In this document: positions 1 to 37,047 of the stretch, one piece after another
Numbering within the stretch: position 1 is the first letter of the stretch
Layout: each line of letters begins with the position of its first letter
Source of the DNA: Rhodospirillales bacterium
GTDB lineage: Bacteria > Pseudomonadota > Alphaproteobacteria > Dongiales > Dongiaceae
NCBI GenBank assembly: GCA_009885795.1
Contig: VFKA01000060.1
Span: 1 to 37,047, forward strand
Direction of reading: 5' to 3'
DNA length: 37,047 nt
Notes under the pieces: model-generated
What the model was told of the DNA's origin: nothing
Databases searched by the model: none
The model's input: only the letters and a program-made list of their open reading frames with translations
Made by a program: the position numbers and the translations under genes

Positions 1-2395
1 CGCGGGCGGCGTAGCGAGTGCCGGCGATCTCGATCTCGTAGCGCCCGGCCTTCACATAAGCCGCGTCCACGATGCCGGGGCCGCGCACGTAGCCGAAGGC
101 GAGCGCGCGGCCGAGCGTGTGGCCATAGGCCGCCGAGGTCACGTTGCCGACGACCGCGCCGTCGCGGAAGATCGGCTCGTTGTGGTAGAGCAGCGGCTCC
201 GGGTCTTCGAGCGCGAACTGAACCAGGCGCTTCCCGACGCCCTTGCCGCGCTGGCGCAACAGCGCCTCGCGGCCGATGAAATGCGGAGTCTTGTCCCAGG
301 CGCAGAGAAAGGCGAGGCCGGCCTCGATCGGCGTGTCCTCGTCGGTGATGTCGTGGCCCCAGTGGCGGTAGCCTTTCTCGTGGCGCAAGCAATCCATGGC
401 GTGCATGCCGGCGAGGCCGAGGCCCAAATCCTCGCCCGCCGAAACCAGGAGATCGAACACGGCCACCGCCGTCTCGGTCGGGATGTAGAGCTCCCAGCCC
501 AATTCGCCGACGTAACTCATGCGGATGGCGCGCACCGGCGCCGGGCCGATCTCGATGTCACGCACGGCGCCGAACGGAAACGCTTCGTTCGATAGATCGG
601 CGTCGGTCACGCGCCGCAGCAGGTCCCGGCTTTTCGGCCCCATGATTCCGATGACGGCATAGGCCGAGGTCACATCGGTGAGGGTCACGCGCGCATCCTC
701 GCCGATTTGGCGCTTCATCCACGCCCAGTCGCGTACCGAGGACGCCGCCGAGGTCACGACCAGGAAGCTGTCCTCGGCTAGGCGCGACACGGTGAGGTCG
801 GCCTCGATGCCGCCATGGCGATTGAGCCACTGGGTATAGACGGCTCGGCCCACGGGTCCGGCCACGTCATTGGCCGACAGAAGTTGCAAGTGGTCCGCCG
901 CGCCGGCGCCCTGGACTAGGAACTTCGCGAACGAGGTCTGATCGAACAGCGCCACGCGCTCGCGCGCCGCCTTGCACTCGGCGGCGCAATAAGGAAACCA
1001 GTTTTGCCGCTTCCAGCTATAGCGATAGACCGGTTCGACGCCGGGCGGCGCATACCAATTGGGTCGCTCCCAGCCCGCGACCTCGCCGAAACAGGCGCCG
1101 CGCGCCTTCGTCCGCTCATGCAGCGGCGACAGGCGGACGTTCCTGGCGGTCTCGAATTGCCGGTAGGGCCAGTGCATGGCGTAGAGCAGGCCGAGCGCCT
1201 CGGAGACGCGCTCGACCAGATAGGACTTGCGGCCCTGGTGCGGCATCATGCGGCGGATATCGACATCGGAGAGATCGAAAGGCGGCTCGCCGGCGACGAT
1301 CCATTCGGCCAGCGTCTTGCCGGCGCCCCCGGCCGACTGGATGCCGATGGAATTGAATCCCGCGGCCACGTAGAAGCCCTTCAATTCCGGCGTCTCTCCC
1401 AGCAGGTAGCGCTGATCGGGCGTGAAGCTCTCGGGGCCGTTGAAGAACTTGCGTATGCCGACATCGGCGAGGCGCGGCACCCGGTGCAGCGCCCCTTCCA
1501 GGATCGGCTGGAAGTGGTCGAGGTCTTCCGGCAATTCGGTGAAGCAGAAATCCTCCGGCACGCCATCGACGGCCCAGGGCTTGGCGCGCGGCTCGAAGGC
1601 GCCGATCAGAAGCTTGCCGGCATCCTCCTTGTAGTAAGCGCAAGAATCCTGGTTGCGCATGACCGGCAGATTCGGCGGCACGTCCATGGGCTCGGTGACG
1701 GCATAGAAATGCTCGCACGCCTGCAGCGGCACGTTGGCCCCGGCCATGCGTCCGACCTCGCGCGCCCAAAGGCCGGCGCAGTTCACCACGATCTCGGCCG
1801 CGATGTCGCCGCGATCGGTCTTGACGCCCATCGCGCGGCCTTCGCGGTGGATGATGCCGGTGACCTTCGTATCCTCGAAGACGAGCGCGCCGCCCTGGCG
1901 CGCGCCCTTGGCCAGCGCCATCGCGGTATCGCCGGGATTGGTCTGCCCATCGAACGGAAAATGGATGGCGCCGACCACGTCGGATGTGTCGAGCAGCGGC
2001 CATAGCTCGCCGGCGCGCTTGGGCGAGATGGGCTCGGCCCCCACGCCCAACGCGTTGGCCATGGAGGCGCCGCGGCGCAGCTCCTCCCAGCGCTCCTCGT
2101 TGGTGGCGATGCTGATGCTGCCGTTCTGCTTGAACCCGGTCGCCTGGCCGGTCTCCTTTTCGAGATCGCGATAGAGGGCGATGGTGTATTGCGCGAGCTT
2201 GGTCAGGTTGACCGTATGCAGCATGGCGCGCACCAGCCCGGCCGCGTGCCAGGTGGTGCCGCTGGTGAGCTTCTTGCGCTCCAGCAGCACCACGTCGCGC
2301 TCGCCCATCTTGGTCAGATGGTAGGCGACCGAGCAGCCGACGATGCCGCCGCCGATGATGACGATTCGCGCGGCGATGGGGAATTTCGAGGTCAT
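1..2395 (-). CDS. FAD-dependent oxidoreductase, dimethylglycine/sarcosine dehydrogenase-like, GcvT-fused (C-terminus cut by window edge)
   Basis: Likely oxidises an N-methyl group of dimethylglycine, sarcosine or a related amine, passing the one-carbon unit to tetrahydrofolate. The N-terminus has a dinucleotide-binding GGGIVG at residues 15-20. The motif SGTTWHAAG follows, whose His50 matches the histidine that carries covalent FAD in mammalian dimethylglycine dehydrogenase. A DAO-type fold runs to about residue 370, then a short FAO_M-like linker, then a GcvT-like aminomethyltransferase half (for example SYVGELGWELYIP). About 798 residues are visible, close to the full family length, so little is missing. 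The ATG at 2395 is the first start before the FAD motif; no strong Shine-Dalgarno precedes it. It lies 11 bp downstream of the MgtC-like gene and is the last visible gene of the operon headed by the potA-like ATPase. Exact substrate (dimethylglycine, sarcosine or another methylamine) cannot be read from sequence. Confidence 0.88.
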   Translation of the reverse strand, partial: MTSKFPIAARIVIIGGGIVGCSVAYHLTKMGERDVVLLERKKLTSGTTWHAAGLVRAMLHTVNLTKLAQYTIALYRDLEKETGQATGFKQNGSISIATNEERWEELRRGASMANALGVGAEPISPKRAGELWPLLDTSDVVGAIHFPFDGQTNPGDTAMALAKGARQGGALVFEDTKVTGIIHREGRAMGVKTDRGDIAAEIVVNCAGLWAREVGRMAGANVPLQACEHFYAVTEPMDVPPNLPVMRNQDSCAYYKEDAGKLLIGAFEPRAKPWAVDGVPEDFCFTELPEDLDHFQPILEGALHRVPRLADVGIRKFFNGPESFTPDQRYLLGETPELKGFYVAAGFNSIGIQSAGGAGKTLAEWIVAGEPPFDLSDVDIRRMMPHQGRKSYLVERVSEALGLLYAMHWPYRQFETARNVRLSPLHERTKARGACFGEVAGWERPNWYAPPGVEPVYRYSWKRQNWFPYCAAECKAARERVALFDQTSFAKFLVQGAGAADHLQLLSANDVAGPVGRAVYTQWLNRHGGIEADLTVSRLAEDSFLVVTSAASSVRDWAWMKRQIGEDARVTLTDVTSAYAVIGIMGPKSRDLLRRVTDADLSNEAFPFGAVRDIEIGPAPVRAIRMSYVGELGWELYIPTETAVAVFDLLVSAGEDLGLGLAGMHAMDCLRHEKGYRHWGHDITDEDTPIEAGLAFLCAWDKTPHFIGREALLRQRGKGVGKRLVQFALEDPEPLLYHNEPIFRDGAVVGNVTSAAYGHTLGRALAFGYVRGPGIVDAAYVKAGRYEIEIAGTRYAAR

Positions 2396-2406
2396 GATAT
2401 TCGCTG

Positions 2407-3690
2407 TTATAGACGCAACGTTCCGAATTCGAAAGGAAGGGCCAGGCCCACGAGAATGCAAGCCGCGAGGATGGCCAGGCCCAGAACGAGAGCGACGCGC
2501 CATGCCATTCCGGCGCTGCCGAAGATCAAGGCCAGCGCGATCTTCGTTGCCGTGTTCGCCAGCGCCGCCACGACGATGACGTTGCCGGCGACGACGCCTG
2601 CGTCCGCGCCGATCGTCCCGCGCGCCATGGAGAGCGTGATCGCATCCACGTCCGCCAAGCCCGACACGGCGCCCAACAGATAGAGTCCCGGCGCGCCCAG
2701 CCATGCGGGCAAGGCTCGCGCCAGCACCAGGATGGCCGCCAAAAGCAGGCCGAATTGTAGCGCGACGCCGAATTCGAACGGGTTGGGCATGCGCAGGTCG
2801 GGCAGCGGAGTCTCCCGCGCGCCGCGGCGCGACAGCCAAAGAACCCCCGCATAGGAGAGAGCCGTCGCCGCCGCGAAGGGCGGCGCCAGCGGGACCAGCA
2901 AGGCCGGGGCGACGATCGCGAGGATGACCATGACGCGCAGGAACATCGTCGCGGACGCGGCGACGGCGCCCGCCGCCAACAGGGCGTCGGCGCCTTCATT
3001 CCGGCGCGACAGGCGGGCAAAGCTCAGCATGACGACGGTGGACGAAGTCAATCCGCCGAGTAGCCCCGTCGCCAGCAATCCGCGCCTCTGGCCGATGAGC
3101 CGCACCGACGCGTAGCCGCAGAACGATATGCCCGCGACCAGCACGACCATCCACCAGATCTCGTAGGGATTGAGCGCCCCCCAGGGCCCGTAGCCGCGGT
3201 CGGGCAGGACCGGCAGGAGAACCACGGAGATGAGCAGCAGCTTGAGAACGGCGAGCAGCTCGTCGTATTCGATGCGCCGGAGCCAGCCATGCAGGATGGG
3301 CTTGATCCCGAGCAGCAGGGTCAGAACCACGGCGCCCGCCGCCGCGATTGCCATGTCGCCGCTGACGGCGAGCGTGCCGAGGAGGAAGGTGACGAGCGAG
3401 GCAACCGTCGTGGTCGCGCCGACGTCGTCGTGCCGGCTCGGGCGGAGCGCATAGGCGCGGATCATGAGGATGGCGATCGCCCCGAACGCGACACTCGGCA
3501 GCCATAGGCCGAAGGGCCCGGCCAGCATCGCCGAGATCCCGCCCAGGAAACCGATGATGCCGAAGGTGCGAATCCCCGCGACCCGGCTGCCTTCCGCGCC
3601 GGCGCGCCCGTGCCAGCCCCTTTCGAGCCCGATCAGCAACCCGAGAACGAGTGCCAGCCCGAGGCGCTGAAACGATTCAAGCTCCGTCAT
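2407..3690 (-). CDS. MgtC/SapB-family membrane protein with DUF4010 domain
   Basis: A 427-residue, very hydrophobic protein with roughly eleven or twelve predicted membrane segments. The N-terminal part (about residues 1-140) has the MgtC/SapB signature: a first helix LALVLGLLIGLERGW followed by a conserved G-I-R-T-F-G stretch. The remainder resembles DUF4010, including a glycine-rich GLLGGLTSSTVVMLSF near the middle. MgtC-type proteins are inner-membrane proteins linked to magnesium limitation and F-type ATPase control in pathogens. The long MgtC-DUF4010 fusions have no settled function, so no role is assigned. It sits between the potA-like gene (6 bp upstream) and the dehydrogenase (11 bp downstream), so it is almost certainly co-transcribed with both. 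An ion or small-molecule transport role linked to amine uptake is possible but only inferred. Confidence 0.85.
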   Translation of the reverse strand: MTELESFQRLGLALVLGLLIGLERGWHGRAGAEGSRVAGIRTFGIIGFLGGISAMLAGPFGLWLPSVAFGAIAILMIRAYALRPSRHDDVGATTTVASLVTFLLGTLAVSGDMAIAAAGAVVLTLLLGIKPILHGWLRRIEYDELLAVLKLLLISVVLLPVLPDRGYGPWGALNPYEIWWMVVLVAGISFCGYASVRLIGQRRGLLATGLLGGLTSSTVVMLSFARLSRRNEGADALLAAGAVAASATMFLRVMVILAIVAPALLVPLAPPFAAATALSYAGVLWLSRRGARETPLPDLRMPNPFEFGVALQFGLLLAAILVLARALPAWLGAPGLYLLGAVSGLADVDAITLSMARGTIGADAGVVAGNVIVVAALANTATKIALALIFGSAGMAWRVALVLGLAILAACILVGLALPFEFGTLRL

Positions 3691-3696
3691 CGACCC

Positions 3697-4806
3697 TCAC
3701 GAATCATCGATGATGCGCTGATCGGCGAGCGTCCAGGCCGCATGCACCCGCGCGCCGATCTCGAGCCCGATGCGGCGCCTGGCGTCGGCGTCGTGCGCGT
3801 CGATCCCGGCGCCATTGTCGAGCCGAACCCGATAGCGGACGTAAGGCCCGAGGAACACCGCGTCCTCGAGCCGGCCAGACACCATCACATCGCCGGTGGG
3901 CTTATCCATGCCGACGCGCACCAGTTGCGGGCGAATCATGATTGTGACCGGGCCGTCGGGGCCCGGCGCCTGGAACATCGCACCGGCCGCAAGCTCGATC
4001 ATGCCGTCGCGGCGGTGGCCCGGAATCATGTTGGCCTCGCCGATGAAGGTGGAAACGAAACGCGTGCGCGGCGCGCCGTAGATGTCCTCGGGCGTGCCCT
4101 CCTGGACGATCCGGCCCGCTTCCATCACCGCGATCCGATTGGCGAGGCCGAGCGCCTCGCCTTGATCGTGGGTCACGAACACGAAGGTGCCGCCGATCTC
4201 GCGGTGAAGCCGCCGCAATTCCTCCTGCATCGTCTGGCGCAGCTTGAGGTCGAGCGCCGCCAGCGGCTCATCGAGCAGCAGCACCTTGGGGCGCATGACG
4301 AGGGCCCGCGCCAACGCCACGCGCTGCTGCTGGCCGCCGGACAGACGATGGACCTCTCGGTCCAGCAGGTCCTCGATCCGCCCCAGCGCCGCGATCTCGC
4401 CGACCCGCCGGTCGATCTCCGGGCGGGCCAGCTTGGCGAGCCGCAGCCCATAGGAGATGTTCTGGCGCACGTTCATATGCGGGAACAGGCCATAGCCCTG
4501 GAACACCATGTTGGTCGGCCGCCGCTCGGGGCCGAGGCGCGTCACGTCGACGCCATCGATTTCGATCGTGCCCCGGCTGGGCGCGAGGAAGCCGCCGATG
4601 ACGCGCAGCAGCGTCGTCTTGCCGCAGCCCGAAGGCCCGAGGATCGCCAGGAAATCGCCGCGATGAATGTCGAGATCGAGCGGCTGAACCGCATCGAGGG
4701 CGCCAAAGCGCTTGGCGACGCCGCGCAATCGAACCATGGGGCGATCCGGCCCGGCGCCTACAGTGGGCGGGTCGACCCCCTCCTCGACGACAGACTTGTT
4801 ACCCAC
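3697..4806 (-). CDS. potA: ABC transporter ATP-binding protein, PotA-like (polyamine/quaternary amine type)
   Basis: ATPase subunit of a spermidine/putrescine-type (PotABCD) importer at the cytoplasmic face. With the GTG at 4806 it has 369 residues. Walker A is GPSGCGKTT (57-65), the Q-loop lies in VFQGYGLFP (about 101-108), the signature is LSGGQQ (155-160), Walker B is VLLLDEP (175-181) and the switch histidine is H213. A TOBE-like C-terminal domain follows from about residue 285. ATG at 4737 is an alternative start that would remove 23 residues. No permease or binding protein is adjacent. The only Pot-type permeases in the window are at 18.4-20.8 kb, whose own operon lacks an ATPase, so the two may form one importer. 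It heads a minus-strand operon with the MgtC-like and dehydrogenase genes and is divergent, across about 29 bp, from the isomerase gene. Confidence 0.88.
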   Translation of the reverse strand: MGNKSVVEEGVDPPTVGAGPDRPMVRLRGVAKRFGALDAVQPLDLDIHRGDFLAILGPSGCGKTTLLRVIGGFLAPSRGTIEIDGVDVTRLGPERRPTNMVFQGYGLFPHMNVRQNISYGLRLAKLARPEIDRRVGEIAALGRIEDLLDREVHRLSGGQQQRVALARALVMRPKVLLLDEPLAALDLKLRQTMQEELRRLHREIGGTFVFVTHDQGEALGLANRIAVMEAGRIVQEGTPEDIYGAPRTRFVSTFIGEANMIPGHRRDGMIELAAGAMFQAPGPDGPVTIMIRPQLVRVGMDKPTGDVMVSGRLEDAVFLGPYVRYRVRLDNGAGIDAHDADARRRIGLEIGARVHAAWTLADQRIIDDS

Positions 4807-4835
4807 GGCGGCCCCGCTATCCTGACGTGCCGATC

Positions 4836-5627
4836 ATGCCCAAATTCTCCGCCAACCTCAGCATGCTTTTTTCCGACCGCCCCTTCCTCGACCGCTTCGA
4901 GGCGGCGGCGCGCGCGGGGTTCAAGGCGGTCGAGTTCGCGTTTCCCTATGAATTCGAGGCGCGCGAGGTGGCGGCGGCCGCCCAGCGCCAGGGGTTGCGG
5001 ACCGTCTTGTTCAACCTTTCACCGGGCGATTGGGTGGCCGGCGATCGGGGATTGGCCGCGATCCCCGGCCGCGAGACGGATTTCAGTGCCAGCGTCGAGC
5101 AGGCGCTCCCTTACATCGAGGCGCTCGGCTGCCCCCAAGTGCACGCGATGGCGGGCGTGCCGCCGCAAGGCAACCGGCCGGGCGACTGCATGTCCGTTTA
5201 CGTCGCCAATCTTCACGCCGCCGCCCGGCGCTTGCAAGACATAGGGGCCCGGCTGCTGATCGAGCCCATCAACAACTTCGACATGCCGGGGTATTTCCTC
5301 GCGACCGTCGAGCGGGCGCGTGGCGTTATGGCCGCCGCCGGCAGCCCCAATCTCTTTCTGCAGATGGACCTCTACCATGCGCAGATCATGGGCGGCGACC
5401 TGGCGCGGCGCATCCGCGAGCATCTGCCGGCGATCCGGCATTTCCAGATCGCCGGCGTACCCGATCGCCACGAGCCCGATTTGGGCGAGGTCAACTATCC
5501 CTATTTGTTCGATCTCATCGACGGGCTCGGGTATGAAGGGTGGATCGGGTGCGAGTACAGGCCGGCCGCCGACACCGCCGCCGGACTTGGCTGGGCGCGG
5601 CGTTATGGCGTCGTGCCGCGGTTATAG
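4836..5627 (+). CDS. otnI: Hydroxypyruvate isomerase family / 2-oxo-tetronate isomerase
   Basis: TIM-barrel isomerase of the Hyi/OtnI family (263 residues from the ATG at 4836; a GTG at 4827 adds three). It opens with PKFSANLSMLF, typical of the family. Expected metal and acid/base residues are present: Glu143 in LLIEPINN, Asp178 and His181 in QMDLYHAQ, Gln204 in HFQIAG and Glu240 in IGCEYRP. Family members interconvert hydroxypyruvate with tartronate semialdehyde, or 2-oxo- with 3-oxo-tetronate. The next gene, 16 bp downstream, is D-erythronate dehydrogenase-like, which favours the tetronate reaction. The kinase (OtnK) and decarboxylase (OtnC) that normally complete that route are not in the window. 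OtnI is preferred over Hyi from context only. Confidence 0.82.
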   Translation: MPKFSANLSMLFSDRPFLDRFEAAARAGFKAVEFAFPYEFEAREVAAAAQRQGLRTVLFNLSPGDWVAGDRGLAAIPGRETDFSASVEQALPYIEALGCPQVHAMAGVPPQGNRPGDCMSVYVANLHAAARRLQDIGARLLIEPINNFDMPGYFLATVERARGVMAAAGSPNLFLQMDLYHAQIMGGDLARRIREHLPAIRHFQIAGVPDRHEPDLGEVNYPYLFDLIDGLGYEGWIGCEYRPAADTAAGLGWARRYGVVPRL

Positions 5628-5643
5628 TTGGGGGGGTCGATCG

Positions 5644-6612
5644 TTGAAGGTTGTCATCACCGGCGGCGGCGGATTTCTCGGCCAACAGCTTGCGCGGGCG
5701 TTGCTGGCGCGGACTGGCGCGGCGGCGGTCGAAGAGTTGGTTCTTTTCGACTTGGCGCCGGCGGCTCCGCCCAAGAGCGACCGGCGGGTGCGTGTCGTCG
5801 CCGGCGACATTACCGATCCTAGGTCCGTGGCCGGAGCCATCGGCCCGGGGACCGATGCCGTCTTTCACTTGGCGGCCGTGGTCAGCGCCGCGGCCGAGGC
5901 CGATTTCGACCTCGGCATGCGCGTCAACGTCGATGGAACGCGCCATATGCTCGAAGCCGCGCGCGCCCTTACCCGCCCGCCGCGAATCGTCTTCGCGAGT
6001 TCGGTCGCCGTTTATGGCGGCGAGCTTGGCGGCACGCTCGACGAGACCCGGGCGCTGACGCCGCGGACGTCGTACGGAACCCAGAAAGCCATCTGCGAAT
6101 TGCTGGTTTCGGATTATACGCGAAAGGGCTTCATCGACGGCCGGTCGTTGCGGCTGCCGACGGTGGTGGTGCGGCCGGGCAAGCCGAACATGGCGGCGTC
6201 CGGATTTGCCAGCAATATCTTGCGCGGGCCGTTGGCCGGTCGGGAGGCCATCTGCCCGGTAAGTCCGGCCAGCGAGATGTGGATCCTGTCGCCGCGAAAG
6301 GCCGTGGCGGCGGTCCTGCATGCCTTCGAGCTGGGGCCCGAGCGCTGGGAAGCGCCCCGTGTCCTCAATCTGCCCGGCATCACCGTCGGCATGGGTGCCG
6401 CCGCCGAGGCGCTGGCGCGCGTCGCCGGCAAGACGGCCGCCGGGCGCATCCAATGGCGGCCCGATCCGCGCATCCAGGGAATCGTCGATGGCTGGCCGCG
6501 CCGGCTCGACGACAGGCTCGCGCAGTCCATGGGGTTCGAAGCCGACCGAAGCATCGACGACATCATCCGCGCCCATATCGAGGACGAGCTGGGCGGGAAT
6601 TGGGCGGCGTAG
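5644..6612 (+). CDS. denD: NAD-dependent epimerase/dehydratase family, D-erythronate dehydrogenase-like
   Basis: Extended short-chain dehydrogenase of 322 residues. The Rossmann motif TGGGGFLG starts at residue 6. Ser120 in FASSVAVYG and the YxxxK pair Tyr144/Lys148 in SYGTQK form the catalytic triad. The sequence around RPGKPNMAASGFASNI matches DenD-type proteins as I remember them. DenD oxidises D-erythronate at C2 to 2-oxo-tetronate, the substrate of the OtnI-type isomerase encoded just upstream. The start is taken as TTG at 5644, because the reading frame begins with the glycine-rich motif there and a run of seven G lies about 7 bp upstream as ribosome-binding site. It ends facing the lactonase gene, with a REP pair between. 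It could act on another sugar acid. Confidence 0.8.
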   Translation: MKVVITGGGGFLGQQLARALLARTGAAAVEELVLFDLAPAAPPKSDRRVRVVAGDITDPRSVAGAIGPGTDAVFHLAAVVSAAAEADFDLGMRVNVDGTRHMLEAARALTRPPRIVFASSVAVYGGELGGTLDETRALTPRTSYGTQKAICELLVSDYTRKGFIDGRSLRLPTVVVRPGKPNMAASGFASNILRGPLAGREAICPVSPASEMWILSPRKAVAAVLHAFELGPERWEAPRVLNLPGITVGMGAAAEALARVAGKTAAGRIQWRPDPRIQGIVDGWPRRLDDRLAQSMGFEADRSIDDIIRAHIEDELGGNWAA

Positions 6613-6649
6613 GAATCATACCGAATCTCGGTGGCCGAGACCCATGGCC

Positions 6650-6736
6650 CATCCTTCGAGACGGCCCTACGGGCCTCCTCAGGATGAGGAATATTACCTC
6701 ATGCTGAGGAGCCGCGAAGCGGCGTCTCGAAGCATG
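6650..6736. repeat. REP-type inverted palindrome pair (BIME-like)
   Basis: Two imperfect palindromes in opposite orientation. The left unit (6650-6686) pairs CATCCT with AGGATG and has an inner GGCCC-TAC-GGGCC hairpin. The right unit (6700-6736) pairs CATGCT with AGCATG and has an inner GCCGC-GAA-GCGGC hairpin. Both share the core CTTCGAGACG and CTCCTCAG in inverted orientation. The same unit reappears at 36858-37010. It fills the gap between two convergent genes and starts 3 bp beyond the stop of the lactonase-like gene, so it could act as a bidirectional terminator or mRNA 3' stabiliser (inferred). Confidence 0.8.
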
Positions 6737-6739
6737 GTA

Positions 6740-8707
6740 CTAGCCGCTGGTCAGTTGCGCGACGGCGTAAGGGCCGAGCTTGATGCGCGCGGCCTTGGCA
6801 AGCCGCTTGCCCGGCCCGCGCAACCAAGAGGGATCGCGGGTCGCGGCCATGAAGCTGGCCTCGTCCAGAACGCGCAACACGCCCGGCCCGGCGAAGCCCG
6901 CAAGGTCCACGATCCGAGGCGCGGCCGTGAGATTGGCGAGCCACAGCACCGGCCCGCTGACGCCACGAAAGGCCAAGGCGGTCACGGCCGAGGCGTCGCT
7001 GGTCGTCGTCGCCAGGAGCTTCCGGCCCGAGGCCCGCGCGAGGCCGGCCATGACGTGGAACACCGGATAGACCAGCGGCCCTCGCGATCCATCGAAGCCT
7101 GGTTGCCGGTAGCCGGTCTTGCGGTAGATGAGGCCATGGGGCCCGGTCGGCGCGCCGATGGCGATGGCATTGAGACCGCCGCGCGCGAACGCCGCGACAT
7201 AGCCCAACGTCCAGGCCGCGCCGAACAACCCTCGCCAGCGCGGGTCCATCTCGGCCAGGCACACGCGGCCATTGCCGGGATTGGGCGAGGCGGCGGCGCC
7301 GTAAGGGTTGTCGCGGCAGCCGATGGCGCTGGGCCCGACCCGGTAGGCCGCGCCGCCGAGAAAGCTCCGGGCGGTCTCGATCTCGAAGGGCAGGGCCTCC
7401 AGCGTTTCCATGACCGATACGTCGTCGGCCGCGTGAACGATCGGGCAGGTCGTGTGCGTGACGTAGTCGAGACCCGCCGGCGGGCGCTTGCGATTGAGCT
7501 CGGTGAAGAACGCGAACGAACCGCCGCCGAGCGCAACACCGGGGAAAGCCGCGCGCGCCGCGGCATAAATCTCGGACAGCGGCGGCACCTTCGCCCCCTT
7601 GCTGCCCGGCAGCACGGCCTTCAAATCCGCGGCCGGCGAAATGGCTATGGCGGCGAGCGGAAGCTTGGCCGCGTCGACGGCCTTGACGAGAGGTCTCAAT
7701 TCCTCGGCCGGGGGCCGGCGGCCGGGCAGGATCACTTCAAGCACGGGGGCCGCGCCCGTCTCCTCCATGAGCCGGCGATAGGCCTTGAGTTCGGCCAGGC
7801 CATGGCGCCGACGCAAATCCACCTGGCAGACGAGCCATTTCAAGCCCAAGGCGCGAACCGGCTCGATCGCCCCGAGCGCCTCTTGCGCCTCCGCCGCCGG
7901 CACGCCGAAGCCGATTTGCGGCATGGCGGGGCCGGTGGCTTCGCCGATCGCGACCCGCACCGGCGCCGGCGCCTTCGCCTTCGCCGGCTTGGGCAGCGGG
8001 CCCTTGAAGGAGAGCGTCACCTTCTGGGTAAAGCTCAGGCCGGCCTTCAGGGTGTAGGGCCAGGGCAAGGCCAGCGGCCGCACATAGGTCTTATAGGACG
8101 CGTCCGACCAGTTGCGATGGTCCTCCATCTCGAAGGTGTCGCCATCCATGCGGCAGGTCGCCCACAGGCCGGGCGCCACTTCGTGGGCAAGCGACCGGAT
8201 GTCGTGGAAGGGCTGCACCGGGTTCACCAGGCGCGGGAAAAGGCTGCGCGCGATCCGGCCATCGACACGTTCGATTTCGACCGGGCAGCCCGCCACGTTC
8301 TTCAAGGGATGCAGGACGACGAATCCGGTACGGTTGGTCGGGAAATCGTTACGCGGCGTGGCGGTACACTCGAAGACGAGAGTCCCATCTGGCCGGCCGC
8401 CGATCGTGGCGCGGTAGGCGATCTTGCGCTTGGCGTCGCCGCATAGAGCCGCATAGGCGACCTCGAATCCGCCGCGGCCTTGGTGGATTTTGAGGCCCGA
8501 CAAGGCCGGCGTGAACGTGCCCCAGTTCTCGTCCCGGACCAGGAACGCGATCGCGCGCAAGACCTCGACGCCGCCGATCCGGATATACCGGAGCTGCCCG
8601 TTGTCCAGTTCCGCCGAGAGCGGCCCCGCCGCGAGGCGCCGGCTCTTGCTCTCGGGAACCGTCGTCCCCACCAGCTTAACGGCGCGCGCGATCCGCCCGG
8701 TCCCCAT
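6740..8707 (-). CDS. apnL: D-apionate lactonase-like protein
   Basis: A 655-residue protein whose N-terminus (AAGPLSAELDNGQLRYIRIG, then EVLRAIAFLVRDENWGT) resembles the ApnL family, which hydrolyses D-apionolactone to D-apionate during use of the plant branched sugar D-apiose. No classical lactonase motif is visible, so the assignment rests on overall resemblance. The middle region (about 290-480) looks like a TIM-barrel-type segment. ATG at 8707 is preferred because GGGGGA lies about 6 bp upstream; ATG at 8713 is directly abutted by it, and an earlier start at 8764 would overlap the ATPase gene. It is the last gene of the sugar-type ABC operon, which supports a sugar, lactone or sugar-acid role. 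No apiose dehydrogenase or D-apionate oxidoisomerase is recognisable in the window, so the true substrate may differ. Confidence 0.72.
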   Translation of the reverse strand: MGTGRIARAVKLVGTTVPESKSRRLAAGPLSAELDNGQLRYIRIGGVEVLRAIAFLVRDENWGTFTPALSGLKIHQGRGGFEVAYAALCGDAKRKIAYRATIGGRPDGTLVFECTATPRNDFPTNRTGFVVLHPLKNVAGCPVEIERVDGRIARSLFPRLVNPVQPFHDIRSLAHEVAPGLWATCRMDGDTFEMEDHRNWSDASYKTYVRPLALPWPYTLKAGLSFTQKVTLSFKGPLPKPAKAKAPAPVRVAIGEATGPAMPQIGFGVPAAEAQEALGAIEPVRALGLKWLVCQVDLRRRHGLAELKAYRRLMEETGAAPVLEVILPGRRPPAEELRPLVKAVDAAKLPLAAIAISPAADLKAVLPGSKGAKVPPLSEIYAAARAAFPGVALGGGSFAFFTELNRKRPPAGLDYVTHTTCPIVHAADDVSVMETLEALPFEIETARSFLGGAAYRVGPSAIGCRDNPYGAAASPNPGNGRVCLAEMDPRWRGLFGAAWTLGYVAAFARGGLNAIAIGAPTGPHGLIYRKTGYRQPGFDGSRGPLVYPVFHVMAGLARASGRKLLATTTSDASAVTALAFRGVSGPVLWLANLTAAPRIVDLAGFAGPGVLRVLDEASFMAATRDPSWLRGPGKRLAKAARIKLGPYAVAQLTSG

Positions 8708-8735
8708 TGCCATTCCCCCGCTGCCCGGCGCCGCC

Positions 8736-9827
<1,092 letters not shown>

Positions 9828-9828
9828 G

Positions 9829-10662
9829 CTAACCCTTCACCGCGCCCATCGAAATCCCGCGCACCAGATAGCGCTGCATCATCGCGACGGCAATGAAGAT
9901 CGGCAGCGTGCCCAACACCGACATGGCCGCGATCTTGGCCCAGAAATTGGACTGGCCGCCGAAATAACGCGTCACCTGGACGGGATAGGTAACGATTTCG
10001 GTGCGGGTAAGCACGAGGGCGAAAATGAACTCGTTCCATGCGAAAACGAAGGTGAAGACCGCGGTCGCGAACAGGCCGGAACGGACCAAGGGGAACACGA
10101 CCTTGAGCAGCACCTGCCAGCGCGTGCAGCCATCGACCTGGGCGCTCTCCTCGAGTTCCAACGGCACGTCGCCGATATAGCCGCGCATCATCCAGATGAC
10201 GTAAGGCAGGTTGAAGGCGGTGTAGAGCAGGATGAGGCCAATGAAGCTGTCGACCCAACCCAGCCACACATAGAGCAGGAAAACGGGAAAGACGATGGCG
10301 ATCGGGGGCATCATGCGCTGCGACAATATCCAGACGGCGAGATTGTCGCCGCCGGTCTTGAAGCGCGCGAGGCTGTAGGCGGCGAGCGTGCCCAGGAACA
10401 TGGCGATCACCGTGCTGATTCCGGCGGTGACCAGGCTGTTCCAGACGGCGATCGCATCGCCATCCAGGAACAGAACGTTGAAATTCTGAAACTGGATACT
10501 GCCGGGGTACCACTGCGGCGGAGACGCGAAGATCTCCTCCGGCGTCTTGAACGACGTCATGAAAAGCCAGTAGATGGGGAAGACGAAGGTGGCGGTCACG
10601 ATCGTCGCCGCGGCATAACGCAGCGCCAGGCGCGCGCGCCTTCGGGCGATCGCGGACGTCAT
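9829..10662 (-). CDS. ugpE: Sugar ABC transporter permease, UgpE/MalG type
   Basis: Inner-membrane permease of 277 residues with six predicted membrane helices, the first at about residues 15-35. The cytoplasmic EAA loop, ELEESAQVDGCTRWQVLLKV at about residue 190, contacts the ATPase. ATG at 10662 overlaps the TGA of the preceding permease as ATGA (10659-10662), indicating translational coupling. Its stop is one base before the ATPase start. The segment TRYFGGQSNFWAKIAAM near the C-terminus is usual for MalG-type subunits. It pairs with the MalF-type permease upstream. Confidence 0.92.
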   Translation of the reverse strand: MTSAIARRRARLALRYAAATIVTATFVFPIYWLFMTSFKTPEEIFASPPQWYPGSIQFQNFNVLFLDGDAIAVWNSLVTAGISTVIAMFLGTLAAYSLARFKTGGDNLAVWILSQRMMPPIAIVFPVFLLYVWLGWVDSFIGLILLYTAFNLPYVIWMMRGYIGDVPLELEESAQVDGCTRWQVLLKVVFPLVRSGLFATAVFTFVFAWNEFIFALVLTRTEIVTYPVQVTRYFGGQSNFWAKIAAMSVLGTLPIFIAVAMMQRYLVRGISMGAVKG

Positions 10663-11582
10663 CGGGCGATCCCCATGCGCTTCAACGCCAGCGTCACGAT
10701 GACGGTGAGCAGCGCCACCACCAGAAACGCCATCGCCGCCGTATAGCTGATCTCGAACTGACTGAAACCTTGCACATAGGTGTAGTACGAGATGGTCTCG
10801 GTCATCGTCCCAGGGCCGCCGCGGGTCAGGCTCCAGACGATGTCGAAGAGGCGCACCAGATCGAGGCCGCGAATGAGAATGGCGATGGCCATGACCGGCC
10901 AGATGGCCGGCAGCACGATGCGGGTGAAGATGCGCCACTGGGAAGCGCCGTCGATCTCGGCCGCTTCGGTGAGCGACTTGTCGACGTTGGAGAGCGCCGC
11001 CAGCAGGATCAGGAACATGAACGGCGTCCACTGCCAGACCTCGCAGATGAGAATCGCCGGATAGACGGTCAGCGGGTTGATGATCCACAGGATCGGCGTG
11101 GGCTCGCCCATGAACCAGCCGATGACCTGGTTGATCGGGCCGAAGCGGTGATCGAACATGAGCCGCCAGTTGGCGCCGGCGACGATGGGCGAGATCACCG
11201 TCGGCAGGACCAGTAGCGCCACGAAGACCTGGCGGCCCGGCATGCGCTCGAGGAAAAGCTGCGCCATCGCCAATCCCAGCACAAGCTCGAGCGGCAGGGC
11301 TATCGCGGCGAAAATCGCGGTATGCAGAAGCGATTCCCACAACCGCGCATCGGCGAACAGCTTGGCGTAGTTGGCGAACCCGGCGAACGAGGTATCCGCC
11401 GACATCATGGTGACGCGCTGGAAGCTGACGATCAGCGAGTAGACGAGCGGGAACAGGCCGATCAGAAGCAGGATGAAGATCGCCGGGGCCAGGACCGTGT
11501 ATTTGAAATGCCGCTCGCCGAAGCCGCCGATGCCCCGGCCGGCCACCAGCCGCTCGGTCGAGGACGTTGTCGTCTGGGTCAT
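10659..11582 (-). CDS. ugpA: Sugar ABC transporter permease, UgpA/MalF type
   Basis: Inner-membrane permease of 307 residues with six predicted helices (first about 30-52). The EAA motif SLTEAAEIDGASQWRIFTRI lies at about residue 220. ATG at 11582 is the first start, 99 bp after the binding-protein stop; a strong hairpin occupies that gap. The stop overlaps the next permease start by 4 bp. The N-terminal 30 residues are polar and Thr/Ser-rich, common in this family. Substrate not determinable. Confidence 0.92.
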   Translation of the reverse strand: MTQTTTSSTERLVAGRGIGGFGERHFKYTVLAPAIFILLLIGLFPLVYSLIVSFQRVTMMSADTSFAGFANYAKLFADARLWESLLHTAIFAAIALPLELVLGLAMAQLFLERMPGRQVFVALLVLPTVISPIVAGANWRLMFDHRFGPINQVIGWFMGEPTPILWIINPLTVYPAILICEVWQWTPFMFLILLAALSNVDKSLTEAAEIDGASQWRIFTRIVLPAIWPVMAIAILIRGLDLVRLFDIVWSLTRGGPGTMTETISYYTYVQGFSQFEISYTAAMAFLVVALLTVIVTLALKRMGIAR

Positions 11583-11634
11583 GAATGGCGGCCGGACGCC
11601 GTCCGCGGCCGCGCGCCGACGCGACGGAGCGAAG

Positions 11635-11672
11635 CGCCCGCGAGGTATCGCTTCTGGCGATCCCCGCGGGCG
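11635..11672 (-). terminator. Stem-loop between binding-protein and permease genes
   Basis: CGCCCGCG (11635-11642) pairs perfectly with CGCGGGCG (11665-11672). A mismatch, GG/CC and then ATCGC/GCGAT extend the stem to a 5-nt loop, TTCTG (11652-11656), with one bulged base. It lies 10 bp downstream of the binding-protein stop. There is no U-run, so an attenuating or 3'-end stabilising role, raising binding protein over permeases, fits better than full termination. That role is inferred from how such operons usually work. Confidence 0.6.
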
Positions 11673-11681
11673 GTCATGCTG

Positions 11682-13256
11682 CTACCGAGGATAGGCGCCG
11701 GACTTGGCGGCCCAACTGCCGTAGACGGCCTTCTGCGCGTCCACGCCGACCTCTTGGGTGGTCGCGTCCCACTGGGAAGCGGCCTGGTCGAGGATCGATT
11801 TCGGATCCTCGCCCGCCCATAGCCGGCTGATGGCTTGGCGCAAGGCCTCCTCGTACTTGTCGGTCTGCAACAGCGACAGGTCGAGAAGACCCGTCTCCGC
11901 GCCGGCCTTCAAGGTATCGAGGTATTGCTTCGCCTCCGGCCAGCGCCCGATGTACTCGGCGCTTTCGAAGTGCGAGGTCCGGAACGGATCGCGCAGCGCG
12001 TAGGGGAGCTGCACCCGCTGCTTGCTGGTCTGCTCGCTGTTCAGCCACTGGATGAACAGGTAGGCCGCGTCCTTGTTCTTACTGGTGGACGCAACCGAAA
12101 GCGCGAATCCGGCCGCAAGTTGCGGATGCCCGCCCGGCGGAAGCGCGTAACCCACCTTGCCGGCCACCTGCGATTTCGGAACCCACGAGAACGCCTCCTG
12201 TTCCAGGCCATAGCCCGCGGCCCAGCGGCCATAGGGCGGCCAGGAGATGGTCATCGCGGTCTGGCCATTGAGGAACGCCGCCAGATTCTCGACGAAGCCC
12301 CAGGTCTCGACGCCCGGCGGCATCATCTTGTTTTCATCGCGCATCTCGGTGAAGACGCGCACGCCGATGTCGCTGTTGATCGTCGCGGCCATGGTCTCGG
12401 GATCGAAGAACTTTCCGCCTTCGTTGCGGAAGCGCTCCTGGAACATGTACATGACGTAAGGCGGCTCGCGGAAGAACCCGGCGCCGTACATGTTGGGCTG
12501 GAACTTTTCCGTCAGGAATCCGGAGATGTCGCGGAACTCCTGCCAGGTCTTTGGCGGCGCCAGGTCGTAGCCGAACTTGGCCTTGAATTCCGACTGGTTG
12601 GCGGGATCGCCGAAGACGTCGGTGCGGTAATAGAGCACGAACACGTCGCCGTCATCCGGGAAACCGTAGATCTTGCCGTCCACCGTCATTTGGTTGTCAC
12701 GGTAGGTGGGAGCGATCATCTGCAACTCGTCGCGGAAGCCATACTTGTCGACGTAAGGGTCGAGTACCTCGAGCGCCCCGGCGTTGGCCAAGTCGGGCAT
12801 CCAGGCGGGAATCACATTGAGCGCGTCATAGGCGCCGGTGCTGGCCCGAAACTCCTGCATGGTCTTGGTGAACATCTCGGCTGTCGGAATTTCGACCACC
12901 TTCACGTCGATGCCGGTCAATTCCTTCCATTTCGGGCCGGAGAAGTTAAGCGGGTCGAGCGATTGCAGGCCGGCTTCCCAAGTGATCGTGATCGTCGTGC
13001 CGGCATATTGCTTGGCCGCCTCGACGGCGCGATCGGCCGCGTCCATCGCGCTGGCCGCGGCGGCGGCTGCCTCTTCCGCCATCTTAGCCGCCTCTTCGGC
13101 CGCCTTGGCCGCGGCTTCGGCCTCGGCCGTCGCTTGCGCCGCGGCCATCTGCTCGGCTTCGATCCGAACCGCCTCTTGCTGCTGATTGTAGATGACGATA
13201 CCGCCGACGATGATGATGGCGATCGCCACCAAGATGCCGATCAACTTCTTGCTCAT
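11682..13256 (-). CDS. Extracellular solute-binding protein with N-terminal membrane anchor and Ala/Glu-rich tether
   Basis: Substrate-binding subunit of the sugar-type importer (524 residues). Residues 5-23 are one hydrophobic helix after MSKK. There is no lipobox cysteine, and no convincing signal-peptidase site before the charged stretch NQQQEA. Residues 25-84 are almost purely Ala, Glu, Lys and Met, predicted as a long helix or coiled coil, and the family 1-type binding domain starts at about residue 86 (TITITWEAG). It includes MTISWPPYGRWAA and a C-terminal tail of the usual type. The likely topology is a binding protein tethered to the inner membrane on a helical stalk. ATG at 13256 is preceded by AAGGGAG at 7 bp spacing. 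It follows the 2-hydroxyacid dehydrogenase by 130 bp, enough for an internal promoter, and heads the transporter genes. Confidence 0.9.
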   Translation of the reverse strand: MSKKLIGILVAIAIIIVGGIVIYNQQQEAVRIEAEQMAAAQATAEAEAAAKAAEEAAKMAEEAAAAAASAMDAADRAVEAAKQYAGTTITITWEAGLQSLDPLNFSGPKWKELTGIDVKVVEIPTAEMFTKTMQEFRASTGAYDALNVIPAWMPDLANAGALEVLDPYVDKYGFRDELQMIAPTYRDNQMTVDGKIYGFPDDGDVFVLYYRTDVFGDPANQSEFKAKFGYDLAPPKTWQEFRDISGFLTEKFQPNMYGAGFFREPPYVMYMFQERFRNEGGKFFDPETMAATINSDIGVRVFTEMRDENKMMPPGVETWGFVENLAAFLNGQTAMTISWPPYGRWAAGYGLEQEAFSWVPKSQVAGKVGYALPPGGHPQLAAGFALSVASTSKNKDAAYLFIQWLNSEQTSKQRVQLPYALRDPFRTSHFESAEYIGRWPEAKQYLDTLKAGAETGLLDLSLLQTDKYEEALRQAISRLWAGEDPKSILDQAASQWDATTQEVGVDAQKAVYGSWAAKSGAYPR

Positions 13257-13386
13257 TCAATTCTCCCTTGAGTTCCCCAACGGGCCTTGTTTCCAGCTCG
13301 GGCGCCCGGGGTAGCCTCCACCGATCCTAGTATCGATTCCTCGGTCCGCCAAGCCCCGCCAAAGAGCGGCAATTCGTGGCAAACTT

Positions 13387-14436
13387 TCAGGAATATCGCG
13401 CGCGAAATCCGTTCAGGCGGCCGCGCCACAGAGCCCCGGCCGCGATTTCCCGATTCACCACACCCGGCGGCTCGCGTCCAGCCATAACTTCGAGCACCGC
13501 CCGAATGTCCGCCGCGCCGATTCCGGCGAAACACTGGTCGGTCCAACAGAGCGCATGGGGTGTCAGCACGACGTTTTCGAGCCGCAGGATCGGATCGTCG
13601 GCCGAAGGCGGTTCCGGGTCGAAGACGTCGAGACCGGCGCCGGCTATGCGGCCGGCCTGCAAGGCAGCCACTAACGCCGACTGATCCACGATGGGGCCGC
13701 GCGCCGTATTGATGAGGTATGAGGTGGGTTTCATGAGAGCGAGGCGCTCGGCATTCACGAGGTGACGGGTTGCCGCTACTAGCGGGCAGTTGACGGCCAG
13801 AACGTCCGCTTCGCAAAAGACCGTTTCGAGATCGACCAGGCGAACGCCGAGCTCCCGCGCCAGTGCCGGATCGGCGTAGGGATCATGGGCGATGAAGACC
13901 ATGTCGAGGGGGCGGGCGAGCCGGTACATCTCGGCCCCGATGTTGCCGATGCCGATCGAGCCCAGCGTCCGCCCGACAAGCCCGGTGCCCATGTATTGGG
14001 ACCGCTCGGCAAACCCGGCCGGCCCCTTGCGGGTCAGCCGATCCTTGACGAACAGCTTGCCGGTGAGCGCCAGCATGAGAGTGAGGATCGAGACCGCGAC
14101 CGGGCGGCGCACGCCGTCCGGGGTTATCACAAGGGCGACGCCCCGCTCGGTCAGCGCGTCCACCTCGACATTGTCGTAGCCGACGCCGAAGCGGGCGACG
14201 ACGGCGAGGCGGTCATTCGGGTGCAGGCTCGCCCGCGTGAAGCGAGGCGTGAGCAGAACAAGGGCGTCGGCGTCGGCGACCTGCTCCGGGCGGACTTCGT
14301 CGGCGGGATCGAGGAACCGCCACGCCAGGTTCTTCTGGTGGTCCAAGGGCGACAGATCGAAATCGGGGAATGTCGGGCTCAGATCCGCCTTGCGGAAATC
14401 GCCGCTGAGGACCACGCGAAACGGCTCGACCGGCAT
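13387..14436 (-). CDS. D-isomer-specific 2-hydroxyacid dehydrogenase
   Basis: NAD(P)-dependent reductase/dehydrogenase of 349 residues, related to phosphoglycerate and glyoxylate/hydroxypyruvate reductases. The nucleotide-binding motif GIGNIG is at 162-167. The catalytic trio is present: Arg246 in NTARG, Glu275 in DPEPP and His294 in TPHAL. Asp184 in AHDPYADP at the end of the second strand suggests NAD rather than NADP preference. The start at 14436 (ATG) lies 10 bp after the aldolase stop, so the two are co-transcribed. In this setting it may reduce or oxidise the 2-oxo-acid made or used by the aldolase. Confidence 0.9.
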   Translation of the reverse strand: MPVEPFRVVLSGDFRKADLSPTFPDFDLSPLDHQKNLAWRFLDPADEVRPEQVADADALVLLTPRFTRASLHPNDRLAVVARFGVGYDNVEVDALTERGVALVITPDGVRRPVAVSILTLMLALTGKLFVKDRLTRKGPAGFAERSQYMGTGLVGRTLGSIGIGNIGAEMYRLARPLDMVFIAHDPYADPALARELGVRLVDLETVFCEADVLAVNCPLVAATRHLVNAERLALMKPTSYLINTARGPIVDQSALVAALQAGRIAGAGLDVFDPEPPSADDPILRLENVVLTPHALCWTDQCFAGIGAADIRAVLEVMAGREPPGVVNREIAAGALWRGRLNGFRARYS

Positions 14437-14446
14437 GGCGGCTACC

Positions 14447-15229
14447 TCAGCGCCGCTTGCAGCGGGCGCGAAGGGTGGTCAACGCCCCGGCCAAGGCATC
14501 GCGCAGCACCCAGGCATCGCCCGAATAGCAGATGAAATCGAATCCCTGCTTATAAAGCGCCTCCCCTTGTTCGACCGTCACGACAAGGCGGCCTAGCGAC
14601 TTGCCGTGCTTGCGCGCCGCCGCCACCACCTTCGCCACCGCATGCTCGAATTTCGGATTGTCGAATTCCCCGGGAATACCGAGCGACACGCTGAGGTCCA
14701 TGTGACCGATCCAAAGGCAGTCGACGCCCGGAAGGGCCGCGATCTTGTCGGCGTTGGCGACGCCCTCGGCGGTTTCGATCTGGGCAAACAGCGTGGTGCG
14801 TTTGTTGGCGGCCTCGAACTTCGCCTTGAGCGGGCCCGGCCGATAGCGGTCGTGGGCGACCTGCAAGGCGACGCCCCGCCGGCCCTCGGGGGCGTATTTC
14901 ATGGACTCCACGATCCGGCGGGCCTCGGCGGCGCTCCCCACCATCGGCAGCATGATGCCTTCCGCCCCCATGTCGGCGGCGCGCGCGATGTGATGGTACT
15001 CCCTCGACGGCACGCGAACGATCGCTGGCAATTCCGCGGCTTCCAGGTAGCGGATGGCGCTCTTCACGGTCTCGATGCCAAAGCCGCTATGCTCCATGTC
15101 GAACAGGACGAAATCGCAACCGGCCGCTTTCAGGATGTGGCCGATGCCCGGCGTGGCGAACTCGACGACGAAGTGCCCGAATTTCGGCTTGGTCGTTCGG
15201 GTCATGGATTTGAGGTTCGGCGGCGCCAT
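14447..15229 (-). CDS. HpcH/HpaI-family class II aldolase
   Basis: Metal-dependent aldolase of 260 residues. Such enzymes cleave 2-keto-3-deoxy or 4-hydroxy-2-oxo acids to pyruvate plus an aldehyde. Visible motifs are DMEHSGFG (Asp44, Glu46, catalytic His47), PMVGSAAEAR, AQIETAEGV with the metal-binding Glu, and CLWIGHMDLSVSLG with the metal-binding Asp. ATG at 15229 has AAAGGAG 6 bp upstream. It lies 27 bp after the ABM gene and 10 bp before the hydroxyacid dehydrogenase. Its presence in a sugar-type ABC operon with a lactonase suggests cleavage of a keto-deoxy sugar acid; the substrate is inferred. Confidence 0.9.
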   Translation of the reverse strand: MAPPNLKSMTRTTKPKFGHFVVEFATPGIGHILKAAGCDFVLFDMEHSGFGIETVKSAIRYLEAAELPAIVRVPSREYHHIARAADMGAEGIMLPMVGSAAEARRIVESMKYAPEGRRGVALQVAHDRYRPGPLKAKFEAANKRTTLFAQIETAEGVANADKIAALPGVDCLWIGHMDLSVSLGIPGEFDNPKFEHAVAKVVAAARKHGKSLGRLVVTVEQGEALYKQGFDFICYSGDAWVLRDALAGALTTLRARCKRR

Positions 15230-15256
15230 GGGCTGCTCCTTTGGGATTTCTTCTCG

Positions 15257-15562
15257 TCAGGCCGACGCTTCCAACGCCAGCCCGCCGCGAACAACGGTCT
15301 TACCGGCGACCAGCGCCTGGCTCGCCTTGTCGAATGCCTCGTAGTGGGACGTGCGCAGATGCGCGGCGAACGCATCGTCATTCTCGTAAATCTCATAGAG
15401 CATGATGCGGTCGGGATCGCCCTCGACCGTCACCACGTCGAAACGCCGACACCCCGGCTCGGTGCGCATGGTGGCTCGGGCATTATCCATGATGAGCTGG
15501 CGGAACCGGTCGATGGCCCCGGGCTTCAAGAGGAAGTCCACGACAATAACGAGTTCGCTCAT
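15257..15562 (-). CDS. Antibiotic biosynthesis monooxygenase (ABM) domain protein
   Basis: Small dimeric ferredoxin-like protein of 101 residues with the pattern ELVIVVDFLLKPG at the start, then TRTEPGC-like MRTEPGCRRFD and YEIYENDDAFAAHLRT. ABM proteins are small quinol monooxygenases or non-enzymatic companions of catabolic operons, YgiN-like. ATG at 15562 is chosen over an upstream start at 15640, because the domain begins directly at that methionine and the extension is Arg-rich and unlike the family. It is the first gene of the minus-strand aldolase/transport operon and is divergent from the SDR at 15691, so the operon promoter should lie in 15563-15690. Confidence 0.85.
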   Translation of the reverse strand: MSELVIVVDFLLKPGAIDRFRQLIMDNARATMRTEPGCRRFDVVTVEGDPDRIMLYEIYENDDAFAAHLRTSHYEAFDKASQALVAGKTVVRGGLALEASA

Positions 15563-15690
15563 GCGCGTTCTCCCCCAATCGCGGCGACCGTAAGGGGTTC
15601 GGCCCAATAGGGTCAAGCATCGCTTGCCGCCCCGCGGCAAGAGGGATTATGGATCGCCTGTCCCGACTATCGCCAACGGAGGATCCCGCC

Positions 15691-16455
15691 ATGACACCGA
15701 TGTTCTCCCTCGAAGGACGCGTTGCCTTTGTCACCGGAGCGTCGAGCGGCATCGGTTGGGGCATCGCCCAGGGCCTGGCCGAGGCCGGCGCGCATGTCGT
15801 GCTGAACGCGCGTAACAAGGAGCGGCTGCAACTGCGACGCGACGAGCTTGCCGCGGCGGGTTTTGGCGCATCCATCGCCGACTTCGACGTTGCCGATCAT
15901 GCCGCCGGCGAGGCCGCCATCGAGCGCGTCGTGGCGGAGCGCGGCCGGTGCGACATCCTGGTCAACAACGCGGGAATGCCGCTGCGCCAGCCGGCGATCG
16001 AGACCAAGCTCGCCGACTGGCAGCGCATCCTGGACGTCCATCTGACCGCGGCCTTCACGCTGTCGCAGGCCGCGGCCCGACACATGATCGGGCGCCGCTC
16101 CGGCCGGATCATCAACATCGGCTCGATCATGGGCGCCATCGCGCGGCCCTCGGTGTCGGCCTATTGCGCCGCCAAGGGCGCGCTCGCCGCGCTCACCCGC
16201 GCGCTCGCCGTCGAGCTTGGGCCCCACGGCATCACCGTCAACGCCATCGCCCCCGGCTTCATCGAAACCGAGATGACCGCGAGCCTGGTGAAGGACAAGG
16301 CATTTTACGACTATGGCTGCCGGCGAACGCCGCTTGGGCGTTGGGGCATCCCCGCGGACATTGCCGGGCCGGTTCTCTTTCTTGCCTCCGGCGCGGCGGC
16401 CTATGTCAACGGCGCGGTGCTGACGGTCGATGGCGGCATGACGATCGCACTATGA
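15691..16455 (+). CDS. Short-chain dehydrogenase/reductase, gluconate 5-dehydrogenase-like
   Basis: Classical SDR of 254 residues: TGASSGIG (15-22), NNAG (92-95), catalytic Ser145, Tyr158 and Lys162 (YCAAK), and a C-terminal VDGGM. The motif ITVNAIAPGFIETEM is usual for gluconate 5-dehydrogenase-like and 3-oxoacyl reductase-like members. ATG at 15691 is supported by GGAGG (15678-15682) at 8 bp spacing. It is divergent from the ABM-aldolase operon, sharing its promoter region, so it may oxidise a polyol or sugar acid of the same pathway. Substrate unknown. Confidence 0.88.
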   Translation: MTPMFSLEGRVAFVTGASSGIGWGIAQGLAEAGAHVVLNARNKERLQLRRDELAAAGFGASIADFDVADHAAGEAAIERVVAERGRCDILVNNAGMPLRQPAIETKLADWQRILDVHLTAAFTLSQAAARHMIGRRSGRIINIGSIMGAIARPSVSAYCAAKGALAALTRALAVELGPHGITVNAIAPGFIETEMTASLVKDKAFYDYGCRRTPLGRWGIPADIAGPVLFLASGAAAYVNGAVLTVDGGMTIAL

Positions 16456-16532
16456 CTTTAGAAATAAACTATTTAGCAATAAAGGCGCTCTAAACCCAAC
16501 GCCAGGGTCCTCCGGGGCCTCCCTCGGGTTGG

Positions 16533-17159
16533 ATGCGCCTTCGGATGAAACTGCTTCTTGCCGACGATCACGATCTGGTTCGCGAGGCGCTGAAGCACTT
16601 CGTCGAGCGCGCGGCCGCCGGCGCGTGCGTACTGACGGCCGCCAATCTCGACCAGGCGATCGCCATCGCCCGCGATACGCCGGATCTCGATATCGCGGTT
16701 CTCGATCTCAACATGCCCGGCATGGGCGGGGCCGGAGGCCTGGCTCGATTCAAGACCGAGCATCCGGCGCTGCCGGTCGTCCTGCTGTCGGGAATGGCCA
16801 GCCGCGCCGATATCGACCAGGCCATGCGGCACGGCGCCAGCGGTTATTTTCCAAAGACGCTGAGCGGGCGCGCGCTGATGAGCGCCATCGAGTTGATCTT
16901 GGCCGGCGAGCGCTTCGTGCCGGTCGCGGCAATGGAAACGGCCGGACCCGGCGCCGCCGGCCCGCCGCCCGCCTTGAGCAAGCGCGAGGCCGACGTCTTG
17001 CGCGGCCTCGTCCTCGGCCGGTCGAACAAGGAAATCGCCCGCGCCCTCGACTTGCGTGAAGTAACGGTCAAGCTGCACCTGCGCGGCGTCTTTCGAAAGC
17101 TCGCGGTCAGGAACCGCACCCAGGCGGTCACGACGGCGATGGCGCTTGGCTTGAACTAG
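16533..17159 (+). CDS. LuxR/NarL-family response regulator
   Basis: Two-domain response regulator of 208 residues (204 if ATG at 16545 is used; the two starts are not separable by ribosome-binding site). The receiver has the acidic pair in LADDHD (Asp11/Asp12), phospho-acceptor Asp58 in VLDLNMPG and the switch lysine in YFPKT. The LuxR-type DNA-binding domain spans about 145-205, with LSKREADVLRGLVLGRSNKE and a recognition helix EVTVKLHLRGVFRKL. It converges on a histidine kinase gene and their 3' ends overlap by 32 bp, which suggests a cognate pair with antisense constraint. Targets are unknown. Confidence 0.92.
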   Translation: MRLRMKLLLADDHDLVREALKHFVERAAAGACVLTAANLDQAIAIARDTPDLDIAVLDLNMPGMGGAGGLARFKTEHPALPVVLLSGMASRADIDQAMRHGASGYFPKTLSGRALMSAIELILAGERFVPVAAMETAGPGAAGPPPALSKREADVLRGLVLGRSNKEIARALDLREVTVKLHLRGVFRKLAVRNRTQAVTTAMALGLN

Positions 17160-17967
17160 CCGGCAGGACGACGGTTACGGACGTTCCGGCGCCGGGTTCG
17201 CTATCCACGATGACGGCGCCGCCATGGGCGCGAACGATGGCGCCAACCGCGGCCAGTCCGAGTCCCGCGCCCAGATCGGGTTTCTTGGTGGTGAAGAACG
17301 GCTCGAACATGCGGCCCATGATGGCCGGCTCCATGCCGCTGCCGCTGTCGATGACGGCGACCCGCGCGAGCGGGCCGGGCGCCGGCCGGCCAAGAACGAC
17401 CCGCTGGCGCCGCTGGCGATCCGGCGGAAGGAGCGGCGCATCGCCGGCATTCGTGCCTGCGCGCAACAGCGACACGTCGAGGATGACCTGGCCGCGTTGT
17501 CCGCCGATGGCATCGCGAGCGTTGAGGCAAAGATTGCGCAGCAGGTACGCGAGCTGCGCCCGATCGGCATGGATTGTCAGCGGCTCGGCGATTTCGGACG
17601 AGGATAGCCGGATGGAAGGCGGCAAGGATGGCCGCATCAACTCCAGCGCCTCGTGCACGACGGTCTTGAGGTCGATGTCGCGACGCTCGCCCGTATCGGT
17701 GCCGGTAAAGGCCTGGATGCGGCGAACCAGCGACTTCGCGCTCTCGCCGGCGCGCGCCACTTGACGGACGTAACCGCCGGCGCTGCCGGCGGGCGCCACT
17801 TCTTTTCCCAGGAGCGCCGCATAGCCGGCGATGACGGCGACAATGTTGTTGAGATCGTGCGCCATGACCGCGGCAAAGCGCGCCAACGGCTCCTCCGGCG
17901 GGGTTCCCTCGGCGGCCGGAGGGCTCGCCGCCAGCAATGACGGTCGCGGGTCGGTTCGGGGCGGCAT
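17128..17967 (-). CDS. Sensorless soluble histidine kinase
   Basis: A 279-residue kinase without membrane segment or input domain. After a Pro-rich N-terminus comes the phospho-acceptor helix with His37 in MAHDLNNIVAVI, then a dimerisation helix. The catalytic domain follows: N box NLCLNARDAI, G1 box DSGSGM, F box FEPFFTTK and G2 box GAGLGL. The H-D-L-N-N box is typical of hybrid kinases acting with NarL-type regulators. With no sensor it probably reads a protein partner or cytosolic state. It overlaps the response regulator tail to tail by 32 bp (17128-17159), so the C-terminal residues ASSSQAPSPS are encoded opposite the regulator's end. ATG at 17967; an upstream dyad cluster may control it. 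Confidence 0.9.
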   Translation of the reverse strand: MPPRTDPRPSLLAASPPAAEGTPPEEPLARFAAVMAHDLNNIVAVIAGYAALLGKEVAPAGSAGGYVRQVARAGESAKSLVRRIQAFTGTDTGERRDIDLKTVVHEALELMRPSLPPSIRLSSSEIAEPLTIHADRAQLAYLLRNLCLNARDAIGGQRGQVILDVSLLRAGTNAGDAPLLPPDRQRRQRVVLGRPAPGPLARVAVIDSGSGMEPAIMGRMFEPFFTTKKPDLGAGLGLAAVGAIVRAHGGAVIVDSEPGAGTSVTVVLPASSSQAPSPS

Positions 17968-17987
17968 ACAACCATGGGTAGCACGGC

Positions 17988-18083
17988 GACGGTTAACCGT
18001 CCGTTACCCGCCTAACCTTTCGGATAGGCGGGGAGGACCGGAAGGATCGATCCCGGCAACGGACCCTGACCGTCGGAACGGTC
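17988..18083. promoter_or_regulatory. Cluster of three dyads upstream of the kinase and the small-protein gene
   Basis: Three dyads lie within 96 bp. First, a perfect 14-bp palindrome GACGGTTAACCGTC (17988-18001), 20 bp upstream of the kinase start. Second, eight-bp arms CCCGCCTA / TAGGCGGG (18007-18014 and 18025-18032) with a 10-nt spacer. Third, GACCGT-CGGA-ACGGTC (18068-18083). All lie in the divergent gap between the kinase (minus) and the 84-residue gene (plus). The first two look like regulator operators; the third could also form an RNA hairpin. No clear -35/-10 pair could be fixed. Operator function is inferred. Confidence 0.5.
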
Positions 18084-18165
18084 CGGCTATCCGTCCTACA
18101 TTTTGATTTCGAGTCCCGGCGCCGCCTAGGCTCTTCGCGACATCATCGAGCGAGGAACCAGTCCC

Positions 18166-18420
18166 ATGTCGACCAATATCATCGAACTCGGCCAGGCAAA
18201 AGGGTCGGGCGTTCCGGCCGCCGGCATGCCAAGCCGGGCCCGCGCCGCGGCGCTGGCCGACGTCGAGACATTCGCGGGATTCGTCCGCATGCGCGGCATT
18301 CTTGGCGACGCCGCCGCGTTGCCCGGTTCGCCTAAGCGGATCCACGGCGCGCTTGCCTATGTCACCGGCCGCATCGAGGCGCTGCTCGGCGCATCGCGCC
18401 GCGCCGCGCCCCTCGGCTAG
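18166..18420 (+). CDS. Small protein of unknown function (84 residues)
   Basis: Not recognised. It begins MSTNIIELGQAKG, with a Gly/Ala-rich segment to about residue 30, then an amphipathic helix (ALADVETFAGFVRMRGIL) and a second helix (IHGALAYVTGRIEALLG). No signal peptide or membrane segment is visible. GAGGAA (18152-18157) lies 8 bp before the ATG, which supports translation. Third-position GC bias looks like the neighbouring genes. Its stop shares the bases CTAG with the stop of the convergent SDR. It stands alone beside a two-component pair, so it may be a regulated effector or regulator of that pair, but nothing in the sequence proves it. Confidence 0.6.
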   Translation: MSTNIIELGQAKGSGVPAAGMPSRARAAALADVETFAGFVRMRGILGDAAALPGSPKRIHGALAYVTGRIEALLGASRRAAPLG

Positions 18421-19175
18421 ACGCGCCCGGCGGTGCTGCCGCCGTCGATGGCGACGATGGCGCCGGTCATGAAGGCGGCGGCCGGCGCGGCCATGGAGAG
18501 AACCCAGGCCGCGATCTCCGACGGCTCGGCGATCCGGCGCGCGGGCGCCCAACGGCTGTAGAATTCGATATAGGCCTTGGCGTCGCCGCTCGCTTCGGCG
18601 CATTCGCGCATGAGGTCGGTATTCATCGCCCCGGGGCAAAGGCAGTTCACGCGAATGTCGGGCGCCAGCTCGATGGCGAGCGCGCGGGTGAGATTGATGA
18701 CTCCGCCCTTGGCCGCGCAATAGGCCACGTTCTTGGGCACGCCGATGAGCCCCAGCTCCGAGGCGATGTTGACGATGCACCCCCGGCTCGCGGCCAGCCA
18801 GGGAATCGCCGACCGGGCGCAGAAGAAACTTCCCTTGAGGATCGTGTCGACGTGCTTGTCCCAGATTTCCTCGGTGTGCTTCTCGATGCTCATCTCCCAA
18901 TTGACGGCCGCGTTGTTGACCAGCACGTCGAGGCGCCCGAGCGCGGCGGTTGCTCGATCGACCGCGGCCGCGCATCCGCTTGCGGTCGAGATATCGGCCG
19001 GCGCCGCCGCCAGCCGCGGCCCCCCGCCAAGATCGGCGATCGTCGCCGCGACCTTGACCGAGTCGAGGTCATTGACGGCCACGGCGGCGCCCGCCGCATG
19101 AAAGGCCCGGGCGATCTCCTTGCCGAGACCCCGCGCCGCGCCGGTCACGAGGACGGCCTTGCCGGTGAAATCCAT
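18417..19175 (-). CDS. Short-chain dehydrogenase/reductase in potBC operon
   Basis: Classical SDR of 252 residues: TGAARGLG (11-18), NNAA (87-90), Ser139, Tyr152 and Lys156 (YCAAK), and C-terminal IDGGS. The start at 19175 is preceded directly by GGGGAG at about 3-8 bp. It lies 13 bp downstream of the potC-like gene and so is the last member of that operon. It may oxidise the alcohol of the imported amine or its product (for example an amino-alcohol or 3-hydroxy acid), which is inference. Its stop overlaps that of the convergent small-protein gene. Confidence 0.88.
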   Translation of the reverse strand: MDFTGKAVLVTGAARGLGKEIARAFHAAGAAVAVNDLDSVKVAATIADLGGGPRLAAAPADISTASGCAAAVDRATAALGRLDVLVNNAAVNWEMSIEKHTEEIWDKHVDTILKGSFFCARSAIPWLAASRGCIVNIASELGLIGVPKNVAYCAAKGGVINLTRALAIELAPDIRVNCLCPGAMNTDLMRECAEASGDAKAYIEFYSRWAPARRIAEPSEIAAWVLSMAAPAAAFMTGAIVAIDGGSTAGRV

Positions 19176-19188
19176 GATCTCCCCTTCC

Positions 19189-19971
19189 CTATCCGCGGTA
19201 TCGGCTCGAATGAAGCGCCACCAGGGTCGAGCCGATGGTGAGCACCAGCAGGATGGTGGCGATGGCATTGATCGTCGGGTTGAGCGAGGTTCGCACCATC
19301 CCCCAAACGAGCGTCGGCAGCGTGTTGCCGCTGCCGATCGTGAAGAAGGCGATGATGAAATCGTCGAGCGAAATGGCGGCCGCGATGAGGGCGGCGCCGA
19401 CGATGGAGGTCCGCGCCATCGGCAGCGTCACCGTGAGGAAGGCGACGAACGGCGTCGCCCCGAGGTCGCGGGCGCTCTGCGCGGCCGCCTCGTCCATGGT
19501 CGCCAGGCGCGCCTGGACGATGAGGACGACGAAGGGCTGGGTGATGACAAGATGGCCCAGCACGACCGTATGAAGCCCGAGGGGCACGTCGAGGACGCGC
19601 ACGAAGAAGGACAGGAGCGCGATGCCGATAAGGAGGGCCGGCAGCATCACCGGCAGGCTGGCCAGCAACAAGGCGATACCGGCCTGTCGCGGCGGAAGGT
19701 GCTTGAGCCCCATGGCCGCCATGGTGCCGATGACCGTGGACGCCGCGCCAACCGCCCCGGCGACGATGAGCGAATTGGTAAAGGCCGGCCGGAAATAATC
19801 GAGATCGAACAGCCGGCGGTACCAGTCGAGGGTCAAGCCCCCCATCGGGAAGTTCGTCACCGGGTTGGCGCCGAAGCTGAACAGCACCACCAGCACGAGC
19901 GGCGTCATCATGAAGACGACCACCAGCGCGCCGAAGAAGCGCCATGCCGTGTCGCGGCCCAAGGCGCTCAT
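19189..19971 (-). CDS. potC: ABC transporter permease, PotC-like
   Basis: Inner-membrane permease of 260 residues with six predicted helices (first about 12-32) and the EAA motif AARDLGATPFVAFLTVTLP-like sequence after DEAAAQS. The conserved AAISLDDFIIAFF of PotC/YdcV proteins is present. ATG at 19971 overlaps the preceding TGA as ATGA (19968-19971). It forms a heterodimer with PotB. There is no ATPase or binding protein in this operon; the potA-like gene at 3697-4806 is the obvious ATPase candidate. Confidence 0.92.
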   Translation of the reverse strand: MSALGRDTAWRFFGALVVVFMMTPLVLVVLFSFGANPVTNFPMGGLTLDWYRRLFDLDYFRPAFTNSLIVAGAVGAASTVIGTMAAMGLKHLPPRQAGIALLLASLPVMLPALLIGIALLSFFVRVLDVPLGLHTVVLGHLVITQPFVVLIVQARLATMDEAAAQSARDLGATPFVAFLTVTLPMARTSIVGAALIAAAISLDDFIIAFFTIGSGNTLPTLVWGMVRTSLNPTINAIATILLVLTIGSTLVALHSSRYRG

Positions 19972-20789
19972 CGCCGCCTCGTCAGATACGCGGCCGCGGC
20001 GATCGCCAGCGCCGAGGCCGCCAGGATCGAGAACGACATGGCGCTGCCCATGGGCCAGTCGAAGCGGAGCGAGAATTGCTGCTCGATGAAGTCGCCCACC
20101 ATGGACGTATAGGGGCCGCCGACGAAGCGCGGCGTCACGTAATCGCCCGCCGCGATCAGGAACGACAAGGCAAAGGCAACGAGCAGGCCGAACCGGCATT
20201 GCGGCAGGACGATGCCCAGGAACACTTCATGCGGGCGGGCACCGAGGTCGCGCGCGGCGTCGATGGTGATGTCCTCGATGTTGCGCATCGAACCATGGAT
20301 CGGCAACACCGCCAAGGGCAGCAGGAAATGCACGAGGGTCACCACCACCGCGCCGGGATTGTAGATGAAGATGGTGAGCGGCTCGTCCACCACGCCCAAG
20401 GCCAGGAGCGCGCTGTTGAGGATGCCCTCGGTTCCGAGGATGCTCTTCCAGGAATAGATCTTGACCAGATAGCCGCCGAAGAGGGTGACGAGCGTCATGA
20501 ACAGAAGCAGCGGACCCAGCCGGCCGGCCTTGAACCGGATGACGTAGGCAAAGCCGAACGCCACCGCCGTGGTCGCCAAGCCGACCGCGAACGCGATGGC
20601 GAGCGTCCTTGCGCCCATGTCGCCGTAGCGCGCGAAGGCCTTGGCGTAGTTCATGAGGGTGAAGTCCGGCTGCACCCGCATCGCCTTCACCGACCAGAAG
20701 CTCATGGCGAAGAACGAGGCAAGCGGCACGACGAACAACGCGCCGAAAACGGCGGCGCCCGGCGCCAATAGCAACCAGCGGCGATTCAT
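19968..20789 (-). CDS. potB: ABC transporter permease, PotB-like
   Basis: Inner-membrane permease of 273 residues with six predicted helices, the first at about 5-27. The EAA motif ITIDAARDLGARPHEVFLGI is at about residue 180, and the C-terminal part contains GDYVTPRFVGG, a hallmark of PotB/YdcU proteins. ATG at 20789 is the first start. It is divergent from the SHMT-like gene across 113 bp holding a dyad, so the two operons may be co-controlled. Substrates of this family include polyamines, betaines, carnitine and opines; no choice can be made. Confidence 0.92.
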   Translation of the reverse strand: MNRRWLLLAPGAAVFGALFVVPLASFFAMSFWSVKAMRVQPDFTLMNYAKAFARYGDMGARTLAIAFAVGLATTAVAFGFAYVIRFKAGRLGPLLLFMTLVTLFGGYLVKIYSWKSILGTEGILNSALLALGVVDEPLTIFIYNPGAVVVTLVHFLLPLAVLPIHGSMRNIEDITIDAARDLGARPHEVFLGIVLPQCRFGLLVAFALSFLIAAGDYVTPRFVGGPYTSMVGDFIEQQFSLRFDWPMGSAMSFSILAASALAIAAAAYLTRRR

Positions 20790-20829
20790 GTTTGTCGGCT
20801 CATTGGACCGGACTCCCCCGCCACGATAT

Positions 20830-20875
20830 GAAGCTTGTCTTGAACATGCAACCGAAGCCTGTTTTCAATAGCTTC
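20830..20875. promoter_or_regulatory. Imperfect dyad in the potB / SHMT-like divergent promoter region
   Basis: GAAGCT (20830-20835) and TTGAA (20840-20844) face TTCAA (20864-20868) and AGCTTC (20870-20875). The arms are in inverted orientation but unequally spaced: four bases separate the left pair and one the right. The position, about 40 bp upstream of potB and 28 bp upstream of the SHMT-like start, suits an operator. Low certainty, because the arms are interrupted. Confidence 0.35.
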
Positions 20876-20902
20876 AAGAAAATTTCAACCAAGGACGAGC
20901 GG

Positions 20903-22342
20903 ATGACAATGGATGCCGGCCGTAACGGAAGGAACGTCTTCGAAGTGCATGACCCGGAGGCGCTGGCCAAGGCGCGCGCCGTGCTCGATGCCTGCGCCGA
21001 TGCCGCCGCGATGGGCGATGCCATCACCAAGGCGGTCAGGCGCAACGCCGAATGGCGTGGGATCCAGTGCATCAACCTTCTGGCGCCCGAGGCGCCGACA
21101 AGCCTGGGCGTGCGCGCGCTTCTGTCCGCCGAAATCGGCACCCGCGCCGCCGAAGGCCATATCGGCGCCGTCAACCGCTGGTTCGCCGGCACAAAATACA
21201 TCGACGAGGTGGAGGCGCTTTGCGTCGAGCTGCTGAAGCAGCACTTCCGCTGCGCCTATGCCGACCACCGGCTTTGCGCCAGCATGATCGGCAACGCCGT
21301 CGTCTATACGGCGCTGAGCGAGCCCGGCGACGTGATCATGAGCGTCCCGCAACCGCTCGGCGGCCATTCCTCGAACCGGCCGGATGGGCCGGCGGGAGCG
21401 ATGGGACGCAAGATCGTCGACATCCCCTTCGATCCGCACGAATTGGTCGTGGACATCGATACGTTCCGCAAAGTCGCCCCCCTGGTGCGTCCGCGGCTGG
21501 TGGCGCTCGGGCTGTCGATGACCCTCTTCGCCCAGCCGGTCGCCGAGATGAAGCGGGTGATCGAGGAATGGGGCGGCCGCCTCTTCTTCGACGCCGCGCA
21601 CCAGTTGGGCTTGATCGGCGGCGGCACGTTCCAGGACCCGTTGAAGGAGGGCGCCGACATCGTCACCGGCTCCGCCGGCAAGACCTTCGCCGGTCCGCAA
21701 TCGGGCATCCTGCTCTGGGACGATGCACAACTCACCGAGCCGGTCACGACCGCCGTGTTCCCGATCTGGGCCGCCACCCACCAGGTGAACCGCGTGGCCG
21801 CGCTGGCGTTCGCCACCGCCGAGGCCATCGCCTACGGCGCCAGGCTGCAGAGCCAGATCGTGCGCAACGCCAAGGCGCTGGCCCGCGCGCTGGCCGAGCG
21901 CGGATTGCCGCTCCTGGGCGCGCACAAGGACTTCACCGAGACGCATCAGGTGATCGCCGACGTGCGCGCCTTCGGCCGCGGACTCACCGTGGCGCAGGCG
22001 CTGGAGCGCGCCGACATCATCGTCAACAAGAACCTGATCCCGAACGACGCGGCCGCGGATTGGGACTATCCCAGCGGCATCCGCATGGGCACGATCGAGG
22101 TGACGCGGTTCGGCATGATGGAAAGCGAGATGGAAACGATCGCGGAGCTGATCGCGCGCGTGGTCGTGCGCGGCGAGCCGCCCGAGCGCGTGAAGAGCGA
22201 GGCCGACGCGCTCCGCGCCGGGTTCCAGACGATCTACTATTCGTTCGATGCCGGATTGCCGCCGGGCATTCGCGAAGGCAACGGCTTGCCCACGACCGGG
22301 GTCGGAGCCCCTTTCCCGATGCCCGACTGGGCGAAATCGTGA
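20903..22342 (+). CDS. SHMT-like fold-type I PLP enzyme
   Basis: A 479-residue pyridoxal-phosphate enzyme resembling serine hydroxymethyltransferase. AEGHIGAVNRWFAGTKYIDEVE matches the SHMT AEGYPG..Y.GC..VD region. FFDAAHQLGL gives the PLP-stacking Asp230 and His233, and SAGKTFAGPQSG holds the presumed Schiff-base Lys260. SRMGTIEVTRFG-like RMGTIEVTRFG matches the folate/substrate C-terminal element. The start at 20903 has AAGGA at 7 bp spacing; an in-frame TTG 111 bp upstream is less likely. It overlaps the next gene, an MttB-family methyltransferase, as GTGA. It could cleave a 3-hydroxy amino acid by retro-aldol reaction or move one-carbon units. True SHMT residues for folate were not verified, so it is called SHMT-like only. 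Confidence 0.8.
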   Translation: MTMDAGRNGRNVFEVHDPEALAKARAVLDACADAAAMGDAITKAVRRNAEWRGIQCINLLAPEAPTSLGVRALLSAEIGTRAAEGHIGAVNRWFAGTKYIDEVEALCVELLKQHFRCAYADHRLCASMIGNAVVYTALSEPGDVIMSVPQPLGGHSSNRPDGPAGAMGRKIVDIPFDPHELVVDIDTFRKVAPLVRPRLVALGLSMTLFAQPVAEMKRVIEEWGGRLFFDAAHQLGLIGGGTFQDPLKEGADIVTGSAGKTFAGPQSGILLWDDAQLTEPVTTAVFPIWAATHQVNRVAALAFATAEAIAYGARLQSQIVRNAKALARALAERGLPLLGAHKDFTETHQVIADVRAFGRGLTVAQALERADIIVNKNLIPNDAAADWDYPSGIRMGTIEVTRFGMMESEMETIAELIARVVVRGEPPERVKSEADALRAGFQTIYYSFDAGLPPGIREGNGLPTTGVGAPFPMPDWAKS

Positions 22343-23877
22343 CCGCGACGATCAAGAAACGGGCGCGGGTTCGCGATCCTTCTTCCCGGCGGGTCGGCGT
22401 GCATCAGCGGCCGTGGCGCCTGACGCGCAATCCCTATCCTCCGATCGAGCCGCTGTCGGCCGACGAGATCGAGAGCATCCACCAGGCCTCGCTCACGATC
22501 CTCGAGGAGATGGGAATACGGATCATGCTGCCCGAGGCGCTCGCCGTCTTCCGGCAAGCCGGCGCCGATGTGGACGACGGCCTCCAGCATGTGCGCATCG
22601 AGCGCGGTCTCATCGACAAGGCGCTGGCCACGACGCCCACCCAATTCACGCTCCATGCCCGCAATCCCGAACGCCATGTGCCGTTCGGCGGCAACTGGAC
22701 CGCCTTCGGCACGGTTGGCGGCGCCCCCAACGTTTCCGATTTGGATGGCGGAAGGCGGCCCGGTAACTACCGCGATTTTTGCGAACTCATCAAGCTGTCG
22801 CAATCGCTGAACGTCGTCCATTTCCATTGCGGCTATGCGCCGGAGCCGATCGACATCGACGTCGCGATCCGCCACCTGGTGGCGACGCAGGCCTATCTCA
22901 CTCTAAGCGACAAGGCCATATTTTCGTTCACCTTCACGCCGCAGCGCATGCAGGACACCTTCGAGATGGTGCGCATCGCGCGCGGCGTCAGCGCCGAGAC
23001 GATGATGCGCGAGCCCAGCTTCTATTCGATCGTCAACACCAACTCGCCGCTCGTCATCGACCGGCCGATGCTGTGGGGCATCATCGAGATGGCGCGGCTC
23101 AATCAGATTCTTTGCGTGACGCCCTTCACGCTCGCCGGCGCCATGGCGCCGATCACGCTCCCCGGCGCGCTCGCCCAAGCCAATGCCGAGGCGCTGGCCG
23201 CGATCGTGCTGTCGCAGAGCGTTCGGCCCGGCGCGCCCGTCATCTATGGCGGGTTCACCCCCAACGTCGACATGCGCTCGGGCGCGCCCGCCTTCGGCAC
23301 GCCGGAATACATCAAGTCGGCGCTCATCGGAGGGCAGATGGCGCGGCGCTATCGCCTTCCCTACCGCTCGTCGAACGTCAACAGCTCGAACGCGCCCGAC
23401 GCGCAATCGGCCTATGAGGGTGCCATGTCGATCTGGGGCGCGCTGATGGGGCATTGCAACATGCTGGCGCACGGCGTCGGGTGGCTCGAAGGCGGTTTGG
23501 TGGCGTCCTATGAGAAATACATCATCGACGCCGAGATGCTGCAGACCATGGCGGCCTTTTTCGAGCCCGAGAAAGTCGACGAAGGAACCCTCGCGCTCGA
23601 CGCCATTCGCGAAGTCGGGCCCGGCGGGCACTTCTTCGGCGCCAAGCATACCTTGGAACGCTACGAAACCGCGTTCTACACGCCGCTGTTGTCGGACTGG
23701 CGCACCTATCAGCAGTGGAGCGCCGACGGCGCGCTCAGTGCCACGCAGAGGGCGAACAAGATCTGGAAGACGCTGCTGGCGGAGTACGAGCCGCCGGCCA
23801 TGGACCCGGCGGTCAGGGAGGAGCTCGACGCCTTCGTCGAGCGCCGCACCCGCGAAGGCGGCGCGCCGATTCCTTAG
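22339..23877 (+). CDS. MttB-family methyltransferase (trimethylamine methyltransferase homologue, no pyrrolysine)
   Basis: A 512-residue TIM-barrel protein of the trimethylamine methyltransferase family. Members move a methyl group from a quaternary or tertiary amine to a corrinoid protein. The frame has no internal TAG, so it is a non-pyrrolysine homologue, like MtgB (glycine betaine) and relatives. Visible elements are PYPPIEPLSADEIESIHQAS at the start, TPFTLAGAMAPITLPGALAQ in the middle and GHCNMLAHGVGWLEGGL toward the C-terminus. Translation starts at GTG 22339, overlapping the preceding stop as GTGA, so the two proteins are coupled. No corrinoid protein or methylcobamide:THF transferase gene is in the window. 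Substrate unknown. Confidence 0.88.
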   Translation: MTATIKKRARVRDPSSRRVGVHQRPWRLTRNPYPPIEPLSADEIESIHQASLTILEEMGIRIMLPEALAVFRQAGADVDDGLQHVRIERGLIDKALATTPTQFTLHARNPERHVPFGGNWTAFGTVGGAPNVSDLDGGRRPGNYRDFCELIKLSQSLNVVHFHCGYAPEPIDIDVAIRHLVATQAYLTLSDKAIFSFTFTPQRMQDTFEMVRIARGVSAETMMREPSFYSIVNTNSPLVIDRPMLWGIIEMARLNQILCVTPFTLAGAMAPITLPGALAQANAEALAAIVLSQSVRPGAPVIYGGFTPNVDMRSGAPAFGTPEYIKSALIGGQMARRYRLPYRSSNVNSSNAPDAQSAYEGAMSIWGALMGHCNMLAHGVGWLEGGLVASYEKYIIDAEMLQTMAAFFEPEKVDEGTLALDAIREVGPGGHFFGAKHTLERYETAFYTPLLSDWRTYQQWSADGALSATQRANKIWKTLLAEYEPPAMDPAVREELDAFVERRTREGGAPIP

Positions 23878-23888
23878 AGTTTGATTGG

Positions 23889-24051
23889 AAAAAGGGGACG
23901 CTTCCCTTTTCCTTTGGGAATGGAAACTGACGTATTTCCTACATATGTCATTGCCGGGCTTGACCCGGCAATCCATGGTGCCGTGGGCGGAATGGATGCC
24001 CGGCTCGGGGGCCGGGCATGACAAACAACGAAAATGGGGTGCGTCCCCTTT
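23889..24051. repeat. Composite palindromic repeat between mttB-like and PLP genes
   Basis: The outer ends share AAAGGGGACGC in inverted orientation (23891-23901 and 24041-24051), each also folding as a small hairpin. Inside lie ATTGCCGGG-CTTGA-CCCGGCAAT (23950-23972) and ATGCCCGGC-TCGGGG-GCCGGGCAT (23996-24019). Most of the 303-bp gap 23878-24180 is this structure; the rest holds no gene, only the ribosome-binding site of the next gene. The inner pair resembles a common alphaproteobacterial REP. Confidence 0.7.
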
Positions 24052-24180
24052 GTTTGGTGTCGATGGCGGGTGGCTATCGCCCCGTTGCGCCGCCTCGGCC
24101 GCCCCGATACTGTGGCGTGCTTCCTGGAAGGGCGGCGAACCGGCGCCTCCGCCGGCGGTGGGTTAAGGAACGAGTGCGGC

Positions 24181-25680
24181 ATGGCCATCGAAGCCCGAAC
24201 CAGCGACATCGCGGACCGCGCGGCCTATGACAGCGCCGTAGAGCATCTGCGCCGGGCGCGGGTTCTGTTGCCGACGTTCTCGCAATTGGCCGATCCCACG
24301 ACCATCCCCGCCGATATCGCCACGATGCTGGAATCGGTCGAGCCCGACGCGCCGCGCCCGGCCAATCTCTTCCGGGTCCACTGGAACAACGATGCCAATC
24401 GCACCGGCCGGACCGAAATTCCCGGCCACCTGGTTCTGCCCGAGGCTCTGACCGGGACCAAGGCGCGCATCGTCGTGGCGCTGGGCTACCGTTTCCCCCT
24501 CATCGCCGCGCACAAGGTGCTGGCCGCCTATGGCTGCCTGGTGCCGCGCCTCGTCACCGGCCGTTTCGATCCGGCCCGGCATCGGGCGGTGTGGCCGTCG
24601 ACGGGAAACTACTGCCGCGGCGGCGTCGCGATCTCGCGCATCCTCGGCTGCCGCGGCGTCGCCGTCCTGCCGGAAGGGATGAGCGCCGAGCGATTCGCGT
24701 GGCTTGGGCGCTGGGTCGGCGATCCCGGCGATATCGTCCGCACGACGGGATCGGAAAGCAACGTCAAGGAGATCTACGACGCCTGCGCCCGGCTCGCCAA
24801 GGATCCGGCGAACGTCATCCTCAATCAGTTTTCGGAGTTCGGGAATTACCTGGCACACTATCTATGCACCGGAAGGGCGCTCGAGGGCATCTACGAGCAC
24901 CAGCGCACCGGTCAACCGGCCTTGGAACTCGCGGCGTTTGTCGCCGGCACCGGCTCGGCCGGAACGCTGGGCGCCGGCGATTATCTCAAGGAACGCCACC
25001 GCGCCCGGATCGTCGCCGTCGAGCCGATCGAATGCCCGACCCTGCTCTACAACGGCTACGGCGAACACAATATCCAAGGCATCGGCGACAAGCACGTCCC
25101 CTTCATTCACAACGTCATGAACACCGACATGGTGGTGGGCGTGTCCGACAAGGCCAGCGACCGCCTCAATCTCGTGTTCAACAGCGAAGCGGGGCGATCC
25201 TATCTGACCAAGCGCCTGGGTCTCGACCCGGCGCTGGTGCGCGGCCTCGCCGCCTTGGGGTTGTCGGGGATCGCCAACGTGCTGGCCGCGATCAAGACGG
25301 CCAAGCGCCTCGATCTCTCCGAGAATCACGCGATCCTGACGGTGGCGACCGACGGCGCCGAGCTCTATGCCAGCGAGCGCGACAAGGTGGCGGCAGCCCA
25401 CTATCCGAACGGCTTCGACGAAGTCGCGGCCGCCGCGGCGTTCGGCCAGCATGTCGCCGGCATCGCCGACGATCACGTTCTCGAATTGACGCACCGGGAA
25501 AGGCGCCGGATCTTCAATCTCGGCTATTTCACCTGGGTGGAGCAACAAGGTGTTCCCTTGGATGAATTCGACGCTCGGAAAGACCAGGGTTTTTGGCTAG
25601 GGTTGCGCGACCTGCTTCCGGTTTGGGACCGCAGGATCGAGGAATTCAACAGCCGGACCGGCGTGAATCGGCCTGGCTAG
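24181..25680 (+). CDS. Fold-type II PLP-dependent enzyme (cysteine synthase/tryptophan synthase beta-like), unknown substrate
   Basis: A 499-residue protein of the type usually labelled PLP-dependent protein subunit beta. Lys112 in [14 protein letters not shown] is the probable Schiff-base lysine, STGNYCRGG resembles the asparagine loop, and [15 protein letters not shown] is the phosphate-binding Gly-rich loop. The 100-residue N-terminal extension and the C-terminal segment after about 420 are longer than in cysteine synthase. ATG at 24181 is preceded by AAGGAACGAG. It lies between the MttB and CoA-transferase genes, 39 bp before the latter. Elimination or replacement chemistry on an amino acid is likely for the fold; no specific reaction is claimed. 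Confidence 0.8.
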
Positions 25681-25719
25681 GCGGCGGTGGATCGGCGGCG
25701 GAGACGAAAGGGCATCGGC

Positions 25720-26673
25720 GTGGTGGAATCCTATCTGGACCTTCGAGGCAAGATCGCTTCCCGCGACCGGAGCCTGCGCGAGAAGGTGATGTCGCTCGAG
25801 GAGGCGTGCAAGCTGGTTCGCGACGGCGATCACGTGGCGCTCGGCGGCTGCACGTTGTCGCGCACGCCGATGGCGATGATCTGGGCGCTGATCCGTGCCG
25901 GGCGTAAGAACCTCACCGTTTCGCGCAGCATCGTCTCGACCGAAGGCGATTTGCTCTTTGCCTCCGGTGCCGGCGCCCGCATCGTCACGAGCTGGTTCAG
26001 CCAAGGGATCGTCTGGGGCGTGTCGAAGGTGATGCGCCAGTACACCGAGACGGGCCGGGCGAAATTCGAGGAATGGAGCCACATGGCGATGGGCCTGCGC
26101 TACCGCGCCGGCGCCATGGGGGTGCCGTTCATGCCGATGCGCTCGATGATGGGCTCCGACGTGGCCGGGCAACTCGATTCCTGGCGCGAGATGACCTGCC
26201 CCTTCACCGGCGAGAAACTGATGCTGGTCCCGGCGCTCAATCCCGACGTGGCGCTCGTCCACGTGCAGCGCTGCGATCCTTACGGCAATGCGCAGATCGA
26301 CGGTCTCCAGTTCATGGACATCGATATCCCGATGGCGGCGACGCGCGTCATTCTGACGACCGAGCGCATCGTCTCCAACGACCAGATAAGGCGCGCGCCC
26401 GACCAGACCAAAATCCCTTTCTTCACCGTCGATGCCGTGGTCGAGGTGCCGTTCGGCTCGGCTCCGCACGAGTGCTACGGCCTGTACGAACCGTATTTCG
26501 GGCATCTCGATTCCTATGCCGAGGCGACCAAGCGCGACCCCGAGGCTGGCGTGAAACAGTATCTCGACCGCCACTATCATGGCCCCAAGAACTGGGCGGA
26601 GTATCTGGGACTTCTCGGCATCGAAAACATGCTCGATGCCTCCCGACGGGGTCGGAGCATCCACGATGACTGA
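25720..26673 (+). CDS. CoA-transferase subunit alpha, glutaconate CoA-transferase (GctA)-like
   Basis: A 317-residue alpha subunit of a class I CoA-transferase. The N-terminal region LREKVMSLEEACKLVRDGDH leads into VALGGCTLSRTPMAM, the usual GG-containing CoA-binding segment, and RCDPYGNAQIDG is the conserved G-N-A-Q element. GTG at 25720 (with AAAGG about 7 bp upstream) is preferred; GTG at 25687 would add an Arg-rich extension. The gene overlaps the beta subunit by 8 bp. The complex would move CoA between carboxylates, or in the related IpdAB family hydrolyse a cyclic diketone CoA ester. Which one cannot be told. Confidence 0.88.
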   Translation: MVESYLDLRGKIASRDRSLREKVMSLEEACKLVRDGDHVALGGCTLSRTPMAMIWALIRAGRKNLTVSRSIVSTEGDLLFASGAGARIVTSWFSQGIVWGVSKVMRQYTETGRAKFEEWSHMAMGLRYRAGAMGVPFMPMRSMMGSDVAGQLDSWREMTCPFTGEKLMLVPALNPDVALVHVQRCDPYGNAQIDGLQFMDIDIPMAATRVILTTERIVSNDQIRRAPDQTKIPFFTVDAVVEVPFGSAPHECYGLYEPYFGHLDSYAEATKRDPEAGVKQYLDRHYHGPKNWAEYLGLLGIENMLDASRRGRSIHDD

Positions 26674-27445
26674 CCCCTCGCCCGGCGCCGGCTATACGGC
26701 CTCCGAATTGCTGGCGGTGATGAGCGGCCGCCTGCTCGAGGACGGCCAGATCGTGTTCGCGGGCGTCGGCATCCCGCTGCTGGCGGCGACGCTGGCGCAG
26801 CGGTTGCACGCACCCGGCCTCACCATCCTCTTCGAGGGCGGGACCATCGGCCCCTTCATCGTGCCGGGCGAGCTGCCGCCATCGACCAACGAACAGCGCT
26901 GCACGCGCCGGGCCAACATGCTGCTGACGATCACCGACACACTGCTGTTGCTGCAGCGCGGCTATGTCGACGTCGGCTTCATGGGCGGCGCGCAGATCGA
27001 CATCCACGGCAATCTGAACAGCTCCTTCATCGGCGACCCCCAGCGCCCCACCACGCGTCTGCCCGGCTCGGGCGGCGGCAACGATATCGCCAGCCTCACC
27101 CGCATGATCGTGGCGATGAAACACGAGAAACGCCGATTCGTGGACAAGGTCGATTTCATCACCAGCCCCGGATTCCTCGCGGGCGGCGAGAGCCGTTCGG
27201 CATCCGGCCTGATCGCCGGCGGCATGTACCGCGTCGTCACCGATTTGGCGATCCTGGGATTCGACGAGGCGAGCCGGCGGATGCGTATCGACTCGCTGCA
27301 TCCCGGCGTGACGCTTCAACAGGTGCAGGACAATACCGGCTTCGAACTGTTGCGCGCCCCCACCATAGGCGCCACCGAACCGCCCAGCGCGCGCGAGCTT
27401 GCCGTGCTGCGCGAATTCGACCCGGATCGCCTGTACACGGCCTAG
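26666..27445 (+). CDS. CoA-transferase subunit beta, GctB-like
   Basis: A 259-residue beta subunit, partner of the preceding gene, starting at ATG 26666 inside its 3' end (8-bp overlap). ILFEGGTIGP carries the glutamate expected of catalytic class I subunits. RGYVDVGFMGGAQIDIHGNL and GSGGGNDIASL are further family segments. With the alpha subunit it would form a cytosolic heterodimeric or heterotetrameric enzyme. A palindromic repeat follows, and the LLM oxidoreductase begins 191 bp further on. Whether the glutamate supports transferase or hydrolase activity is uncertain. Confidence 0.88.
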   Translation: MTDPSPGAGYTASELLAVMSGRLLEDGQIVFAGVGIPLLAATLAQRLHAPGLTILFEGGTIGPFIVPGELPPSTNEQRCTRRANMLLTITDTLLLLQRGYVDVGFMGGAQIDIHGNLNSSFIGDPQRPTTRLPGSGGGNDIASLTRMIVAMKHEKRRFVDKVDFITSPGFLAGGESRSASGLIAGGMYRVVTDLAILGFDEASRRMRIDSLHPGVTLQQVQDNTGFELLRAPTIGATEPPSARELAVLREFDPDRLYTA

Positions 27446-27492
27446 ATTCGATGTTTCTCTGTCACACAGTGCTGCCGAATCGAATCGCTGCT

Positions 27493-27591
27493 CCCCCTCA
27501 CCCTTCCCTCTCCCCCCGATTGGGGGGAGAGGGTTGCGAAGGGTTGCGCGGGCCCGGTTGCCCGCGCTTACCCGAAGCTGGGTGAGGGGGG
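27493..27591. repeat. Nested inverted repeats between CoA-transferase and LLM genes
   Basis: Outer arms are CCCCCTCACCC (27493-27503) and GGGTGAGGGGG (27580-27590). Inside are a perfect 12-bp stem CCCTCTCCCCCC-GATT-GGGGGGAGAGGG (27506-27533) and GCGCGGG / CCCGCGC (27546-27552 and 27561-27567). This resembles a widespread proteobacterial intergenic repeat. It could end the CoA-transferase transcript. Confidence 0.75.
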
Positions 27592-27636
27592 CACGACCGA
27601 CCCGACGGACACCGCCCCAAACCACACGGCACAGTC

Positions 27637-28587
27637 ATGAAAAAAACCGCCCCCACCTTCGGCATCGCGATGCGCAATTTCACGGCCTATCCGGAGATGC
27701 CGGATGCGGCCGGACTGCTCGACTACGCCGTGCGCATGGAGGCGCTGGGCTATGAATCGCTGTGGGTCTGGGATCACATCCTGCTCGGTGTCGAGCCGAA
27801 TTTCCCGATCCTCGACTCGCTGTCGCTGCTGACCGCGGTGGCGGCGCGCACGACGCGCATTCGCCTCGGCACCGGAATCCTGGTGCTGGCGCTGCGCAAT
27901 CCCGTGGTTCTCGCCAAGCAGCTTGCGACCTTGGATATCATCTCCAACGGCCGTCTTATCCTCGGAGTGGCGTCCGGCTGGTACAAACGCGAGTTCGACG
28001 CCGTCGGCATCCCCTTCGAGCGGCGCGGCAAGATCGTCGATCAGAGCCTCGAGATTCTGACGCGGCTTTGGCAGGAGGAGCGCGTCACCGGCGACTATCC
28101 GCCCTATACGTTGCGCAATGCCGTCATGTACCCGAAGCCCGTGCAGAAGCCGCGGCCGCCGATTTTGGTCGGCGGTTACGCCGACCCGGTGCTGAAGCGT
28201 GTCGCGACCAAGAGCGACGGCTGGCTCACCTATTTCTACACGCCGGCGAGCTTCACCAAGTCGTGGAACAAGGTCCGGCAATTCGCCGAGGAAGCAGGCC
28301 GCGATCCCGATACGCTCGCGACCTGCAACCAGCTTCCGATCATGGTCGGAAAATCCAAGGAATCCGTCGCGGGGCCGCTCAACGAGTGGCTGCGCAAGGA
28401 ATGGGATTATTCGGAGTGGAGCGAATCCTCGCCCGACAGCGCGGTCATGGGAACGGTCGACGAGTGCGTCGAACAGCTTCGCGAACACCTCAAGGTGGGC
28501 GTGCAGCGGATCATCTTCGTGCCGTACAAATACGAGATGGAGCAGGCGGAGATCATCGCCAAGGAGATCATTCCGCGGCTGCGATGA
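27637..28587 (+). CDS. LLM-class flavin/F420-dependent oxidoreductase
   Basis: A 316-residue luciferase-like monooxygenase. FGIAMRNF starts the first barrel strand, GYESLWVWDHI and RIRLGTGILVLALRNPVVLAKQ are typical, and LGVASGWYKREFDAVGIPF is the G-x-G-W-x-x-E-F element common to F420-dependent members. Such enzymes use F420H2 or FMNH2. F420 is favoured here because the gene ends in a 20-bp tail-to-tail overlap with fbiC of the F420 operon. The ATG at 27637 follows a palindromic gap. The substrate is not predictable; the neighbouring CoA-transferase hints at a CoA-linked catabolic step, but only from position. Confidence 0.85.
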   Translation: MKKTAPTFGIAMRNFTAYPEMPDAAGLLDYAVRMEALGYESLWVWDHILLGVEPNFPILDSLSLLTAVAARTTRIRLGTGILVLALRNPVVLAKQLATLDIISNGRLILGVASGWYKREFDAVGIPFERRGKIVDQSLEILTRLWQEERVTGDYPPYTLRNAVMYPKPVQKPRPPILVGGYADPVLKRVATKSDGWLTYFYTPASFTKSWNKVRQFAEEAGRDPDTLATCNQLPIMVGKSKESVAGPLNEWLRKEWDYSEWSESSPDSAVMGTVDECVEQLREHLKVGVQRIIFVPYKYEMEQAEIIAKEIIPRLR

Positions 28588-30943
28588 TGGCGTCCGCCCT
28601 CGGGCGCCGGCGCACCGGTCCGAAGACGGGCTCCACCAGCGGCGAGGCGGCCATCGACGCTTCGATCCGCTCGGAGGACGGCGTTCCGTAGAGCATCGTG
28701 CGCTGGCGCGGCATCCGGCCGAGCCCGCGAATGAACGCCTCCATCTCCGGCGGCGCCAGTTCCTGGCCGTGCTCGGCCCCGGCGGCGCGCGAGATCGATT
28801 CGTTCATCAGCGTTCCGCCGAGATCGTTGGCGCCGGAATCGAGGCAGGCGGCGGCGCCATCGCGGCCCATCTTCACCCATGACACTTGGATGTTCGTGAC
28901 ATGGGGGTGGAGCACGAGGCGGGCAACGGCATGCATCAAGATCGTCTCGCGGAAGGTCGGCCCGCGCCGCGCGCGGCCCTTCAGGTAGATCGGCGCCTCC
29001 ATAGGCACGAAGGGCAGCGGCACGAACTCGGTGATGCCGCCGGTGCGCACCTGCAGCGACCGGATCGCCATGAGATGGCGCGCCCAGTGGAGCGGCCGGT
29101 CCACATGCCCGAACATGATGGTCGCGGTCGTGCGAAGCCCCACCGCGTGAGCGGTCTCGACGACCTCCAGCCACTCTTCCGTGTCGAGCTTGTCCGGACA
29201 GATGATTGCGCGCACCTCGTCATCCAGGATCTCGGCCGCGGTTCCTGGCAGCGAGCCCAGGCCCGCCGCCTTCAGCTCACGGAGATAGCAATCGACCGAT
29301 AGACCGAGCGTGCGCGCCCCTTGCAGTATCTCAAGCGGCGAGAACGCATGGATGTGGATCGCCGGAACCGCCGCCTTCACCGCCCGGCAAATGTCGAGAT
29401 AAGTGGTGCCGGTGTAGTCAGGATGGATGCCTCCTTGCATGCAGATCTCGGTGGCGCCCCGTGCCCACGCCTCTTGCGCGCGGCGCGCGATTTCGGCGAG
29501 GTCCACCTCATAGGCGCGCCCGCGTAGGCGCTCGGCGCTCCGGCCCTTGGAAAAGGCGCAGAACCCGCAATGATAGGTGCAGAGGTTGGTGTAGTTGACG
29601 TTGCGGTTGACGACATAGGTGACGACATCGCCCTTGACCGATCGGCGCAAGCAATCGGCGGCGGCGCGCACGGAATCGAACTCATCGCCGCGGGCCTGAA
29701 ACAGCCTGACGATCTCCTCGGTCTCAAGGGATGCGCCATCGAGCGCGCGATCGAGTGTCCGGGCGATCTCGCGGCCGGCGCTTCCCGGCCGAGGGCAGCC
29801 GAGTGACGGCGGCGTTGTCGTGGCGCCCGGCGTCCAAGAATCGGCGCGGGCGAGCCCATCGCTATCGATCGCTTGCATGACCTTGGCGCGCAAAGCCGGG
29901 GCAAGCCATCGCTCGCGGTTCAGCGCATAGGCGGGATAAATCGCCAACCTAGGCGCGAGTTCCTTGCCGGCCGCGCGCGTCGCCTGTCTCAACAAGTCGA
30001 GATGCGGCCACGGCGCTTCCGGGTTCACATGGTCCGGCGTCACCGGCGACACTCCGCCCCAATCGTTGATGCCGGCATCCAGCAGCAGCGCCAGCGCCTC
30101 GGGACGCAGATTGGGCGGCGTCTGGATGTTCATCGCCGGCCCGAAGATGAGCCGCGCCACGGCGATGGTCCAAAGCTGGTCCTCGACTGGCGGCTCGGGC
30201 GCCTCCGCCATTCTCGTTCCCGGCTTGGCGCGGAAGTTCTGGACGATGATCTCTTGGATGTGGCCGTGGTATTCGTGCATGTCGCGCAGAGCGAGCAGCG
30301 CTTCGATGCGCTCCTTACGCGTTTCGCCGATTCCGATCAGGATGCCGGAGGTGAAGGGCACGGCAGCCTCGCCCGCGAGGCGTATCGTCTCCAGCCGTAC
30401 CGCGGGGTGCTTGTCCGGCGATCCGTGATGGGGGCCTCCCCTATCGCAGAGGCGCGGGGCGGCGCTTTCCAGCATCAGCCCCTGCGACACCGAAACCGCG
30501 CGCAAGGCCGCGATATCTCCTTCCGTCATGACCCCCGGATTGACGTGCGGCAGCAGCCCGGTCTCGTCGAGCACGCGCCGCGCGGCTTCGGCCAGATAGG
30601 AAATCGTGGCCGCGTGGCCGAGCTCGGCCAGGGCCTCGCGCGCCGCGCGATAGCGCAGCTCCGGTTTGTCGCCCAGCGTGAACAGCGCCTCCGTGCACCC
30701 GGCGCGCGCGCCGGCGCGCGCGATCGCAAGAACCTCGTCGATTGTAAGATAAGCCCGCTCGCCCTGGCGGGGCGATCGCGCGAACGTGCAGTAGTTGCAG
30801 ACGTCGCGGCAGAGCCGGGTCAGCGGAATGAAGACCTTGGGGGAGTAGGTGATGACCCGGCCATGGCCGAGGTCGCGCAGCTCTCTCGCCGCCGCCATCA
30901 GGTCCGGCAGCCTGCCGGCCGACAATCGCTCCAATTCCTGCAT
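28568..30943 (-). CDS. fbiC: FO synthase, CofG-CofH fusion (FbiC)
   Basis: Makes the deazaflavin FO, the chromophore of coenzyme F420, from a ribityl-aminouracil intermediate and tyrosine by two radical SAM reactions. The 791-residue fusion has a CofG half with the [4Fe-4S]-binding CX3CX2C at Cys45/49/52 (CRDVCNYC) and a CofH half with Cys455/459/462 (CTYHCGFC). Further motifs are PHVNPGVMTEGD in CofG and CMQGGIHPDYTG in CofH. ATG at 30943 (GGAAGG upstream) is the start that fits family length. It lies 37 bp after cofC, last in the operon, and its 3' end overlaps the convergent LLM gene by 20 bp. Confidence 0.96.
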   Translation of the reverse strand: MQELERLSAGRLPDLMAAARELRDLGHGRVITYSPKVFIPLTRLCRDVCNYCTFARSPRQGERAYLTIDEVLAIARAGARAGCTEALFTLGDKPELRYRAAREALAELGHAATISYLAEAARRVLDETGLLPHVNPGVMTEGDIAALRAVSVSQGLMLESAAPRLCDRGGPHHGSPDKHPAVRLETIRLAGEAAVPFTSGILIGIGETRKERIEALLALRDMHEYHGHIQEIIVQNFRAKPGTRMAEAPEPPVEDQLWTIAVARLIFGPAMNIQTPPNLRPEALALLLDAGINDWGGVSPVTPDHVNPEAPWPHLDLLRQATRAAGKELAPRLAIYPAYALNRERWLAPALRAKVMQAIDSDGLARADSWTPGATTTPPSLGCPRPGSAGREIARTLDRALDGASLETEEIVRLFQARGDEFDSVRAAADCLRRSVKGDVVTYVVNRNVNYTNLCTYHCGFCAFSKGRSAERLRGRAYEVDLAEIARRAQEAWARGATEICMQGGIHPDYTGTTYLDICRAVKAAVPAIHIHAFSPLEILQGARTLGLSVDCYLRELKAAGLGSLPGTAAEILDDEVRAIICPDKLDTEEWLEVVETAHAVGLRTTATIMFGHVDRPLHWARHLMAIRSLQVRTGGITEFVPLPFVPMEAPIYLKGRARRGPTFRETILMHAVARLVLHPHVTNIQVSWVKMGRDGAAACLDSGANDLGGTLMNESISRAAGAEHGQELAPPEMEAFIRGLGRMPRQRTMLYGTPSSERIEASMAASPLVEPVFGPVRRRPRADAIIAAAE

Positions 30944-30980
30944 GAGAGCCTTCCCACCGCGGCGACAACGCGCTTGGACT

Positions 30981-31652
30981 CTAGGTGGCGGCCAGCCTTC
31001 CGGCAATGCCGCTGTCGAGAAGAAAGGCATGCGTGCGGGTCGATCGCGGGCGAGCGAGAAAGTTCGCGAGGTCGCCGGGCCGGTCGATATCGAGGGCGAG
31101 GCCCGGCAGCGACAGGACCAAAGGCTCGATCCCCGCGTCGCGCGCGGCGCGCCGATGGGCGGCGAAGCTGTCGTGGCCGAAATGCAGCGCCAGTGCGTCC
31201 GGTGGCGAGGCTGCGAGCGCGTTCGTGCCGCCCTCGCCCAGCGCCGGAACCAGTGTCGCGGCCGGCGCCCGACCATGCGCGGCCAGGATCGCCTCGATGT
31301 CCCGGGCGCTCGCCAGAGGCACATCGGCGGGAATGGCGATCATGCCTTCGGCGCCTTCGCGAACCAGCGCGGCCGCGGCGAGCCTGACGGCGCCGCTTTG
31401 GCCCGCGGCCGGGCGCTCCCCAAGCCACCTCGCGCCGGCCCGGCGCGCGATGCCGCCGACCCGGTCGTCGCCGCTCACGATCACGATCCCGGCCAGCCCC
31501 GAGGCCGCCGCAAGCGCGGCCATCACATCATCCAGCATGACCTCTGCGAGCGCGCGCCGCTCGTCCGGCGTCAAGACCGATGCGAGGCGCTGCTTCGGCC
31601 GCGCGAACCCCTTTATGGGAACGACGGCCCAGAGGCGCCGAGACTCGCTCAT
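30981..31652 (-). CDS. cofC: 2-phospho-L-lactate (or PEP/3-phosphoglycerate) guanylyltransferase
   Basis: Nucleotidyltransferase of 223 residues (CofC/FbiD). It joins GTP to a three-carbon phosphate (2-phospholactate, phosphoenolpyruvate or 3-phosphoglycerate, depending on organism) for F420 side-chain assembly. Visible motifs are the N-terminal AVVPIKGFARPKQRLA, a nucleotide-binding loop, and IAIPADVPLAS with the metal-binding aspartate. ATG at 31652 overlaps the cofD stop as ATGA (31649-31652). Substrate choice cannot be read from these motifs and decides which F420 is made. Confidence 0.93.
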   Translation of the reverse strand: MSESRRLWAVVPIKGFARPKQRLASVLTPDERRALAEVMLDDVMAALAAASGLAGIVIVSGDDRVGGIARRAGARWLGERPAAGQSGAVRLAAAALVREGAEGMIAIPADVPLASARDIEAILAAHGRAPAATLVPALGEGGTNALAASPPDALALHFGHDSFAAHRRAARDAGIEPLVLSLPGLALDIDRPGDLANFLARPRSTRTHAFLLDSGIAGRLAAT

Positions 31653-32581
31653 CCCGCCAACCGCGCCGCGAAGCCGAGTACCGCGCGCGCCAGCGCCTTC
31701 TTCGCCTCGAGCGTATCCATGAGCGTGGCGGTCGCCAGCGTTGGAATGTCGAGATCCGCCGCATCCCGCTCGTCCAGCACGAAGCCGTCGATGAGGCCGG
31801 CGTAGTGCCGGGCGATCGCGGCCGGCGTCGGGGCGAGGCCCAATTCGCGCATGATCTTCGCGGTCGGCCCCTTCACCGCCTGTCCGGCGACGATCGGCGA
31901 TATGGCGATGACCGGCGCCGCGCTGTCGGCGATGGCGAACCTCAACGCCGGTATGGCCAGAATCGGATCGATACTGAGAAAGGGGTTCGACGGGCAGATC
32001 ACGATCGCGGCGAGGTCCGGTTGCCGCAGCGCGCGGAGCGCCGCCGGGCCGGGGCGCGCGCCGGCCGCCCCTTCGTAGACGAAGCCGCGCACGACCGGTT
32101 CGCAAGCCCGCTCGACGAAGTAGCGCTGGAACGGCAGGCGGCCTCCCTCGGTCTCGACCATGGTGCGCACCGGATCGTCGCTCGCCGACGCCAGCAGGAC
32201 GCGTAACCCCAGGCGCCGCGCGAGATCGATGTTGACCTCGGTCAGGCTCTCGCCGGCGCGTAAGCGCCGGGTCCGCTCGACATGGGTGGCGAGGTCGCGG
32301 TCGCCGAGGCGAAACCAAGTCTCGCCGCCGAGCCGCTCCAAGGCCGCCATGAAGTGCCAGGTCTCTTCGGCGAGACCCCATCCGGCTTGCGTGTTGGCCA
32401 CGCCGGCCAGCGTATACATGAGCGTGTCGAAATCGGGACAGATGGTAAGGCCCAGATGCTCGAAATCGTCGCCCGGATTGGCGACGATCGTGAGGCGATC
32501 GGGTTCGAGGATTCGGGCAAGGCCGAGCGCCAACTTGGCGCCCCCTATTCCCCCTGAGAGCGCGACGACCGGACCGGTCAT
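31649..32581 (-). CDS. cofD: 2-phospho-L-lactate transferase
   Basis: Joins the activated three-carbon unit to FO to give F420-0 or its dehydro form (CofD/FbiA, 310 residues). VVALSGGIGGAKLALGLA at the N-terminus is the phosphate/nucleotide-binding loop, ANPGDDFEHLGL and ICPDFDTLMYTL give the conserved metal and substrate aspartates, and ICPSNPFLSIDPIL is a family hallmark. ATG at 32581 overlaps the cofE stop as ATGA (32578-32581), and its own stop overlaps cofC, so all three are tightly coupled. Confidence 0.95.
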   Translation of the reverse strand: MTGPVVALSGGIGGAKLALGLARILEPDRLTIVANPGDDFEHLGLTICPDFDTLMYTLAGVANTQAGWGLAEETWHFMAALERLGGETWFRLGDRDLATHVERTRRLRAGESLTEVNIDLARRLGLRVLLASASDDPVRTMVETEGGRLPFQRYFVERACEPVVRGFVYEGAAGARPGPAALRALRQPDLAAIVICPSNPFLSIDPILAIPALRFAIADSAAPVIAISPIVAGQAVKGPTAKIMRELGLAPTPAAIARHYAGLIDGFVLDERDAADLDIPTLATATLMDTLEAKKALARAVLGFAARLAG

Positions 32582-33339
32582 CGAAAGAGGTCCCGTTCTC
32601 TCGGCCGCTGCAGCGCCTTGGCGTCGGCATCGGAGGTTTCCCATTCGAGGCCGCGCACGAGCACGAGTGGCAGGCCTTCGGCGGCCTGGCCCATCACTTG
32701 GGTCGCGGCGGCGGCAACCTGGTCGGCGACGGCGACCTCGGTCACTTCGAGGGGCCGGCCGAACAGATCCCTATCGCCCACGAGGGAGCGCAGCGCCGGC
32801 AGGCCGGCGACGCCGATGGCGATGCCGACGATGCCGTTGCGCCAGGCGCGCCCGACGCTGTCGGCGATGACGATCCCGAGCCTGGCGCCGAAACGCCGCT
32901 GCCAGCGATCCCGCAACCGGGCGCAGCTGGCATCGGGATCCTTCGGCAGCAGGAGCACCAGGCCGTCGCGCCCGACATTCGAGCGGTCGACACCGGCGTT
33001 GGCGGCAATGATTCCCAGCTTGTGCGCCGCGATGATGGTGCCGGGGCGGTGGCGAAGGATCTCGTCGGATTCGGAGAGGATGATTTCGACCAGGCGCGGG
33101 TCCTTGCCGGTCGCGGCGGCGAGCTCGACCGCGCGGGACGAGGGCGTGACGCCGGCGAGATCGACGGTGCGCCCCTCGGCCTTGGACACGACCTTCTGCG
33201 CCACGACGAACACATCACCGTCCCTAGGACAAAGTTCCGCCTTGAAGATCGCGTCGCCGAGGATCGCGGCCAGGTCGTCGCCCGGCCCGATCAGGGGAAT
33301 ACCCGCGACACCTTGAAGCGTCAGCGCCGCAATGCCCAT
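32578..33339 (-). CDS. cofE: Coenzyme F420-0:L-glutamate ligase, single domain
   Basis: Adds gamma-linked glutamates to F420-0 (CofE, 253 residues). Starting at ATG 33339, it shows IPLIGPGDDLAAIL, VVAQKVVSKAEGR, SESDEILRHRPG, and IADSVGRAWRNGIVGIAIGV, all family segments. It lacks the C-terminal nitroreductase-like domain of mycobacterial FbiB that reduces dehydro-F420; no such gene is visible here. It overlaps npdG by 19 bp and cofD by 4 bp. Confidence 0.94.
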   Translation of the reverse strand: MGIAALTLQGVAGIPLIGPGDDLAAILGDAIFKAELCPRDGDVFVVAQKVVSKAEGRTVDLAGVTPSSRAVELAAATGKDPRLVEIILSESDEILRHRPGTIIAAHKLGIIAANAGVDRSNVGRDGLVLLLPKDPDASCARLRDRWQRRFGARLGIVIADSVGRAWRNGIVGIAIGVAGLPALRSLVGDRDLFGRPLEVTEVAVADQVAAAATQVMGQAAEGLPLVLVRGLEWETSDADAKALQRPRERDLFR

Positions 33340-34013
33340 GAAGCCGGATCCGGGTCCGCGACCCGCGTGCCGACGAGGTCGCCGGCGATTTTGAACCCCG
33401 CGCCCTCCACCTTGTATCGCCGGTTGATGCCGATGAGTACGGAGGCCAGAGCCTCGGCGGCCACGGAATTGGCGAGCGGGCCGGCGTGAAGGCCGCGCAT
33501 GCCGGCCGCCTGGACCAGCGCGATGGCCACGCCACGCGCCGCCTCGTCGTCGCCCGACACCAGCACGTCGCCCTCGATCGGGCCGGCGGATTGGAGCTTG
33601 GCGGCGGCCACGGTATGGAAGGCGGAGACCACCCTTGCCTCCGGCCCGAGCGCAACTTGCGTGGCTTGCGCGGCCGAGCCGGCCTGGGGCATGCGCACCG
33701 TCGATACCTTGGGCGGGACGATCGGCACCGTGGTGTCGATGACGATCTTGCCGCGCGCGGCCGGGGCGATATCGGCGAGGACCGGATCGCGGTGGGTGTA
33801 GGGAATGGCGAGCACGATGATGTCGGCGGCCTCCGCGGCCTGGCGGTTGGCGAGGCCCTTGACCGCGGCGCCCAATTGCCGGGCGGCTTCCATAGCCGCA
33901 TCGGCCGAGCGCGAGCCGATGATGATGGGGTAGCCGGCGGCGGCCCACCTCGAGGCAAGGCCGCGGCCCAGCGCGCCGGTTCCGCCGATGATCGCAAGCG
34001 TCGGGAGGGTCAC
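33321..34013 (-). CDS. npdG: F420-dependent NADP oxidoreductase
   Basis: Transfers hydride between NADP(H) and F420 (NpdG/Fno, 230 residues), regenerating F420H2 for partner enzymes such as the LLM oxidoreductase. The Rossmann motif is GGTGALG (10-16), followed by IIIGSRSADAA with the Arg/Ser pair that suits NADP. IVLAIPYTHRDPVL and VVSAFHTVAAAKLQ are typical. GTG at 34013, one base after the pxpA-like stop. It overlaps cofE by 19 bp, confirming operon membership. Confidence 0.92.
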   Translation of the reverse strand: MTLPTLAIIGGTGALGRGLASRWAAAGYPIIIGSRSADAAMEAARQLGAAVKGLANRQAAEAADIIVLAIPYTHRDPVLADIAPAARGKIVIDTTVPIVPPKVSTVRMPQAGSAAQATQVALGPEARVVSAFHTVAAAKLQSAGPIEGDVLVSGDDEAARGVAIALVQAAGMRGLHAGPLANSVAAEALASVLIGINRRYKVEGAGFKIAGDLVGTRVADPDPASWALRR

Positions 34014-34014
34014 C

Positions 34015-34791
34015 TCAGGCGAGATCCATCTCGGTCAGGGGCACGACGGCGACGCCCGCCGCCTCCAGCGCCTGGCGCACCGCCCCGGCGAGGCGAACCG
34101 CGCTCGGCTCGTCGCCATGGACGCAGACGGTATGGATGCGCCGCTCGATCCGCTTGCCGTTGCGCGAGACGATGACGCCTTCCTTAGCCATGCGCACGAC
34201 GCGCTCGGCGGCGACGGCCGGATCGTGGATGACGGAGCCGGGAATCTTGCGCGAGGTGAGGTTGCCGTCATCCTCGTAGAGGCGGTCGGCGAAGCCTTCC
34301 TTGGCCACCGGCAGACCGAGCTTGTCGCCGGCGCGCTCCATCTCGGAGCCGGCGAGGGCGACGTAGATGATCGAGGGGTCGATGGTCTTGATCGCGCGGC
34401 CGATGGCGAGCGCCAGCTCCGGCGATTCGGCGGCCATGTTGTTGAGGGCGCCATGGGCCTTGACGTGGGTGACCTTGGCGCCGGCATAGGCCGCCATGGC
34501 CTGGAGCGCGCCGATCTGGTAGGCCACCATGTATTCGACGTCGCTGGCCGGCATGTCGATGCGCCGGCGCCCGAAGCCCCAGAGATCGTTGAAGCCCGGA
34601 TGGGCGCCGATGCTGACGCCGGCCTCGGCCGCGGCGCGGACCCAGCGCTGCATGGTCACGGGGTCGCCGGCATGGAAGCCGCAGGCGATGCTGGCCGAGC
34701 GGACGATCTTCATCAGGCCCGCGTCGTCGCCCATGTCGTAGGCGCCGAAGCCCTCGCCCATGTCGGCATTGAGGTTGATCTTGGCGGTCAT
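34015..34791 (-). CDS. pxpA: 5-oxoprolinase subunit A / LamB-YcsF family protein
   Basis: A 258-residue member of the LamB/YcsF family, whose best known member, PxpA, works with PxpB and PxpC to open 5-oxoproline to glutamate. Residues seen: NADMGEGFG (8-16), CGFHAGDP (His40), IGAHPGFNDLWGFGRR and VKAHGALNN. No pxpB or pxpC is in the window, so the role may be different or the partners lie elsewhere. It is the first gene of the F420 operon, one base from npdG. 34792-34870 is its likely promoter region. Confidence 0.9.
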   Translation of the reverse strand: MTAKINLNADMGEGFGAYDMGDDAGLMKIVRSASIACGFHAGDPVTMQRWVRAAAEAGVSIGAHPGFNDLWGFGRRRIDMPASDVEYMVAYQIGALQAMAAYAGAKVTHVKAHGALNNMAAESPELALAIGRAIKTIDPSIIYVALAGSEMERAGDKLGLPVAKEGFADRLYEDDGNLTSRKIPGSVIHDPAVAAERVVRMAKEGVIVSRNGKRIERRIHTVCVHGDEPSAVRLAGAVRQALEAAGVAVVPLTEMDLA

Positions 34792-35425
34792 GTGTTTCTT
34801 GCGTGTCCGTTGGGGGCGTGGAGCGGGACGGTACTATGGCGCGCCGGTTGTGGGCAATCGGGATTGGTTGGCTGTCAGCTGTCAGCTATCAGCTATCAGC
34901 CGTCGGTCGGAAGGGGATATCCCAGGGTAGATTTCGGAGGTTCAATTCGGGGATGGCCCGGCGGGTTCCCGGACCGCCTCGCGGCTTCTCGATTCCCCGC
35001 CCGAAATTAGGCAATTCGGCGGCAATTTCGAGCCAAGCCTTTGTCCGGTATGGGCATTTTGGCCCAAATCGCCGGTGCGCGATTCTGTTTTTCGGCGGAA
35101 CAACCCCATGAAGACTTTTCTCCCTTGAAACCACCGCGGAAAACCGCGGCTTTCCCGTTCGGCGGCCGCTCGACCACGTGGCGCCGTCTCCCAAGAGCCT
35201 TATTCACGATGTCCAAGAACCGAAACGGAACCAATGGAAATCATAGGACATTTATCCATGAAAGTCAAGCGGGATCGAAGACAGGCAGTAGGCTGACTGT
35301 CGTGCCGGATCGAGGCCGCGCAGACCCGAACGCACGATCCGCAATCCAAATCCGGCGGTTGCGCGGCACCCTAGGACGAGTGCATAGAGTGGTGCGCCGG
35401 CAACCGCCCGCCTCCGGAGGAATTC
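34792..35425. other. Long intergenic region without a convincing gene
   Basis: 634 bp between the divergent F420 operon and the oxygenase gene. It contains four tandem 7-bp units (34873-34900), a hairpin CCGCGG-AAAA-CCGCGG (35134-35149), and GGAGG (35411-35415) before the oxygenase start. Open frames on both strands lack family motifs. Candidate -35/-10 elements could not be fixed with confidence. Confidence 0.5.
34873..34900. repeat. Tandem heptanucleotide repeat
   Basis: Four head-to-tail copies: TGTCAGC twice, then TATCAGC twice, followed by a degenerate fifth unit CGTCGGT. Such short repeats occur at variable copy number. It lies about 80 bp upstream of the pxpA-like start on the opposite strand. 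Confidence 0.85.
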
Positions 35426-36082
35426 ATGTTCGAGAGCATGAAAGTCAGCGAGATCTTCCCGACGCCCCTCTGGGCGCTCGATCTGAAGCCGGAGGTCCAT
35501 GGGCCGCTCAATGCCAAGCTGATGCGTGCGATCGAGGCGATGACCAGCCCGCGACCGCCGATCCGCGTCGGCGAGACCTGGCAGACCGATCCCTACATTC
35601 ACACGCTTCCGGATTTCGCCGAACTGGTGCAAATTATCCGCGGCGCGGCAAAGGGCGCGCTCGATTTCCTGCAAGTCGAGTACGAGTCGTTCGAGATCAC
35701 CGGCTGCTGGGCCAACATCAATCCGCGCGGCGGCCTCAACACCCGTCACACGCACCCCAACAACTTCCTCTCCGGCACCTACTACGTGCAAGTGCCGCCC
35801 GACGCCAACCGCATCGTCTTCGACGATCCGCGGCCGCAGGCGATGACCCTGCTGCCGCGCGTCAAGGCGTACAACAAGTTCATCGGCAACGAGGTGAGCT
35901 TCGAGATCAAGGATGGCCGCCTCATCCTGTTCCCGGCCTGGCTGCCCCATGGCGTACCGGCGAACCAGAGCGAGCGCGAGCGGGTGTCGGTGAGTTTCAA
36001 CATCATGTTCTCCGCCTTCACCGAGACGATGAGCCGGCCGCTCTGGCGCGGCACGGCGGGGCCGCGAGTCGAGCCGGGATAG
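35426..36082 (+). CDS. TIGR02466-type putative 2OG-Fe(II) oxygenase
   Basis: A 218-residue double-stranded beta-helix protein of the TIGR02466 family. NTRHTHPNNFLSGTYYVQV (His108/His110), an acidic residue in FDDPR (Asp133/134) and PHGVPANQSERERVSVSF (His175, Arg186) fit an iron and 2-oxoglutarate binding set. The start at 35426 has GGAGG at 10 bp spacing. Function in the family is unproven. It stands alone after a long noncoding gap, so no pathway is suggested. Confidence 0.85.
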   Translation: MFESMKVSEIFPTPLWALDLKPEVHGPLNAKLMRAIEAMTSPRPPIRVGETWQTDPYIHTLPDFAELVQIIRGAAKGALDFLQVEYESFEITGCWANINPRGGLNTRHTHPNNFLSGTYYVQVPPDANRIVFDDPRPQAMTLLPRVKAYNKFIGNEVSFEIKDGRLILFPAWLPHGVPANQSERERVSVSFNIMFSAFTETMSRPLWRGTAGPRVEPG

Positions 36083-36381
36083 CGGGCCCCGTCGACGTCA
36101 AGGGGGATCGCGGTGATGGTGGGATCGGTCGACCGCGCCTGCGTTTGGTCGTTGCCGTGTTGCGTCACGGGATGACGCCATACGAATTAAGTGCACTGTC
36201 ACCGAAATACCCCGGGCAAGAGGCGCGCACGACCTGACCCTCATCCTTCGACAGGCTCAGGATGAGGCGAGGGCTGGTTCGAATCGGCCGCTATCGCGGT
36301 CTTGCGGCAAGACCAAGGACGGTCCAATGTGACGGGGTCACGCCGATTCATCCGAGGACTGTCAATTCAAGAGGGGTCAAG
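36083..36381. other. Intergenic region with a dyad repeat
   Basis: 299 bp without a convincing gene. CCTCATCCT (36239-36247) pairs with AGGATGAGG (36259-36267), loop of 11 bases. The stretch around 36183-36209, with GTGCACTGTCACC, recalls a dispersed repeat I associate with REP-linked transposases, from memory only. GAGGGG (36371-36376) serves the VOC gene. Confidence 0.5.
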
Positions 36382-36768
36382 ATGCTTGCCTACATCATGG
36401 TTGGAACCAACAACGTGAAGCGCGCCGCGAAGTTCTACGACGCCGCGCTGGCGCCGCTCGGCTTCGCGCGGAGCGGGGGCGACAACAACTACATCGGTTA
36501 CGCGCCGAAAAACGCTCCGAAGAAATCCGAGTTCTACGTGACCAAACCGTACAACAAGAAGAAGGCGACGTTCGGCAACGGCACGATGATATCTCTCGTG
36601 GCGAAATCGCGCCGCGCGGTGGACGCGTTCCACGCGGCCGCGCTCGCGAACGGCGGCACGAACGAAGGCAAGCCGGGGCCCCGCCCCGCCGGCGGCAGCA
36701 ATTACGTGGCCTACGCCCGCGACCCGGACGGCAACAAGATCTGTGCCTACCTCGCCAAGGCGAAGTAG
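36382..36768 (+). CDS. VOC-family (glyoxalase/bleomycin resistance-like) protein
   Basis: A 128-residue single VOC domain. It begins MLAYIMVGTNNVKRAAKFYD, with GLNxKxxxFY-type paired beta-alpha-beta units, and ends in the typical DPDGNKICAYL with the metal-binding-type motif. GAGGGG ends 5 bp before ATG 36382. Members include glyoxalases and ring-cleaving dioxygenases, and this length suits a non-specific YaeR-like member. No function is assigned. A REP fragment follows directly. Confidence 0.88.
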   Translation: MLAYIMVGTNNVKRAAKFYDAALAPLGFARSGGDNNYIGYAPKNAPKKSEFYVTKPYNKKKATFGNGTMISLVAKSRRAVDAFHAAALANGGTNEGKPGPRPAGGSNYVAYARDPDGNKICAYLAKAK

Positions 36769-36790
36769 GACCATCGAAGGAAGGGCGCTC

Positions 36791-36823
36791 CTCATGGTTC
36801 GAGACGGGCCTGCGGCCCTCCTC
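36791..36823. repeat. Truncated REP unit
   Basis: Shares the REP core (TTCGAGACG, inner GGGCC-TGC-GGCCC, CTCCTCA) but stops where the inverted-repeat element begins, so its right arm (expected near CCATGAG) is missing. It looks interrupted by insertion. Confidence 0.55.
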
Positions 36824-37046
36824 AGAGGTTGTGAAAGAATTGCATCGGCTTGGTTGCGTCCTTCGAGACGCGCCCCTTCCAGCCTTCGCAGCCGAAGCGG
36901 CTGCTTCGGCGGAGTAGGCTCGGGGCGCTCCTCAGGACGAGGTTAAGCCTTTATGGCACAAAGAAAAGACCTCATGCTGAGGAGGCCGCGCAGCGGCCGT
37001 CTCGAAGCACACAGGAACCGCGAACCAGCATTCTTTCACAACCTCT
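36824..37046. mobile_element. MITE-like element with 17-bp terminal inverted repeats
   Basis: AGAGGTTGTGAAAGAAT at 36824-36840 is matched perfectly in inverted orientation at 37030-37046, bounding 223 bp. There is no gene inside. The interior is a REP pair: one at 36858-36942 with an inner hairpin GCCGAAGC-GGCT-GCTTCGGC (36891-36910), the other at 36970-37010 (GGCCGC-GCA-GCGGCC). The left flank ends TCA and the right flank begins TC before the window stops, consistent with a 3-bp target duplication TCA, not proved. Family not identified. Confidence 0.6.
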
Positions 37047-37047
37047 C

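Follow-up and report, generated by a model that had tools for sequence, protein, structure and literature searches.

A probable MITE with a REP-dimer body that interrupts REPs at one fixed base in an alphaproteobacterial genome

We describe a short repeated element that is most probably a species-private MITE, with a REP dimer as its body, moved in trans by a REP-targeting transposase that was not found here. The element lies at the end of the window, by which we mean the whole stretch of DNA analysed (contig C95, 37,047 bp), in an alphaproteobacterial genome of 3.46 Mb in 103 contigs; the contig stops two bases past it. A preliminary description of the window had proposed a MITE-like element interrupting a REP. 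This proposal is borne out by the existence of other copies, by twelve junctions that break REPs at one base, and by the presence of the missing REP arm in the contig that probably follows.

Structure of the element

Alignment of copies and a search of the genome place the element at positions 36825-37045 on the plus strand (221 bp, or 179 bp without a 42-bp hairpin). It is bounded by perfect terminal inverted repeats of 16 bp, GAGGTTGTGAAAGAAT at 36825-36840 on the plus strand and its counterpart at 37030-37045 on the minus strand. These repeats had originally been given as 17 bp, and perfect inverted arms of 17 nt are indeed present at 36824-36840 and 37030-37046; the true terminal repeat is nevertheless one pair shorter, because the base outside GAGG varies in older copies, which assigns the 17th base pair (A36824/T37046) to the target, as the A of the left TCA and the T of the right TC. 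When the last 1048 bp of the window were resampled 2000 times at first order, a perfect inverted repeat of at least 16 nt arose in 2 cases, and given the multi-copy evidence a chance origin of the inverted ends is untenable.

Between the terminal repeats lies the REP pair that the preliminary description had recognised. Copy comparison delimits REP 1, with a loop enlarged by the 42-bp hairpin, at 36859-36942 on the plus strand, and REP 2, in the opposite orientation, at 36970-37009 on the minus strand, two inverted REPs being the mark of a REPIN. The spacer between them (36943-36969, plus strand) is specific to the element, with no match outside element copies in the genome search, and this privacy argues for a genuine 180-bp unit, distinct from an ordinary REP dimer. 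The ORF listing contains no reading frame of at least 80 aa inside the element. The region folds far better than shuffled sequences (z -6.7), as expected for REP dimers, and an Rfam search returned no match near gathering scores. The element thus has the properties of a MITE, being short and non-coding, with perfect 16-bp ends, some ten dispersed copies and a target-site duplication.

The left end abuts the 5' part of an interrupted REP (CTCCTCATGGTTCGAGACGGGCCTGCGGCCCTCCTCA, 36788-36824, plus strand), correctly noted at the outset as a truncated unit, which has the layout of 187 intact REPs in the genome. The left target-site copy, TCA, occupies 36822-36824 on the plus strand, and CTCA ends all six left junctions of the young copies; the right copy is represented by its first two bases, TC (37046-37047, plus strand), and the next base is G in contig C24 and A at each of the remaining five right junctions. 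Elsewhere in the window, an intact REP dimer is found at 6650-6736 and an intact short REP (CATCCTTCGACAGGCTCAGGATG) at 36242-36264. One REP thus occurs in the genome with either a long or a short loop, and its arms covary.

Copies and target sites

Further copies had been put forward as a check on the element, and they exist: its ends occur 14 times exactly in the genome and 17 times at up to 2 mismatches. Alignment resolves about ten copies, comprising six junction sets of young copies and four older ones internal to contigs (C42 has two, C96 one and C25 a truncated one). The left junctions of the young copies lie in C95, at the end of C40, and in C41, C54, C69 and C23, and the right junctions in C24, at the end of C25, in C26, at the start of C40, and in C60 and C94, all twelve being located at, or a few hundred bases from, contig ends. 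The left halves differ by 0-3 bases per 95-116, a near-identity that indicates recent spread. The element has no match in the other 16 genomes of the same order.

The eleven contigs named for the young junctions end in or just past the element; C40 (4144 bp) carries it at both ends. Nesting of this kind has a practical consequence, in that short-read assemblies break at the repeat; gene order and REP arms may be used for joining further contigs.

Each of the twelve young junctions interrupts a REP, with base and orientation constant throughout. On the left, the junction falls after CTCA inside the REP (6/6), and on the right the 3' REP arm resumes after TC(A/G) (6/6), with TCA at five of the six right junctions and TCG at the window copy. 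Since intact REPs account for about 0.2% of the genome length, twelve hits out of twelve imply a strong choice of target. Orientation relative to the REP is identical in all six young copies (two-sided chance 0.03). Among 99 intact REPs listed, 96 have complementary stem arms, and by arm type the left junction set corresponds one for one to the right set (one CATGG/CCATG, one CATGC/GCATG and four CATCC/GGATG; chance about 0.03-0.05); the CATGG arm is that of C95 and the CCATG arm that of C24, the only pair of young junctions joined by gene order.

The older copies occupy a different site. The C96 copy is preceded by ATTCCGGC-GTGC and followed by GTGC-GCCGGAAT; for one C42 copy the flanks are ATTCCGGC-GAAA and GAAA-GCCG. 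Both 4-bp duplications are exact, and GTGC and GAAA form the loop of a palindrome with an 8-bp stem. The other C42 copy is flanked by CTTC and TTTC, and the truncated C25 copy adjoins the same kind of stem. In all, three of the four older copies sit in the 4-nt loop of this second palindrome, two of them with exact duplications. Its stem and loop size fit those of the CGTC-1 REPs (PMC3733652). With young copies in REPs and three of the older ones in the second palindrome, the family favours hairpin repeats of two kinds.

The neighbouring contig and the rejoined site

Position 37047 is the end of C95, and the base that follows was read from the inferred neighbour, C24. The two contigs overlap by 109 identical bases; the end of C25 overlaps equally well, which makes the overlap alone indecisive. 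Window genes 24022-34833, the last of which encodes 5-oxoprolinase subunit PxpA, and the molybdenum-hydroxylase operon with which C24 begins are found in the same order and orientation, about 3 kb apart, on one contig of the relative G002, and none of the other candidate contigs shows gene order of this type. In the relatives G004 and G008, gene order 3' of the VOC-like gene is not conserved. The G002 gene order and the complementarity of the REP arms together indicate that C24 is the contig following C95.

C24 continues ...CCTC followed by TCGCCATGAGGGAG, so that the window would continue TC-GCCATGAGGGAG, and the missing REP arm CCATGAGG is present in C24 directly after the G. When the element is taken out together with one target copy, the remaining sequence, CTCCTCATGGTTCGAGACGGGCCTGCGGCCCTCCTCACCATGAGG, folds as one REP. 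A missing arm near CCATGAG had been predicted from the window sequence alone and is present in C24 to the letter; the prediction of A after position 37047 failed, the base in C24 being G. The expected TCA duplication consequently holds for its TC part and not for its third base (TCA on the left, TCG on the right of the window copy). G is a normal variant at this REP position, occurring in 15 of the 99 listed intact REPs, and the TCA/TCG difference may represent either a later point mutation or a 2-bp TC duplication with the A at the element's edge.

The broken REP is preceded by an ORF (36382-36768, plus strand) whose name, VOC/glyoxalase-like protein, was read from the sequence; the protein has orthologues at 74-78% identity in two relatives and no NCBIfam family match. 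The element starts 56 bp past this gene. If the C95-C24 join is right, 34 bp separate the element from the start codon of the large-subunit gene in C24, a distance that would put a long stable hairpin in the leader of that gene. An effect on the flanking genes is conceivable from this arrangement.

Source of transposition

Three features suggest that a DDE transposase acts in trans: the fixed target base, the target duplications and the private inverted ends. We therefore favour a MITE of about 180 bp without a gene, composed of 16-bp inverted ends around two facing REPs and a private spacer, which would be mobilised by a trans-acting enzyme, probably of the DDE type, with a preference for REP hairpins. 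Insertion into REPs would follow directly on TCA, where the 3' stem arm has its inner edge, with duplication of 3 bp; older copies would have entered the 4-nt loop of another palindromic repeat, with duplication of 4 bp. The window copy would have split the REP that separates the VOC-like gene from the molybdenum-hydroxylase large-subunit gene of C24, and would afterwards have gained the 42-bp hairpin in its first REP.

Four observations count against this reading. No transposase with matching ends was found in this genome or elsewhere among the sequences searched, the duplication at the window copy is inexact (TCA/TCG), duplications measure 3 bp in young copies and 4 bp in older ones, and symmetric 16-bp ends alone do not predict a fixed orientation.

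The first of these rests on several searches, which answer in the negative the earlier call for a parent transposon with these ends, be it in the genome itself, in 385 Alphaproteobacteria or in 84,980 species. In the element's own genome no parent with matching ends was detected at up to 3 mismatches, none of the PF01609 and PF01797 transposase genes is bounded by the element's ends, and none of six DDE_Tnp_1 matches has ends like them. The 385 alphaproteobacterial genomes gave scattered single matches, with no inverted pair at insertion-sequence distance among the matches listed, and the exact ends plus the next three bases gave 13 single matches in the 84,980 species, where we estimate about 15 by chance. 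No parent was recovered by its ends in 61 relatives; viral contigs gave single matches among those listed, treated as chance, and plasmids gave no match. Many MITEs are orphans, and the autonomous partner could be extinct, absent from the strain or equipped with diverged ends.

In the IS1031 group of the IS5 family, ends begin with GAG and the 3-bp target is TNA. The GAGG ends and the TCA of the young copies agree with these features, and the GTGC and GAAA of the older copies disagree. As for a parent from this group, no DDE transposase gene bounded by the element's ends was found in the genome.

An unlikely alternative is spread of the REPIN type, in which a RAYT, a single-strand Y1 transposase, moves the REP dimer and the terminal repeats are passive flanks. 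The body of the element is an inverted REP dimer, the genome has four Y1_Tnp genes, and single-strand insertion typically yields a fixed strand and position. The older copies, however, have direct target duplications, and the private 16-bp ends and spacer travel with the dimer. Moreover, inverted pairs of other repeats, and not of the element's REP, flank at least two Y1_Tnp genes: GGTGACAGTGCACTTAAT flanks the gene at G000:C58 (L094, about 1410 and 2193), and GGGGTCAGGTCTTGCC that at G000:C89. These border repeats at two of the four genes, together with the duplications, make RAYT-driven spread less likely. No border repeat pair was recognised at the remaining two genes, near which the element's REP occurs only as single copies some hundred bases away; at none of the four Y1_Tnp genes was it recognised as the gene's own flanking repeat.

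The Y1_Tnp gene at G000:C58 is RAYT-like, and GGTGACAGTGCACTTAAT also occurs in the window (36186-36203, minus strand). The repeat that bounds the gene at G000:C89 is a perfect inverted repeat beginning GGGGTCAGGTCTTGCC (L091, 1419 and 2317), unrelated to the element's REP.

Gene conversion, by which a single ancestral REP insertion would have been copied onto other REPs, is improbable. It would account for the base and orientation shared by all six young copies, but their common left flank extends over only about 4 nt (CTCA) and the host REPs vary in arm type and loop (short CGACAGGCTCA versus long CGAGACGG...CTCCTCA), both of which speak against it; the right half, moreover, comes in two sequence types, both of them in REPs. 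There is an equally slender chance that the element's REPs are themselves part of the targeting, the element's REP pair and the target REP being recognised jointly, hairpin to hairpin, by a host enzyme; this would produce a fixed base and orientation without a parent transposon, and spread by nesting REPs in REPs. That the element is instead an immobile old repeat marking assembly breaks, its REP junctions artefacts of contig ends, is very hard to credit: most junctions are contig ends and no parent was found, but four copies, that of the window among them, are contained entire within contigs, the few differences among left halves make the spread recent, and gene order backs the C95-C24 join.

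Relation to known systems

Both REP-containing MITEs and insertion sequences interrupting REPs at a single base have been described before. QMITE2 of Coxiella burnetii is a MITE of 150-190 bp with terminal inverted repeats and a REP inside, mostly situated in 3' untranslated or intergenic regions; its duplications measure 7-11 nt and vary in sequence, and IS1111 uses its REP as a target (PMC5896051). By description, our MITE resembles it in size, terminal inverted repeats and REP content, but differs in that the element itself lands in REPs, at a 3-bp TCA (PMC5896051). REP-targeting insertion sequences include ISPsy8 (IS3), ISRm22 (IS4), ISPpu9/10 (IS110) and IS1397; each copy of ISPsy8, ISRm22 and ISPpu9/10 breaks the REP at one fixed nucleotide, and ISPsy8 duplicates 3 bp (PMC1525189). 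The element is like ISPsy8 in breaking the REP at one nucleotide with 3-bp repeats, whereas these insertion sequences carry a transposase gene and the element has none (PMC1525189).

CGTC-1 of H. neapolitanus and GTAG-15 of A. variabilis are REP dimers framed by palindromes, and the element likewise holds a REP dimer in a constant palindromic frame; in contrast to it, the available excerpt of the source describes no target duplication or nested REP target for them (PMC3733652). REPINs are inverted REP dimers that form the repeated unit and are linked to RAYTs (PMC3116915). The element shares this unit, but its duplications and separate 16-bp ends suggest another mechanism (PMC3116915).

Our literature search found no description of a MITE inserted in REPs in Alphaproteobacteria, nor of a REP-dimer MITE landing in REPs. 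The element joins a REP-carrying MITE with the REP as an exact landing site of mobile DNA. Should the REPs of the element contribute to target choice, REP families could promote their own expansion, one layer nested in another.

A 42-bp hairpin in REP 1

The 42-bp hairpin (CAGCCTTCGCAGCCGAAGCGGCTGCTTCGGCGGAGTAGGCTC, 36880-36921, plus strand) lies inside the TTC^G loop of REP 1 and is carried by the window copy alone, which is therefore a repeat within a repeat within a repeat. The other element copies read CCCCTTCGGGG at this place and provide a natural empty site for the insertion; any duplication left by it is no longer than the 2 bp TC. With 0-1 changes, the 42-bp sequence recurs at this TTC^G loop position in at least 13 further REPs, whose stems are different. 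The sequence may be a tiny mobile hairpin in its own right; it is nearly invariant across the at least 14 REPs that contain it overall.
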